Origin: Streptomyces hiroshimensis
GTDB lineage: Bacteria > Actinomycetota > Actinomycetes > Streptomycetales > Streptomycetaceae
Direction of reading: 5' to 3'
Assembly (NCBI RefSeq): GCF_014650335.1
Contig: NZ_BMUT01000001.1
Location: 1-64,000 of the forward strand
DNA length: 64,000 nucleotides
The translations under genes were made by a program, and so were the position numbers. The notes beneath the pieces were generated by a model. The model did not search any database, was not told the DNA's origin, and was given only the letters and a program-made list of their open reading frames with translations. Shown one piece after another: positions 1 to 64,000 of the stretch (positions within the stretch are counted from its first letter, which is position 1; every line of letters starts with the position of its first letter).

Positions 1-55
1 CAGCGCCGATGGTACTGCATGGGGGACCGTGTGGGAGAGTAGGACGCCGCCGAAC
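1..55 (+). rRNA. 5S ribosomal RNA, 3' end only
   Basis: The first 55 bases match the 3' half of actinobacterial 5S rRNA, including the conserved run ending GGGAGAGTAGGACGCCGCC. The 5' part, and presumably the 16S and 23S genes, lie before the window. The exact 3' end is approximate; a rho-independent terminator follows within about 10 bases, as expected at the end of an rRNA operon. Confidence 0.93.
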
Positions 56-64
56 AAATTTTAG

Positions 65-110
65 AAAAAGCTCCGGTAGCTGAACTCATGTTCAGCTACC
101 GGAGCTTTTT
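65..110 (+). terminator. Rho-independent terminator of the rRNA operon
   Basis: A long near-perfect inverted repeat (arms about 21 bases including the A/T flanks, loop TCAT) ends in a run of six T. It sits directly after the 5S rRNA and is the strongest terminator in the window. Confidence 0.95.
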
Positions 111-142
111 TATTTCCGCGATGAACTGCGGAGCGTCACGCC

Positions 143-883
143 GTGTTCACGTCTCCTGGAAACCCTCCAGGCATGGGGACAGTGGAGACGCTCACGGCAG
201 CGGGAATCGGTGCAGGTGACGAGGTCGTCGTGCCGTCGTACGCGATGGCGGACGCTGCCGAGGCGGTCCGCCGGGCCGGAGCCGTGCCCGTGTTCGCGGA
301 CATCGCCCCGGAAAGCCTCTGCCTGGACCCGGAATCGGTCGCCGCGACGCTGACCCTGCGCGCTGCCGCAGTGATGCCCGTTCACCTCTTCGGCCGCCGT
401 GCCGACCTGGCCGGCCTGCGTGCCGTCGCCGACCGGCGCGGGCTGCTCCTAGTCGAGTACGAGCAGTACGGGCAGTACGAGCAGTGCGAACCGCCGGCCC
501 CCGTGGACGAGAGCACCAGGCGGAGGTGGGCGAACGCCGCGTACCTGAACGCCAGGCTGCGGGGCGTCGTGACGCCCGCCGTGACCCCGGGCGTTGAGCA
601 CGGCTACCGCTCCTACGTGGTGCGCGTCCCCGGCAACGGCCGGCCGGACCGGGACGCCTTCGCCCGGGCGCTGCGGTCCCGCGGCGTACGGTGCCACGTG
701 CCCGTACAGACGCCCGTGCACCGACTTCCCTCCTACCGGCGGGACTTGTGGCTGGCACAGACCGAGCGGGCCGCCGATCAGTGCCTGGCACTTCCCGTCG
801 ACGCCGCCACCGGCGAGCGGGAGCTGCACCGCGTCGTGGCCGTGTGCAATGCGCTCGGCGGGCTGGTTCCCGAGGCCGCCTGA
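143..883 (+). CDS. Shortened DegT/DnrJ/EryC1/StrS aminotransferase-like protein
   Basis: The 246-residue product resembles PLP-dependent sugar aminotransferases of the DegT/DnrJ/EryC1/StrS family, usually about 370 residues. The stretch GAGDEVVVPSYAMADAAEAV followed by PVFADIAPESLCLDP and MPVHLFGRRADL is typical of the large domain. The C-terminal part (RWANAAYLNARL, YRSYVVRV, PVHRLPSY, ALP) matches the small domain. The N-terminal 50 or so residues and the middle segment that normally carries the PLP-binding lysine are missing, and the conserved acidic cofactor site is replaced by a YEQYGQYEQ repeat. It is therefore probably not an active aminotransferase. The GTG at 143 gives the longest frame; an ATG at 173 is an alternative. 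It lies alone between rRNA and tRNA genes. Confidence 0.7.
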   Translation: MFTSPGNPPGMGTVETLTAAGIGAGDEVVVPSYAMADAAEAVRRAGAVPVFADIAPESLCLDPESVAATLTLRAAAVMPVHLFGRRADLAGLRAVADRRGLLLVEYEQYGQYEQCEPPAPVDESTRRRWANAAYLNARLRGVVTPAVTPGVEHGYRSYVVRVPGNGRPDRDAFARALRSRGVRCHVPVQTPVHRLPSYRRDLWLAQTERAADQCLALPVDAATGERELHRVVAVCNALGGLVPEAA

Positions 884-957
884 GTAGACCTCCTGCGCGC
901 CCCGTCCACGTGGTCAAAAGGGCGTACGAACATGGGGTATGCTTTATCTCGTTGCCG

Positions 958-1030
958 GCCCCAATAGCTCAGTCGGCAGAGCGTCTCCATGGTAAGGAGA
1001 AGGTCAACGGTTCGATTCCGTTTTGGGGCT
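958..1030 (+). tRNA. tRNA-Thr (anticodon GGT)
   Basis: A 73-base cloverleaf can be folded by eye. The acceptor stem is GCCCCAA/TTGGGGC with discriminator T. The D arm begins TAGCTCAG, the anticodon stem is TCTCC/GGAGA with loop ATGGTAA giving anticodon GGT, and the T arm is AACGG-TTCGATT-CCGTT. CCA is not encoded. A terminator follows directly. Confidence 0.95.
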
Positions 1031-1038
1031 CCATAAAA

Positions 1039-1070
1039 GAAGGCCCCCGCCAATTGGCGGGGGCCTTCTT
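1039..1070. terminator. Terminator between tRNA-Thr and osaC
   Basis: A 13-bp perfect stem (GAAGGCCCCCGCC, loop AATT) is flanked by A residues on the left and TTCTTCGTATT on the right. It lies between the tRNA and the convergent osaC stop and can serve both directions. Confidence 0.85.
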
Positions 1071-1110
1071 CGTATTCACACCCCGACTGTTCTCACGGCT
1101 CCGACCGTCC

Positions 1111-3765
1111 TCACGGCAGTTCCGGCACCCGCATCGCCAGAATCGCCATGTCGTCCGACGCAGGCTCCGCGGCGAAGCGCTCGACCGCCCGCAGCACCCG
1201 CGCCGCCACGGCCCCCGCCGTCAGCCCCGTACAGGTCGTCAGCAGGTCGGTGAGGCCGTCGTCGCCGAGCATGCGCGTGCCCTCGCGGCGCTCGGTCACG
1301 CCGTCCGTGACGCACAGGAGGACGTCGCCCGGATCGAGGGTGACCGTCTGCTCGTACAGCTCCAGGTCCTCCATGACGCCCAGCAGCGGCTGCGGGTCGG
1401 CCGCGGCCTCCACGGTGCCGTCCTGGCGCAGGCGCAGCGGCAGGGGGTGGCCCGCGCAGACGACCTTGAGGATCGCGCTGCCGTCCTCCTGGGGCCACAG
1501 CTCGCCGTACAGGAGCGTCAGGAAGCGGCTGCGTGCGCCCTCGTCGAGGATGGCGGCGTTGAGACGCTCCAGGACGGCCGGGCCGCCGTAGCCCTCGCGG
1601 GCGAGCAGGCGCAGGGCGTGGCGGGCGAGGCCGGTGACGGCGGCGGCCTCGGGCCCCGTGCCGCAGACGTCGCCGATGGCGAAGCCGTAGGCGCCGTCGC
1701 GGATGGGGAAGAGGTCGTAGAAGTCGCCGCCGACCTCGTTGCCCTCGCCCGCGGCGCGGTAGATGACGTCGACCTCGACGCCGGGGACGTGCAGCAGCTC
1801 CGGCGGGAGGAGGCTGCGCTGGAGGGACTGGCTGATGGCGGTGCGCTCGCTGTAGAGGCGGGCGTTGTCCAGCGCCAGTGCTGCCCTGCGGGAGAGGTCC
1901 TCGGCGAGCTCCAGGATCTCCTGGCGGAAGTGGTCGTCGGTGGGCTTGCCGAGGGTGAGCATGCCGATGACGCGGTTGCGGGCGACGAGCGGCAGGACGA
2001 CCGTCTCACCGCCGACGGCGGCTGCCGTGGCGAGGGAGGTGCTGGGCGCGGCCGCATGGCGGTCGCTCTCGGCGATGCCGAGGGTGCGCAGGGAGCCGCG
2101 GAGGGCGGCGGCGTGGGCGGCCTCGGAGGGGGCGGTCCAGATGCGGGCGCCGGGGGTGGGGACGGGGTCCGGCGGGGCCAGCCGGCCGAGGAGGGTCTTG
2201 AGGCCGTCGATGCGGTCCTCGTCCTCGTGCAGCACGTAGGACAGCTCGGGTTCGGATGCGGGGTCGGCCACGGTATAGACGGCGCACCAGGTGGCGAGGG
2301 TGGGCACCGTCATCTGCGCCATGAGGGCGAGGGTCTGGTCGCGGTCGAGGGTGCCGGCGAGGAGGTCGGAGGCCTCGACGAGGAAGGACAGGGAGCCGCG
2401 GCGCAGGCGTTCGAGCTCGTTGAGGCGGGCGCGCTCGACGGCGAGGGCGATGCGGTCGGCGGCGAACTGCAGACGGAGGGCCTCTTCGTTGCTGTAGCGG
2501 CCCGGGGCCTCTGCGGCGACGCCCAGCGATCCGGTGAGGCGGCCCTCGACCTTGAGGGGGACGGTGACGACGGAGCGCATGCCGGTGTCGTTGAGGAGGG
2601 GCACGGCGCCGGGGATGACGGCGAGGTCCTCGTGCACGGCGGGCATCCGGGCGGAGCCGTAGCGGCCGGTGCCGGCCTCGACGGGGACGCGGGCGAAGCG
2701 CTGGCGGGCGGAGGGCAGGCCGGTGGAGGCGCGCACCTCCAGTTCGGTCTCGTCGTCGGTGGCCAGCAGGAGGTAGGCGGCGTCGCCGTCGAGCATGTCG
2801 CGGGCGCGCTCGACGGTGCGCTGGAGGAGGCCGTCGAGATCGTCGGGGGCGGGGGAGCCGATGAAGACCTCGAAGGGGTCGGTGACGGTGCCCCGGTCGG
2901 TGGCGCCGCTGTCGGGTGCGGGGGCGCGCTGCAGGCTCTGCAGGACGGCGCGTTCCTCCTCGCGCACCAGCAGGCAGACGGTGGAGGGGGCGCCTTCGTT
3001 GTCGCGGACGCGCAGGTGGGAGGCGTAGACGGGCGTGATGCGGCCGTCGGCGCCCCTTATGCCGTAGGAGCCCTCCCAGCGGGACAGGCGCAGGGCCTCG
3101 GCGATGCCGGTGGAGGTGCCGGGGGTGTGCGGCCAGGCGGCGAAGTCGGTGAGCGGCTTGCCGAGGACCTGATCGGCGGAGAAGCCGAAGAGGGAGTCAG
3201 CGTCGTCGTTCCATGCGGTGATGCCGCCGGTGCGGTCGAGCTGGACGACGGCGACGCGGACGCGGGCATCGGCCACCGGCAGGGACTCCGTGGGCAGGGC
3301 GGGTCCTGCGGAGCGGGTGCCTGCGGGGCGGTCGGGCAGGTCGAGCTGGAACCACACCTGCTTGTGGGTGGGGGTGTACTCCACGCCCCAGCGGGTGGCC
3401 AGGGCGGCGCACAGCAGCAGCCCGCGCCCTCCCTCGCGGTCGACGCCGCCGATGCGGCGGGCGGAGCTCTGCAGGGGCACCTCGCGCTCGGGATAGCGGT
3501 CGGCGACCTCGACGCGCACGCCGGTGGCGGTGCGCATGCACAGGACGTCGGCGGCGGTGCCGGCATGGACGACGGCGTTGGTGACGAGCTCGCTGGTCAG
3601 GACGACGGCGTCGTCGATGATGTCGGGGTGGCCCCAGCCCTGGAGAGTGTCCCGGACGAAGGCACGGGCGGAGGCGACCGAGCGTCCGACCGGCTCGAAG
3701 GTGGCGGCAGCCCGCGCGGTGATCACAGGTCTCCTCGTGTAGGTCTCGGCGATCTGCTCACCCAT
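1111..3765 (-). CDS. osaC: OsaC-type multidomain anti-sigma kinase / PAS-GAF / PP2C phosphatase
   Basis: The 884-residue cytoplasmic signalling protein has an RsbW-like HATPase at about residues 20-145 (SELVTNAVVHAG, GGRGLLLCAAL). A PAS domain follows at about 170-285, then two GAF-like segments at about 315-475 and 490-640. The C-terminus is a SpoIIE/PP2C phosphatase from about 645 with GGDFYDLF, GDVCGTGPEAAAVT, VTDGVTE and SDDMAI, so the metal-binding aspartates are present. In S. coelicolor OsaC lies divergent from osaAB, binds SigB and is needed to return to the resting state after osmotic stress; that role is inferred here from domain order and position. Start: ATG at 3765 has GAGGGG nine bases upstream; an in-frame ATG at 3783 lacks a spaced RBS. 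Confidence 0.88.
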   Translation of the reverse strand: MGEQIAETYTRRPVITARAAATFEPVGRSVASARAFVRDTLQGWGHPDIIDDAVVLTSELVTNAVVHAGTAADVLCMRTATGVRVEVADRYPEREVPLQSSARRIGGVDREGGRGLLLCAALATRWGVEYTPTHKQVWFQLDLPDRPAGTRSAGPALPTESLPVADARVRVAVVQLDRTGGITAWNDDADSLFGFSADQVLGKPLTDFAAWPHTPGTSTGIAEALRLSRWEGSYGIRGADGRITPVYASHLRVRDNEGAPSTVCLLVREEERAVLQSLQRAPAPDSGATDRGTVTDPFEVFIGSPAPDDLDGLLQRTVERARDMLDGDAAYLLLATDDETELEVRASTGLPSARQRFARVPVEAGTGRYGSARMPAVHEDLAVIPGAVPLLNDTGMRSVVTVPLKVEGRLTGSLGVAAEAPGRYSNEEALRLQFAADRIALAVERARLNELERLRRGSLSFLVEASDLLAGTLDRDQTLALMAQMTVPTLATWCAVYTVADPASEPELSYVLHEDEDRIDGLKTLLGRLAPPDPVPTPGARIWTAPSEAAHAAALRGSLRTLGIAESDRHAAAPSTSLATAAAVGGETVVLPLVARNRVIGMLTLGKPTDDHFRQEILELAEDLSRRAALALDNARLYSERTAISQSLQRSLLPPELLHVPGVEVDVIYRAAGEGNEVGGDFYDLFPIRDGAYGFAIGDVCGTGPEAAAVTGLARHALRLLAREGYGGPAVLERLNAAILDEGARSRFLTLLYGELWPQEDGSAILKVVCAGHPLPLRLRQDGTVEAAADPQPLLGVMEDLELYEQTVTLDPGDVLLCVTDGVTERREGTRMLGDDGLTDLLTTCTGLTAGAVAARVLRAVERFAAEPASDDMAILAMRVPELP

Positions 3766-3979
3766 GTCGCAGCGCCCCTCCATTGCCCTGGCCGGATGCC
3801 AGGTTACTTACCTTCACCGCACAGGCGGAGGCCGGTGCGAACGGATTCCACCTTGGGAGTGCCCGCGGACCGTGTGCGATGCTGCCGAACTGTTATGGCC
3901 TGGCCGGGCCGGGGTGAAACACTGGGAAAGATTGAAGTGGAAGCCCGACGAGGATGATCGACCCTGCGGGAGGGACACG
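3766..3979. promoter_or_regulatory. Divergent promoter region osaC/osaA
   Basis: These 214 bases separate the divergent osaC and osaA starts and must hold both promoters. I found no exact match to the SigB-type -10 GGGTAT/C on either strand, and no clear operator. The osaA RBS (GGAGGG, five bases before GTG 3980) is the only clear signal. Confidence 0.5.
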
Positions 3980-9490
<5,511 letters not shown>

Positions 9491-9745
9491 ACAGGAGCCG
9501 CGCGGGCCGCCCGGCCCGCGCGGCATGCTGCTGACCGAGTGTGCCCGAGGACGTGTGGGGACCGGGGATTCGGGGAACCTTCTGGTCCCCCACTACGTTT
9601 CTGCTACGTGCACAGTGACATCGCGGTGACAGGGTGTGGCGACCGGCGGGGTGCGGCTACCATGACCGGCACAAGGACGGGCGGCGCAAGGGAGTCGTCC
9701 CCTGGGGCGGCGCCCGGTGCACTGCCGGGGCGAGGAGGACGGGCC

Positions 9746-10432
9746 ATGGTGCAGAAGGCCAAGATCCTCCTGGTCGATGACCGGCCGGAAAATCTGCTGG
9801 CGCTGGAGGCCATCCTCTCGGCGCTCGATCAGACACTGGTACGGGCATCGTCAGGGGAGGAAGCGCTCAAGGCGCTGCTGACGGACGATTTCGCAGTGAT
9901 CCTGCTGGACGTCCAGATGCCTGGCATGGACGGTTTCGAGACCGCGGCGCACATCAAGCGGCGGGAGCGGACGCGGGACATCCCCATCATCTTCCTCACC
10001 GCCATCAACCACGGCCCGCACCACACCTTCCGCGGCTACGCGGCGGGTGCGGTGGACTACATCTCCAAGCCCTTCGACCCGTGGGTGCTGCGCGCCAAGG
10101 TCTCGGTCTTCGTCGAGCTGTACATGAAGAACTGCCAGCTGCGCGAGCAGGCGGCCCTGTTGCGGCTGCAGCTGGAGAACGGCCAGTCCGGGCGTACGGG
10201 TGCGGCCGCGGCCCAGGAGCCCGCGGGGCTGCTCGCCGAGCTGTCCGCACGGCTCGCCGCCGTCGAGGAGCAGGCCGAGGCGCTCACCAAGCAGCTCGAC
10301 GAGTCCGCCGATGCCGCGGCCGTGGCCACCGCCGCCCACCTGGAGCGCAAACTCACCGGTCTGCGGCGTGCGCTGGATGCCCTGGAGCCCGGGGCCGGCA
10401 GCGGGGCGAGCCCGCTGCCCGCTCCCAGCTGA
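9746..10432 (+). CDS. osaB: OsaB-type response regulator
   Basis: The 228-residue protein has an N-terminal receiver domain with acidic pocket LLVDDRPEN, phosphoacceptor Asp55 in LLDVQMPGMDG, a conserved switch Thr (FLTA) and Lys in SKPFDP. The C-terminal 85 residues are rich in Ala, Glu and Leu with heptad character (AELSARLAAVEEQAEALTKQ) and contain no recognisable DNA-binding domain. Output is therefore probably by protein interaction or an unrecognised fold. ATG 9746 follows GGAGGA by seven bases; upstream in-frame starts lack an RBS. It is the cognate partner of OsaA by position, as in S. coelicolor, where loss causes osmosensitivity and changes antibiotic production. Confidence 0.88.
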   Translation: MVQKAKILLVDDRPENLLALEAILSALDQTLVRASSGEEALKALLTDDFAVILLDVQMPGMDGFETAAHIKRRERTRDIPIIFLTAINHGPHHTFRGYAAGAVDYISKPFDPWVLRAKVSVFVELYMKNCQLREQAALLRLQLENGQSGRTGAAAAQEPAGLLAELSARLAAVEEQAEALTKQLDESADAAAVATAAHLERKLTGLRRALDALEPGAGSGASPLPAPS

Positions 10433-10510
10433 CTCCGTGCCGACTCCGAGGGTGCTGACTCCGGAGGCTGCCGGCTCCAAGGGTGCCGACTCTGAGTCAG
10501 GTCGCCTCTT

Positions 10511-10523
10511 TGACACCGTGTCA
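10511..10523. promoter_or_regulatory. Palindrome overlapping a -35-like TTGACA upstream of ftsK
   Basis: TGACACCGTGTCA is a perfect 6-bp inverted repeat with a one-base centre. Its left arm overlaps TTTGACAC, which contains a -35-like TTGACA. It lies 87 bases before the ftsK start. A second odd palindrome, GACTCTGAGTC, is at 10488-10498. No regulator can be assigned. Confidence 0.4.
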
Positions 10524-10609
10524 CCCTTGAAAACAACGGGCCACGACACGAACGGGTGAACGCCGGGGCGCGGGTGTCCCTCGCGCCCGGCAGCGGTAAT
10601 CTCGGCTCC

Positions 10610-13387
10610 ATGGCCTCACGTACGTCCGGCAAGGGTTCCCAGAGCGCGGCGGGCACCTCGAAGCAGCGTGCCGGGCGCTCCGGAGGCGCCGCGAAGAAGG
10701 CGGCGCCCAGGCCCGCGGGCAGGGCGCCCGCCAAGAAGGCGCCGCCCCGCAAGGCACCCGCCAAGAAGGCCGCGGCCAAGCGGGCACCCAAGCGTGCGCC
10801 CGCTCCTCCCGGCGGCGTCCGCCGCGTGGGGCGGGGCGTGGCCCACGGCGTGGGCGCGCTGTTCCGCGGCGTCGGCCGCGGCGCACGGGGCCTGGATCCG
10901 GCCCACCGCAAGGACGGCGTGGCGCTGCTGCTCCTGGGCCTGGCCCTCATCGTGGCCGCGGGCACCTGGTCCAGCCTGGAGGGCCCCGTCGGCGATCTGG
11001 TGACCATGCTCGTCACCGGCGCCTTCGGCCGGCTCGACCTCGTCGTGCCGATACTCCTCGGCATCATCGCGATCCGGCTCTTCCGCCACCCCGAGCGCCC
11101 CGAGGCCAACGGACGGATCGTCATCGGCCTGTCCGCGCTGGTCGTCGGCGTCCTCGGGCAGGTCCACGTGGCCTGCGGGTCGCCCGGCCGCGGCGACGGC
11201 TCGCAGGCCCTGCAGGACGCGGGCGGCCTGATCGGCTGGGCCGCGTCCAAGCCCCTGGTCTTCACGGTCGGCGAGGTCCTCGCCGTGCCGCTGCTGGTGC
11301 TGCTCACCGTCTTCGGGCTGCTGGTCGTCACCGCCACTCCGGTCAACGCCATTCCGCGCCGCCTGCGGCAGCTGGGGATCCGGCTCGGCCTGATCGAGCC
11401 GCTCCCCGGCGAGTACGAGGCGGAGGACGCCGACGGCTACGCGGAGTACGCGGAGGACTGGCGCGAGGCGCCCGCCGCGCGCCCCCGCCGCGCTGCGACG
11501 CGACGGGCCGCCGGGGCGGTCGATCCGGAGCAGGCCGAGGAGGAGGCGCTGAACAAGCGGCGCAAGCCGCGGCGCCCCGCCGGGCAGCCCGTGGAGCCCC
11601 CCGCGGGCCGCGAGCCCGACGCCGTCGACATGGCGGCCGCTGCCGCCGCCTCGCTCGACGGGGCCGTGCTGCACGGCGTGCCGCCCACCCCGCTCGTCGC
11701 CGGACTCAGCAGCGGCATCGCGCAGGACGACGGGCAGCCGGGCGCCGTGCCGGGCGCGCGGGGCCGCGGCCGGGGGCCGGGCGCCGCGTCGGACCGCACC
11801 CAGGGCGTCCCCGACCTCACTCAGGGCGTGCCGGACCTCACCAAGCCCGCGCCCGCCCCCGACGCGGCGCCCGGCCTGCCCGCGCGGGCCGAGCAGCTCC
11901 AGCTCTCCGGGGACATCACCTACTCGCTGCCCACGCTCGACCTGCTGGAGCGGGGCGGGCCGGGCAAGGCGCGCAGCGCCGCGAACGACGCCATAGTGGC
12001 CGCACTGACCACCGTCTTCTCCGAGTTCAAGGTCGACGCCGCCGTCACCGGCTTCACCCGCGGCCCGACGGTCACGCGCTACGAGGTCGAGCTGGGCCCC
12101 GCCGTCAAGGTCGAGCGCATCACCGCCCTCGCCAAGAACATCGCCTACGCCGTCGCCAGCCCGGACGTGCGCATCATCTCCCCGATCCCCGGCAAGTCCG
12201 CCGTGGGCATCGAGATCCCCAACACCGACCGGGAGATGGTCAACCTCGGCGACGTCCTGCGCCTGGCGGACGCCGCCGGGGACGACCACCCGATGCTCGT
12301 CGCGCTCGGCAAGGACGTCGAGGGCGGCTATGTGATGGCCAATCTGACGAAGATGCCGCACATCCTCGTCGCCGGCGCCACGGGCTCCGGCAAGTCCTCG
12401 TGCATCAACTGCCTCATCACCTCGCTGATGGTGCGGGCCACGCCCGACGAGGTCCGCATGGTGCTCGTCGACCCCAAGCGCGTGGAGCTGACCGCCTACG
12501 AGGGCATCCCGCACCTGATCACCCCGATCATCACCAACCCCAAGCGCGCGGCCGAGGCCCTGCAGTGGGTCGTCCGCGAGATGGACCTGCGCTACGACGA
12601 CCTGGCGGCGTTCGGCTTCCGGCACATCGACGACTTCAACGCGGCCGTCCGGGCGGGCAAGGTCACTCCTCCGGAGGGCAGCGGACGCGAGCTCTCTCCG
12701 TACCCCTATCTGCTGGTGATCGTCGACGAGCTGGCGGACCTGATGATGGTCGCCCCGCGGGACGTCGAGGACTCGATCGTGCGGATCACCCAGCTCGCCC
12801 GTGCCGCCGGCATCCACCTCGTACTGGCCACCCAGCGCCCCTCCGTAGACGTGGTCACGGGCCTGATCAAGGCGAACGTGCCCTCCCGGCTCGCCTTCGC
12901 CACCTCCTCGCTCGCCGACAGCCGCGTCATCCTCGACCAGCCGGGCGCCGAGAAGCTGATCGGCAAGGGCGACGGCCTCTTCCTGCCCATGGGAGCGGGC
13001 AAGCCGGTCCGCATGCAGGGCGCCTTCGTCACGGAGGCCGAGGTCGCGGCCGTCGTGCAGCACTGCAAGGACCAGATGGCGCCGGTCTTCCGGGACGACG
13101 TCACCGTGGGCACCGCCAAGAAGAAGGAGATCGACGAGGACATCGGCGACGACCTGGACCTGCTGTGCCAGGCCGCGGAGCTGGTCGTCTCCACCCAGTT
13201 CGGCTCGACCTCGATGCTGCAGCGCAAATTGCGTGTGGGATTCGCGAAGGCGGGCAGACTCATGGACCTGATGGAGTCGCGGGGCATCGTGGGCCCGAGC
13301 GAGGGCTCCAAGGCCCGTGACGTCCTCGTCAAGCCCGATGAACTGGATGCGGTGCTCGCGGTGATCCGCGGGGACGGCGGGTCCTGA
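10610..13387 (+). CDS. ftsK: DNA translocase FtsK/SpoIIIE
   Basis: The 925-residue septal DNA pump clears chromosome from closing septa, notably at sporulation in Streptomyces. The N-terminus is very basic (AKKAPPRKAPAKKAAAKRAP). Four hydrophobic segments follow between residues about 100 and 260, then an Ala/Pro-rich linker to about 440. The motor has Walker A GATGSGKSS near residue 589 and Walker B LLVIVDELADLMM. The C-terminal gamma winged helix (STSMLQRKLRVGFAKAGRLM) is the part that reads polar DNA motifs in FtsK proteins. The start is the ATG at 10610; the frame is open a little further upstream without an RBS. In Streptomyces ftsK normally follows osaB. Confidence 0.95.
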   Translation: MASRTSGKGSQSAAGTSKQRAGRSGGAAKKAAPRPAGRAPAKKAPPRKAPAKKAAAKRAPKRAPAPPGGVRRVGRGVAHGVGALFRGVGRGARGLDPAHRKDGVALLLLGLALIVAAGTWSSLEGPVGDLVTMLVTGAFGRLDLVVPILLGIIAIRLFRHPERPEANGRIVIGLSALVVGVLGQVHVACGSPGRGDGSQALQDAGGLIGWAASKPLVFTVGEVLAVPLLVLLTVFGLLVVTATPVNAIPRRLRQLGIRLGLIEPLPGEYEAEDADGYAEYAEDWREAPAARPRRAATRRAAGAVDPEQAEEEALNKRRKPRRPAGQPVEPPAGREPDAVDMAAAAAASLDGAVLHGVPPTPLVAGLSSGIAQDDGQPGAVPGARGRGRGPGAASDRTQGVPDLTQGVPDLTKPAPAPDAAPGLPARAEQLQLSGDITYSLPTLDLLERGGPGKARSAANDAIVAALTTVFSEFKVDAAVTGFTRGPTVTRYEVELGPAVKVERITALAKNIAYAVASPDVRIISPIPGKSAVGIEIPNTDREMVNLGDVLRLADAAGDDHPMLVALGKDVEGGYVMANLTKMPHILVAGATGSGKSSCINCLITSLMVRATPDEVRMVLVDPKRVELTAYEGIPHLITPIITNPKRAAEALQWVVREMDLRYDDLAAFGFRHIDDFNAAVRAGKVTPPEGSGRELSPYPYLLVIVDELADLMMVAPRDVEDSIVRITQLARAAGIHLVLATQRPSVDVVTGLIKANVPSRLAFATSSLADSRVILDQPGAEKLIGKGDGLFLPMGAGKPVRMQGAFVTEAEVAAVVQHCKDQMAPVFRDDVTVGTAKKKEIDEDIGDDLDLLCQAAELVVSTQFGSTSMLQRKLRVGFAKAGRLMDLMESRGIVGPSEGSKARDVLVKPDELDAVLAVIRGDGGS

Positions 13388-13585
13388 CGGCGCCGGAGAT
13401 TCCTGCCCAACCGTTTCTCTCGGCGGCGTGTCGAGTTGAGAAAGGGGGGCGGTGCGATGTTCCACCGCCGGCGCCGCAGAGTCATCTGATGGCGTACAAA
13501 GTCCGGCTTCCCGCTTGCCCGCGGCTTTCGTATCCCCCCTAGACTGAACTCCCAGCAGGTGGCTACACGCTCGAAAGGCGCCCAC

Positions 13586-14416
13586 GTGTCCATCGGCAAC
13601 TCCTCTGCAGACGGCGGGGACATCCCCGCAGACGACCGGCCGTCGATCGGCCGGGTCCTCCAGCAGGCCCGTATCAGCGCCGGACTGACCGTCGACGAGG
13701 TCAGCTCCACGACCCGAGTACGCATCCCGATCCTGCACGCGATCGAGCAGGACGACTTCTCGCGCTGCGGCGGAGACGTCTACGCACGTGGGCACATCCG
13801 CACCCTGGCGCTCACCGTCGGGCTCGACCCGGCCGAGCTTCTCGCGCGCTACGACGCCGAGCGCGGCGGGCGCCCCGCGCCGACCCCCGCGGCCCCCGTC
13901 TTCGACGCCGAGCGCATCCGCCCCGAGCCCCGCCGGCCCAACTGGACGGCGGCGATGGTCGCCGCGATCGTGGCCGTCGTCGGCTTCGTCGGCTTCACGC
14001 TCTTCAACGGCGGTGCCAAGTCCTCCAACGGCTCCGTCGCCGCGGACTCGCCCTCCGCGAAGCCCTCCGCCTCGCCCAGCAAGAAGGCGCCGTCCGGCAA
14101 GCCCGCCGACCCCAAGCGGGAGCCCTCGGGCAACGCCATCGCCGGCGTCCCGGCCAACAAGGTCACGGTCAAGCTCGCCGCCGAGAACGGCCAGACCTGG
14201 ATGTCCGCCAAGGATCACAACGGCCGGCTGCTGGAGGAGGGCGTCCTCAAGCGGGGCGATTCCAAGACCTTCACCGACAACACCCGGATCGATCTTGTTC
14301 TGGGCAACGCCGGAGCCGTTCGGCTGTTCGTGAACGGCAAGGAGGTCAAGAATGTCGGCGACAACGGCCAGGTCCAGCGCCTCAGCTACACCAAGGGAGA
14401 TCCCGTAGCGGGCTGA
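13586..14416 (+). CDS. RodZ-like membrane protein with Cro/C1 HTH and DUF4115 domain
   Basis: The 276-residue protein begins with a helix-turn-helix (SIGRVLQQARISAGLTVDEVSSTTRVRIPILHAIE is the family signature region, about residues 25-60). A single transmembrane helix (AAMVAAIVAVVGFVGFTLF, about 135-153), a Ser/Pro/Lys-rich linker and a C-terminal extracytoplasmic DUF4115 beta domain follow. This is the RodZ architecture; RodZ links MreB to the cell-wall machinery. Streptomyces homologues sit between ftsK and rimO, as here. GTG 13586 has AAAGG nine bases upstream. Confidence 0.82.
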   Translation: MSIGNSSADGGDIPADDRPSIGRVLQQARISAGLTVDEVSSTTRVRIPILHAIEQDDFSRCGGDVYARGHIRTLALTVGLDPAELLARYDAERGGRPAPTPAAPVFDAERIRPEPRRPNWTAAMVAAIVAVVGFVGFTLFNGGAKSSNGSVAADSPSAKPSASPSKKAPSGKPADPKREPSGNAIAGVPANKVTVKLAAENGQTWMSAKDHNGRLLEEGVLKRGDSKTFTDNTRIDLVLGNAGAVRLFVNGKEVKNVGDNGQVQRLSYTKGDPVAG

Positions 14417-14544
14417 CCTGCGACGGAGGGTGGGCGCGGACGGCTGGGGGACGCGCCGCCGGGTGATCGTTCTCTCGCTGCCCACCGGCATCGCGTGGAG
14501 CCTCGGCAGCGGATGTGGCTCCGGGACAAAGTAGGCTGAGCCCT

Positions 14545-16020
14545 ATGCCCGAACGCCGTACCGTCGCTCTTGTCACACTTGGCTGCGCCCGTAACGAGGT
14601 GGACTCGGAGGAGCTGGCAGGCCGCTTGGCGGCGGATGGCTGGGACCTCGTGGAGGACGCCGCCGACGCCGATGTGGCCGTCGTCAACACCTGTGGCTTC
14701 GTCGAAGCCGCGAAGAAGGACTCCGTCGACGCCCTCCTGGAGGCCAACGACCTCAAGGATCAGGGGCGCACCCAGGCCGTCGTGGCCGTCGGCTGCATGG
14801 CCGAGCGGTACGGCAAGGAGCTCGCCGAGGCGCTGCCCGAGGCCGACGGCGTGCTCGGCTTCGACGACTACGCCGACATCTCCGACCGGCTCCAGACCAT
14901 CCTCTCCGGTGGCGTCCACGCCTCCCACACCCCGCGCGACCGCCGCAAGCTGCTGCCGATCAGCCCCGCCGAGCGGCAGAGCGCGGACGTCGCCCTGCCG
15001 GGGCACGCGCAGGACACCCCGCCCGCCGATCTGCCCGAGGGCCTGGCGCCGGCCTCCGGGCCGCGTGCGCCGCTGCGCCGCCGGCTGGAGTCCAGCCCCG
15101 TCGCGTCCGTGAAGCTCGCCTCCGGCTGCGACCGGCGGTGCTCCTTCTGCGCCATCCCCTCCTTCCGCGGCTCCTTCATCTCCCGCCGCCCCTCCGACGT
15201 GCTGGGCGAGACGCGCTGGCTCGCGGAGCAGGGCGTGAAGGAGATCATGCTGGTCTCGGAGAACAACACCTCCTACGGCAAGGACCTCGGCGACATCCGC
15301 CTGCTGGAGACGCTGCTGCCCGAGCTCGCGGCCGTCGACGGCCTGGAGCGCATCCGGGTCAGCTACCTGCAGCCGGCGGAGATGCGGCCGGGCCTCATCG
15401 ACGTGCTGACCTCCACCGAGAAGATCGCGCCCTACTTCGACCTGTCCTTCCAGCACTCCGCCCCCGGCGTGCTGCGCGCCATGCGCCGCTTCGGCGACAC
15501 CGACCGCTTCCTGGAGCTGCTCGAGGCGATCCGGGCCAAGGCCCCGCAGGCCGGCGCCCGCTCCAACTTCATCGTCGGCTTCCCCGGCGAGACCGAGGAC
15601 GACGTCGCTGAGCTGGAACGTTTCCTGACCGGAGCCCGCCTGGACGCCATCGGCGTCTTCGGCTACTCCGACGAGGACGGCACCGAAGCGGCCACGTACG
15701 AGGGCAAGCTCGACCCCGAGATCGTCGCCGAGCGCCTCGCGCGCATCTCCCGGCTCGCCGAGGAGCTCACCGCGCAGCGCGCGGAGGAGCGGATCGGAGA
15801 GACCATTGAGGTGATGGTCGACCGCGTGGACGAGGAGGACGGCGTGATCGGCCGGGCAGCGCACCAGGCGCCCGAGACCGACGGCCAGGTCATGCTCGGC
15901 ACCGGCCCGGACCTCGTCCCCGGCCGTATGGTCGTGGCCAAGGTGGTGGCGAGCGAGGGTGTCGACCTCATCGCCGAACCGCTCGGCGACGGAGGGTGTA
16001 CCGAGGAGGCGGGCAGATGA
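14545..16020 (+). CDS. rimO: Ribosomal protein S12 methylthiotransferase RimO
   Basis: This 491-residue radical-SAM enzyme adds a methylthio group to the conserved Asp of ribosomal protein S12. The N-terminal methylthiotransferase domain has its three cluster cysteines ([31 protein letters not shown]). The radical-SAM motif is CDRRCSFC, and a C-terminal TRAM domain runs from about residue 415 ([12 protein letters not shown]). Between the first two domains (about residues 130-185) lies a Pro/Ala-rich insertion not seen in the paralogue miaB of this window. The gene ends in an ATGA overlap with pgsA. Confidence 0.93.
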
Positions 16021-16667
16021 CCGGAGTCCCGGCCTCAGCCACCGGAGGCCATGCCCCGGCGGCAGCCGTACGACGGCCGGCCGGGCTGTGGAACATCGCC
16101 AACATCCTCACCATGGTGCGGCTGCTGCTCGTACCGGGGTTCGTGCTGCTGATGCTCCACAACGGCGGCTACGACCCCGCCTGGCGCTCCTTCGCCTGGG
16201 CCGCCTTCGCCATCGCCATGATCACCGATCTCTTCGACGGTCATCTGGCGCGGATGTACGACCTGGTCACGGACTTCGGGAAGATCGCCGACCCGATCGC
16301 CGACAAGGCGATCATGGGTGCCGCGCTGATCTGCCTGTCCGCGCTGGACGACCTGCCGTGGTGGGTCACCGGGGTGATCCTCTTCCGGGAGATCGGCATC
16401 ACGCTGATGCGGTTCTGGGTGATCCGGCACGGCGTCATCCCGGCCAGCCGCGGCGGCAAGATGAAGACCCTCGCGCAGGGCGTCGCCGTCGGCATGTACA
16501 TCCTCGCGCTGACCGGGGCGCTGGCCACTGCTCGCTTCTGGGTGATGGCGGTGGCCGTGGTGTTGACGGTGGCCACCGGGCTCGACTACGTGAAGCAGGC
16601 CGTCGTGCTGCGCAGGGCGGGCCGCGCCGCGGCCGCCGCCGGGACCACCGGGGCCGCAAGCCGATGA
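16017..16667 (+). CDS. pgsA: CDP-diacylglycerol--glycerol-3-phosphate 3-phosphatidyltransferase
   Basis: The 216-residue integral membrane enzyme makes phosphatidylglycerophosphate, the first committed step to phosphatidylglycerol and cardiolipin. The CDP-alcohol phosphotransferase signature is clear: DLFDGHLAR, then [11 protein letters not shown]. Four or more hydrophobic helices are visible. The start ATG overlaps the rimO stop (ATGA) and has GAGGAGG upstream, so translation is coupled. Actinobacteria often carry several pgsA-like genes; this is the ftsK/cinA/clgR-linked copy. Confidence 0.9.
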
Positions 16668-17212
16668 GCGCGGCGGGCGACACGTGCACCCCGACGGCAT
16701 CGGCGGCCCTGGCCGCGCTGGTGGCGCGTGGTGAGACCGTCGCCGCCGCCGAGTCGCTCACCGGAGGGCTGGTCGCGGCGGGCCTGACCGAGGTGCCCGG
16801 CGCATCCCGCTCGGTGCGCGGGTCGGTCACGGCCTACGCCACCGAGGTCAAGGCCGCGGTGCTGGGCGTGGACGAGGAACTGCTCGCCGGGCGCGGCGCC
16901 GTCGACGGCGATGTGGCCCGGCAGATGGCCCACGGCGTCCGCGCGCTGCTGGGCGCCGACTGGGGGCTGGCCACGACCGGGGTCGCCGGTCCCGACCCTC
17001 AGGACGGCAAGCCCGTCGGGACGGTCTTCGTGGCCGTCGCGGGGCCGGGGGGCCGCACCCGGGTGCGCGAGCTCTCGCTGGACGGGGACCGCCGCCGGAT
17101 CCGGTCGGAGAGCGTCCGGGCGGTGCTGGAACTGCTGCTGAACGAACTGACGGAAAACGTGGGCGCAAAGGATACGGAACACAACGGGGGGAATGGATGT
17201 TTGCAGCCCTGA
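16664..17212 (+). CDS. cinA: CinA C-terminal domain protein (nicotinamide-nucleotide amidase)
   Basis: The 182-residue protein consists only of the CinA C-terminal (PncC) domain, which hydrolyses nicotinamide mononucleotide to nicotinate mononucleotide. Motifs AAAESLTGGLVAAGLT, GSVTAYATEVKAAVLGV and LATTGVAGPDPQDGKPVGTVFVA are typical. The N-terminal MoCF-like domain of two-domain CinA proteins is absent. The last 20 residues are a low-complexity tail. The start overlaps the pgsA stop (ATGA), so rimO, pgsA and cinA form one translationally coupled unit. Confidence 0.9.
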   Translation: MSAAGDTCTPTASAALAALVARGETVAAAESLTGGLVAAGLTEVPGASRSVRGSVTAYATEVKAAVLGVDEELLAGRGAVDGDVARQMAHGVRALLGADWGLATTGVAGPDPQDGKPVGTVFVAVAGPGGRTRVRELSLDGDRRRIRSESVRAVLELLLNELTENVGAKDTEHNGGNGCLQP

Positions 17213-17306
17213 GTGAACACGACATAGCTCCCCGCACGGCCGGAGCCCGAGGCGGTACGGTGGGGCGTGAAGGATCCGGATTCGCGGTCCAAGGAGGGAG
17301 CCACCG

Positions 17307-17690
17307 ATGATTCTGCTCCGTCGCCTGCTGGGTGACGTGCTGCGTCGGCAGCGCCAGCGCCAGGGCCGCACTCTGCGCGAGGTCTCCTCATCCGCCCGGG
17401 TCTCGCTCGGTTACCTCTCCGAGGTCGAGCGGGGGCAGAAAGAGGCGTCCTCCGAGCTTCTCTCCGCAATCTGCGACGCTCTGGACGTACGGATGTCCGA
17501 GGTCATGCGCGAGGTCAGCGATGAATTGTCGCTCGCCGAGCTGGCGCAGTCGGCAGCGGCGAGCGAGCCGGTACCCGCGCCGATGCGGCCGATGTTCAAT
17601 GCGGTGTCCGTGACGTCCGTGACGGGCGTACCGGGGGAGCGAGTGACGATCAAGGCTCCCGCCGAGGCCGTGGACGTGGTCGCGGCCTGA
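17307..17690 (+). CDS. clgR: ClgR-type Cro/C1 transcriptional activator of clp/lon protease genes
   Basis: The 127-residue regulator has one N-terminal helix-turn-helix (about residues 15-70: [20 protein letters not shown]). ClgR activates clpP1P2, clpC and lon in actinobacteria, and a clgR gene next to pgsA/cinA and close to recA is conserved in Corynebacterium and Mycobacterium. The C-terminus ends in Val-Ala-Ala, like other ClpP substrates in which terminal alanines serve as a degradation signal. RBS AAGGAGG lies about eight bases before ATG 17307, and a terminator follows, so the gene can be expressed alone. Confidence 0.87.
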
Positions 17691-17708
17691 CAGGCGTTTT
17701 CCATGAAG

Positions 17709-17740
17709 TCCCGGTCGGTTCTCCGACCGGGATTTTGTGT
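17709..17740 (+). terminator. Terminator of clgR
   Basis: A 10-bp stem (TCCCGGTCGG / CCGACCGGGA, loop TTCT) is followed by TTTTGTGTTTT. It begins 18 bases after the clgR stop. Confidence 0.9.
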
Positions 17741-17878
17741 TTTCAGGTGGTGTTTCCGGGTGCATCCGTTTTGTGGTGGTTTTGCGGTGGTGTGCGATGG
17801 CGGGATGCCGGGAAGGCGGATAAAAAGACGAACAACACGGAACAAACGGGCTAAACCATCGAGATGGGGAGAACCTGG

Positions 17879-18349
17879 ATGCCTGTCGTCAAGAGCTCGC
17901 TCTCCGAGCAGGACCGCAAGACCGTGGGGGACGCCCTCCAGGGCGCGCTGGTCGACCTGGTGGACCTTTCGCTGGTGGCCAAGCAGGTGCACTGGACCGT
18001 CGTGGGCCCGCGCTTCCGCTCGGTCCACCTGCAGCTGGACGAGGTCGTCGCGAGCGCCCGCGTGCACGCCGACGCCGTCGCCGAGCGTGCCTCGGCCCTC
18101 GGCGTCGCGCCGGACGGGCGCGCCGAGACCGTCGCCAAGACCAGTGGCATCGACCCGGTCGGCGGCGGCTGGAGTAAGGACACCGAGGCCGTGCAGACCC
18201 TCGTCTCCGCGCTCGGCGCCGTGATCACGCGCATGCGGGAGCGCATTCGTGCCACCGAGGAGCCGGACCCCGTCACCCAGGACCTCCTGATCGGTCTGAC
18301 CGGCGACCTCGAGAAACACCACTGGATGTTCCAGGCGGAGAACGCCTGA
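17879..18349 (+). CDS. Dps/ferritin-like DNA-protection protein
   Basis: The 156-residue Dps-family protein stores iron using peroxide and compacts DNA in stationary phase and stress. The inter-subunit ferroxidase signature is intact: HWTVVGPRFRSVHLQLDE, with His, His, Asp and Glu in the normal spacing. Dps tails are short. Position after clgR matches the S. coelicolor dpsB gene as I remember it. ATG 17879 has GGGGAG seven bases upstream; an ATG at 17864 overlaps that RBS and is rejected. The 5' region carries AT-rich sequence unlike the surrounding DNA, suggesting its own promoter. Confidence 0.9.
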   Translation: MPVVKSSLSEQDRKTVGDALQGALVDLVDLSLVAKQVHWTVVGPRFRSVHLQLDEVVASARVHADAVAERASALGVAPDGRAETVAKTSGIDPVGGGWSKDTEAVQTLVSALGAVITRMRERIRATEEPDPVTQDLLIGLTGDLEKHHWMFQAENA

Positions 18350-18430
18350 CGGCGCGCAGGCCGTCGGACTGTGCGCAGGGTCGGTCGGCCTCCGGTGGCG
18401 CCCGCGGCCCGGCCGCGCTCTCCTGGGGAC

Positions 18431-18643
18431 ATGGACGAGCACCCGGTGATCCGCTTCACGAACGAGCTGATGGTGCTCACGGACCTCGACCAGACCACGG
18501 CCGGCACCTTCGTGCGCCGGGTGTACCAGGAGGGCACCCACGAGGGCGAGCAGCGGCTGATCGTCGACCTGCACCAGCGCGACCGCAGGATCACGGAGCT
18601 GGAACAGGAGCTGGCGCGGCTGCGGGGCGAGGACTCCGGCTGA
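18431..18643 (+). CDS. Small conserved-looking protein, unknown function
   Basis: The 70-residue acidic soluble protein starts MDEHPVIRFTNELMVLTDLD. The C-terminal 25 residues are a predicted coiled coil (DRRITELEQELARLRGEDSG). The ATG at 18431 follows TGGGGAC; the frame is open 60 bases further upstream but that part is compositionally noise. It follows dps on the same strand after 81 bases. I do not recognise a family. Confidence 0.65.
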   Translation: MDEHPVIRFTNELMVLTDLDQTTAGTFVRRVYQEGTHEGEQRLIVDLHQRDRRITELEQELARLRGEDSG

Positions 18644-18752
18644 CCGCGGGCGTCGCAGGGCGCGTACGGGCGGGCAGCGCGCCGCTTCCGGCTTCCGGTG
18701 CGCTCTCCCACGCCAGGGGAAGCCGGTCTAGCGTCGGCCGAAGGAGGCAGCC

Positions 18753-19052
18753 ATGGTCCGGCGTGATGTCTGGGGCTGCCGCCGGCCGTACGCCCTGCTC
18801 GGGCGGGTGACGGCGCTCGTCGTCGGCGGTGTGTGGTGGTGGGCTCTGCTGAGGATGCTCGCCCAGCCGGGGCGGGCGGGGCCCGTGGACGGGCTCGTCC
18901 TCGCCGGCGGGTGGGGCCTGAGCCTGCTGCCCGTGCACTGCGGTCCCTGGAAGCGGCGTGACGCCCGGGACGGGCTCCTGGGCGCCGTGGCCGCCCGGGT
19001 GGGGCGGGTGGCGTGGGCGTGGTGGCGGCGCGGCGGGGCCGGGCGGTCGTGA
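18753..19052 (+). CDS. Small membrane protein, unknown function
   Basis: The 99-residue basic protein has two hydrophobic stretches (about residues 15-36 with VVGGVWWWALL, and about 46-62). It is unusually rich in Trp, Gly and Arg. AAGGAGGCAGCC before ATG 18753 is an excellent RBS and the main evidence that the frame is used. It is convergent with nei2, with no clear terminator in between. The function is unknown. Confidence 0.6.
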   Translation: MVRRDVWGCRRPYALLGRVTALVVGGVWWWALLRMLAQPGRAGPVDGLVLAGGWGLSLLPVHCGPWKRRDARDGLLGAVAARVGRVAWAWWRRGGAGRS

Positions 19053-19174
19053 AGGCGGCGGCAAGGCTCGTGAGGGTGGCGGCAAGGGGAGGGAAGTACG
19101 GGGGCGGATGCGCCGCAGGGAGGCGCAGGGGAGTGGTGGCGGACGAAATCCGGGGCTTCACTCGTACGGCTTAA

Positions 19175-19993
19175 TCATCCGAGGTGTCCGGGCAGCCCGG
19201 GCGGCGGCGGGCCCGGCTGGCAGGCGGGGCACCAGTACGTGACGCGCTCCTGACCCGGCTCCCCCTGGTCCGCTGTGCGCAGCGGCGTGCCGCAGCGGCG
19301 GCAGGGGCGACCGGCGCGGCCGTACACCCACACCCGGTGGTCGTGGCGCGGATCGCCGGTGGTGACGCGGGCGGTGCGCGCCTTGTTGGCTTCCAGGAGC
19401 TTTCCGGCGAGGGCGGGCAGGCGCTCGGGGGCCGGGACGTCGCCGACGGGCAGCCAGGGGGAGATCCGGAGCAGGAAGCAGAGCTCCGACTTGTAGACAT
19501 TGCCGATCCCGGCGAGGTTGCGCTGGTCGAGCAGGGCCTCGCCGACAGGGCGGTCAGGGTCGGCGAGCAGCCGGCGCAGCGCCTCCCGGGCGTCCCAGTC
19601 CGGGCCCAGGAGATCGGGGCCGAGGTGGCCGACCACGGAGCTCTCGTCGGCGGTGCGCAGCAGCTCCAGCACGGGCAGGCGGTAGCCCACGGCCGTGCGG
19701 TCGGCGGTGGCCAGCACCGCGCGGATCTGGTGCCCGGGCCCGCCGCGCCATCGCTCGCCGGTGGCGTACACGCGCCAGGCGCCGTCCATCCTCAGGTGCG
19801 AGTGCAGGGTCAGGCCGCCTTCCACGCGCGTGAGCAGGTGCTTGCCGCGGGGGAGGACTTCGGTGACCCGGCGGCCGGTGAGGTCCACGGTGGCGAGCGA
19901 GGGGACACGCAGGTCGGAGCGGATCAGCGGGGCGCCGGCCAGGGCGCGGTCGAGCTCCCGCGCGGTGCGCCAGACGGTGTCTCCCTCGGGCAT
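19175..19993 (-). CDS. nei2: Fpg/Nei-family DNA glycosylase/AP lyase
   Basis: The 272-residue endonuclease VIII-type enzyme removes oxidised bases by N-glycosylase and beta/delta elimination. It starts MPEGDTVWRTARELD, with the catalytic Pro2 and Glu3 after Met removal. The H2TH motif is LLDQRNLAGIGNVYKSE. The C-terminal zinc finger has CRRC and CPAC pairs, but with a longer loop between them than usual. It is 55 bases downstream of lhr on the same strand; lhr-nei pairing is also known in mycobacteria. The start is fixed by the conserved Met-Pro-Glu. Confidence 0.93.
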   Translation of the reverse strand: MPEGDTVWRTARELDRALAGAPLIRSDLRVPSLATVDLTGRRVTEVLPRGKHLLTRVEGGLTLHSHLRMDGAWRVYATGERWRGGPGHQIRAVLATADRTAVGYRLPVLELLRTADESSVVGHLGPDLLGPDWDAREALRRLLADPDRPVGEALLDQRNLAGIGNVYKSELCFLLRISPWLPVGDVPAPERLPALAGKLLEANKARTARVTTGDPRHDHRVWVYGRAGRPCRRCGTPLRTADQGEPGQERVTYWCPACQPGPPPPGLPGHLG

Positions 19994-20048
19994 GCGCTCC
20001 TCCGTCTTCGTGTCTTGCGTCCTGGGTCCGCTCTCGTCCTTCTCCGCC

Positions 20049-23000
20049 TCAGGGCGCGCGCAGGCGCAGGCCCTTGGGCGTGGCGTGGAAGCCCGCCCCC
20101 TCCAGCAGGGGGCCCAGGGGGGAGGACAGCGCGGCTGCGCCGTTGATGCGCTCGACGGTGACGGTGCCGAGCGCGCCCGCGCGGGCGGCCCCGGCCAGCG
20201 CTTCGGCCGCTTCGCGCAGCCCCGGGTCCTCCGCGTCCGCCGTCTCGGCTCCCTCCTGCTGCGGCCAGGCGAGCAGGGTCTTGCCGCCGCGCTCCATGTA
20301 GAGGGCGAGGGCGCCGTCGAGGAGGACGACCAGCGAGCCCGCCTTGCGCCCGGGCTTGTGGGTGGCCCCGGCGGGCGGCTCGGGCCAGGCGAGCGCTGCG
20401 CCGTAGGCGTTGGCGGGGTCGGCTGCGGCAAGGACGACGGCCCGGCTGCGGCGGGGGGCCGTGGACGGGGCCTCCCACGGCATGCCGGTCGCGGCGGCGG
20501 GGCTGCCGCCTGCCGCCCGGTCGCGGGCCGTGCTCGCGGCCCGCAGCCGGTCGACCGCGCCGTCCATGGCGAACTGCGCGGCCCCCAGGCCCTCGACCAC
20601 ATAGCCACGGCGTGCCTGGCCGCTCTCCTCGAAGACGGACAGCACGCGGTACGCGGCGGAGAAGCCGCCCTCCACGCCCTCGGCGGCCACCGCTCCCCGG
20701 GTGACCACCCCGTGCCGGTCGAGGAGCGTACGGGCCAGGGCGTGGGCGCGGTGCGTGGGGTCGGGCTCGTGCGCGGGCAGCAGGGACCAGCGGCCCGCGA
20801 CCGTGGGAGGCCCCCCGCGGGAGGCGGTCGGCGACGTGGGCAGACCGCCGCGCGCGGTGAAGGAGCCGTAACGGCCGCGCGGCACCGCGCGCTTGGCACG
20901 GTGCGCCGTGGAGCCCGCCGTCCGCCCCGAGCCGAGGAGGGCGCGGAGCGGGGCGAGGGTGTCGTTGGTGAGCCGCCCGGACCAGGCCAGGTCCCACAGG
21001 GCGTCGGCGATCTGCGGCTCCGTGCCGTCGGGGAGGGCGGCGCGCACGCGCTCGGCGATCTGACGGAAGAACAGGCCGTAGCCGCCGGAGAGCGCATCGA
21101 GCACCGCCCGGTGGACGGGGGAGAGCTCCAGCGGGTGAGGGGCGGGCAGCAGCAGCGGGGCCGCGTCGGCGAGCAGCAGGGACACCCAGCCGTCCTTGCC
21201 GGGGAGGGCGCCCGCTCCGGCCCACACCACCTCGCCCGCCGCGGTGAGTTCGTCGAGCATGGCCGGGGAGAAGTCGCGCACGCGGCCGGGGAGCACCAGC
21301 TTCTCCAGGGCCGACGCCGGGACCGGGGCGCCCTGCAGCTGCTCGACGGCGCGCAGCAGCCCGTCGACACCGCGCAGGCTGTGCGTGCCGACGTGCTGCC
21401 ACTGGGGGAGGAACGCGGCCAGCGCGGCGGGCGGTACGGGCTCCAGCTCGTGCCGCAGTGCCGCGAGGGAACGGCGGCGCAGCCTGCGCAGGACTGCGGC
21501 GTCGCACCACTCCTGGCCGATCCCCGAGGGGTGGAACTCGCCCTGGACGACGCGGCCGCCCGCCATGAGGCGCTGCAGTGCGCCGTCGGTCACGGCCGTG
21601 CCCAGGCCGAAGTGGGCGGCGGCCTCGGCCGAGGTGAAGGGGCCGTGCGTCCGGGCGTACCGGGCGAGGAGATCGCCCAGCGGGTCCTTGACGGGCTCGG
21701 TGAACGCCTCGGGGACGCCGACGGGCAGGGCCGTGCCCAGGGCGTCGCGCAGCCGCCCGGCATCCTCGACGGCCGCCCAGCGCTCCTCGCCGGCGATCCG
21801 TACACGGACGGCACGCCGGGACTCCGTCAGCTCCCGCACCCAGGCGGGGTCGGCGCCGCGCTCGGCCAGGCCGGCGTCGGTCAGCGGGCCGAGCAGGCGC
21901 AGCAGGTCGGCGACGCCTTCGCGGTCCTTGGCGCGCCGGTCCTCCGTCAGCCACTGCAGCTCGCGCTCCAGCTCCGCCAGCACCTCGGCGTCGAGCAGCT
22001 CGCGCAGCTCGGCCTGGCCCAGGAGCTCGGCCAGCAGCCGGGAATCCAGCGACAGGGCGGCGGCACGGCGCTCCGCCAGCGGCGAGTCGCCCTCGTAGAG
22101 GAACTGGGCGACGTAGCCGAAGAGCAGCGAGCGGGCGAACGGGGACGGCTCCGGGGTGGTCACCTCCACCAGCCGGACGCGGCGCGACTCGATGTCGCCC
22201 ATGAGCTCCGTGAGACCGGGGACGTCGAAGACGTCCTGGAGGCACTCGCGGACGGCCTCCAGGATGATCGGGAACGAACCGAACTCCCCGGCCACCTGCA
22301 GCAGCTGGGCGGCGCGCTGGCGCTGCTGCCACAGCGGGGTGCGCTTGCCGGGGTTGCGCCGGGGCAGCAGCAGGGCCCGGGCGGCGCACTCGCGGAAGCG
22401 CGCGGCGAACAGGGCGGAGCCCCCGACCTGGTCGGTGACGATCTGGTCGATCTCGCCCTTGTCGAAGGTGACGTCCGCGGCGCCGACGGGCGACTGCTCG
22501 CCGTCGTACTCCGTACCCCGGCGCCCGGGGTCGGCGTCCAGCAGGTCGAGGCCCATGAGATCGGCGTCGGGCAGCCGCAGCACGATGCCGTCGTCGGCGT
22601 GCATCACCTGGGCGTCCATGCCGTACCGCTCGGCGAGGCGGGCACCCAGGGCCAGTGCCCAGGGGGCGTGCACCTGGGCGCCGAAGGGCGAGTGGACGAC
22701 GACGCGCCAGTCGCCGAGCTCGTCGCGGAAGCGCTCCACGACGATGGTCCGGTCGTCCGGCACGTGCCCGCACGCCTGGCGCTGCTCGGCCAGGTAGGCC
22801 AGGGCGTTGTCCGCCGCCCAGGTGTCGAGCCCGGCGGACGTGAGGCGCTCCCGGGCGGCCTCCGGATCCGCCGAGCCGACCTCGCGCAGGAACGCACCCA
22901 GGGCCCGGCCCAGTTCGAGGGGGCGCCCCAGCTGGTCGCCCTTCCAGAACGGCAGCCGTCCCGGGACGCCGGGGGCGGGGGTGACGAGGACGCGGTCGCG

Positions 23001-24800
23001 CGTGATGTCCTCGATGCGCCACGAGGTGGTGCCCAGGGTGAAGACGTCGCCCACGCGCGATTCGTAGACCATCTCCTCGTCCAGCTCGCCGACCCGGCGC
23101 CCGCCCTTGGCGCCGTCCTTGGAGTCGGCGCCGGCCAGGAAGACGCCGAACAGCCCGCGGTCGGGGATGGTGCCCCCGGAGGTGACGGCGAGCCGCTGCG
23201 CCCCCGGGCGGCCCGTGACCGTACCGGCGACGCGGTCCCACACCAGGCGCGGCCGCAACTCGGCGAAGGCGTCGGACGGATAGCGGCCCGCGAGCATGTC
23301 GAGCACCGCCGTGTAGGCGGACTCCGGCAGGGAGGCGAAGGGGGCGGCCCGCCGCACCAGGGCCAGCAACTCCTCCACGTCCCAGGTGTCGACGGAGACC
23401 ATGGCGACGATCTGCTGGGCCAGGACGTCCAGCGGATTGGCGGGCACCCGCAGGGACTCGATGGACCCCGAGCGCATCCGCTCGGTCACCACGGCGGCCT
23501 GGACCAGGTCTCCCCGGTACTTGGGGAAGACGACGCCGGTGGACACGGCGCCGACCTGGTGGCCCGCGCGGCCGACCCGCTGCAGCCCCGAGGCGACCGA
23601 GGGCGGCGACTCGACCTGGACGACCAGGTCCACCGCACCCATGTCGATGCCCAGCTCCAGGCTGGAGGTGGCGACGACGGCGGGCAGCCGGCCCGCTTTG
23701 AGGTCCTCCTCGACCAGGGCCCGCTGCTCCTTGGAGACCGAGCCGTGGTGCGCGCGGGCCAGGACCGGCGGCGCCCCCTTGGCCGCGCCGGACTCGGCCA
23801 TCAGCTCCGCGGGGGAGTGGTGCTCGGGCAGGGGCGCGCCCGTGGCGCGCTCGTAGGCGATCTCGTTCAGCCGGTTGCACAGCCGCTCGGCCAGCCGGCG
23901 GGAGTTGGCGAAGACGATGGTCGAGCGGTGCGCCTGGACGAGATCGGCGATGCGCTCCTCCACGTGGGGCCAGATGGACGGCCTGTCCTTGCCGTCACCG
24001 CCGTCCTGCACCGGCGATGCGCCCAGCTCGCCCAGATCCTGCACCGGGACGACCACCGAGAGGTCGAACTCCTTGCCGGACGGCGGCTGGACGATCTCCA
24101 CCCGCCGCTGCGGTGAGAGGTAGCGGGCCACTTCGCCGACCGGCCGGACCGTCGCGGAGAGGCCGATGCGCCGTGCGGGGCGGGGCAGCAGTGCGTCGAG
24201 CCGCTCCAGGGACAGGGCGAGGTGGGCGCCGCGCTTGGTGCCCGCGACCGCGTGCACCTCGTCGAGGATGACGGTCTCCACGCCCGCCAGTGCGTCCCTG
24301 GCGGCGGACGTCAGCATCAGGAAGAGCGACTCGGGGGTCGTGATCAGGATGTCCGGCGGGCGGTTGACGAGCGCCCGGCGCTCGGCGGGCGGGGTGTCGC
24401 CGGAGCGGATCCCGACGCGCACCTCCGGCTCGGGCAGCCCCAGGCGGACGGCCGCCTGCCGGATACCGGTCAGCGGACTGCGGAGATTACGCTCCACGTC
24501 CACCGCGAGGGCCTTGAGGGGGGACACGTAGAGCACCCGGCAGCGCTTCTTGGCCTCGGCCGGCGGCGGGATGCTCGCCAGCCGGTCGAGCGAGGCGAGG
24601 AAGGCCGCCAGCGTCTTGCCGGACCCCGTCGGCGCGACCACCAGGACGTCCGACCCCTCGCCGATGGCCCGCCAGGCCCCTTCCTGCGCCGCCGTGGGCG
24701 CGCTGAAGGCTCCCGTGAACCAGGCGCGCGTCGCCGGGGAGAACCCCGCGAGGGCTCCGCCCGCATCCGCCGCCGCACCCGCCGCCGTCTCGTCCGCCAT
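20049..24800 (-). CDS. lhr: Lhr-type ATP-dependent DNA helicase (Lhr long form)
   Basis: The 1583-residue superfamily-2 helicase translocates 3'-5' on single-stranded DNA and is implicated in repair. The N-terminal motor has Walker A VVAPTGSGKTLAAF, DExH-box LDEVHA, motif III GLSATVRP and motif VI QRVGRAGH. VATSSLELGIDMG lies between them. The winged-helix and Lhr core domain follow to about residue 850. The long C-terminal region to 1583 is the Lhr-CTD typical of mycobacterial and E. coli long Lhr. ATG 24800 has GGGTGG just upstream; an ATG at 24809 is possible. It is transcribed with nei2, making a two-gene repair operon. Confidence 0.93.
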   Translation of the reverse strand: MADETAAGAAADAGGALAGFSPATRAWFTGAFSAPTAAQEGAWRAIGEGSDVLVVAPTGSGKTLAAFLASLDRLASIPPPAEAKKRCRVLYVSPLKALAVDVERNLRSPLTGIRQAAVRLGLPEPEVRVGIRSGDTPPAERRALVNRPPDILITTPESLFLMLTSAARDALAGVETVILDEVHAVAGTKRGAHLALSLERLDALLPRPARRIGLSATVRPVGEVARYLSPQRRVEIVQPPSGKEFDLSVVVPVQDLGELGASPVQDGGDGKDRPSIWPHVEERIADLVQAHRSTIVFANSRRLAERLCNRLNEIAYERATGAPLPEHHSPAELMAESGAAKGAPPVLARAHHGSVSKEQRALVEEDLKAGRLPAVVATSSLELGIDMGAVDLVVQVESPPSVASGLQRVGRAGHQVGAVSTGVVFPKYRGDLVQAAVVTERMRSGSIESLRVPANPLDVLAQQIVAMVSVDTWDVEELLALVRRAAPFASLPESAYTAVLDMLAGRYPSDAFAELRPRLVWDRVAGTVTGRPGAQRLAVTSGGTIPDRGLFGVFLAGADSKDGAKGGRRVGELDEEMVYESRVGDVFTLGTTSWRIEDITRDRVLVTPAPGVPGRLPFWKGDQLGRPLELGRALGAFLREVGSADPEAARERLTSAGLDTWAADNALAYLAEQRQACGHVPDDRTIVVERFRDELGDWRVVVHSPFGAQVHAPWALALGARLAERYGMDAQVMHADDGIVLRLPDADLMGLDLLDADPGRRGTEYDGEQSPVGAADVTFDKGEIDQIVTDQVGGSALFAARFRECAARALLLPRRNPGKRTPLWQQRQRAAQLLQVAGEFGSFPIILEAVRECLQDVFDVPGLTELMGDIESRRVRLVEVTTPEPSPFARSLLFGYVAQFLYEGDSPLAERRAAALSLDSRLLAELLGQAELRELLDAEVLAELERELQWLTEDRRAKDREGVADLLRLLGPLTDAGLAERGADPAWVRELTESRRAVRVRIAGEERWAAVEDAGRLRDALGTALPVGVPEAFTEPVKDPLGDLLARYARTHGPFTSAEAAAHFGLGTAVTDGALQRLMAGGRVVQGEFHPSGIGQEWCDAAVLRRLRRRSLAALRHELEPVPPAALAAFLPQWQHVGTHSLRGVDGLLRAVEQLQGAPVPASALEKLVLPGRVRDFSPAMLDELTAAGEVVWAGAGALPGKDGWVSLLLADAAPLLLPAPHPLELSPVHRAVLDALSGGYGLFFRQIAERVRAALPDGTEPQIADALWDLAWSGRLTNDTLAPLRALLGSGRTAGSTAHRAKRAVPRGRYGSFTARGGLPTSPTASRGGPPTVAGRWSLLPAHEPDPTHRAHALARTLLDRHGVVTRGAVAAEGVEGGFSAAYRVLSVFEESGQARRGYVVEGLGAAQFAMDGAVDRLRAASTARDRAAGGSPAAATGMPWEAPSTAPRRSRAVVLAAADPANAYGAALAWPEPPAGATHKPGRKAGSLVVLLDGALALYMERGGKTLLAWPQQEGAETADAEDPGLREAAEALAGAARAGALGTVTVERINGAAALSSPLGPLLEGAGFHATPKGLRLRAP

Positions 24801-24918
24801 GCCACCCATCGTGCACCGCACCACTGACAATGCCCCGAACCTGCAGGTCAGCCCAGACGGTCAGCCCGGACGGCCGGGCGGAACGGGGGCTTCGGGGGAG
24901 ACGCGGCGAAGGGGGCCG

Positions 24919-25839
24919 TCACACGGTGCGGGCGTACGCGCGCAGGGTCAGCAGCGCGGCGAGGGTCACCATCGGCCGGCTCTCCAGGCGGGTGCCGGGG
25001 GCCCACTCGCGCCAGCGGATCGGCCAGCCGCCGTCCTCCTGCTGCGAGGCGGCGAGGAAGTCCAGCGAACGGTCCAGCTCGGCATCGGTGAACCAGGGCC
25101 GGGCCAGCGAGTCCGGGGCGGGTGCGAAGTCGTGCGGGTAGTGGTGCTCGCCCGGTGCGTACCCCTCCGGGACGGGGTAGTCGGCCACCCGTGCGGGGTC
25201 CAGGACCGCGAGCCGCTGCTCCCGCACGACCCGGCCGAGCCGCTCGGCGGCCGCCTGGGCGCGCGCCCGGTCGGGTGCCCCGTCCAGGAAGGCGACGGCC
25301 GCCTCTACCTCGTAAGGGTGAGTTCTCGCCCCGTTCCCGAGGGCCTCGACCGCGGCCCAGCAGAAGTCGGTCGCCCGGAACAGCCACGCGTGCCAGACCT
25401 CGTTGCGGTGCAGCAGCCCCACCACGGGGCCGGTGGCCAGCAGGTCGCTCGGCGGATCCTCCACCACCGGGATCCACGGGGCCGCCGGATAGCCGCGCAG
25501 CGAGGGGTGGAGCGCGGGCAGCGCGCCGTCGCCGGTGGAGACGGAGGTCAGGTAGCGGCAGACGCGCTCCATGCGCCGGTCACCGCAGCGGCCGATCTCG
25601 TCGAGGACGCGCAGCGCGTACACGGTGTGCAGAGGCTGGCTCACCGGGCCGCGCAGATCCGGCTCCAGGGCGAAGCCGTACCCGCCGTCCTCGCCGAGGT
25701 AGGCCGTCAGGGCCGATTCCACGGCGTCGGGGCCGCCGTCCAGGAAGTGGAAGGCGAATCTCCGCTGCTCCAGGACGCGGGCGGTCAGCCAGATGAACTG
25801 TTCGGCACGGACTGCGGGGGATGTTCCGGATCGGGCCAT
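24919..25839 (-). CDS. Squalene-cyclase/prenyltransferase-like alpha-toroid protein, unknown function
   Basis: The 306-residue soluble protein has helical-repeat hallmarks of the terpenoid cyclase/prenyltransferase alpha-toroid fold: EDGGYGFALEPDLRGP, DGALPAL and QEDGGWPIRW. I see no DxDD catalytic motif of squalene-hopene cyclases and no zinc-binding set of protein prenyltransferases. A scaffolding role or a novel enzyme is therefore possible. The start ATG 25839 is the first good Met; it lies 118 bases upstream of lhr in the same direction and could be in the same transcript. Confidence is high that it is a gene and low on function. Confidence 0.7.
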   Translation of the reverse strand: MARSGTSPAVRAEQFIWLTARVLEQRRFAFHFLDGGPDAVESALTAYLGEDGGYGFALEPDLRGPVSQPLHTVYALRVLDEIGRCGDRRMERVCRYLTSVSTGDGALPALHPSLRGYPAAPWIPVVEDPPSDLLATGPVVGLLHRNEVWHAWLFRATDFCWAAVEALGNGARTHPYEVEAAVAFLDGAPDRARAQAAAERLGRVVREQRLAVLDPARVADYPVPEGYAPGEHHYPHDFAPAPDSLARPWFTDAELDRSLDFLAASQQEDGGWPIRWREWAPGTRLESRPMVTLAALLTLRAYARTV

Positions 25840-25919
25840 GCACCGACCGTAGGGCGGGAAACGTCCCCCGGTCACCGCCTCGTGCCGGGCAGCACTCTCA
25901 GGGGCGGGATACTGGGCGC

Positions 25920-26114
25920 ATGCGGTTGACGGTTTTCTGGCAGCGGATGGCGAATCATTTCGGCGCGGCGTACGCCGACTCCTTCGCACGGGACCACGTG
26001 ATGTCCGAGCTGGGCGGGAGGACGGTGCACGAGGCCCTGGACGCCGGCTGGAACGCCAAGGACGTGTGGCGCGCGGTGTGCAGGGCGCTGGAGATCCCCG
26101 ACGACAGGCGGTGA
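25920..26114 (+). CDS. DUF3046 family small protein
   Basis: The 64-residue protein starts MRLTVFWQRMANHFGAAYAD and ends in a Trp-rich helical region (AGWNAKDVWRAVCRALEI). It matches the actinobacterial DUF3046 family, found upstream of recA in many Streptomyces and Mycobacterium genomes. Its function is unknown. The start ATG 25920 is set by the conserved N-terminus. Confidence 0.85.
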   Translation: MRLTVFWQRMANHFGAAYADSFARDHVMSELGGRTVHEALDAGWNAKDVWRAVCRALEIPDDRR

Positions 26115-26183
26115 CAGACAGACGGTGACGTACCGGGCAGTCGTCACGGGATTCCGTTTCATCCGATAGGCCACACTTGCGGC

Positions 26184-27317
26184 GTGGCAGACGACCCCGT
26201 TCCGGAACCCACCCCACCGCCTCCGCCCGATCCGTCCGGCACCGACACCGGCCCCGCCATGCCGCGCTGGCTTCCCCGCGCGATGGTGACCGCGCTCGCT
26301 CTGCTCGCCTGCTTCATGCTGGCGGTCTGGGCGTTCCAGCAGCTCATCGGCCTGCTGCTCAACATCCTCATCGCCTTCTTCCTCGCCCTTGCCGTCGAGC
26401 CGGCCGTATCGCGCCTGTCCGCACGCGGCATGCGCCGCGGGCTCGCGACGGGCCTGGTCTTCCTCGCCGCCACCCTCGTCGTCGCAGGCTTCTTCGCCCT
26501 GCTCGGCTCGATGCTCGCCGACCAGATCATGACCATGGTGGAGAACTTCCCCTCCTACCTGGACTCGGTGATCAAGTGGGTCAACCGGGTGTTCCGGACG
26601 AGCCTGTCCCGCGTCGCGGTCCAGGAGAGCCTGCTGCACTCGGACTGGCTCCAGCGGTACGTCAAGAGCAGCGCCAGCGGCGTCCTGGACATCTCGGCCA
26701 CCGTCCTGGGCGGGCTGTTCCAGCTGCTGACCGTGCTGCTCTTCTCGTTCTACTTCGCGGCCGACGGGCCCCGGCTGCGCCGTGCCCTGTGCTCCGTGCT
26801 GCCGCCCCGCCGGCAGGCCGAGGTGCTGCGCGCCTGGGAGCTCGCCGTCGCCAAGACGGGCGGCTACATCTACTCGCGCGCCCTGATGGCGCTGATCTCC
26901 GGCATCGCCCATTACGTGCTGCTGGTGATCCTCGGGGTGCCCTACGCCCCGGCCCTCGCGATCTGGGTGGGCTTCGTCTCCCAGTTCATCCCGACGATCG
27001 GCACCTACCTCGCGGGCGCCCTGCCCGTGCTGCTCGCCTTCACGGTGAACCCCTGGTACGCGGTCTGGGTGCTCGGCTTCGTCGTGGTCTACCAGCAGTT
27101 CGAGAACTACGTGCTGCAGCCGCGCATCACCTCGCGGACCGTCGACATCCACCCCGCCGTCGCCTTCGGGTCGGTGGTGGCGGGCGCAGCGCTGCTCGGG
27201 GCCGTGGGAGCGCTGGTGGCCATCCCGGCGACGGCGACGCTGCAGGCTTTCCTCGGCGCGTACGTGAGGCGGTACGAGGTCACGGACGCCGCGCCGGGCC
27301 CGGAGTGGCGCGCTTGA
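26184..27317 (+). CDS. AI-2E family (TqsA/PerM-like) membrane transporter
   Basis: The 377-residue protein has about eight transmembrane helices and a Pro-rich N-terminus. The family pattern is clear in the C-terminal half: [20 protein letters not shown] and [13 protein letters not shown]. Members export autoinducer-2, Na+ or other small solutes; the substrate here is unknown. Start GTG 26184 is weakly supported. It ends just ahead of the recA promoter, and its last codons lie beside the recA -35. The window holds a second paralogue at 39473-40645. Confidence 0.88.
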
Positions 27318-27343
27318 CAGTAAAATCGAACATCCATTCTTAT
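27314..27343 (+). promoter_or_regulatory. recA promoter with LexA (SOS) box
   Basis: TTGACA (27314-27319), an 18-base spacer and TCTTAT (27338-27343) form a good promoter. The spacer contains TCGAACATCCATTCTT (27326-27341). This matches the left half of the actinobacterial LexA box TCGAAC-N4-GTTCGA perfectly and the right half at three of six positions, as reported for Streptomyces recA. LexA binding here would block the promoter directly. Confidence 0.9.
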
Positions 27344-27492
27344 GGGGTTCCCCGGCGCTGTGGAGCCGGGTCGCGGACCCTCCCGAGGGGCGGGTTATCC
27401 ACAGGCCGGAGCGACGCCCGGGCGCATTGTCAGTGGCAGGCGTTAGCGTCGTGGACGTGAAGCGATCGACTCAAGCAAACCGGGTGGAACCC

Positions 27493-28617
27493 ATGGCAGG
27501 CACCGACCGCGAGAAGGCGCTGGACGCCGCGCTCGCACAGATTGAACGGCAATTCGGCAAGGGCGCCGTGATGCGCCTCGGAGAGCGGCCGAACGAGCCG
27601 ATCGAGGTCATCCCCACCGGGTCGACCGCTCTCGACGTCGCCCTCGGCGTCGGCGGCCTCCCGCGCGGCCGCGTGGTGGAGGTGTACGGACCGGAATCCT
27701 CCGGTAAGACGACCCTGACGCTGCACGCCGTGGCCAATGCGCAGCGGGCCGGCGGCACGGTGGCCTTCGTGGACGCCGAGCACGCGCTGGACCCCGAGTA
27801 CGCCAAGAAGCTCGGCGTCGACATCGACAACCTCATCCTCTCCCAGCCGGACAACGGCGAGCAGGCCCTCGAGATCGTCGACATGCTGGTCCGCTCCGGC
27901 GCGCTCGACCTGATCGTCATCGACTCCGTCGCGGCCCTGGTGCCGCGCGCGGAGATCGAGGGCGAGATGGGCGACTCGCACGTGGGTCTCCAGGCCCGGC
28001 TGATGAGCCAGGCGCTCCGGAAGATCACCAGCGCGCTCAACCAGTCCAAGACCACCGCGATCTTCATCAACCAGCTCCGCGAGAAGATCGGCGTGATGTT
28101 CGGCTCCCCCGAGACCACGACGGGTGGCCGGGCGCTGAAGTTCTACGCCTCGGTGCGCATCGACATCCGCCGCATCGAGACCCTGAAGGACGGCACGGAG
28201 GCCGTCGGCAACCGCACCCGCTGCAAGGTCGTCAAGAACAAGGTCGCGCCGCCCTTCAAGCAGGCCGAGTTCGACATCCTCTACGGCCAGGGCATCAGCC
28301 GCGAGGGCGGCCTGATCGACATGGGCGTGGAGCACGGCTTCATCCGCAAGGCCGGAGCCTGGTACACCTACGAGGGCGACCAGCTCGGCCAGGGCAAGGA
28401 GAACGCCCGCAACTTCCTCAAGGACAACCCCGACCTCGCCAACGAGATCGAGAAGAAGATCAAGGACAAGCTGGGCGTGGGCGTCAAGCCCGAGGCCGCC
28501 GAGGGCGAGCCCGGCGCGGATGCCGCGGGCGCCGCGGCCGCCGACCCGGCCAAGTCCGTGCCCGCCCCGGCGAAGTCCACGGCGAAGGCGGCCAAGGCCA
28601 CGGCTGCCAAGAGCTGA
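27493..28617 (+). CDS. recA: Recombinase RecA
   Basis: The 374-residue RecA, the usual length in Streptomyces, drives strand exchange and LexA self-cleavage. Walker A GPESSGKT falls at about residues 66-73. [35 protein letters not shown] and the loop region [21 protein letters not shown] are all intact. The C-terminal tail is Ala/Lys-rich. ATG 27493 gives the conserved N-terminus [14 protein letters not shown] with GTGGA upstream; the frame extends 66 bases further without conservation. It is cotranscribed with recX three bases downstream. Confidence 0.98.
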
Positions 28618-28620
28618 TCC

Positions 28621-29250
28621 ATGACACGGCGATGGGAGCACCCCCGGCCGGGCGCCGGGGAAGACCTGCCGGGACCGGACGTGGACGACCGTACCGGCGG
28701 TGGCGCCTCCTCCCCGTCGAGGGCCGGGGACAGCGGGGCGCCGCCGCGGCCCGAGGAGCAGGCGCGGGCGATCTGCCTGCGCCTGCTCACCGGGAGCCCG
28801 CGCACCCGCAAACAGCTCGCGGACGCCCTGGCCAAGCGGGGAATCCCGGCCGAGGTCGCCGAGGAGGTCCTGTCCCGCTTCGAGGACGTGGGCCTGATCG
28901 ACGACTCGGCGTTCGCAGGGGCCTGGGTCGAGTCCCGGCACCACGGCCGGGGTCTGGCCCGCCGGGCCCTGGCGCGCGAGCTGCGCACCAAGGGCGTGGA
29001 CTCCGCCGTGATCGACGAGGCCGTGGGGCAGCTCGACGCCGAGCAGGAGGAGCGCACCGCCCGCGAGCTGGTCGAGCGCAAGCTCCGCGCCACCCGCGGT
29101 CTGGAGCGTGAGAAGCGGCTGCGCCGCCTCGCCGGGATGCTCGCCCGCAAGGGCTATTCCGAGGGCCTCGCCCTGCGCGTGGTGCGCCGCGCGCTGGAGG
29201 AGGAGGGCGAGGACCCCGAGCTGCTGGACCACTGCCTGCCGGACGTCTAG
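28621..29250 (+). CDS. recX: RecA regulator RecX
   Basis: The 209-residue protein inhibits RecA filament growth. It has a long disordered, acidic/Pro-rich N-terminus (about 45 residues) and then the three-helix RecX repeats: ICLRLLTGSPRTRKQLADAL, FEDVGLIDDSAFAGAWVESR and RRLAGMLARKGYSEGLALRV. The start follows the recA stop after three bases, so translation is probably coupled. Confidence 0.93.
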   Translation: MTRRWEHPRPGAGEDLPGPDVDDRTGGGASSPSRAGDSGAPPRPEEQARAICLRLLTGSPRTRKQLADALAKRGIPAEVAEEVLSRFEDVGLIDDSAFAGAWVESRHHGRGLARRALARELRTKGVDSAVIDEAVGQLDAEQEERTARELVERKLRATRGLEREKRLRRLAGMLARKGYSEGLALRVVRRALEEEGEDPELLDHCLPDV

Positions 29251-29300
29251 GCCCGGCAGGCGTGGCCGCCCGCCGGGCGCCGTCGTGCCGCCGTGGCGTC

Positions 29301-29332
29301 TATTGCGTCCCGCCGTTATTGCGTCCCGCCGT
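29301..29332. repeat. Perfect 16-bp tandem duplication at the rhodanese stop codon
   Basis: TATTGCGTCCCGCCGT occurs twice head to tail (29301-29316 and 29317-29332). Read on the minus strand, the inner copy encodes the last residues of the rhodanese protein. The stop lies at the junction, and the protein end would be the same with one copy. Confidence 0.85.
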
Positions 29333-29699
29333 CCACCGGCAGGCCCGCCGCGCGCCAGGCCTGGAAACCGCCCGCCAGGTCCGTGGCGCGGTGCAGGCCC
29401 AGCAGGCGCAGGGAGGCTGCCGCCAGGCTGGAGGCGTAGCCCTCGTTACAGATCACGACCACTTTGAGGTCGTGCCCGGTCGCCTCGGCCGCGCGGTGCT
29501 CGCACTGCGGGTCGAGCCGCCATTCCAGTTCGTTGCGCTCCACCACCAGTGCCCCGGGGATGGTCCCGTCGCGCTCCCGCAGCGCCGCATAGCGGATGTC
29601 CACCAGCAGCCCGCCCTCGGCCCGGGCCGCCGCGGCCTCGGCCGGGCCGAGCCGGTCCAGGCCCTCCCGGGCGGCCGCCAGGAGCTCCTCGACCCTCAC
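29316..29699 (-). CDS. Rhodanese-like sulfurtransferase
   Basis: The 127-residue single-domain rhodanese has the active-site Cys84 in VVICNEGYASS. DIRYAALRERDGTIPGALVVERNELEW and the C-terminal LAGGFQAWRAAGLPV are typical of the family. Rhodaneses move sulfane sulfur from thiosulfate or persulfides to acceptors. GTG 29699 overlaps the stop of the upstream cysteine dioxygenase gene (GTGA), with GGAGGAG five bases before it, so the two are translationally coupled. The pair suggests oxidation and disposal of cysteine sulfur. Confidence 0.88.
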   Translation of the reverse strand: MRVEELLAAAREGLDRLGPAEAAAARAEGGLLVDIRYAALRERDGTIPGALVVERNELEWRLDPQCEHRAAEATGHDLKVVVICNEGYASSLAAASLRLLGLHRATDLAGGFQAWRAAGLPVDGGTQ

Positions 29700-30250
29700 G
29701 CCCACTCCTCCGGCCACTCGACCTGCTCCAGCCGCAGCACCTGCCCGCTGCGGCTGTATCGCCTCATCAGCGGCAGCGGCGGATAGTACGCGTGCACGGA
29801 CACCGCGTGCTGCTCCGCCGAGGCGTTGAACACCTGGTGGACGTGATGGGCGCCGAAGGCCCGGCCCTGCCCCTCGGAGAGCTGCCGCCGGCGGTCGATG
29901 CCGTCGGCCAGTTCCAGGCTCCTCCAGCCGTCGGTGGGCATCCGGGCCGCGAGGGAATGCTCGGTCAGCACACCGCCGGCGGTGGCGAACGCGCCGTGCG
30001 AGCCGCCGTGGTCGTGCCAGCCGGTGCCGGTGCCGGGCGGCCAGCCGATCAGCCAGGCCTCGCTGTCACCCGGCCCGTTCAGCCGCATCCAGGTGCGGCC
30101 CCGGGGGTCCAGCGGGAGGGAGGAGACCAGTTGTGCGTCGGCGGCCGCGCGGTGGGCGAAGGCGAGCAGGTCGGCCTCGGAGGGCGCGCCGGGGGAGCCG
30201 GGGGAGACCGTGGAGGAGCCGGGCACGGGCGTGGGCAGGGGAAGGAACAC
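29696..30250 (-). CDS. Cysteine dioxygenase family protein
   Basis: The 184-residue cupin oxidises L-cysteine to cysteine sulfinate with non-haem iron. The metal histidines are visible in WHDHGGSHGAF and HHVHQVFN. The mammalian crosslinking Cys is replaced by Gly, as usual in bacteria. YYPPLPLMRRY near the C-terminus is a conserved substrate-site region. The GTG at 30250 has AGGA eight bases upstream, which favours it over longer readings of the frame. A leader peptide gene with Cys codons lies 84 bases upstream, suggesting cysteine-dependent control. Confidence 0.9.
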   Translation of the reverse strand: MFLPLPTPVPGSSTVSPGSPGAPSEADLLAFAHRAAADAQLVSSLPLDPRGRTWMRLNGPGDSEAWLIGWPPGTGTGWHDHGGSHGAFATAGGVLTEHSLAARMPTDGWRSLELADGIDRRRQLSEGQGRAFGAHHVHQVFNASAEQHAVSVHAYYPPLPLMRRYSRSGQVLRLEQVEWPEEWA

Positions 30251-30334
30251 GGGAACCGTCCTGAGTGATCGCGAAGGAGCGCGCGGCGGCCGGCGCACAG
30301 AGCGCACAGGCAGGCTGCGCGGAGGGAATGCGGA
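30251..30334 (-). promoter_or_regulatory. Possible attenuator between the Cys leader peptide and cysteine dioxygenase
   Basis: On the transcript, GCTGCG within the leader Cys codons (30360-30355) can pair with CGCAGC (30319-30314). The overlapping GCGCA (30320-30316) can instead pair with TGCGC (30306-30302), giving mutually exclusive hairpins. A GC-rich block (about 30300-30280) precedes the cysteine dioxygenase RBS. There is no U-tract, so if this is an attenuator it would act by Rho or by hiding the RBS. Pairings were found by eye. Confidence 0.4.
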
Positions 30335-30421
30335 TCAGCAGGACGGACGACAGACGCAGCCCGCGTAGCGGACGAGGTCCAGATGGACCCTCCGCCAGAA
30401 GTGCGCGCCAGTGTCAGTCAC
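30335..30421 (-). CDS. Cysteine-rich leader peptide upstream of cysteine dioxygenase
   Basis: A 28-codon frame starts at GTG 30421 and ends with TGA at 30335; it is too short for most gene finders. Its centre reads WRRVHLDLVRYAGCVC and it ends CRPSC, so three of the last eight residues are Cys. The segment resembles the H-x-DL-x-R leader peptides found before sulfur genes in actinobacteria. Internally, GGAGGG lies five bases before a CTG codon, so a shorter 15-residue form is possible. A six-codon ATG frame overlaps the GTG start (GTGA). The likely role is sensing charged tRNA-Cys, by analogy with Cys-responsive leader peptides described in mycobacteria. Confidence 0.68.
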   Translation of the reverse strand: MTDTGAHFWRRVHLDLVRYAGCVCRPSC

Positions 30422-30453
30422 GGTCCGTAGTCAACCATGGCGTTCGGTGCAGG

Positions 30454-32208
30454 TCAACGGTTGGCCGTGGCTTCGCTGGGGGCTTCCGACGGCGACTGTG
30501 CGCTCCCGGCGCCCGCGCCGTCCCCGGAGGCCGGGACCGCCGCGCTCGCCGCCGAGGCCCCGCCGGAGCCTGCCCGGCCCTCGTCCCCGGACCCCGCGCC
30601 ACCGGCCGCCCCGCCCCGTACGGCATTCGCGCACGCGTACAGCTCCGCAGGGCGCACTCCCGCGAGCGCCGCCACCAGGTGCCCGTCCGGGCGCACCACC
30701 AGCACCGTATGGGCCGGTGCGCCGGGGTACTCGTCGGTGACCAGCAGCTCGGCGGGCACGGGCAGGGCGCTGACGGCGGCCGCCAGCTGCGGCATGAGCC
30801 CGGCGTCCGCCCAGTGCCGCCGCTCCCACACACCGCTGCCCGGTGCCGTCAGGACCACCAGGAGGTCGCCGCCCAGCCGGTCCCGCAGCGGTACGAGGGT
30901 GCCGTCCGGTGCGGTCACCGTCACGTTCTCCGCCTGGGCTCCGAGCGGGGTGTCCACTGTGACGGACCCGGCGGGCGGTGCGGCCGGCGCCAGGGGCGTA
31001 CGGGTGTACAAGGGGGGCGTGCCGAGCTGCCCGCGCCCGAGGTGGCCGTCGGTGAGCAGCTCGTCGTGCCCGCGCAGGGCGCCCGGCACCAGCGTGCGGC
31101 GCACACTGCTCCACCCTCCCTCGCCGCGGACCGCCGGAAGCGCCCGGTCGGCGGCGCGGAGCCGGGCCCCGACCGCGCCGCGCCGCTCGGCCTGGTAGCT
31201 GTCGAGGAGGGTCTCCGAGGCGCCGTGGTGCCAGGCCAGAGCCAGCTTCCAGGCGAGGTTCCCGGCATCGCGCAGCCCCTCGTCGAGGCCCTGGGTGCCG
31301 AGCGCGCCCAGCAGGTGTGCGGCGTCCCCGGCGAGGAAGGCGCGGCCGGTGCGCATCCGGCGCGTGAGGCGGTGGTGCACGACGTGCACGCCGGTGTCCA
31401 GGAGCTCGTACGGCGGCACGTCGCCGCACCAGGTGGCCAGCGAGTCGCGCACCCGGGCCAGGAGGGCGTCGGGCGTGACGAGTTCACCGCCGGGCGGCAG
31501 CGGCCAGTCGAGCCGCCACACGCCGTCCGGCAGGGGACGGGCCGTCACCTCCCCGCCCCGTGCGGGCGACCGGTGCAGCACGGCTTCGCCGGGCCACGGA
31601 AGCTCGGCCCGGAGCGCGGCGACCGCGTACCGCTCGACGGCCGTGCGGCCCGGGAAGCGCGCGCCCAGCAGCTTGCGCACCGTCGACCGGGCGCCGTCGC
31701 ATCCGACGAGGTAACTGCCCCGCCAGGCGGAGCCTTTGTCGCCGCGGAGGTGGGCGGAGACCCCGAAGGCGTCCTGCCGCAGGTTCTCCAGGCGGCCCCC
31801 GCGGACGATCCGCACCTTCTCCTCGGCGGCGAGCGCGGCCTTCAGCTCCCGGGTCAGCGCGTGCTGCGGCAGGTGCAGCGGCGACGGACCCGCCGCCTCC
31901 GCCCCCTCGGCCGCGCTGGCCTCCGCGGCTTCCCCGGGGGGCGTGAACGACAGCCGGCCGACCACCGCGCGGCGGCGCATGGTGCGCCAGCCCGTCCAGC
32001 GGGTGCCGTCCTGCGTGGCGCATCCCAGGCGCTCCAGCGCGGCGGCGGTGTCCGGGGCGAGCACGACCGTCCGGGCCAGGCGCTCCTCGTCCGGCGTGGG
32101 GCCCTCCGAGGCCTCGTCGAGGAGGACGACGCGCACCTCGTGGCGGGCGAGGCGGAGGGCGAGCATGAGGCCGACCGGGCCGGCTCCGACGACGATCACC
32201 GGGTCCAC
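30454..32208 (-). CDS. FAD-dependent aromatic monooxygenase (PHBH/TetX-like)
   Basis: The 584-residue group A flavoprotein hydroxylase has the Rossmann fingerprint VVGAGPVGLMLALRLARHEV at the N-terminus. LVGCDGARSTVRKLLG and AFLAGDAAHLLGALGTQG (the GD motif) follow. The C-terminal about 170 residues form the thioredoxin-like domain of phenol-hydroxylase relatives, followed by a disordered Ala/Gly-rich tail. The usual HPPTGGQG stretch after the GD motif is altered, so the substrate is unclear. GTG 32208 has GGGAG seven bases upstream and gives the flavin fold at residue 3; the frame is open 42 codons further upstream without similarity. Confidence 0.85.
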   Translation of the reverse strand: MDPVIVVGAGPVGLMLALRLARHEVRVVLLDEASEGPTPDEERLARTVVLAPDTAAALERLGCATQDGTRWTGWRTMRRRAVVGRLSFTPPGEAAEASAAEGAEAAGPSPLHLPQHALTRELKAALAAEEKVRIVRGGRLENLRQDAFGVSAHLRGDKGSAWRGSYLVGCDGARSTVRKLLGARFPGRTAVERYAVAALRAELPWPGEAVLHRSPARGGEVTARPLPDGVWRLDWPLPPGGELVTPDALLARVRDSLATWCGDVPPYELLDTGVHVVHHRLTRRMRTGRAFLAGDAAHLLGALGTQGLDEGLRDAGNLAWKLALAWHHGASETLLDSYQAERRGAVGARLRAADRALPAVRGEGGWSSVRRTLVPGALRGHDELLTDGHLGRGQLGTPPLYTRTPLAPAAPPAGSVTVDTPLGAQAENVTVTAPDGTLVPLRDRLGGDLLVVLTAPGSGVWERRHWADAGLMPQLAAAVSALPVPAELLVTDEYPGAPAHTVLVVRPDGHLVAALAGVRPAELYACANAVRGGAAGGAGSGDEGRAGSGGASAASAAVPASGDGAGAGSAQSPSEAPSEATANR

Positions 32209-32442
32209 GGCACGGCTCCCCGGTGCGTGCTCCGGCCGAGATCCCTGCCCGGGGCTCCACGGTACGTACGGGGCGTACGGGACGTTCGGGATCCGACGGG
32301 GGGAACGCGGTGCTCGATCACAGAACGTATGCAACCCACTGCGGGTGCGTGCGTCAAGTGATCAGGGCGCTCGCCGCGGCGCGCCGCACGCGGCGCGCCC
32401 CGCCGACCGCCCGGGCCGACGGGGCGTCACCTGCGGGGTTGC

Positions 32443-33351
32443 TCAGCCGGAGTGGGATCCGTCTGCGCCGGAGGCGCCGTCCACGCCGGTCGTGGAGTCG
32501 GTCGTGACGGCGGCGCCGACCATCGCCATCGCGGGCGGGGCGCCCTTGCGCGAGCGCTGCGTGCGCCGTTCGACCCAGGTGGCCACCGAGGACAGCGCCA
32601 GGCAGAGCAGGATGTAGATCGAACCGAAGATGATCACCATCGGGATGAAGGCGTAGACGCCGTTCACGGGCTTGGTCTGCTCGGCGAAGGCCTTGCCCAC
32701 GAAGAGCAGCTCCTCGTAGAGGATGATGAATCCGAGCGAGGTGTCCTTGAGGGTCACCACGAGCTGGCTGATGATCGACGGCAGCATCGTCCGTACGGCC
32801 TGCGGGATCAGGATGCTCGACATGACCTGCGTCTTGCGCAGCCCGAGCGCGTAGGCGGCCTCGCTCTGACCCCGGGGCACCGCGTTGATCCCGGACCGGA
32901 AGATCTCGGCCTGCACGGAGCCGTTGTAGAGCGTGAGCCCGATGACCAGCGCCCACATCGGATCGTTGGTGAAGACGCCCGCGAACAGCAGGAAGACCAT
33001 GATCACCAGTGGCATGGAGCGGAAGAACTCCACCACCACCGTGGCCGCCCAGCGCACCGGACGGTGGTCGGACAGCCGGGCGGACGCCAGCACCGCGCCG
33101 AGCGAGAGCGAGAGCACCGCCGCGATCGCGAACGTCTTCAGGGTCGTCAGCAGGCCGTCGACGATCCGCTGGTGGGTGTCGCTGTACTCGTAGTCGTCCC
33201 ACAGGCCGGCCTGGAACTGGCCGGTGTCGTCCAGCCTGTAGACGATGAAGGCGATCAGACCGAGGATCGCGACGGTGGACAGCGCCCCGTAGAGGCGGTT
33301 GCGGGCCCGCGCCCGGGGGCCGGGTGCGTCGTAGAGGACGTTCGCGCTCAC
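32443..33351 (-). CDS. gluD: Glutamate ABC transporter permease GluD
   Basis: The 302-residue membrane component has about five helices and the EAA loop region (AYALGLRKTQVMSSILIPQAVR). It is typical of polar amino acid permeases (HisMQ type). Its C-terminus has a hydrophilic Ser/Thr/Gly tail of about 35 residues. GTG 33351 overlaps the gluC stop (GTGA). With GluA, GluB and GluC it forms the glutamate uptake system known from Corynebacterium and S. coelicolor. Confidence 0.92.
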   Translation of the reverse strand: MSANVLYDAPGPRARARNRLYGALSTVAILGLIAFIVYRLDDTGQFQAGLWDDYEYSDTHQRIVDGLLTTLKTFAIAAVLSLSLGAVLASARLSDHRPVRWAATVVVEFFRSMPLVIMVFLLFAGVFTNDPMWALVIGLTLYNGSVQAEIFRSGINAVPRGQSEAAYALGLRKTQVMSSILIPQAVRTMLPSIISQLVVTLKDTSLGFIILYEELLFVGKAFAEQTKPVNGVYAFIPMVIIFGSIYILLCLALSSVATWVERRTQRSRKGAPPAMAMVGAAVTTDSTTGVDGASGADGSHSG

Positions 33352-33998
33352 CGGGCCACCGCCAGACGGTTCTCCAGCAGCCGGAACAGGCCGCTGATCG
33401 CAAGGGTGATGATGATGTAGCAGACCGCGATCCAGAGGAAGATCACGTAGATGTTGTAGCCGGTGTCGGCGTTGAGCGACTTCTGCACCGAGCCCAGCTG
33501 GGTCACGTTGAAGCCGGAGGCGATCGCCGTGTTCTTGGTGAGGGCGATCATCAGGCTGCCGATGGGCGGCACCGCGGTGCGGGTGGCCTGGGGCAGTACG
33601 ACCTGGCTCAGCGTCTGGTTGAAGGTCATCCCGATCGAGCGGGCGGCCTCCGCCTGGCCCACCGGCACGGAGTTGATGCCGGAGCGGACGGCCTCGCAGA
33701 TGAACGCGGAGGTGTAGCACCCGAGCGTCAGGACGGCGAGCCAGAAGGAGTCCCAGCCCTTGAGGCCGAGGGCGGGCAGGCCGAGGGTGACGGCGAGGAA
33801 GAGGAGCACCAGGGGGGTGTTGCGCAGCAGCGTCACCCAGGTGGTGCCGAATATGCGCAGGGCGGGCACCGGGGAGACCCGGAACGCCGCCATCAGTATG
33901 CCCAGCACCAGGGCCAGCAGCCCGCTGAGCCCCGTGAGCTCCACGGTGCCGAGGAATCCTTCGCGGAACTCCGCGAAGTGGTCCGACAGAACGTTCAA
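33348..33998 (-). CDS. gluC: Glutamate ABC transporter permease GluC
   Basis: The 216-residue polar amino acid permease has the EAA loop AEAARSIGMTFNQTLSQVVLPQATR and about five helices. It starts with TTG at 33998, supported by GGGAG seven bases upstream; no ATG or GTG fits the N-terminus. Its stop overlaps the gluD start, so the two permeases are made together. Confidence 0.92.
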   Translation of the reverse strand: MNVLSDHFAEFREGFLGTVELTGLSGLLALVLGILMAAFRVSPVPALRIFGTTWVTLLRNTPLVLLFLAVTLGLPALGLKGWDSFWLAVLTLGCYTSAFICEAVRSGINSVPVGQAEAARSIGMTFNQTLSQVVLPQATRTAVPPIGSLMIALTKNTAIASGFNVTQLGSVQKSLNADTGYNIYVIFLWIAVCYIIITLAISGLFRLLENRLAVAR

Positions 33999-34038
33999 GG
34001 CAGCGCTCCCGGCTGATCAGTAGCGGATCCCGTGCGGA

Positions 34039-34962
34039 TCAGTAGCGGTCGACCGAGGGCGGGTTCGGCGCGGCGACACCGGAGAGGCCGATGGTGGCGT
34101 CGTAGGCCTTCTTCCAGTCGCCGTTCTTCTCGTGCGCCTCGATGGCATCGTTGACGGCCGCGCGCAGCGCCTTGTCGTCCTTCTTCACACCCACCCCGTA
34201 GGGCTCCGTGGAGAACGGGTTGCCGACCACCTTCAGGGCGCCCTTGTTCTCCGCGGCGTAGCCCTTGAGGAGCGTGTCGTCGGTCGTCACGGCGTCGACC
34301 GTGCCGGACACGAGCTCCTGGACGCACAGCTGGTAGCCCTGCTGGGCCTTGACCTCGGCCACGCCGTACTTGGGATCCTTGATCCGCTTGAGCGGCGTGG
34401 AGCCGGTCACCGAGCAGACCTTCTTGCCCTTGAGGTCGTCCGGGCCCTTGATGCTGCTGTCGGACTTCACCAGCAGGTCCTGGCCGGCGACGTAGTACGG
34501 GCCGGCGAAGTCGACCTGCTTCTTGCGCTCGTCGTTGATCGTGTAGGTGCCGACGTAGAAGTCGACGCCGCCGCTCGCGATCTGCGTCTCGCGGCCCTCG
34601 GAGGGCACCGTCCTGAACTTGATGTGGGCCTCGTCGAAGCCGAGGTCGGCCGCGATCATCCGGGCGATCTCCACGTCGAAGCCGGAGCGCTTCTTGGACG
34701 TGGGGTTCTCGTAGCCCAGGCCGGGCTGGTCGGCCTTGGTGCCGATGGTGATCGTCTTGCCCTTGATCTTCTCGAAGACGGGCGAGCCCTTGACGTCGGC
34801 CGAGGTGTTCACCTTGTAGGTCGGCACCGCGGGCGCGGTCTTGCCGTCGCCGCCCTTGTCGGCCTTGTCGTCGTCCGGGCTGCCCGACTTGCCGCAGGCG
34901 GTGGCGGTCGCGGTGAGGGCCAGTGCCACGGCGGCGGCTGCGACGGTCTTGCGGAGCTTCAT
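34039..34962 (-). CDS. gluB: Glutamate-binding lipoprotein GluB
   Basis: The 307-residue periplasmic-type binding protein has a lipoprotein signal: a basic start, a hydrophobic Ala/Val/Leu core, then Thr-Ala-Cys near residue 23. The mature region is a solute-binding family 3 domain (FDVEIARMIAADLGFDEAHIKF, EGRETQIASGGVDFYVGTYT). ATG 34962 has AAAGGA eight bases upstream. The ATG at 34971 lies directly on that RBS and is rejected. It captures glutamate for GluCD. Confidence 0.93.
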   Translation of the reverse strand: MKLRKTVAAAAVALALTATATACGKSGSPDDDKADKGGDGKTAPAVPTYKVNTSADVKGSPVFEKIKGKTITIGTKADQPGLGYENPTSKKRSGFDVEIARMIAADLGFDEAHIKFRTVPSEGRETQIASGGVDFYVGTYTINDERKKQVDFAGPYYVAGQDLLVKSDSSIKGPDDLKGKKVCSVTGSTPLKRIKDPKYGVAEVKAQQGYQLCVQELVSGTVDAVTTDDTLLKGYAAENKGALKVVGNPFSTEPYGVGVKKDDKALRAAVNDAIEAHEKNGDWKKAYDATIGLSGVAAPNPPSVDRY

Positions 34963-35063
34963 GGTGAACATCCTTTGCGTCTGCAGGTCTTGCGGAGCGG
35001 CTCGGGGGCAGCCGTGACGGAAGGGGGCCGAACAGGCCGTGCGGCGGTGGGGCGCCGGTGCGG

Positions 35064-35840
35064 TCAGTGGTGCAGGATCTTCGAGAGGAAGTCCTTCGCA
35101 CGGTCACTGCGCGGGTTGCTGAAGAACTGGTCCGGCCGCGCCTCCTCGACGATGCGGCCGTCGGCCATGAAGACCACGCGGTTGGCGGCGGAGCGGGCGA
35201 AGCCCATCTCGTGGGTGACGACGACCATCGTCATGCCGTCCCGGGCGAGCTGCTGCATGACCTCCAGCACCTCGTTGATCATCTCCGGGTCCAGGGCCGA
35301 CGTCGGCTCGTCGAACAGCATCACCTTCGGGTCCATGGCCAAGGCGCGGGCGATGGCCACGCGCTGCTGCTGACCGCCCGAGAGCTGCGCCGGGTACTTG
35401 TCGGCCTGGGCGCCGACGCCGACCCTGTCGAGGAGGGCGCGGGCCTTCTCCTCGGCCTTGCGGCGGTCCGTCCTGCGGACCTTGATCTGACCGAGCGTCA
35501 CGTTCTCCAGCACGGTCTTGTGCGCGAAGAGGTTGAAGGACTGGAAGACCATGCCCACGTCGGCACGGAGTCTGGCCAGCTCCTTGCCCTCCTGCGGCAG
35601 CGGTCTGCCGTCGATGGTGATCGATCCGGAATCCGTGGTTTCCAGACGGTTGACGGTCCGGCACAGCGTCGACTTGCCGGACCCGGAAGGGCCGATCACG
35701 ACGACGACCTCGCCGCGCGCGATCGTCAAGTCGATGTCCTGGAGGACATGCAGGGCGCCGAAGTGCTTGTTGACGCTTTTCAGGACGACCAGTGGGACCG
35801 CGGCGGCAGTGGCCTCGTCGGTCACCGATACTTCGCTCAT
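35064..35840 (-). CDS. gluA: Glutamate ABC transporter ATP-binding protein GluA
   Basis: The 258-residue ABC ATPase has Walker [10 protein letters not shown], a Q-loop in [17 protein letters not shown], signature LSGGQQQR, Walker [13 protein letters not shown] and the switch His in VVTHEMG. It is the first gene of gluABCD. ATG 35840 follows GAGGA by six bases; the frame is open further upstream into the divergent promoter region. Confidence 0.95.
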
Positions 35841-35882
35841 CGGCGTTCCTCGCTCCATCCTCCTCGATTGGGAGGACCCTAA

Positions 35883-35927
35883 TGAGCGGCATCGACCAGC
35901 GTCATTACATCTGAGCTGAAATTGAGC
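35883..35927. promoter_or_regulatory. TGAGC direct repeats in the gluA/gluR divergent region
   Basis: TGAGC occurs at 35883, 35912 and 35923. The last two are 11 bases apart, one DNA turn, as in typical OmpR-family operators. The 269-base gap between gluA and gluR must hold both promoters. Assignment as a GluR site is a guess from spacing and location. Confidence 0.3.
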
Positions 35928-36109
35928 ATAACGATCCGGCCGCAAAGGGACACTCTGCGTGAAGGGGGCGTGCGCCGTGCACGCCGGTCGCGCGGGCGTA
36001 CCGGCTGGATAACGGAAGCTCCTTCACTCCCGGAACCCCCTTGACGGACCGGGCGTCCATCAGCGTGGATGCGGGGGTGTCCACGCTGCGGTCACAGGGA
36101 GGGGGCCGG

Positions 36110-36817
36110 ATGAGACTGCTGCTGGTGGAGGACGACGACCACGTCGCGGCGGCCCTGGCGGCGGTACTGGCCCGGCACGGCTTCGACGTCACGCACGCCC
36201 GCAGCGGCGAGGAGGCGCTCCGCGCCCTGCTGCCCGACACGGGCGTGCCCTTCGCCGTCGTCCTGCTCGACCTCGGCCTGCCCGACCAGGACGGCTTCGA
36301 GGTCTGCGGCAAGATCCGCAAGCGCACCGGCATACCCGTCATCATGGTCACCGCCCGCGCCGACACCCGCTCCAAGATCCACGGCCTCAACCTCGGCGCC
36401 GACGACTACGTGGTCAAGCCCTACGACACCGGCGAGCTGCTCGCCCGCATCCACGCGGTCGCCCGCCGCAAGCCGCCCGCCGGCGGCGGCCCGGAGGAGG
36501 CGCAGGATCCCCCCGTGCCGCACTCGCTGCGGCTGGGCAGCCTCACCATCGAACTCCCCAACCGCGAGGTCTCCGTGGCCGGTACGGCCGTCCCGCTCAC
36601 CCGTAAGGAGTTCGACCTGCTGGCCCTGCTCGCCCAGCGGCCCGGCGTCGTCTTCCGCCGCGAACAGATCATCAGCGAGGTGTGGCAGACCAGTTGGGAG
36701 GGGACCGGCCGCACCCTGGAGGTGCACATCGCCTCCCTGCGCGCCAAGCTGCGCATGCCCGCCCTCATCGAGACGGTCCGCGGGGTCGGCTACAAAATCG
36801 TCGTCCCGGCCCGGTGA
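36110..36817 (+). CDS. gluR: Response regulator GluR (OmpR family)
   Basis: The 235-residue regulator has a receiver domain with phosphoacceptor Asp54 (LLDLGLPDQDG), VTARAD and VKPYD. A winged-helix DNA-binding domain follows (RKEFDLLALLAQRPGVVFRR, VHIASLRAKLR, ETVRGVGYKI). In S. coelicolor GluR-GluK lies next to gluABCD, senses glutamate and activates its uptake; the arrangement here is the same. ATG 36110 has a strong purine-rich RBS, and the frame upstream is not conserved. Confidence 0.9.
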   Translation: MRLLLVEDDDHVAAALAAVLARHGFDVTHARSGEEALRALLPDTGVPFAVVLLDLGLPDQDGFEVCGKIRKRTGIPVIMVTARADTRSKIHGLNLGADDYVVKPYDTGELLARIHAVARRKPPAGGGPEEAQDPPVPHSLRLGSLTIELPNREVSVAGTAVPLTRKEFDLLALLAQRPGVVFRREQIISEVWQTSWEGTGRTLEVHIASLRAKLRMPALIETVRGVGYKIVVPAR

Positions 36818-36832
36818 GGGCCGGCCGAGCCT

Positions 36833-38272
36833 GTGCGCACCCGACTCCTCCCGCTCCTCATCGTCCTCCTCGCGGGCGTGCTGCTGGCCCTCGGGTTCCC
36901 CCTGGCCGCCAGCATCGCCGCGGCCGAGCAGCAGCGCGTGGTCGTCGATCGCATCGACGACACCGCCCGCTTCGCGGCCCTCGCCCAGTTCGTCACCACC
37001 CGGCCCTCCGACCAGGCGGCCGAGACCGACGAACGGTTCAACACCCTGCGCTCCGAACTCCTGCGCTACGAGGAGCTGTACGACATCAGGGTCGGCATCT
37101 TCTACCGCGACGGGGCGGCCATGGCGGTCGCCCCCAGGCGCTGGGAGGTGCCGGCCACCGGTGAGGGCCAGCGGGCCTTCCAGGAGGCCCTGGCGGGGCG
37201 CCGCAGCCACGATCCCGGGCAGGTCTGGCCGCTCCAGCACAGCCGCCTCGCCGTCGCCTCGCCCGTCATCCGCGACGGCGACGTCGTCGCGGTCGTCGTC
37301 ACCGATTCCCCCACGGGGCAGCTGCGCTCGCGGATCCTGCACTCCTGGCTGCTGCTCGTGGCGGGCGAGACCGCCGCGATGCTCGTCGCCGTCGCCGCCG
37401 CGTTCCGCCTCACGGGGTGGGTGCTGCGGCCCGTACGGACCCTGGACGCCGCCACGCACGGCATCGCCACGGGGCGGCTGAACTCCCGTGTCGCAGCGGA
37501 CAGCGGGCCGCCCGAACTGCGCCGCCTGGCCCGCTCCTTCAACGAGATGGCCGACAACGTGGAGACCGTCCTGGAGCAGCAGCGCGCCTTCGTCGCCGAC
37601 GCCTCGCACCAGCTGCGCAACCCGCTCGCCGCCCTCCTGCTGCGCATCGACCTGCTCGCCCTGGACCTGCCCCCCGGCCACACGGAGGTGGCGTCCGTAC
37701 GCGCCGAAGGCAAGCGCCTCGCGCGCGTGCTCGACGACCTCCTGGACCTCGCCCTCGCCGAGCACGCGGCCGCCGACCTCCAGCTGACCGACATAGCGGA
37801 GATCGTCACCGACCGGGTGGGAGCCTGGTCACCGGTCGCCGACCGCGAGCAGGTGGCGCTCACCTACAGCGGCCCGGCCGCGGTGACGGGCTGGGCCGAT
37901 CCCGTCGCCCTCTCCAGCGCCCTCGACGCGGTGGTGGACAACGCGCTCAAGTTCACGCCCGGGGGCGCCCCGGTCCACGTCAGCGTCGAGGTCGAGGGCG
38001 ACTGCGTCGGCATCACGGTCGCCGACGGCGGCCCCGGGCTGACGGACGAGGAGCTCACCCGCATCGGCGACCGCTTCTGGCGCAGCAACCGCCACCAGAA
38101 CGTCTCCGGCTCCGGCCTGGGGCTGTCCATCTCCCGGGCCCTCCTCGCGGCGGGCGGCGCCACGCTCACGTACGCCCCCAACGAGCCGCGCGGCCTGCGG
38201 GCGGTGATCAAGGTGCCGCGGCACGGCGGGGCCGTGACCGGAGCCCCTCAGGGCCTGACCGGCAAGCAGTGA
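36833..38272 (+). CDS. gluK: Sensor histidine kinase GluK
   Basis: The 479-residue membrane kinase has an N-terminal helix (LLPLLIVLLAGVLLALGF), an extracytoplasmic sensor of about 130 residues and a second helix (LLLVAGETAAMLVAVAAAF). A HAMP linker, HisKA with His259 (SHQLRNPL) and a HATPase (DNALKFTPGG, DGGPGLT, GSGLGLSIS) follow. It is 15 bases after gluR. The start GTG at 36833 is the only good candidate. Its last codons lie inside a 31-bp tandem repeat. Confidence 0.9.
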   Translation: MRTRLLPLLIVLLAGVLLALGFPLAASIAAAEQQRVVVDRIDDTARFAALAQFVTTRPSDQAAETDERFNTLRSELLRYEELYDIRVGIFYRDGAAMAVAPRRWEVPATGEGQRAFQEALAGRRSHDPGQVWPLQHSRLAVASPVIRDGDVVAVVVTDSPTGQLRSRILHSWLLLVAGETAAMLVAVAAAFRLTGWVLRPVRTLDAATHGIATGRLNSRVAADSGPPELRRLARSFNEMADNVETVLEQQRAFVADASHQLRNPLAALLLRIDLLALDLPPGHTEVASVRAEGKRLARVLDDLLDLALAEHAAADLQLTDIAEIVTDRVGAWSPVADREQVALTYSGPAAVTGWADPVALSSALDAVVDNALKFTPGGAPVHVSVEVEGDCVGITVADGGPGLTDEELTRIGDRFWRSNRHQNVSGSGLGLSISRALLAAGGATLTYAPNEPRGLRAVIKVPRHGGAVTGAPQGLTGKQ

Positions 38273-38340
38273 CGCTTCTGAGGGCTTGACCGGCATACAG
38301 TGACGCCCTTCAGGGCTTGACCGACAGGTAGTAGCGGCGC
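38248..38340. repeat. Three 31-bp tandem repeats across the convergent gluK/TAXI gene ends
   Basis: Related units begin at 38248, 38279 and 38310, exactly 31 bp apart; each starts with TCAGGGC or TGAGGGC followed by T/C-TGACCG. Units 1 and 2 share about 24 of 31 bases; unit 3 matches mainly over its first 17. Unit 1 holds the gluK stop (plus strand) and unit 3 the stop of the next gene (minus strand). Confidence 0.85.
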
Positions 38341-39308
38341 GCCCCCGCGTGCAGCTGCAGAGGGTCGGTGAAGATCGCCGTACGGAGGTCCACCTTCTGC
38401 GCCGCGTGCACCTTCTGCCCTATGCGGTCCCTGCTGTGCATCACGGACCGGGTGACGCTCTCCGCCAGCTCCGGATCCGCGTGGTCCGTCGTGACGAGGA
38501 GGTTCGCGACCGCCAGGGTCTTCACCGCCTGCGTCGCCCGCAGCTCCGGATAGGCGTCCACGGGCATGACCGCCGCCCGGTAGTAGTGCGTCTGTGGTCC
38601 CTGCGCGTGCAGCGGCTCGATCAGGTCGCTCAGCTGCACCAGGCGGATGGACAGCCGCAGGCCGAGCGTCTGGACGGCGTTCGTGGGCAGCCCGCCGGAC
38701 CAGAAGAACGCATCCAGCTGCCCTCGCTCCAGCAGCCCCGGCATCCGGTCGATGCCGACCCGCACCGGCGTGATGTCCTTGTCGAAGTCGAGGCCCGCCG
38801 CCTTCAGCAGCCTGCGCGTGATCAGCTGCACCCCGGAGTCGTCCGTCCCCACGCCCACCCGCAGGCCCCGCAGGTCCCGGGCGGACTGCACCCGGGAGGA
38901 CTTCTCCACCACCAGCTGGATGTAGTCGTCGTACAGCCGGGCACAGGCGCGCAGCCCCTCCGCGCCCGGCTTCCCCTCGTCGCGGTAGGTGGCGACCGAG
39001 TCCGCGGTGGCCAGGGTGAAGTCCGCCTCGCCGGAGGTGAGCTGCCGCAGGTTGTCGATCGACCCCTGGCTGCGTCGCAGGCGCACGTCCAGGGACGGCA
39101 TGTCGCGCCCCAGGTCCTCCTTGAGGAGGTCCCCGTACTTGGCGTACACGCCCGTCGGTACCCCGGTGGCGAACGACATCCGGCCGGCCGGTGACGTGTC
39201 GCCGTGCAGGGACACCAGCCACCACACCAGCAGGGCGAGCACGGCGGCGCCCGCCACGGCCGCACGGAGAGCGCGGCGGGCGCCGGGGCGCGGGGAACGG
39301 GGAAGCAT
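38310..39308 (-). CDS. TAXI-family solute-binding protein (orphan TRAP-type)
   Basis: The 332-residue protein has one N-terminal hydrophobic helix (about residues 18-34) without a lipobox, so it is probably membrane-anchored. The body is a TAXI solute-binding domain: FATGVPTGVYAKYGDLL, GSIDNLRQLTSGEADFTLATAD and GVGTDDSGVQLITRRLL. TAXI proteins normally serve TRAP transporters, but no TRAP permease is in the window. A Thermus TAXI protein was crystallised with glutamate or glutamine, which fits its place facing gluRK. ATG 39308 has AGGA eight bases upstream. Confidence 0.87.
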   Translation of the reverse strand: MLPRSPRPGARRALRAAVAGAAVLALLVWWLVSLHGDTSPAGRMSFATGVPTGVYAKYGDLLKEDLGRDMPSLDVRLRRSQGSIDNLRQLTSGEADFTLATADSVATYRDEGKPGAEGLRACARLYDDYIQLVVEKSSRVQSARDLRGLRVGVGTDDSGVQLITRRLLKAAGLDFDKDITPVRVGIDRMPGLLERGQLDAFFWSGGLPTNAVQTLGLRLSIRLVQLSDLIEPLHAQGPQTHYYRAAVMPVDAYPELRATQAVKTLAVANLLVTTDHADPELAESVTRSVMHSRDRIGQKVHAAQKVDLRTAIFTDPLQLHAGARRYYLSVKP

Positions 39309-39472
39309 GGGCGGATCCTGCCAGGCCCCGGCGGGCTGCGGGAGAGGAGCGGCGAAATGGGCCCGGCAGGCGGCGCGTCACGGGGCCGTGGACCGGCGGT
39401 CTCGAAGGATCGCAGCCCGGTCAGGACCGGCCGCCCCGGCAGTCCCGGCCACCGCCTCACGCGGCGTCGGTC

Positions 39473-40645
39473 TCACATGGCGTCGATCCGCGGAAAGACG
39501 GTCTCGTCGAGCACGATGCCGATGCCGGCCGCGACCGGGATGGCGATGAGCGCACCGATCACTCCCAGCAGCGCGCCGCCGATCACGACGGCGACGACCG
39601 TGACGATGGGGTGCACGTTGACGGCGTAGGTCATGGCCTTCGGCATGATCAGGTAGTCCTCGGCCAGCCGGAAGCCGGTGTAGAAGCCCGCCGTGCCCAG
39701 GGCGACCGGGAAGGACACCGCGAGGGCGACCAGGCTGACCACCACGCCGCCGATCGTGGAGCCGACCACCGGCACCATGTCCATCAGGGCGACGAACATG
39801 CCGAGCGCGGCCGCGTACGGCACGTCCAGCCCCACACACCACAGGAATGTGGCCAGACCTGCGATCGCCGACGTGATCACATTGCCCAGCATGTACCGCC
39901 CGACGTGCAGCAGGATCCTTTCACTGAGATCGACCGCACCGGCCCGCCGGCTGAGGGGGACGAAGCGGTAGGCGAAGCGCTTCAGCTGCTCCATGCCCAC
40001 CATGAGGTAGACGGTCACCACGATCACCAAGGCGGTGCCGGTCACGGCGCTGATGACGATGTGGCCGGCCCCGAGCAGCCCCCCGATCACCGCCTGGCCC
40101 GCACCCGCGCCGAGCTGTTCGCGGGCCCTGGAGATCAGGTGGTAGCGGTCCTCCAGGCGGCCGAGGGTGGAGTGGTGGTCGTGGAGCTGTTCGAGCCACT
40201 TCGGCACGGCGTCGGCGAGAGCGGAGATCTCGTTGGAGACCACCGGAACGACGAGCGCCAGGAAGCCGGCCAGCGCTCCCAGCAGGCCGATGATCACGAC
40301 GATCACCGCCCGGCCCCGTCCGAGCCGGCGTTGCGCCAGCCACGCCACCACCGGCTCCACGCTGATCGCCGCGAACAGTGCGAGCAGCAGGAGCGTGAGG
40401 ATGCCGCTGATCCGCAGCACGGTCTGCAGCGTCGTGTAGGCCAGGGTCAGCCCCAGGCCGGCGCTGAAAGCGGTGGCGAACCACGACGACGTCGGCCGTA
40501 CCCGGAAGCCGTGCCCGGCATGTGGCCGCCGTGCATCGTCCGCGGCATCGCCGGACGCCTCGCCACCGCCTTCGAAACCCTTCCCGGTCAGCGCTTCCGC
40601 CCTTCCGCCGCTCCGCAGCCGACCGGTCGTCATCGGCTCGGTCAT
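39473..40645 (-). CDS. AI-2E family (TqsA/PerM-like) membrane transporter, second copy
   Basis: The 390-residue permease has about eight helices. The family hallmarks are GMFVALMDMVPVVGSTIGGVV and a C-terminal LAEDYLIMPKAMTYAVNVHPIV. It differs from the copy near recA by a longer, glycine-rich N-terminus. ATG 40645 or ATG 40633 may be the start; neither has a clear RBS. Its substrate is unknown. It is divergent from miaB. Confidence 0.87.
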   Translation of the reverse strand: MTEPMTTGRLRSGGRAEALTGKGFEGGGEASGDAADDARRPHAGHGFRVRPTSSWFATAFSAGLGLTLAYTTLQTVLRISGILTLLLLALFAAISVEPVVAWLAQRRLGRGRAVIVVIIGLLGALAGFLALVVPVVSNEISALADAVPKWLEQLHDHHSTLGRLEDRYHLISRAREQLGAGAGQAVIGGLLGAGHIVISAVTGTALVIVVTVYLMVGMEQLKRFAYRFVPLSRRAGAVDLSERILLHVGRYMLGNVITSAIAGLATFLWCVGLDVPYAAALGMFVALMDMVPVVGSTIGGVVVSLVALAVSFPVALGTAGFYTGFRLAEDYLIMPKAMTYAVNVHPIVTVVAVVIGGALLGVIGALIAIPVAAGIGIVLDETVFPRIDAM

Positions 40646-40828
40646 AGCGTGGCATATCTACATAGAACGGCCCTTAATCGGCACGCATAAGGGGGTGCGA
40701 CTCCATGTCCGGTCCATGTCCGGTCGTTCTTCAACCGCCTGCTCGGCACCTGAACACCGGGGAAGCGGGCCGCCCGGTGAAACGGGGAAGCGGGCTGTCC
40801 GGGCGACCACGTACCCTGGTCGATTGAG

Positions 40829-42328
40829 ATGAGTGCGAAGACATACGAGGTGCGCACCTACGGGTGCCAGATGAACGTCCATGACTCCGAGCGGCTGTCG
40901 GGCCTGCTGGAGGATGCGGGCTATGTCCGTGCGCCCGAGGGCACCGCGGAGGGCGACGCCGACGTCGTCGTCTTCAACACCTGCGCGGTGCGGGAGAACG
41001 CCGACAACAAGCTCTACGGCAACCTCGGCCGGCTGGCTCCCATGAAGACGAAGCGTCCCGGGATGCAGATCGCCGTCGGCGGCTGCCTCGCCCAGAAGGA
41101 CCGCGACACGATCGTGAAGCGGGCCCCCTGGGTCGACGTCGTCTTCGGCACGCACAACATCGGCAAGCTGCCCGTGCTGCTCGAGCGCGCCCGCATCCAG
41201 GAGGAGGCGCAGGTCGAGATCGCCGAGTCCCTGGAGGCCTTCCCCTCGACGCTGCCGACGCGCCGCGAGAGCGCCTACGCGGCCTGGGTGTCCATCTCCG
41301 TCGGCTGCAACAACACCTGCACGTTCTGCATCGTCCCGGCGCTGCGCGGCAAGGAGAAGGACCGCCGCACGGGCGACATCCTCGCCGAGATCGAGGCGCT
41401 CGTCGCCGAGGGCGTCAGCGAGATCACCCTGCTCGGCCAGAACGTCAACGCCTACGGCTCCGACATCGGCGACCGCGAGGCGTTCTCCAAGCTGCTGCGC
41501 GCCTGCGGCAGGATCGAGGGCCTGGAGCGGGTCCGCTTCACCTCGCCGCACCCGCGCGACTTCACCGACGACGTGATCGCCGCCATGGCCGAGACGCCGA
41601 ACGTGATGCACCAGCTGCACATGCCGCTGCAGTCCGGCTCGGACACCGTCCTGAAGGCGATGCGCCGCTCGTACCGCCAGGAGCGCTTCCTGGGGATCAT
41701 CGAGAAGGTGCGCGCCGCCATGCCGGACGCCGCCATCTCCACCGACATCATCGTGGGCTTCCCCGGCGAGACCGAGGAGGACTTCGAGCAGACCATGCAC
41801 GTGGTCCGCGAGGCGCGCTTCGCGAACGCCTTCACGTTCCAGTACTCCAAGCGCCCCGGCACCCCCGCGGCCACCATGGAGGGCCAGATCCCCAAGGAGG
41901 TCGTCCAGGCGCGCTACGAGCGTCTCGTCGCCCTCCAGGAGGAGATCTCCTGGGACGAGAACAAGAAGCAGGTCGGCCGCACCCTGGAGGTCATGGTCGC
42001 CGAGGGCGAGGGCCGCAAGGACGACGCCACGCACCGTCTCTCCGGCCGCGCGCCCGACAACCGCCTCGTGCACTTCACCAAGCCCGACGAGCCGGTCCGC
42101 CCGGGCGACGTCGTGACCGTCGAGATCACCTACGCGGCCCCGCACCACCTGCTCGCCGAGGGCCCCTCCAAGGCCGTGCGCCGTACGCGCGCGGGCGATG
42201 CGTGGGAGAAGCGCACCGCCGCTGCCGCCGCCAAGCCGGCCGGCGTGATGCTGGGCATCCCGGTCATCGGCGCCCCCGCCCCGAGCCCCGCCCCCGCTGC
42301 CGCGGGCTGCGGCGGCTGCGGCGACTGA
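40829..42328 (+). CDS. miaB: tRNA-i6A37 methylthiotransferase MiaB
   Basis: The 499-residue radical-SAM enzyme methylthiolates the isopentenyl-adenosine at position 37 of tRNA. The three N-terminal cluster cysteines are in [23 protein letters not shown] and [10 protein letters not shown]. The radical-SAM motif is [13 protein letters not shown] domain follows (about residues 380-445), then an Ala/Pro tail ending in GCGGCGD, which adds three extra cysteines. It acts after MiaA, encoded 1.7 kb downstream. Confidence 0.95.
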
Positions 42329-42403
42329 CGCACCGTCTGCGGCCCGGGGGAGCGCCCCGGGCCGCGACTGCGCGGCGCGTCCGTCGGGCGTATCGTTCCC
42401 GCC

Positions 42404-43114
42404 ATGCTCGTCGCCGCTGCCGTATGCCCCTGTCCGCCGCTGCTCGTCCCGGAGGTCGCCGCCGGGGCCGCACCCGAGCTGGACGGCCTGCGCGCCGCGT
42501 GCCTGGACGCGCTGGGCGTGCTGGCCGCCGCGCGGCCCGACCGGCTGGTCGTCCTGGGCCCGGCCCCGCAGCCGGGCCGCGGACCGCACCCGCAGGGCGC
42601 CAGGGGATCGTTCCGCGGACTCGGCGTGGACGTCGACGTGCGCCTGGGGCAGGGCCCGCAGGCAGGGGAACGGGAGCTGCCGCAGTCCCTGGCGGTGGCC
42701 GCCTGGCTGCTGGAGCGTACGCGCTGGTCCGACGCGCCCGTCGAGGGTCTGGGCGTCGGGGAGACGCTGGAGGCCGGGCGGTGCCTGGAGGCCGGCCGCG
42801 AGCTGGCCGGAGCCGACGGACGGACCGCCCTGCTGGTGATGGGCGACGGCAGCGCCTGCCGGACGCTCAAGGCGCCGGGCTATCTCGACGAGCGGGCGGC
42901 GGACTTCGACGCGGAGGCGGCCCGGGCGCTGGGCGCCGCGGACACTACGGCACTCGCCGCGCTCGACGGCGGGCTCGCCCGGGAACTCAAGGCCGCGGGA
43001 CGCGCCCCGTGGCAGGTGCTTGCAGGGGCCGGCGAGGGCGCCGGGCTCAAGGGGCAGCTGCTGTACGACGAGGCGCCCTACGGGGTGGGCTACTTCGTCG
43101 TGGCCTGGTCGTAG
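42404..43114 (+). CDS. Class III extradiol dioxygenase-like protein with altered metal site
   Basis: The 236-residue protein resembles the LigB/class III extradiol dioxygenase fold: an N-terminal strand then VCPCPPLLVPEVA, DRLVVLGPAPQ, and LLVMGDGSACRTLKAPGYLDERAADFD. Family members usually have His where this one has Cys (CPHPP versus CPCPP) and His near the GD-S motif where this one has Ala-Cys. Catalysis by the normal iron site is therefore unlikely. The gene lies between miaB and miaA in the same direction, as in other Streptomyces. Start ATG 42404; no strong RBS. Confidence 0.72.
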   Translation: MLVAAAVCPCPPLLVPEVAAGAAPELDGLRAACLDALGVLAAARPDRLVVLGPAPQPGRGPHPQGARGSFRGLGVDVDVRLGQGPQAGERELPQSLAVAAWLLERTRWSDAPVEGLGVGETLEAGRCLEAGRELAGADGRTALLVMGDGSACRTLKAPGYLDERAADFDAEAARALGAADTTALAALDGGLARELKAAGRAPWQVLAGAGEGAGLKGQLLYDEAPYGVGYFVVAWS

Positions 43115-43281
43115 TCCCGACACCTCTCAGACGCCCTCCGGCGGCTCCTGAAGGCCTTGCACGGGTCCGGGGCGCCTGGGGGACTTTCCGCGGCCGAACG
43201 GCCGCGAGAGGGCCGCGCAGCCCCCTGCAGGACATCGGCGGCCCCGTCGTCCCCGGCGAAGTGAAACCTCCCGGAACGCAG

Positions 43282-43317
43282 CGACGGGGCGCGGAGCCGA
43301 TGCTCCGCGCCCCGTCG
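43282..43317. terminator. Terminator-like hairpin between convergent genes
   Basis: A perfect 15-bp stem (CGACGGGGCGCGGAG) with a six-base loop lies between the dioxygenase-like gene and the convergent antitoxin-like gene. There is no T tract; many Streptomyces terminators lack one. Confidence 0.65.
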
Positions 43318-43354
43318 CCGACGAGGGTGCAGGCCGGGACCTCCCGGCAGCCGC

Positions 43355-43603
43355 TCAGGGGGCAGGGGTGCCGGTGCCGCCGCCCTTGCCGCCTTCCTTC
43401 TCGGCGAGCCGGTCGATGGCGTCCTTGGCCTTGCCGGTGCCCGTGTGGATCTGGCTGCTGTACTTGCCCTTGGTCTTCTCGTCGACCACCTTGGCGGCCT
43501 TCTCGAGCCCCTGCTCGATCTTGTCCCCGTGCTGCTGCGCGAGATCGCCGATCTTGTCCTTCGCAGGGGCGAGCTTGGCCTTGATCGTGTCCAACAGGCC
43601 CAT
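43355..43603 (-). CDS. MT0933-like antitoxin family protein
   Basis: The 82-residue lysine-rich protein starts MGLLDTIKAKLAPAKDKIGD and has repeated short amphipathic helices with a glycine-rich tail. It matches the MT0933/Rv0909 antitoxin family of actinobacteria. The typical partner toxin (SRPBCC type) is not adjacent, so an antitoxin role cannot be confirmed. The ATG at 43603 follows AGGGAAGGCGCC. Confidence 0.72.
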   Translation of the reverse strand: MGLLDTIKAKLAPAKDKIGDLAQQHGDKIEQGLEKAAKVVDEKTKGKYSSQIHTGTGKAKDAIDRLAEKEGGKGGGTGTPAP

Positions 43604-43634
43604 GGCGCCTTCCCTCGTCTTTCTGGTTCAAGAG

Positions 43635-43874
43635 CTACTTACGGGCGCCCTCACCGGCCTCGCTGTCGACGGCCTTCTCCGCCGACTGCTGCTTGGGGAT
43701 CTCGACCCCCTCGGCAGCCTGAGCCTCGGCTTCGGCCTCGTCGGACTCCTCCGGCTCGGTCGCCTCGGCCCCCGTCTCGGTGGCGTCGGCCGATTCCGCC
43801 GTCAGAGTGGCAGTCGCCGCCTCTTCGGTTGACGCCTCGGACGACTTGCGGCGAAACCTTGAAAACACGCCCAT
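43635..43874 (-). CDS. Small acidic low-complexity protein, unknown function
   Basis: The 79-residue protein has a basic start (MGVFSRFRRKSSEAS) and then almost only Glu, Ala, Thr and Ser. It is likely disordered. It lies 31 bases upstream of the MT0933-like gene in the same direction and may be cotranscribed with it. No family is recognised. Confidence 0.6.
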   Translation of the reverse strand: MGVFSRFRRKSSEASTEEAATATLTAESADATETGAEATEPEESDEAEAEAQAAEGVEIPKQQSAEKAVDSEAGEGARK

Positions 43875-44057
43875 ATCTACTCCATTACCTTACTGGTGTG
43901 AGCGAAGTCCCGCGCCGCCCGGAGCGCGCCGTTGCACCGCAACCGGGCACCGGCCCGTGAACCGGCTCTCGGAACCTCGCAACAGGCAACGACCCCGGCA
44001 GCGCCGCGTCACGTCGCTCGTTCGTGGGGTGCGGGTGGGGTTTGCGAGACTGATCCA

Positions 44058-45008
44058 GTGAGAAACCCGGTGAAAAACGCAGTTCCCGCCCCGCGGGTCA
44101 TCGCCGTCGTGGGCCCCACGGCGGCCGGCAAGTCCGATCTCGGCGTCGCCCTCGCCCGGCACCTGGGCGGCGAGGTCGTCAACGCCGACTCCATGCAGCT
44201 GTACCGGGGCATGGACATCGGCACGGCCAAGCTGACCCTGGAGGAGCGGCAGGGCGTGCCGCACCGCCTCCTCGACATCTGGGACGTGACCGAGGCCGCG
44301 AGCGTCGCCGAGTACCAGCGGCTGGCCCGCGCGGAGATCGACCGGCTCCTCGCCGAGGGCCGCACCCCCGTGCTTGTCGGCGGCTCCGGGCTCTACATCA
44401 AGGGCACCATCGACGCCCTGGACTTCCCCGGCACCGACCCGGCCGTCCGCGCCCGCCTGGAGGAGGAGCTCGCCGAGCAGGGCCCCGGCGCCCTGCACGC
44501 CCGCCTCGCCGCGGCCGACCCGGCCGCCGCCCGCGCCATCCTGCCCGGCAACGGCCGCCGCATCGTGCGCGCCCTGGAGGTCATCGAGCTGACAGGCCGG
44601 CCCTTCACCGCCAACCTGCCGGGCGAGGAGCCCGTCTACGACGCCCTGCAGATCGGCGTCGACGTCGAGCGGCCCGAGCTGGACGAGCGGATCACGCTGC
44701 GCGTCGACCGCATGTGGGAGGCCGGGCTCGTCGACGAGGTGCGCTCCCTGGAGCGCCAGGGGCTGCGCGAGGGCCGTACCGCCTCGCGCGCCCTCGGCTA
44801 CCAGCAGGTGCTCGCCTTCCTGGCGGGGGAGTGCACCGAGGACGAGGCGCGCGCCGAGACCGTACGGGCCACCAAGCGGTTCGCGCGGCGCCAGGACTCG
44901 TGGTTCCGCAAGGACACCCGTGTCCACTGGCTGAGCGGGGCGGCCGACCGCAGGGCGGAACTCCCCGGGCTCGCGCTGGCGTTGCTCGAACGGGCGGTCA
45001 CAGCCTGA
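44058..45008 (+). CDS. miaA: tRNA dimethylallyltransferase MiaA
   Basis: The 316-residue enzyme transfers a dimethylallyl group to A37 of tRNAs reading UNN codons. The P-loop is VVGPTAAGKSDLGVALA; NADSMQLYRGMDIGTAK, PVLVGGSGLYIKGTIDAL and RATKRFARRQDSWFRKD are diagnostic. GTG 44058 or GTG 44070 can be the start; neither has a convincing RBS. It provides the substrate for MiaB. Confidence 0.94.
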   Translation: MRNPVKNAVPAPRVIAVVGPTAAGKSDLGVALARHLGGEVVNADSMQLYRGMDIGTAKLTLEERQGVPHRLLDIWDVTEAASVAEYQRLARAEIDRLLAEGRTPVLVGGSGLYIKGTIDALDFPGTDPAVRARLEEELAEQGPGALHARLAAADPAAARAILPGNGRRIVRALEVIELTGRPFTANLPGEEPVYDALQIGVDVERPELDERITLRVDRMWEAGLVDEVRSLERQGLREGRTASRALGYQQVLAFLAGECTEDEARAETVRATKRFARRQDSWFRKDTRVHWLSGAADRRAELPGLALALLERAVTA

Positions 45009-45115
45009 TCACGTGATGGCATCGGGACGCTACGCGCGCCATTCCGGTCTGCGCGGGCGTGCCATCATCGAGCTTCGATCGAGCCGTGAAGTCCGGGTTG
45101 GGAGGGCGCGTGGCG

Positions 45116-45595
45116 ATGGAGGCCGGCCCTCGTGACAGACCGCAACAGCCACCGCGCAGGGGGCACCTTCCGGCGGTAGCCGGGGAAGAGCCGGAGGCTT
45201 TGACCCCGGACGGCCCCGAGGACACCGAGGGGAGCGTCGAGGCCGGCACCGCCGCGCCCGCGTCGTTCCGGGAGCTGCGCCCGCAGCGCAGGCTGCGCAT
45301 CTGGCAGCTGGCCCCGATCGTCGTGCTCGCGGCCGTCGGCTCGCTCATGTTCGCCTTCCCCCTCGCCTTCGAGTTCGGCGACGGCGGGCCCGTCGTCGCC
45401 ATGCTCGGCCTGCTCATCAGCTGCTGTGCCGCGGGCTGGGGGGTGATGGCCGCCCGCCGGGTCGGCTACACCTGGCCCGGCATGCCGGCCCCCGGCTCCG
45501 GGAGCCGCCCGGACTGGCGCTACGTCGCCTCGTACGCGGTCCTCGTCGCCGTGGTGGTCGTGCTCGCCGTCTGGCGCGTGGCGCGCCTGCGCTGA
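45116..45595 (+). CDS. Membrane protein, unknown function
   Basis: The 159-residue protein has a hydrophilic Pro/Glu-rich N-terminal half of about 65 residues. Three hydrophobic helices follow (about 69-92, 97-118 and 140-156). It lies between miaA and dapF in the same direction. ATG 45116 has GGGAGGG nine bases upstream; GTG 45110 is only three bases from it. No family is recognised. Confidence 0.7.
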   Translation: MEAGPRDRPQQPPRRGHLPAVAGEEPEALTPDGPEDTEGSVEAGTAAPASFRELRPQRRLRIWQLAPIVVLAAVGSLMFAFPLAFEFGDGGPVVAMLGLLISCCAAGWGVMAARRVGYTWPGMPAPGSGSRPDWRYVASYAVLVAVVVVLAVWRVARLR

Positions 45596-45669
45596 GCCGG
45601 TCCGTGGCCGTGGACAGCGCCCCGGGGCCTCGGCGGGGAGACTGCGACCGGCCCCCGTACCATCGAACC

Positions 45670-46560
45670 GTGAGCACCGCACAGATCGCCTTCCTCAAGG
45701 GTCACGGCACCGAGAACGACTTCGTGATCATCCCGGACCCCGACGGCCGCATCGAGCTGTCCCCGCCCGCCGTCGCCCTGCTGTGCGACCGCCGCGCGGG
45801 CATCGGTGCCGACGGAGTGCTCCGCGTCGTACGCTCCGCAGCCCACCCCGAGGCGCGTGCGATGGCCGGCGAGGCGGAGTGGTTCATGGACTACCGCAAC
45901 AGCGACGGCAGCATCGCCGAGATGTGCGGCAACGGCGTCCGCGTCTTCGCCCGCTACCTCCACCACGCGGGGCTCGTCGAGGCGGGCGACCTCGCCGTCG
46001 CCACCCGTGCGGGCGTCCGGCAGGCACACATCGCCAAGGGCGGCCCCGACGGGGCGCCCGGCGACGTCACCGTCGGCATGGGGCGGGCCGTGCTCCCCGA
46101 GGGCGAGGTGACCGTCACCGTCGGCGGCCGCAGCCGCCCCGCGCGCAACGTGAACATGGGCAACCCCCACGCCGTCACTTTCGTCGACGACCTCGCCGAC
46201 GCGGGGAACCTGTTCACCGCCCCCGGCGTCGCCCCCGCGGACGCGTACCCCGACGGCACCAACGTCGAATTCGTGGCCGACCGCGGACCGCAGCACGTGG
46301 CCATGCGCGTCCACGAGCGCGGCTCCGGCGAGACCCGCTCCTGCGGCACGGGCGCGTGCGCGGTGATGGTCGCCACCGCGCGCAGGGACGGCCTGGACCC
46401 GGCCGTCACCGGCCTGCCTGTCACGTACACCGTGGACATCCCCGGCGGGCGCCTGGTGATCAGCGAGGCTCCGGACGGCACGGTCGAGATGACCGGCCCT
46501 GCCGTGATCGTCGCGGAAGGCACCTTCGAGTCGTCCTGGCTGGACGTGGCGCGCGCCTGA
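45670..46560 (+). CDS. dapF: Diaminopimelate epimerase
   Basis: The 296-residue epimerase converts LL- to meso-diaminopimelate for lysine and peptidoglycan. Both catalytic cysteines are visible: Cys86 in EMCGNGVRVFARY and Cys225 in ETRSCGTGACA. FLKGHGTENDFV at the N-terminus and MGNPHAVTFVDD are conserved. Streptomyces peptidoglycan contains LL-diaminopimelate, so this enzyme mainly supplies lysine. Start GTG 45670. Confidence 0.95.
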   Translation: MSTAQIAFLKGHGTENDFVIIPDPDGRIELSPPAVALLCDRRAGIGADGVLRVVRSAAHPEARAMAGEAEWFMDYRNSDGSIAEMCGNGVRVFARYLHHAGLVEAGDLAVATRAGVRQAHIAKGGPDGAPGDVTVGMGRAVLPEGEVTVTVGGRSRPARNVNMGNPHAVTFVDDLADAGNLFTAPGVAPADAYPDGTNVEFVADRGPQHVAMRVHERGSGETRSCGTGACAVMVATARRDGLDPAVTGLPVTYTVDIPGGRLVISEAPDGTVEMTGPAVIVAEGTFESSWLDVARA

Positions 46561-46811
46561 GGGCGCTCCCCGCATCTCACGTCACGGGGTTCCGCGAGGC
46601 TGAAGGCGCTCCCCCCCCGGGGGCGCCCTGGGGCGCACTACCTCTTTTCCGGTCCGTTCGCCGAACTCCCGGCGGCGTGGCTCGCTCGAATGGGTGATCC
46701 GTTTCACTCTGGGCGAGAGCGGGTGAGCAGCGCGTGATGGGCTCGGTAGCATCAAGCACCGGTACGGAGGCGCGCAGCCGACCGCCGGTCGACGCTGCCG
46801 GAGGTGCCCCC

Positions 46812-48938
46812 ATGAGCACAGACGCCACGCACGAAGGTGCTCCCGGCCGCAGACGCGGCCGCGCCCGCCTCGACCTGAGACGGCTGGGGCGCGCGGCGCT
46901 CGGCGGCTCGGGCGCGCGCGGCAGGCTGCCGGATGCCATCGACCACGTCGCCAAGGTGCACCGCGCCCACCATCCGGGCGCGGATCTCGACATCCTGCGG
47001 CGGGCCTATCTCCTCGCGGAGTCCTCCCACCGCGGCCAGATGCGCAAGAGCGGCGAGCCGTACATCACCCATCCGCTCGCCGTCACCCTGATCCTGGCGG
47101 AACTGGGCGCCGAGACGACCACCTTGACCGCCTCCCTCCTCCACGACACGGTCGAGGACACCGAGGTGACCCTGGATCAGGTCCGCGGGCAGTTCGGCGA
47201 GGAGGTCCGCTTCCTGGTCGACGGCGTCACCAAGCTGGAGAAGGTCGACTACGGCGCCGCCGCCGAGCCGGAGACCTTCCGCAAGATGCTCGTCGCCACC
47301 GGCAACGACGTCCGGGTGATGTCCATCAAGCTCGCCGACCGCCTGCACAACATGCGCACGCTCGGCGTGATGCGGCCCGAGAAGCAGGCCCGCATCGCCA
47401 AGGTCACCCGGGACGTGCTGATCCCGCTCGCCGAGCGGCTGGGCGTGCAGGCGCTCAAGACCGAGCTGGAGGACCTTGTCTTCGCGATCCTCCACCCCGA
47501 CGAGTACGCCCGCACCCGCGAGCTCGTCCGCGAGCACGCCGCCGGCCTCGCGACCCTGGAGACGACCGCGGAGCGGATGCGGGCCGTTCTGCGCGAGGCC
47601 GACATCGCCGCCGACGTCCTCGTCAAGCAGCGCCATTTCGTCTCCGTGCACCGGGTGCGCCTCAAGCGGGGCGAGGTGACCGGCTCGGACCTCGGCAGAC
47701 TGCTCGTCCTCGTCGCGGAGGACGCGGACTGCTACGCGGTCCTCGGCGAGCTGCACACCTGCTTCACGCCGTTCATCTCGGAGTTCAAGGACTTCATCGC
47801 CACCCCGAAGTTCAACCTCTACCAGTCGCTGCACACGGCCGTCGCGGGCCCCGGAGGGGAGGCCGCCCAGATCCTCATCCGGACCCACCAGATGCACAAG
47901 GTCGCCGAGGCCGGTGTCGTCGCCCTGGGCAATCCGTACGCCACGCCCGAGACGCCCGACGCCACCGACGGGGAGCGCGTCGACCCCACCCGGCCGGGCT
48001 GGCTCTCCCGGCTGCTGGAGTGGCAGCAGGCCACGCCCGACCCCGACACCTTCTGGACCTCCCTCCGCGACGAGCTGGCCCTGGACCGTGAGATCACCGT
48101 CTTCCGCGCCGACGGCGGCACGATCGGCCTGCCCGCCGGGTCGAGCTGTGTGGACGCGGCCTACGCACAGCACGGGGACGGCGGCCACAGCTGCATCGGG
48201 GCCCGCGTCAACGGCCGCCTCGCCACCCTCAGCACGGTCCTGCGCGACGGCGACACCCTGCAGCTGCTGATGTCGCGGGACAGCGCTTCCGGCCCCTCCC
48301 CGGACTGGCTGGAGCACGCCCGCACCCCCGCCGCGCGGATCGCCATCGAGCGGTGGCTGGCCAGCCATCCCGCGGTGGAGGCCGCCCCGCCCGTCCCGCT
48401 CGCCCCGGGCCGCCCCTGCCCGCCGCCCCGGGCCACCGCTCCGGCCGCGCGGTGGCCCGTCGCCGTCACGGCCGACGGAGCGGACCTCGCGGCCGCGAGC
48501 GTACGGCTTGCGGGCTGCTGTACTCCCGTCCCGCCCGATGAGGTGACCGGCTTCGCCGTGCGCGGGGGCGCGGTGACGGTGCACCGGGCACAGTGCCCTG
48601 CAGTGCACCGCATGGTCGCCTCCGGGCGGGAGCCCGTAGGGGTGCGGTGGAGCAGCCCGGAGGGCGGTGGTGCCCGCGACTACCGCGTCACCCTGCGCGC
48701 CGAGTCGTTCAGCAGGCCGCACCTCCTGGCCGACCTGACGGAGGCCATCGCGGCCGAGGGGGCGGCGGTCATCTCGGCGGCCGTCGAGCCGCCCCACGAG
48801 CAGCGCGTGCGCCACACCTACACCCTCCAGCTGCCGGACGCCGCCCAGCTGCCGGAGTTGATCCGCGCCATGCGGCGGGTGCCGGGGGTCTATGACGTCG
48901 AGCGGGCCGGCCGGCCGGTGGCCACTGCGCAGCTCTAG
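46812..48938 (+). CDS. rshA: RelA/SpoT homologue RshA
   Basis: The 708-residue (p)ppGpp enzyme is the second RelA/SpoT homologue of Streptomyces. The hydrolase HD domain spans about residues 60-210 with His111-Asp112 in SLLHDTVEDT. The synthetase-like domain (about 265-400) keeps FKDFIATPKFNLYQSLHT, but has VKQRHFVSVHRV in place of the usual RPKxxYSI and VVALGNPY in place of AAHWxYK. A TGS domain (about 440-500), a Cys-His region (CCTPVP, HRAQCPAVHRM) and a C-terminal ACT domain follow. ATG 46812 has GGAGGT six bases upstream, a near-perfect RBS. Hydrolase activity looks intact; synthetase strength is uncertain. Confidence 0.9.
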   Translation: MSTDATHEGAPGRRRGRARLDLRRLGRAALGGSGARGRLPDAIDHVAKVHRAHHPGADLDILRRAYLLAESSHRGQMRKSGEPYITHPLAVTLILAELGAETTTLTASLLHDTVEDTEVTLDQVRGQFGEEVRFLVDGVTKLEKVDYGAAAEPETFRKMLVATGNDVRVMSIKLADRLHNMRTLGVMRPEKQARIAKVTRDVLIPLAERLGVQALKTELEDLVFAILHPDEYARTRELVREHAAGLATLETTAERMRAVLREADIAADVLVKQRHFVSVHRVRLKRGEVTGSDLGRLLVLVAEDADCYAVLGELHTCFTPFISEFKDFIATPKFNLYQSLHTAVAGPGGEAAQILIRTHQMHKVAEAGVVALGNPYATPETPDATDGERVDPTRPGWLSRLLEWQQATPDPDTFWTSLRDELALDREITVFRADGGTIGLPAGSSCVDAAYAQHGDGGHSCIGARVNGRLATLSTVLRDGDTLQLLMSRDSASGPSPDWLEHARTPAARIAIERWLASHPAVEAAPPVPLAPGRPCPPPRATAPAARWPVAVTADGADLAAASVRLAGCCTPVPPDEVTGFAVRGGAVTVHRAQCPAVHRMVASGREPVGVRWSSPEGGGARDYRVTLRAESFSRPHLLADLTEAIAAEGAAVISAAVEPPHEQRVRHTYTLQLPDAAQLPELIRAMRRVPGVYDVERAGRPVATAQL

Positions 48939-49116
48939 CCGGGGCAGGCGGGGAGGCCGCCGGGCGGGCGTGCCTGCCCCGGCAGGGCGGAGGGGAGCCC
49001 CGTCGCAGCCGTCCCCCGGACGAGCACCTCTCGTACAGCTTTCCGGCGCGCTCGTACGGGTGGGGCGGCGCCGTGCCGCCACCGCGCGGGGCCTGCGCGC
49101 TGGTAGCGATGGACGT

Positions 49117-50604
49117 ATGCCGCACTCATCCGGGAAACCCGCCTCGGTCCCCCGGCGGTCCGTGCGCCGCCGTGCCGTTCTCGCCGCCGCCGTCACGGCC
49201 CTGCTCGTCGGCGCCGCGGCCCCACCCGCCGCGAACTCCCAGGGCATCGGCGACCGGCTCTTCCCGGATCTCGGCAACCCCGGCTACGACGTGGCCGCTT
49301 ACGACATCAACTTTGACTACCACGGCAACGGCCGGCCGCTCGACGCCGTCACCACCATCGCCGCACGGGCCACCACCGGGCTGGACCGCCTCAACCTCGA
49401 CTTCAGCAACGGCACGGTCCGCTCCGTGACGGTCAACGGCCTGCCCGCCAAGTTCGCCTCCGCCAAGGAGGACCTGGTCGTCACGCCGTCCGTCGCCCTG
49501 CCGGCCGAGGGCCTGTTCACCGTCGTCGTCCGGCACACCAGCGACCCGCGCGACGGCAAGGAAGGCGGCTGGATCCGTACGAAGGACGGGCTGGTCATGG
49601 CCAACCAGGCCGATGCCGCGCACCGTGTCTTCCCGTGCAACGACCACCCCTCGGACAAGGCCCGCTTCACCTTCCGCGTCACCGCGCCCAGGGCCCTGAC
49701 CGTCGTCGCCAACGGGCTTCCGGCGGGCCGTGCGGTCCGCGGGACCAACGCCACCTGGGCGTACCGCAGCGAGCACCCCATGGCCACGGAGCTGGCCCAG
49801 GTCTCCATCGGCCGCTCCGCCGTAGTGCACCGCACGGGGCCGCACGGCCTGCCCGTACGGGACGTCGTCCCCACCGCCGACCGGCAGCGCGTGGAGAAGT
49901 GGACGTCGAAGACGCCCGAGCAGATCGCGTGGATGGAGGGGAAGGCCGGGCCGTTTCCGTTCGAGAACTACGGGCTGCTGATCGCCGACGCGTCGACCGG
50001 TTTCGAGCTGGAGACGCAGACGCTCTCGCTCTTCGAGCGCAGCCTGTTCATCCGGGACGACATCCCCTCCTGGTACCTCGAGTCCATCATGGTCCACGAG
50101 CTCGCACACCAGTGGTTCGGCGACAGCGTCAGCCCGCACAGCTGGTCCGACCTCTGGCTCAACGAGGGGCACGCCACCTGGTACGAAGCGCTGTACGCCG
50201 AGTACAAGGGCGGCCGGACGCTCGACGCCCGGATGCGTGCCGCGTACGAGCACTCCGACGCCTGGCGCGCCGACGGCGGCCCGCCCGCCCTGCCCAAGGC
50301 GCCCGAGCCCGGCAAGCGGACCAGCATCTTCAGGCCCGTCGTCTACGACGGCGGCGCGCTGGTGCTCTACGCGCTGCGCCAGAAGATCGGCACGGCGGCG
50401 TTCGACCGGCTGGAGCGCGAGTGGACCAGTGCCTACCGCGACGCCGACGCCACCACGGAGGACTTCACCGCCGTCGCCTCCCAGGTATCCGGCCAGGACC
50501 TGAAGGAGTTCCTGCAGGCCTGGCTCTACAGCCCGAAGACCCCGCCCATGCCCGGTCACGCCGACTGGAAGGCCGCCCGGACGGCGCCCCGGAAACCCGC
50601 GTGA
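49117..50604 (+). CDS. Secreted M1-family metallopeptidase
   Basis: The 495-residue zinc peptidase has an Arg-rich signal peptide (SVPRRSVRRRAVLAAAVTAL) with an Ala-rich core and probable cleavage after about residue 39. The zinc site is HELAHQWFGD, with His327, Glu328, His331 and Glu350 in WLNEGHATW. The exopeptidase motif of classical M1 aminopeptidases (GAMEN) reads differently here (ASTGFELETQT), as in secreted Streptomyces relatives. The protein is shorter than full M1 aminopeptidases. Start ATG 49117. Confidence 0.9.
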   Translation: MPHSSGKPASVPRRSVRRRAVLAAAVTALLVGAAAPPAANSQGIGDRLFPDLGNPGYDVAAYDINFDYHGNGRPLDAVTTIAARATTGLDRLNLDFSNGTVRSVTVNGLPAKFASAKEDLVVTPSVALPAEGLFTVVVRHTSDPRDGKEGGWIRTKDGLVMANQADAAHRVFPCNDHPSDKARFTFRVTAPRALTVVANGLPAGRAVRGTNATWAYRSEHPMATELAQVSIGRSAVVHRTGPHGLPVRDVVPTADRQRVEKWTSKTPEQIAWMEGKAGPFPFENYGLLIADASTGFELETQTLSLFERSLFIRDDIPSWYLESIMVHELAHQWFGDSVSPHSWSDLWLNEGHATWYEALYAEYKGGRTLDARMRAAYEHSDAWRADGGPPALPKAPEPGKRTSIFRPVVYDGGALVLYALRQKIGTAAFDRLEREWTSAYRDADATTEDFTAVASQVSGQDLKEFLQAWLYSPKTPPMPGHADWKAARTAPRKPA

Positions 50605-50740
50605 CGCTCCGCCGACCACATGGGACCATCGACGGGTCGGCGAGGCCGCCGGCCCGGGAATCTCCGGGGCCGCCCGCGCGTTGTCGACGGTGCGGCCACT
50701 GCATTCGCGGCCGCCACCTCCCAACGATGCAAAGGATCAA

Positions 50741-52234
50741 ATGACCTCCTCTTCTTCCCTTCCCCAGGACCGGCAGAGCCTCCCGGAGAGCCTTCGGGCC
50801 GACGCCCTGATGGAAGAGGACGTCGCCTGGAGCCACGAGATCGACGGGAAGCGCGACGGCGAGCAGTACGACCGCTCCGAGCGAGCGGCCCTGCGGCGCG
50901 TGGCCGGCCTCTCCACCGAGCTGGAGGACGTCACCGAGGTCGAGTACCGGCAGCTGCGCCTGGAGCGCGTGGTGCTGGTCGGCGTCTGGACGTCCGGCAC
51001 GGTCAGGGACGCGGAGAACTCCCTCGCGGAGCTCGCCGCGCTCGCCGAGACCGCCGGTGCCCTGGTGCTCGACGGCGTCGTCCAGCGCCGCGACAAGCCG
51101 GACCCCGCCACGTACATCGGCTCGGGCAAGGCCCAGGAGCTGCGGGACATCGTCCTGGAGTCCGGCGCCGACACCGTCGTCTGCGACGGTGAGCTCAGCC
51201 CCGGCCAGCTCATCCAGCTGGAGGACGTCGTCAAGGTCAAGGTGGTCGACCGCACCGCCCTGATCCTCGACATCTTCGCCCAGCACGCCAAGTCCCGCGA
51301 GGGCAAGGCGCAGGTCTCCCTCGCACAGATGCAGTACATGCTGCCGCGCCTGCGCGGCTGGGGCCAGTCGCTGTCCCGGCAGATGGGTGGTGGCGGCTCC
51401 GGTTCGTCCGGCGGCGGCATGGCCACCCGTGGCCCCGGTGAGACCAAGATCGAGACGGACCGCCGGCGGATCCGCGAGAAGATGGCGAAGATGCGCCGGG
51501 AGATCGCGGAGATGAAGACCGGCCGCGACGTCAAGCGCCAGGAGCGCCGGCGGAACAAGGTCCCGTCGGTCGCCATCGCCGGCTACACCAACGCCGGCAA
51601 GTCCTCCCTGCTCAACCGGCTCACCGGAGCCGGCGTCCTGGTGGAGAACGCCCTGTTCGCCACCCTGGACCCGACCGTGCGCCGGGCGGAGACGCCCAGC
51701 GGGCGGGTCTACACCCTCGCCGACACCGTCGGATTCGTCCGGCACCTGCCGCACCACCTCGTCGAGGCGTTCCGCTCCACCATGGAGGAGGTCGGCGACT
51801 CCGATCTCATCCTGCACGTGGTCGACGGCTCGCACCCGGTGCCGGAGGAGCAGCTGGCCGCCGTGCGCGAGGTCATCCGCGACGTCGGCGCGGTCGACGT
51901 GCCCGAGATCGTCGTGATCAACAAGGCGGATGCGGCCGACCCGCTGGTCCTGCAGCGGCTGCTGCGGATCGAGAAGCACTCGATCGCCGTGTCGGCGCGC
52001 AGCGGAGAGGGCATCGAGGAGCTCCTCGCCCTGATCGACAGCGAGCTGCCGCGCCCCGCCGTGGAGATCGAGGCCCTCGTGCCGTACACCCACGGCTCGC
52101 TGATCGCGCGGGCGCACGCCGACGGCGAGGTCATCTCCGAGGAGCACACCCCGGAAGGCACGCTGCTCAAGGCGCGGGTGCACGAGGAGCTCGCCGCCGA
52201 GCTCCAGCGGTACGTGCCCGCGGCCCGCGGCTGA
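50741..52234 (+). CDS. hflX: Ribosome-associated GTPase HflX
   Basis: The 497-residue GTPase binds the 50S subunit and rescues or splits stalled and hibernating ribosomes. The N-terminal HflX domain has ATYIGSGKAQEL and a glycine-rich linker (GGGGSGSSGGG) before the conserved TRGPGETKIETDRR. G1 is GYTNAGKSSLL at about residues 281-291; G3 DTVGFVRHLP, G4 NKAD and G5 VSARSGEG follow. The C-terminus is longer than in E. coli. ATG 50741 is preceded by AAAGGA. Confidence 0.94.
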   Translation: MTSSSSLPQDRQSLPESLRADALMEEDVAWSHEIDGKRDGEQYDRSERAALRRVAGLSTELEDVTEVEYRQLRLERVVLVGVWTSGTVRDAENSLAELAALAETAGALVLDGVVQRRDKPDPATYIGSGKAQELRDIVLESGADTVVCDGELSPGQLIQLEDVVKVKVVDRTALILDIFAQHAKSREGKAQVSLAQMQYMLPRLRGWGQSLSRQMGGGGSGSSGGGMATRGPGETKIETDRRRIREKMAKMRREIAEMKTGRDVKRQERRRNKVPSVAIAGYTNAGKSSLLNRLTGAGVLVENALFATLDPTVRRAETPSGRVYTLADTVGFVRHLPHHLVEAFRSTMEEVGDSDLILHVVDGSHPVPEEQLAAVREVIRDVGAVDVPEIVVINKADAADPLVLQRLLRIEKHSIAVSARSGEGIEELLALIDSELPRPAVEIEALVPYTHGSLIARAHADGEVISEEHTPEGTLLKARVHEELAAELQRYVPAARG

Positions 52235-52274
52235 CGGCCGTACGCGGGTAAAGAGGTACGAGCGCCGCGGTTAT

Positions 52275-52321
52275 ATGCGGAAGGCCCGCTCCCCGGAATC
52301 CGGGGAGCGGGCCTTCCGCAT
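52275..52321. terminator. Bidirectional terminator between hflX and the serine peptidase
   Basis: A perfect inverted repeat with 22-bp arms (starting ATGCGGAAGGCCCGCTCC, two- to three-base loop) lies between the convergent hflX and peptidase genes. The flanks are only weakly T-rich. Confidence 0.88.
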
Positions 52322-52377
52322 GCTGTGGTGTGCGATGCCGCGCGGCTGCCGCGCCTGCGGCTACCGCTGCGGTGACA

Positions 52378-53568
52378 TCACCGGTTGGCGAACTTCCGGC
52401 TGATGGCGTCGTAGATGCCCTTGGCCTCGGGGCCCAGGCGCGGGCCGGCCAGCCAGGTGCTGTTGGCCGGGCCGATCGAGGTGTTCGAGACCAGCGCCAC
52501 CTTGCCGTCGGGGCCCTTGGCGAACCAGCCGCCACCGGACGAACCACCGGTCATCGTGCAGCCGATGCGGTACATCGTCGGCTGGTTCTGGTCGAGGCTC
52601 AGCCGGCCCGGCCTGTCGATGCAGTCGTACATCTTCTGCCCGTCGAAGGGCGGCGCCGCCGGGTAGCCCCAAGCGCCCATGGACTGGATGGACTTCACCT
52701 GAGGGGCGTTGAAGTCGACCGTGAGGGCGTTGCCGACGGTCTCCTCCAGGGACTTGCCGGAGCCGGCCTCGGGCTTCACGTGCAGCACGGAGTAGTCGTA
52801 CGGGGCACCCGCGCCACCGGTCTCGGCACCCTGCGTGATCCACTGCGCGGAGGTCTGCGCCCAGTCCGCCCACCACACGCCGTACGGAGCGACGTCCTGC
52901 ACCGGCGCGCTGTTGACCTGGGCGCCCGGCAGGCCCTTGTCGTTGTAGGACGGCACGAAGGCGATGTTGCGGTACCAGCCGCCCTTCTTGCCGGCGTGCA
53001 CGCAGTGGCCCGCGGTCCACACCATGTTGGACTTGCCGGGGTGCGCCGGGTCCTTGACGACCGTGGCCGAGCAGACCATGTGGCCCTCGGGGCTGTCGAA
53101 GAAGACCTTGCCGACCGGGGCCGCGTTGTTGTGGTACGGCACGGTGACGGACTTGGCCTGGACCGGCCGCGGCTCGGGGTCGGTCACGCCCTGGTCACCG
53201 GAGGCGCCCGGCGCCGTGCCCGGCGCACCCTGCGTGGCGAGCGTCTTGTCGCTGGGGCGGGCGTCCTTCATCGTGTCGGGCTTCCAGTGGCCCTTGATGA
53301 TCGGGTTGATGAAGTCGCGGGCCTCGCGGAGCCACTGCTCCTTGTCCCAGTTCTTCCAGGCGCCGTTCTTCCACTTCTCCAGGTCCTTCAGGGAACTGGG
53401 AAGGTTCTTGGGCAGCTCGAGGCCCTCGTCGCCCTTCTGCGAGGCGGTTGCGCTGGGCTTGTCGCTCCCCGCGGCCTCGTCGTCGGTCGGGCCGCACGCG
53501 GTGGCGGTCAGCGCCAGCGCGGCCGTCAGAGCGGCCGCGGCCAGCGCAGGCCTGCGGATGGATGGCAT
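52378..53568 (-). CDS. Trypsin-like serine peptidase, lipoprotein
   Basis: The 396-residue exported protein has a lipoprotein signal (about residues 1-24, ending Thr-Ala-Cys-Gly) and an acidic, Lys/Trp-containing linker to about 140. A chymotrypsin-fold domain follows. The catalytic triad is visible as His in WTAGHC, Asp in YDYSVLHV and Ser in TGGSSGGGW. Disulfide-forming cysteines flank the His and precede the Ser. It is probably a cell-surface protease with an unknown target. Start ATG 53568 gives the proper signal peptide; the longer reading does not. Confidence 0.88.
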   Translation of the reverse strand: MPSIRRPALAAAALTAALALTATACGPTDDEAAGSDKPSATASQKGDEGLELPKNLPSSLKDLEKWKNGAWKNWDKEQWLREARDFINPIIKGHWKPDTMKDARPSDKTLATQGAPGTAPGASGDQGVTDPEPRPVQAKSVTVPYHNNAAPVGKVFFDSPEGHMVCSATVVKDPAHPGKSNMVWTAGHCVHAGKKGGWYRNIAFVPSYNDKGLPGAQVNSAPVQDVAPYGVWWADWAQTSAQWITQGAETGGAGAPYDYSVLHVKPEAGSGKSLEETVGNALTVDFNAPQVKSIQSMGAWGYPAAPPFDGQKMYDCIDRPGRLSLDQNQPTMYRIGCTMTGGSSGGGWFAKGPDGKVALVSNTSIGPANSTWLAGPRLGPEAKGIYDAISRKFANR

Positions 53569-53822
53569 GGAGTGGGTCCCCCTGATCGTTCTGTTCGGAC
53601 GTGTCCGCAATGTCGCGGCCACGCTGTGGAGTTGTCATGCACCGCCCCAGCGGGGGAGGCAGGGCCCCACTATGCCGGTGCGTGGGGAGACGGGAACGGG
53701 CGGGTCCATGGTTCCGCTGTGAAGGATCTTGACGGTGAGCCGTGATCCGCCGCGCGCGGCGTCGTTGGTACGTACGGGGGAGTGCCGATCAGCGTTTAGC
53801 AGCAGCAGGAGGAGCCAGAGCC

Positions 53823-55301
53823 GTGGCCTTGACCCAGCTACCGCCTACGGAGCCGTCGGCCGCAGCGTACGAAGGCATCCTCCGGCGGCAGTCGGCCCGC
53901 GAATCGGCCGCCCGTACGTATGCCCGGTCGCTGCCCATCGTGCCGGTGCGCGCCCGGGGGCTGACGATCGAGGGTGCGGACGGCCGGCGGTATCTCGACT
54001 GCCTCTCCGGGGCCGGCTCGCTCGCGCTGGGGCACAATCACCCGGTCGTGCTGGAGGCCATCCGCTCCGTCCTTGACTCCGGCGCGCCCCTGCACGTGCT
54101 CGATCTGGCCACCCCGGTCAAGGACGCCTTCACGGACGAGCTGTTCGCCACGCTGCCCCGGGAGCTGGCGGAGTCGGGCCGCATCCAGTTCTGCGGCCCC
54201 GCCGGCACCGACGCCGTGGAGGCCGCCTTCAAGCTCGTGCGCACCGCGACCGGCCGCGACGGCCTGCTCGCCTTCACGGGGGCCTATCACGGGATGACGG
54301 AGGGGGCGCTCGCCGCCTCGGGCGCGGCGCCGAGCGTGCGGGTGACCAGGCTGCCCTATCCGCAGGACTACCGCTGCCCGTTCGGCGTCGGCGGGGAGAG
54401 CGGGGCGCGGCTCGCCGCCCGCTGGACCGAGAGCCTCCTGGACGATCCCAAGAGCGGGGTGCGCCGGCCGGCCGCGATGATCGTCGAACCCGTGCAGGGC
54501 GAAGGCGGCGTGCTGCCCGCGCCCGAAGGCTGGCTGCGCCGGATGCGCGAGCTCACTGCCGCACGCTCCATCCCGCTCATCGCCGACGAGGTGCAGACGG
54601 GAGTGGGCCGCACCGGGGCCTTCTGGGCGGTCGAGCACAGCGGGATCGTGCCGGACGTGATGGTCCTGTCCAAGGCCATCGGCGGCAGCCTCCCGCTCGC
54701 CGTCATCGTCTACCGGGACGACCTCGACACCTGGCAGCCGGGCGACCACGCCGGCACGTTCCGGGGCAATCAGCTCGCGATGGCCGCAGGAGCGGCGACG
54801 CTGCGCCACGTCAGGGAGAACGGCCTCGCCGAGCGCGCCGCATCGCTGGGCGCGCGCATGCTGGAGCGGCTGCGGCGGATGGCGGGGGAGTACGAGTGCA
54901 TCGGCGAGATCCGCGGGGCCGGGCTCATGATCGGCATCGAATTCGTCGCCCCGGAGGGGGAGGCCGGTCCGGCTCCCGAGGGGCACGACGCCGGTGCCCC
55001 GGACGCGTGGCACCGTCCGGGGCAGGAGCCGGGTGACAACGCTGCCACCGGCCCGCTGCCCGCTTCCCCCGTGCGGGCCGCGGCCGTCCAGCGCGAGTGT
55101 CTGCGCCGGGGCCTGATCGTCGAACTGGGCGGCCGTCACTCCTGCGTCGTCCGCCTCCTGCCGCCGCTGACCATCACCGACGAGCAGACCGAGGCGGTCC
55201 TGGAGCGGCTCGCCGACGCCGTCGCCGCGGTCTGCCGGCCCGGTCGCCGCATCCCCGCCCCGAGCACACCGAAGGAGGCAGGCGCCGCATCCCCGGCCTG
55301 A
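53823..55301 (+). CDS. Diaminobutyrate--2-oxoglutarate aminotransferase (siderophore type)
   Basis: The 492-residue class III PLP aminotransferase has its cofactor Lys284 in VLSKAIGGSLPLAV. FCGPAGTDAVEAAFKLVRTATGR, FTGAYHGMTEGAL and DHAGTFRGNQLAM are typical of diaminobutyrate transaminases (RhbA/Dat). It interconverts aspartate semialdehyde and L-2,4-diaminobutyrate. An Ala/Pro-rich insertion (about residues 380-425) separates the last conserved blocks. GTG 53823 follows GGAGGAG by about nine bases. It is the first gene of the NIS-type cluster. No iron box (TTAGGTTAGGCTAACCTAA-like) was seen upstream. Confidence 0.87.
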   Translation: MALTQLPPTEPSAAAYEGILRRQSARESAARTYARSLPIVPVRARGLTIEGADGRRYLDCLSGAGSLALGHNHPVVLEAIRSVLDSGAPLHVLDLATPVKDAFTDELFATLPRELAESGRIQFCGPAGTDAVEAAFKLVRTATGRDGLLAFTGAYHGMTEGALAASGAAPSVRVTRLPYPQDYRCPFGVGGESGARLAARWTESLLDDPKSGVRRPAAMIVEPVQGEGGVLPAPEGWLRRMRELTAARSIPLIADEVQTGVGRTGAFWAVEHSGIVPDVMVLSKAIGGSLPLAVIVYRDDLDTWQPGDHAGTFRGNQLAMAAGAATLRHVRENGLAERAASLGARMLERLRRMAGEYECIGEIRGAGLMIGIEFVAPEGEAGPAPEGHDAGAPDAWHRPGQEPGDNAATGPLPASPVRAAAVQRECLRRGLIVELGGRHSCVVRLLPPLTITDEQTEAVLERLADAVAAVCRPGRRIPAPSTPKEAGAASPA

Positions 55302-55328
55302 CGCCGCGACGTGCACGCCGTACACCGC

Positions 55329-57290
55329 ATGAACGCATCCACCGGGACCGGTGCTTCCACGGCCGGCCAGGACAGCGATCCGGCCCCCGAGCGGCAGGCC
55401 GTGGTCTCCGCCGTCCCCCGCCAGGGCGGCGGCCCGTGCGGCGGGATCCCGGACACGGGCCCTCCCTGCGCGCCCGACCCTCTGGAACATCCCGACCCCG
55501 CCGTCGCGGCCGACGCCGCCGCCGTGGAGAACCTCCTGCGCTGCTGGGTCCGCGAGACCGGCGTCCCGCGGCCCGGCGGCCCCGAACTGCACCTGCCGCT
55601 CGCCGCGAGCGGGACAGCCCTGCGCGTCCCCGTGGCCTACTGGTCCGCCGCCGGATGGCATCGCTTCGGCCCGCCGGCCCTGGCGGACGGGCCCGGTGAC
55701 GCCCCTGCCGTGGACGCCGTCACCCTCGCGGCGCTCCTCGGCCGCGAAGCCGCCCACCGTGCCGCCCGCGCAGGATGCACCGGCACGGGCGAGACGGCGG
55801 AACTCGTCGGCAGGGTGGCGGACTCCGCGCGCCGTACGGCAGCCTTCCTCGCCGACCGGCGGGCCCGCCCCGCCGACCCGGACGCGGGCGAGCTCTTCCT
55901 CTACGCCGAGCAGTCCCTGCTCCTCGGCCACCCCCTCCACCCCACACCCAAGAGCCGCGAAGGCCTCTCCGACGCCGAGTCGCACGCCTACTCCCCGGAG
56001 CTGCGCGGGGCCTTCCCGCTGCACTGGATGGCCGTCCACCGCTCCCTGCTCGCCATGGACTCGGCGTGGACCGAACGGGGGCGGCCCGTCGACGCCCCCA
56101 CCCTCGCCGCCCGGCTCGCCGGCCCGGAGCTGCGCCTGCCCGAGGACACCGCGGCGCTGCCGCTGCACCCCTGGCAGGCCCATGACGTCCGCAGCCGCCC
56201 CGGCGTCCGCCGGCTCCTGGACGCCGGCCTGCTGCACGACCTCGGCCCCCTCGGCGCGCCCTGGTACGCCACCTCCTCCGTACGGACCGTCCACCGGCCC
56301 GGCGCCCCCGCGATGCTGAAGCTCTCCCTCGGGCTGCGCATCACCAACTCCCGCCGGGAGAACCTCCGCAAGGAGCTGCACCGCGGCGTCGAAGTGCACC
56401 GCCTGCTGCGCAGCGGCCTCGCCGAGCAGTGGCGCGCGGCCTGCCCGGGCGGGCTCGGCTTCGACGTCGTCCGCGACCCAGCCTGGCTCGCCGTGGACAC
56501 CCCCGAGGGCGCCCCGCTGACCGGCCTCGACGCCGTCATCCGCCACAACCCCTTCGGCCCCGGTGACGACGCCGTCTGCCTCGCCGGGCTCGTATCGCCC
56601 CGGCCCTGGCCCGCCGCTGTGCCCCAGAAGCACCCCGGCGGGCCCGGCGGGCGTCCGGCCCTGCGCTCGCGTCTGGCACACATCGTGGCCCGCCTCGCGC
56701 ACCGCACCGGCCGCCCCGCGGGCGCCGTCTCCGCGGAGTGGTTCCTGCGCTATCTGGAGGCGGTCGTGCGCCCCGTGCTCTGGCTGGACGGCGAGGCGGG
56801 GGTCGCCCTGGAGGCCCACCAGCAGAACACGCTCGTCCTCCTGGACCGCGAGGGCTGGCCCGCGGGCGGCCGCTACCGCGACAACCAGGGCTACTACTTC
56901 CGCGCCTCCCGCCGGGACGCCCTCGACCGGCGGCTGCCCGGAATCGGCGCGGAGAGCGACACCTTCGTGTCCGACGAGGTCACCGACGAAAGGTTCACCT
57001 ACTACCTCGGCATCAACAACGTCCTCGGCCTGATCGGGGCGTTCGGCGCGCAGCGCCTCGCCGACGAACAGATCCTGCTGGCCGCACTGCGGCGCTTCCT
57101 CCAGGACGCCGCGTCCGGCCCGGCCGCCGGCCGCTCGACCCTGCCCGCCCGCCTTCTCGAAGCGCCGACCCTGCGCTGCAAGGCCAACATGCTGACCAGG
57201 CTGCAGGGGCTCGACGAGCTCGTCGGCCCGGTCGACACCCAGTCCGTCTACGTCACCATCGCCAACCCCCTGGTCACGTCGGCCCGATGA
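55329..57290 (+). CDS. IucA/IucC-family NIS siderophore synthetase
   Basis: The 653-residue ATP-dependent ligase joins a carboxylate such as citrate to an amine or alcohol. Family hallmarks are GHPLHPTPKSREGLS, LPLHPWQAHDVRS, ATSSVRTVHRP, LKLSLGLRITNSRREN and ALEAHQQNTLVLLD. A ferric-reductase-like C-terminal domain follows. The N-terminal 55 residues are low-complexity and the start is uncertain (ATG 55329, or GTG 55311). It begins 27 bases after the aminotransferase stop. In the rhizobactin pathway the equivalent protein is RhbC. Confidence 0.88.
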   Translation: MNASTGTGASTAGQDSDPAPERQAVVSAVPRQGGGPCGGIPDTGPPCAPDPLEHPDPAVAADAAAVENLLRCWVRETGVPRPGGPELHLPLAASGTALRVPVAYWSAAGWHRFGPPALADGPGDAPAVDAVTLAALLGREAAHRAARAGCTGTGETAELVGRVADSARRTAAFLADRRARPADPDAGELFLYAEQSLLLGHPLHPTPKSREGLSDAESHAYSPELRGAFPLHWMAVHRSLLAMDSAWTERGRPVDAPTLAARLAGPELRLPEDTAALPLHPWQAHDVRSRPGVRRLLDAGLLHDLGPLGAPWYATSSVRTVHRPGAPAMLKLSLGLRITNSRRENLRKELHRGVEVHRLLRSGLAEQWRAACPGGLGFDVVRDPAWLAVDTPEGAPLTGLDAVIRHNPFGPGDDAVCLAGLVSPRPWPAAVPQKHPGGPGGRPALRSRLAHIVARLAHRTGRPAGAVSAEWFLRYLEAVVRPVLWLDGEAGVALEAHQQNTLVLLDREGWPAGGRYRDNQGYYFRASRRDALDRRLPGIGAESDTFVSDEVTDERFTYYLGINNVLGLIGAFGAQRLADEQILLAALRRFLQDAASGPAAGRSTLPARLLEAPTLRCKANMLTRLQGLDELVGPVDTQSVYVTIANPLVTSAR

Positions 57291-57398
57291 CCGGCGCGAG
57301 CCCCGGCCCCGGGCGAACGGGGCCCTTGAGGACACGGGCCCCCGCGGGCCCACGGGATCCCGGACACCGAGGGGATCCTCCGAGAGGAGAGCGTCTCC

Positions 57399-58223
57399 GT
57401 GCCGCCCACCGACCCCAGCGAAGGCCCGGGCACCGGCCCGGGCCCCGACCACCCCGGCTCCCGGACCACCGGCCTTGCGGGCCCGGGCGTCGCTGACGCC
57501 GCCCCCGCCGGCGCCGGCCCGCCGACCGACAACGAGACCACCCTCGAACTGCAGCTGTCCGAAGAGTTCATCGAACTCATCGACCACGGCGCCCCGGAGC
57601 CGGCCGCGATCACCGCGGGCCGCGGGCCCGCCGGGGCCATCGGCCCGGGCTCCGACCTCCTCGACTCCCTCGCCGACTGGGGGCCCGCCGACACCGGTGC
57701 GGGCACCTTCCAGCTCGTGCCGGTCCGTGTCGAGCGCGATCTGCGGCTCATCACGCGCTGGATGAACGACCCGGCCGTCGCGGCGTTCTGGAAGCTGGGC
57801 GGGCCCGAGAGCGTGACCGAGGCCCACCTGCGCGCCCAGACCGGCGGCGACGGCCGCAGCATCCCCTGCCTCGGGGTGCTCGACGGCGTGCCGATGAGCT
57901 ACTGGGAGGTCTACCGCGCCGACCTCGACTCCCTCGCACGCCACTACCCGGCCCGGCCGCACGACACCGGGATCCACCTGCTGATCGGCAAGGTCGCCGA
58001 CCGGGGCCGCGGTGTCGGCACCCGCCTGCTGCGGACCGTCGCCGACCTTGTCCTGGACCACCGGCCGTCCTGCGCGCGCGTCGTCGCCGAACCCGACCTG
58101 CGTAACACCCCGTGCGTCTCCGCGTTCCTGAGCGCAGGCTTCCGGCTGACGGCGGAAATCGACCTTCCGGACAAGCGCGCGGCCCTGGTCGTCCGTGACC
58201 GCGCCCTGCGCACCCTCCTCTAA
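57399..58223 (+). CDS. GNAT acyltransferase, IucB/RhbD-like siderophore type
   Basis: The 274-residue protein has a long disordered Pro/Gly-rich N-terminus (about 105 residues). A GNAT domain of the siderophore acyltransferase type follows: ERDLRLITRWMNDPAVAAFW, MSYWEVYRADLDSLARHY, RGVGTRLLRTV and RVVAEPDLRNTPCVSAFLSAGF. RhbD/IucB enzymes acylate a hydroxylated diamine. GTG 57399 has GAGGAGAG upstream. It lies between the two NIS synthetases. Confidence 0.83.
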   Translation: MPPTDPSEGPGTGPGPDHPGSRTTGLAGPGVADAAPAGAGPPTDNETTLELQLSEEFIELIDHGAPEPAAITAGRGPAGAIGPGSDLLDSLADWGPADTGAGTFQLVPVRVERDLRLITRWMNDPAVAAFWKLGGPESVTEAHLRAQTGGDGRSIPCLGVLDGVPMSYWEVYRADLDSLARHYPARPHDTGIHLLIGKVADRGRGVGTRLLRTVADLVLDHRPSCARVVAEPDLRNTPCVSAFLSAGFRLTAEIDLPDKRAALVVRDRALRTLL

Positions 58224-58298
58224 GACCGCATCTGCCGGTAGGACCGCATCTACCGGCCCGCTGCATTCCCCACCCATCGGCCTACTCAAGGAGCCCCC

Positions 58299-60149
58299 TT
58301 GTCTCCTTCGCCCCGGTCCGAACAATTCGACGGCCGCTCCCGCCCCTCGGACACCTCCGCCCGTCCCGCCCGTCCCGCCCGCCCCGCGCGCGCGGGCCGC
58401 CCCGGCGGTCCGGAGTGGTCCCTCGCGGGCGCCCGTCTGCTCGCCAAGATGCTCGGCGAACTCAGCTACGAGGGCGTGCTGACCCCCGAGCCCGACGACG
58501 CGGCCGAGGCACCCGCCACCGCCTACCGGCTGTCCTTAACGGATGACGTGACCTACCGCTTCCGCGCCCGCCGGAGCGCGTACGGCCACTGGACGGTCGA
58601 CCCGGACTCCGTCACCCCCTCCCAGGACCCCCTCCGCTTCCTCGCCCTCGCCCACGACACCGTCCTCGGCCTCTCCGGCGACACCACCGGCCACCTGGCC
58701 AGGGAACTCCTCGCCACCCTCTCCGCCGACACCCGCCTCCGGGCGAGCGCCCTCAGCGCTGCGCACCTCGCCGACCTCGACTACGCCGCACTGGAAGGCC
58801 ACCAGACCGGCCACCCCTGGCTGATCGCCAACAAGGGCCGGCTCGGCTTCTCCGCCTCCGACACCGACCGGTGGGCCCCGGAGGCCCGCACCCCGCGCCG
58901 CCTGCCCTGGATCGCCGCGCACCGCAGCCTCGCGCACTACCGGGCCGTCCCCGCACTGGCCACCCCCGACCTCCTCTACGCCGAAGAGCTCGCCCCCGGC
59001 ACCCGCGCCGCCTTCGCCCGCACCGTCGCCGACCACGGCCGCGACCCCGCCGACTACCTCTGGCTCCCCGTCCACCCCTGGCAGTGGGACGAGACCGTGG
59101 CCCCCCTCTTCGCGCCCTGCCTCGCCGACGGATCCATCATCCCCCTGCCCACTGACAACGACCTCCGGCTGCCCCAGCAGTCCGTCCGCACCTTCCTCAA
59201 CACCAGCAGGCCGCACGCCCGGACCGTGAAGCTCCCGCTCTCGATCCTCAACACGCTCGTCTGGCGCGGCCTGCCGACCGAGCGCACCCTCGCCGCTCCC
59301 GCGGTCACCGCCTGGGTCCACTCCCTCCGCGACTCCGACGACTTCCTCCGGGACGAGACCCGGGTGATCCTCCTCGGCGAGACCGCCTCCGTGACCGTCG
59401 AGCACCCCCTCTACGACCGCGTGCCCGGCGTCCCCTACCAGTACAAGGAGCTGCTCGGCTGCATCTGGCGCGAGCCCCTCGGCCCCGCCCTCGCCCCCGG
59501 GGAGCGCGCCCGCACCCTCGCGGCCCTGCTGCACACCGACCCCGCCGGCCGCTCCTTCACCGCCGAGCTCGTCCACCGCTCCGGCCTGGCCCCGGCCGAC
59601 TGGCTGAGCCGCCTCTTCGCCGCGCTGCTCCCGCCGCTCCTGCGCTTCCTCTACCGCTACGGCACCGTCTTCTCCCCGCACGGCGAGAACGCCATCGTCG
59701 TCTTCGACGAGAACGACGTGCCCACCCGGCTCGCCGTGAAGGACTTCGTCGACGACATCAACATCAGCGCCGTTCCCCTGCCCGAGCACGCCTCGATGCC
59801 CGACGACGTGAGGGCCGTGCTGCTCACCGAACCGCCCGGGTTCCTCACCCAGTTCATCCACTCAGGGCTCTTCGTGGGGGTCTTCCGCTATCTCGCGCCG
59901 CTGTGCGAGGAACAGCTCGGAGTGCCGGAGGCCGCCTTCTGGTCGCTCGTGCGGACGGAGATCATGCGGCACCACGAGCGCTTTCCGCGGATGAAGGACC
60001 GCTACGAGACCTTCGACCTGCTCACCCCGCGGATCGAGCGGCTCTGTCTCAACCGCAACCGGCTGCATCTCGACGGCTACCGCGACCGCCCGGAACGCCC
60101 GCACGCGGCCGTCCACGGCACCGTGCCCAATCCGCTGCACATTCCGTGA
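58299..60149 (+). CDS. IucA/IucC-family NIS siderophore synthetase, second copy
   Basis: The 616-residue NIS ligase has GHQTGHPWLIANKGRLGFSA, LPVHPWQWDETV, STRNF-like QQSVRTFLNTSRPHARTVKL, SPHGENAIVVFDENDVP and KDFVDDINISAVPLP. The start is TTG 58299 with AAGGAG six bases upstream. Leucine 80 is encoded by TTA (58536-58538), the only TTA I noticed in the window, so translation may depend on the bldA tRNA. By order it corresponds to RhbF/IucC, which completes the siderophore. Confidence 0.88.
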   Translation: MSPSPRSEQFDGRSRPSDTSARPARPARPARAGRPGGPEWSLAGARLLAKMLGELSYEGVLTPEPDDAAEAPATAYRLSLTDDVTYRFRARRSAYGHWTVDPDSVTPSQDPLRFLALAHDTVLGLSGDTTGHLARELLATLSADTRLRASALSAAHLADLDYAALEGHQTGHPWLIANKGRLGFSASDTDRWAPEARTPRRLPWIAAHRSLAHYRAVPALATPDLLYAEELAPGTRAAFARTVADHGRDPADYLWLPVHPWQWDETVAPLFAPCLADGSIIPLPTDNDLRLPQQSVRTFLNTSRPHARTVKLPLSILNTLVWRGLPTERTLAAPAVTAWVHSLRDSDDFLRDETRVILLGETASVTVEHPLYDRVPGVPYQYKELLGCIWREPLGPALAPGERARTLAALLHTDPAGRSFTAELVHRSGLAPADWLSRLFAALLPPLLRFLYRYGTVFSPHGENAIVVFDENDVPTRLAVKDFVDDINISAVPLPEHASMPDDVRAVLLTEPPGFLTQFIHSGLFVGVFRYLAPLCEEQLGVPEAAFWSLVRTEIMRHHERFPRMKDRYETFDLLTPRIERLCLNRNRLHLDGYRDRPERPHAAVHGTVPNPLHIP

Positions 60150-60192
60150 CGGCGCCGCCGATGTCAGTACCGCCCCTTAGGGTGGAACAGCT

Positions 60193-62172
60193 ATGACTGC
60201 CTCCTCCTCGCCCTCCCTCACCGACCTGCTGCACGCCGCCGTCACCGCTGTCGGCGGCACCGAGCGGCCCGGTCAGGTCACCATGGCCGAAGCCGTCGCC
60301 GAAGCCGTCGACGGCGACTCCCACCTGCTCGTACAGGCGGGCACCGGCACCGGTAAGTCCCTCGGCTATCTGGTGCCGGCCCTGGCCCACGGCGAGCGCG
60401 TGGTGGTGGCCACCGCGACGCTGGCGCTCCAGCGCCAGCTCGTGGAGCGCGATCTTCCGCGAACGGTGGATGCCCTGCAGCCGCTGCTGCGCCGCCGCCC
60501 GCAGTTCGCCATGCTCAAGGGCCGGTCGAATTACCTGTGCCTGCACCGGCTGCACGAGGGAGTGCCGCAGGACGAGGAGGAGGGGCTCTTCGACCCCTTC
60601 GAGGCCGCGGCTCCCTCCAGCAAGCTCGGCAAGGACCTGCTGCGCCTGCGCGACTGGGCCGACGAGACGGAGACGGGCGACCGCGACGATCTCACCCCCG
60701 GTGTCTCCGACCGGGCCTGGTCCCAGGTGTCGGTCACGTCCCGGGAGTGCCTGGGCGCCTCGAAGTGCGCGTACGGTGCCGAGTGCTTCGCGGAGGCCGC
60801 CCGGGAGCGGGCCAAGCTCGCCGACGTGGTGGTCACCAACCACGCCCTGCTGGCCATCGACGCCATCGAGGGCGCCCCGGTGCTCCCCGGCCATGAGGTC
60901 CTCATCGTCGATGAGGCCCATGAGCTGGTCTCCCGGGTCACCGGCGTCGCCACCGGCGAGCTCACCCCCGGCCAGGTCAACCGCGCGGTGCGGCGCGCGG
61001 CCAAGCTCGTCGACGAGAAGGCCGCCGATGCCCTGCAGACCGCGGCCGAGAGCTTCGAGCGCCTGATGGAGCTGGCCCTCCCGGGCCGGCTGGAGGAGAT
61101 CCCCGAGGATCTCGGGTACGCCCTGATGGCACTGCGCGACGCCGCCCGGACGGTCATCTCGGCCATCGGCAACACCCGCGACAAGTCTGTCCAGGACGAG
61201 GACGCCGTCCGCAAGCAGGCCCTGGCCTCCGTGGAGAACATCCACGCGGTCGCCGAGCGCATCACGGAGGGCTCCGAGTACGACGTCGTCTGGTACGAGC
61301 GCCACGACCGCTTCGGGGCTTCCCTGCGCGTCGCGCCGCTCTCCGTCTCCGGGCTGCTGCGCGAGAAGCTCTTCAGCGAGCGGTCCGTGGTGCTCACCTC
61401 GGCCACGCTCAAGCTCGGCGGTGACTTCAACGGCGTGGCCGCCTCCCTGGGCCTGGCCCCCGAGGGCACCGGCGGCGCGGAGAGCCCGGAGTGGAAGGGC
61501 GTCGACGTCGGCTCGCCGTTCGATTATCCCAAGCAGGGCATCCTCTACGTCGCCCGGCATCTGTCCCAGCCCGGCCGCGAGGGCAGCCGTACGGACATGC
61601 TCGACGAGCTGGCCGAGCTGGTGCAGGCCGCCGGCGGCCGGACGCTCGGGCTGTTCTCCTCGATGCGGGCCGCCCAGGCCGCGGCCGAGGAGCTGCGCGG
61701 CCGGCTCGACGTGCCGATCCTGCTGCAGGGCGAGGAGACGCTCGGCGAGCTGATCCGGAATTTCGCCGCCGACGCCCGTACGTGCCTGTTCGGCACCCTG
61801 TCCCTGTGGCAGGGGGTCGATGTGCCGGGGCCGAGCTGCCAGCTGGTGGTGATGGACCGGGTGCCCTTCCCGCGGCCGGACGATCCGCTGATGAGCGCCC
61901 GGCAGAAGGCCGTGGAGGAAGCGGGCGGCAACGGCTTCATGGCCGTGGCGGCGACGCATGCGGCGCTGCTGATGGCCCAGGGCGCCGGCCGGCTCGTCCG
62001 GGCCTCGGGGGACCGCGGCGTCGTCGCCGTGCTGGACCCCCGGCTGGCCACGGCCCGCTATGGCGGCTTCCTGAGGTCGTCCCTGCCGGACTTCTGGTAC
62101 ACCACGGACCGTAACCAGGTGCGCCGCTCCCTGGCGGCGATCGACGAGGCGGCGAAGGCGGAGGGCCGCTAG
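60193..62172 (+). CDS. dinG: DinG/XPD-family ATP-dependent DNA helicase
   Basis: The 659-residue superfamily-2 5'-3' helicase has Walker A AGTGTGKSLGYLVPAL and the DEAH box VDEAHE. Four cysteines (one in NYLCLH, three in SRECLGASKCAYGAECF) are in the positions of an XPD-type iron-sulfur cluster. The C-terminal motor motifs VVLTSATL, WQGVDVPGPSCQLVVMDRVPF and GAGRLVRASGDRGVVAVLDPR are present. DinG resolves R-loops and G-quadruplexes and is SOS-linked in E. coli. It is convergent with lexA; I saw no SOS box at its start. Confidence 0.92.
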   Translation: MTASSSPSLTDLLHAAVTAVGGTERPGQVTMAEAVAEAVDGDSHLLVQAGTGTGKSLGYLVPALAHGERVVVATATLALQRQLVERDLPRTVDALQPLLRRRPQFAMLKGRSNYLCLHRLHEGVPQDEEEGLFDPFEAAAPSSKLGKDLLRLRDWADETETGDRDDLTPGVSDRAWSQVSVTSRECLGASKCAYGAECFAEAARERAKLADVVVTNHALLAIDAIEGAPVLPGHEVLIVDEAHELVSRVTGVATGELTPGQVNRAVRRAAKLVDEKAADALQTAAESFERLMELALPGRLEEIPEDLGYALMALRDAARTVISAIGNTRDKSVQDEDAVRKQALASVENIHAVAERITEGSEYDVVWYERHDRFGASLRVAPLSVSGLLREKLFSERSVVLTSATLKLGGDFNGVAASLGLAPEGTGGAESPEWKGVDVGSPFDYPKQGILYVARHLSQPGREGSRTDMLDELAELVQAAGGRTLGLFSSMRAAQAAAEELRGRLDVPILLQGEETLGELIRNFAADARTCLFGTLSLWQGVDVPGPSCQLVVMDRVPFPRPDDPLMSARQKAVEEAGGNGFMAVAATHAALLMAQGAGRLVRASGDRGVVAVLDPRLATARYGGFLRSSLPDFWYTTDRNQVRRSLAAIDEAAKAEGR

Positions 62173-62245
62173 GCCCGGGCCGGGCCTAGCGGCCCGGCCT
62201 GCGAAGGAAAGAGCCCGGACAAGAGTCGCGGACAAAAGGAAAAGA

Positions 62246-62276
62246 GCCCCGGAACCGGCGCAGGTGGTTCCGGGGC
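62246..62276 (-). terminator. lexA terminator
   Basis: An 11-bp stem (GCCCCGGAACC, nine-base loop) on the minus strand is followed by CTCTTTTCCTTTTGTCC. It lies 22 bases past the lexA stop. Confidence 0.88.
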
Positions 62277-62298
62277 CCGGCCTTGCGGCCCTGTGCCC

Positions 62299-63084
62299 TC
62301 ACACGCGGCGCAGCACCGCCACGACCTTGCCGAGGATGGTGGCCTCGTCGCCGGGGATGGGCTGGTAGGCGGCGTTGTGCGGCAGCAGCCACACATGGCC
62401 GTCCTCGCGCTTGAAGCGCTTGACCGTGGCCTCGCCGTCGAGCATGGCGGCCACGATGTCGCCGTTCTCCGCGACGGGCTGGCGGCGGACCGTCACCCAG
62501 TCGCCGTCGCAGATGGCGGCCTCGACCATGGAGTCGCCGACGACCTTCAGGACGAACAGCTCGCCGTCACCGACCAGTTGGCGGGGGAGCGGGAAGACGT
62601 CCTCGACGGACTCCTCGGCGAGGATGGGGCCACCCGCGGCGATCCGGCCGACGAGCGGCACATAGGAGGCGGCGGGCTTTCCGGTGGTGTCCGTGGGCTG
62701 CGAGCTGGGCTGGTCGGAACCGCGTACCTCGTAGGCCCGGGGGCGGTGCGGATCCCTGCGCAGGAAGCCCTTGCGCTCCAGGGCCATGAGCTGGTGCGCC
62801 ACGGACGAGGTGCTCGACAGCCCGACCGCCTGGCCGATCTCCCGCATGGAGGGTGGGTAGCCCCGGCGCTGGACGGAATCCCTGATCACTTCGATGACCC
62901 GCCGTTGGCGGTCGGTGAGACCCGAGCTGTCGGCCCGGATCCCTGGAGGTCGTCCCGGGAGGGCCCGAGCGGGCTTCTGCCCCTCGGTGCTCATGGCTGC
63001 GTCATTCATCGGGTGTGCCTGGTCGAGTCGGTTCTGGGAGCGGTCCTGGGCGGTGATTGTGGCGCTGTCTGCGGTGGTGGTCAC
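62299..63084 (-). CDS. lexA: SOS repressor LexA
   Basis: The 261-residue repressor has a winged-helix domain ([40 protein letters not shown]). The self-cleavage site is Ala-Gly in [13 protein letters not shown], and the protease Ser and Lys are in [17 protein letters not shown] and GEATVKRF. The N-terminal about 60 residues before the HTH are longer than in E. coli, as is usual in Streptomyces. GTG 63084 has AGAGGGG five bases upstream. An SOS box lies 63 bases upstream, so it is autoregulated. Confidence 0.96.
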
Positions 63085-63146
63085 GTCGGCCCCTCTCGAA
63101 ATGTTCTCCCTAGCTGGACAACGGTAGTTGCTTTCGAAAGGTTGCG

Positions 63147-63162
63147 CCAAACACACGTTCGA
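63147..63162 (-). promoter_or_regulatory. LexA (SOS) box of lexA
   Basis: Read on the minus strand the site is TCGAACGTGTGTTTGG, matching TCGAAC-N4-GTTCGA at ten of twelve fixed positions. It overlaps a -35-like TTGGCG. The 559-base lexA-nrdR gap (63085-63643) contains this box, the NrdR-like boxes and otherwise GC-rich sequence with no gene I can support. Confidence 0.85.
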
Positions 63163-63461
63163 GTGAAATATCGAAGTTTGCCTGACGTGATCAGCGCTGA
63201 GGGTGTACGGCTGAAGATCAATTCGACCTATTACGGTACCCTTCGGTGCGAAGCGCACCGAGCGGGTCCCCGGCCCGTAAGGGCCTTGCGCAGGCCCCGT
63301 GCGGGCCCCGCCGACCCGGCCCGGGCGGGCCGGCGCGACGGTTCCGCGGTGGCCCCAGTGTGTCATCAAAGCCCCCGTGCCCCTGTGGGCGGGGCGGCTC
63401 GCGTAGGGTCGTGACCGGTCCTCGCGGCCGCGACACGCGTCCGGCGCGGCTCACCGCACGG

Positions 63462-63509
63462 CACCAGATCTAGTGGTTTGATTGGCGGCGGCCGCCCACA
63501 GGTTGTGGT
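63462..63509 (+). promoter_or_regulatory. Probable pair of NrdR boxes
   Basis: CACCAGATCTAGTGGT (63462-63477) and CCCACAGGTTGTGGTC (about 63495-63510) have centres about 32 bases apart, three DNA turns. NrdR binds two such 16-bp boxes spaced by whole turns, and CTAGTG resembles the conserved right half. They lie 135-180 bases before nrdR, fitting autoregulation of the nrdR-nrdJ operon. Confidence 0.55.
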
Positions 63510-63643
63510 CGAGGGGTGTCGCCGGTCATTTGAGGCCGCCGTCATCGCCTATGCTGGGGTCTGCTTCGCAAGGCCCCCGTTCGAGGGTCCGCCGAGGCTG
63601 AAGATCGTGCACAGTCCTACGAGGGTGAGGAGGGTGGAGAGCC

Positions 63644-64000
63644 ATGCACTGCCCCTTCTGCAGGCACCCCGACAGTCGCGTCGTCGACAGCCGGACCACC
63701 GATGACGGCTGCTCGATCCGCCGGCGGCGACAGTGCCCCGACTGCTCCCGTCGTTTCACGACCGTGGAGACCGCGTCACTGATGGTGATCAAGCGGAGCG
63801 GGGTCACCGAGCCCTTCAGCCGCACCAAGGTCATCTCGGGAGTGCGCAAGGCGTGCCAGGGCCGCCCGGTCACCGAGGACGCCCTGGCCCAGCTCGGTCA
63901 GCGGGTCGAGGAGGCGGTGCGTGCCACGGGCAGCGCCGAGCTCTCCACCCATGACGTGGGCCTGGCCATACTCGGCCCCCTCCGGGATCTCGACCTGGTC
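63644..64000 (+). CDS. nrdR: Ribonucleotide reductase regulator NrdR, N-terminal part
   Basis: The first 119 residues are in the window; the remaining 35-50 lie beyond it. The N-terminal zinc ribbon is HCPFC followed by CPDC. An ATP-cone domain follows ([29 protein letters not shown]). NrdR senses ATP/dATP and represses ribonucleotide reductase genes; in Streptomyces it precedes nrdJ. ATG 63644 has AGGGTGGAG upstream. Confidence 0.95.

Follow-up and report, generated by a model that had tools for sequence, protein, structure and literature searches.

A conserved leader peptide with an invariant UGU cysteine codon precedes a cysteine dioxygenase operon in Streptomyces and is a candidate cysteine-responsive attenuator

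Upstream of a cysteine dioxygenase (CDO) gene of Streptomyces hiroshimensis we found a short open reading frame, conserved across the genus, which we favor with moderate confidence as a cysteine-responsive translational attenuator that is induced on cysteine shortage. Based on RNA folding, we propose the following mechanism. Left alone, the mRNA would fold in such a way that an anti-Shine-Dalgarno segment shuts the Shine-Dalgarno (SD) sequence of CDO. With Cys-tRNA in short supply, ribosomes would wait at an invariant UGU codon (codon 24), and their footprint at that position would cover codons 26-28 and prevent the anti-SD pairing. The freed SD would allow translation of CDO and of the coupled rhodanese gene. 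With cysteine plentiful, ribosomes would finish the leader and leave, and the hairpin would close. CDO would in this way belong to a set of genes that are induced when cysteine is short or thiols are oxidized, beside sulfite reductase, CysO-CysM and CysA2.

The window, that is the whole stretch of 64,000 nucleotides that was analyzed, carries the leader on its minus strand (30335..30421) as a frame of 28 codons that starts with GTG at 30421 and encodes MTDTGAHFWRRVHLDLVRYAGCVCRPSC before a TGA stop. Its C-terminus, CVCRPSC, places three Cys codons within the final eight, and 84 bases (30334..30251) separate its stop from the likely CDO start, GTG 30250. These coordinates confirm the frame, codons and distance reported in a preliminary description of this DNA that was made from its letters alone. 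The assignment is based on translation, orthologue alignment and a match to the NCBIfam model NF042934, 'putative leader peptide', at 32.3 bits (cut-off 27). The peptide is conserved across Streptomyces (130 of 150 genomes match at E <=1e-4), and together the two results place the leader beyond chance. Against the mycobacterial Ms5788A leader model, the final 15 residues give a weak match (20.2 bits, cut-off 45). Upstream of the frame, conserved columns among 124 loci outline a promoter-like sequence (30429..30457, minus strand) with a -35 element TTGACC (30457-30452) and a -10-like element TTGACT (30434-30429); examples from the -35 columns are T in 116/124 and C in 111/124 aligned loci. A scan for the strict sigma-70 consensus returned no site at this sequence. 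Since only 7 bases separate the -10-like element from the start codon and no SD was seen 5' of that start, the leader mRNA is probably leaderless. The codons for RRVHLDLVR form a hairpin of their own, GGCGGAGGGUCC-AUCU-GGACCUCGUCCGC (30368..30396, minus strand), which was returned as the RNAalifold consensus of 81 loci with 16 pairs, one of them changed on both sides. This hairpin is stable in Streptomyces CDO leaders, and locus L137 carries a compensatory synonymous change within it (AGG to AGA together with CTC to TTG). At Rfam gathering scores the only match in the window was a tRNA elsewhere.

The gene behind the leader (29696..30250, minus strand) encodes a type I cysteine dioxygenase (Pfam PF05995, CDO_I, E 5.5e-43). 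Its start was chosen from the SD-to-start spacing, which is 5-6 bases in 105 of 117 loci. A rhodanese-domain gene follows (29316..29699, minus strand; PF00581, E 1.6e-14), the start of which overlaps the CDO stop in the sequence GTGA (29699..29696), and the operon described initially is therefore borne out. Solved relatives of the CDO protein are all distant (best E 1.9e-11), which bears on the question of CDO versus mercaptopropionate dioxygenase. S. hiroshimensis also has a CDO paralogue (L364), and inspection by eye of its upstream stretch revealed no such leader.

Linkage between leader and CDO was counted only on the 109 loci fetched through the leader (L044-L152), because loci L014-L039 had been fetched through CDO. 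The search pattern located the leader in 107 of the 109, and in 104 of these a CDO lies within 1 kb downstream. Of the three exceptions, L070 and L076 run into a contig end or the limit of the fetched stretch, and L073 (genome G012) is without a CDO. The same genome holds a CDO fragment elsewhere (L037), in another frame and without a leader, and the split looks like an assembly break or a rearrangement. The 20 genomes in which the leader is missing were also searched for CDO: the closest match was 54% identical (G161) and one genome had none, versus 66-80% identity in 23 genomes of the same genus with a close CDO. This low identity suggests that the leader and this type of CDO are largely gained or lost together. 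At 80 named loci found with CDO, the leader is present in 77 and the exact string CAGGACGG lies within 300 bases in 72; of the three loci without a leader, L352 begins only 10 bases before the match. The alignments reported below cover 124 loci, leaving out L052, L058 and L067 (same genomes as L015, L020 and L033), L038 and L039 (another genus), L037, L078 and L084 (pattern not found) and L070, L073 and L076 (no CDO found). The stop codon is TGA in all 124 of these non-duplicate loci.

The Cys codons near the stop are strongly conserved. In the window, codons 21-24 read GGC TGC GTC TGT (30350..30361, minus strand), with Cys22 (TGC) at 30358-30356 and Cys24 (TGT) at 30352-30350. Codon 24 is UGU in 125 of 125 CDO leaders, codon 22 encodes Cys in 124 of 125 with Tyr as the sole replacement, and codon 28 encodes Cys in 111 of 124 loci; the residues are spaced, and a run of adjacent Cys codons is absent. 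The leader pattern itself required CxC, and the two loci that it missed were re-inspected: the leader at L078 (genome G095) belongs to a CDO found among the protein matches and has Tyr at codon 22 and UGU at codon 24, and the one at L084, with UGC, falls into another group of related leaders and is not a CDO leader. UGU is rare in the long open reading frames of the window (11 of 135 Cys codons), and it is the first Cys codon after the motif in 89 of 94 related leaders before non-CDO genes. Synonymous changes occur at other codons of the leader (Tyr TAT 69 and TAC 55, Arg25 CGC 68 and CGT 37, among 124 loci), so the sampling is deep enough for constraint to be seen, with the amino acids also kept. 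Rare codons are found elsewhere in CDO leaders as well (CAT in 108/124 and TAT in 69/124), which counts against a special role of UGU. In related non-CDO leaders the motif His is the common CAC in 82 of 90.

The preliminary description had drawn alternative hairpins from the Cys-codon segment, among them GGCUGCG (30361..30355) with CGCAGCC (30319..30313). Both segments are present in the window, yet only 2 of 112 orthologues keep the exact partner, the fold of the window itself has an expected pairing of 0.0 bp, and at least 4 bp form in 1 of 112 loci, and this hairpin was rejected. Another pairing is conserved instead. The anti-SD segment CCGUCCUG (30339..30346, minus strand), which spans codons 26-28 (Pro-Ser-Cys), is the exact complement of 30263..30256, and the SD of CDO, CAGGACGG, occupies these positions (30256..30263, minus strand). 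Of 124 loci, 117 keep this SD string unchanged, across a spacer from the leader stop that ranges from 44 to 256 bases. Among 112 folded loci, which were chosen for an exact AGGACGG SD, the expected pairing of anti-SD and SD has a median of 7.8 bp and reaches at least 5 bp in 102; five more loci were left out of this set for want of a start (L120, L152) or for a spacer above 130 bases (L046, L079, L098, L152). Just inside this helix the fold of L014 places a second one, UGAUC (30333..30337, including the stop codon) with GAUCA (30266..30270), both on the minus strand, and at least 3 bp are expected there in 105 of 112 folded loci.

Several controls were applied to these helices. Random 45-nt stretches of the window gave an SD-covering match of at least 8 in 0.62% of cases. 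The mean pairing of 20 sampled CDO loci with their own partners exceeded that with the SDs (16/16) and with the leaders (16/16) of the other groups. Across 23 sequences from several genera, 83.8% of helix cells pair versus at most 46.2% in slid versions of the alignment. The seventh pair, the only one changed on both sides, is U-A in 14 of these sequences, C-G in 2 (in genus g18), U.G in 2 (in genus g21) and unpaired in 5. Locus L039, from another family, sets CCCGUCCG against CGGACGGG and is misplaced in this alignment. Covariation of the stems had been suggested initially as a check: the original stem is not kept and the SD helix is, but the covariation of the latter is weak, since 65 of 500 shuffles reached its score, and it is limited because the helix hardly varies. 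A swap test of the second helix was also weak, with 186 of 5000 permutations as good. RNAalifold on 81 loci returned the coding hairpin and missed the SD helix, probably owing to poor alignment of the spacer.

To model stalling, a 30-nt ribosome footprint was forced to be unpaired and the cost of opening the SD was computed for the 112 loci. This cost was 11.4 kcal/mol for the free mRNA, 9.2 with Cys22 in the A site, 6.1 with Cys24, 5.5 with Cys28 and 5.3 with the stop codon. Opening became easier by at least 3 kcal/mol in 31, 96, 98 and 98 of the 112 loci for Cys22, Cys24, Cys28 and the stop, respectively; with a shorter footprint, a stall at Cys22 freed the SD in 9 of 112 and a stall at Cys24 in 81 of 112. 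The change is smaller when measured as mean SD accessibility (0.04 free, 0.13 at Cys22 and 0.25 at Cys24), and by this measure a gain above 0.2 is seen in 4% of loci for Cys22 and in only 52% for Cys24. Exposure of CDO is thus predicted for a pause at UGU, but in most loci not for one at the first Cys codon. By folding, an SD-masking structure that a stalled ribosome would undo is predicted in Streptomyces and in some sister genera.

Outside Streptomyces, all 39 modeled loci have UGU as the second Cys codon. The leader accounts for a share of 0.84-1.00 of the SD pairing in genera g11, g13, g18 and g21 (one or a few loci each) and for a partial share of 0.43 in g5. Genera g12 (25 loci; Actinacidiphila, judging by identity with L361), g16 and g19 have the leader, but with a share of only 0.05-0.28, and stalling is of no help. 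This set leaves out L371 (no start found) and L389, L412 and nine g8 loci (no leader by the pattern). A looser pattern finds a leader in 7 of the 9 g8 loci, with a single Cys, encoded by UGU, at the place of codon 24; the g8 stretches inspected, which for L400 do not extend as far as the gene start, hold no GGACGG-type SD. The single-Cys leaders before CDO in this genus (L395-L403) end in GGCTAG, and in several, inverted repeats resembling GCTAGCCGA surround the stop codon. Since UGU is kept across genera and the SD pairing is not, the UGU codon seems to be ancestral, and masking of the SD seems to belong to Streptomyces and nearby genera.

The initial proposal that a Cys-codon leader controls CDO therefore stands in its conserved leader of the HxDLxR type and in a predicted mRNA structure that ribosomes would change, though not in the hairpins it named. 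It had further held that stalling at Cys codons alters the downstream fold so that CDO is made only when cysteine is plentiful. A change of fold is predicted by our model too, but the sign of control is probably the opposite, with CDO up on cysteine shortage: ribosomes short of Cys-tRNA would be delayed at all Cys codons, and at two of these three the model frees the SD, so induction by shortage is expected. The original sign, which we consider unlikely, requires that shortage stalls ribosomes at Cys22 with the hairpin shut and that CDO is made when ribosomes flow through codons 24-29. It suits a cysteine-consuming enzyme, and it survives because the modeled stall at Cys22, which precedes Cys24, leaves most SD sites shut, a point that counts against induction. 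It would hold only if Cys22 dominates, whereas the same shortage should also stall ribosomes at Cys24 (UGU) and Cys28, where either stall frees the SD in the model, and Cys22 is the dispensable codon (Tyr in L078, absent in g8). Induction of a cysteine-destroying enzyme by shortage is physiologically odd, and this counts against the attenuator that we favor. Under shortage, CDO may serve in sulfur salvage or act on another thiol.

The sign of control is also touched by published expression data. We take SCO5772 of S. coelicolor to be the orthologue of the CDO in the window, partly on the assumption that the gene order is recA-recX-rhodanese-CDO. The accessible text of one study labels SCO5772 a 'putative cysteine dioxygenase' (PMC3087709). 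According to the accessible part of another, 28 genes rose in wild type S. coelicolor after 2 h in 0.15 mM H2O2, among them SCO5772 (8.0-fold), SCO6094-SCO6102 (9- to 18-fold), SCO4164 (8.3-fold) and SCO2910-SCO2912 (3.4- to 8.5-fold); in the same text none of the 28 rose in the hbpS-senS-senR mutant, and its authors favor SenR (PMC4991794). Diamide is described, in the portion available of a third report, as inducing cysI, cysA and cysM with or without NdgR, which leaves room for a further regulator (PMC4340878). We infer that H2O2 or diamide lowers usable cysteine. The rise of SCO5772 alongside cysteine-biosynthesis genes, recorded as mRNA levels under H2O2, probably speaks for the shortage sign and against the original one. 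The dependence of these responses on HbpS-SenS-SenR, and their attribution to SenR, count against the attenuator that we favor. SCO1558-SCO1559 rise together with the cys genes in the accessible data (PMC4991794). In S. lividans the metL leader of metNIQ (SLIV_29928), listed as methionine-dependent in Table 4 of a survey available in part (PMC8079986), has three Cys in its final stretch, GARCMCRRMCAF, and could be a leader that senses cysteine.

Similar leaders also precede other genes. Among the matches listed, each of the 25 genomes has at least 3 to 13 NF042934 hits at E <=0.001. We read 113 such loci and assigned 95 to 16 target groups besides CDO, with labels and downstream starts taken from our own protein patterns and SD scores and not from a family search; the remainder are CDO leaders or lack a recognized target, start or group. 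The groups comprise sulfite reductase, CysO-CysM, CysA2, flavin-dependent monooxygenases, sulfatases, sulfonate or peptide transporters, a symporter and others; the leaders of the first three share an HxDLxR (or AxDLxR) ... UGU pattern with that of CDO. The genome of S. hiroshimensis itself has four more NF042934 leaders above the cut-off (L004, L005, L007 and L008), and the genes behind them are, by our own reading, a sulfite reductase, a flavin-reductase-like gene, a 2-oxoglutarate/Fe oxygenase-like gene and a thiosulfate sulfurtransferase. A general rule of SD masking across HxDLxR leaders found no support. Modeled stalling does not free the SD in most related groups, with some effect in the small groups ssuD, flavred, cysA2 and tcyP, and own-SD pairing over the set of 17 groups is not significant (permutation test, 0.063). 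SD masking cannot therefore be the common device of the family, and non-CDO leaders may work differently, perhaps through Rho.

Extended to the whole family, Rho-dependent attenuation would resemble tnaC, with a ribosome near the stop blocking a C-rich, G-poor loading site and SD masking as an extra. The 30 bases after the leader stop of CDO loci have suitable composition (C 0.48, G 0.20), and the mean G content is at most 0.30 in 16 of 17 groups versus 0.36 after 35 long open reading frames of the window, a control that consists of 3' flanks of genes and not of 5' leaders, and with several groups of only 1-3 loci. The known responses are at the mRNA level, a scan of 30200..30520 for intrinsic terminators (hairpin plus U-run) found none, and the accessible text of PMC1262725 proposes Rho for mycobacterial cys leaders. 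With the cysOM group showing no G depletion (0.34) and the control being of this kind, we judge this explanation decidedly unlikely. Plain translational coupling, in which translating the leader would expose the CDO site at an unvarying rate, with no signal residing in the Cys codons, would agree with the freeing of the SD by a ribosome at the stop codon, but it is highly improbable given the constancy of Cys24 and its rare UGU and the Cys pattern common to 16 groups of other, mostly sulfur, genes. A wider reading, possible but doubtful in our view, is that Streptomyces has a translation-based cysteine regulon with several leaders per genome. Its sensor would be a single rare, wobble-read UGU behind a conserved HxDLxR nascent peptide, where the peptide tunes the pause beyond the effect of a hungry codon alone. 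Such a regulon would act as the regulator of cys genes under thiol stress and would include CDO, which would act in sulfur salvage rather than in cysteine disposal.

Our analysis provides Streptomyces with a testable candidate cysteine-sensing leader and a model at the level of base pairs, and places CDO in one set with 16 other gene groups that, by our own labels, mostly concern sulfur supply. Should the shortage sign hold, the view of CDO as a cysteine disposal enzyme would need rethinking, and the leader would be a candidate for the further cys regulator left open in the accessible text of PMC4340878. The near-constant UGU offers a simple signature for finding more leaders.

In the open-access literature, with subscription papers mostly outside its scope, none of the titles and abstract openings listed concerned a leader before a bacterial CDO. 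Canestrari et al. reportedly described mycobacterial Cys attenuators in 2020, together with the idea of SD unmasking. NF042934, a cis_reg_atten model whose curated cut-off the CDO leader exceeds, names a peptide motif, and its description gives no mechanism. A survey of S. lividans presents, in its accessible part, eight leader peptides, none of them ascribed to cysteine (PMC8079986). A classical transcription attenuator would have a terminator hairpin with a U-run, unlike the region before CDO (30200..30520). Seliverstov et al. (2005), in the part accessible, found no conserved hairpin in the leaders of mycobacterial cys operons and suggested Rho (PMC1262725); the CDO leader resembles these in its Cys codons near the stop and in the absence of an intrinsic terminator, and differs in a predicted SD-masking hairpin with both arms conserved. 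A close likeness is to the polycysteine attenuators of mycobacteria, leaderless short frames in which, according to the accessible texts, a stalled ribosome unmasks a sequestered SD (PMC9094748, PMC13236596, PMC9031893). As there, a short frame with Cys codons precedes sulfur genes, and unmasking of the SD is what our model predicts. What distinguishes the CDO leader from these Cys attenuators is a target that oxidizes cysteine, a sensor codon fixed as the rare UGU, and Cys codons that are spaced (CxC...C) in place of a run.
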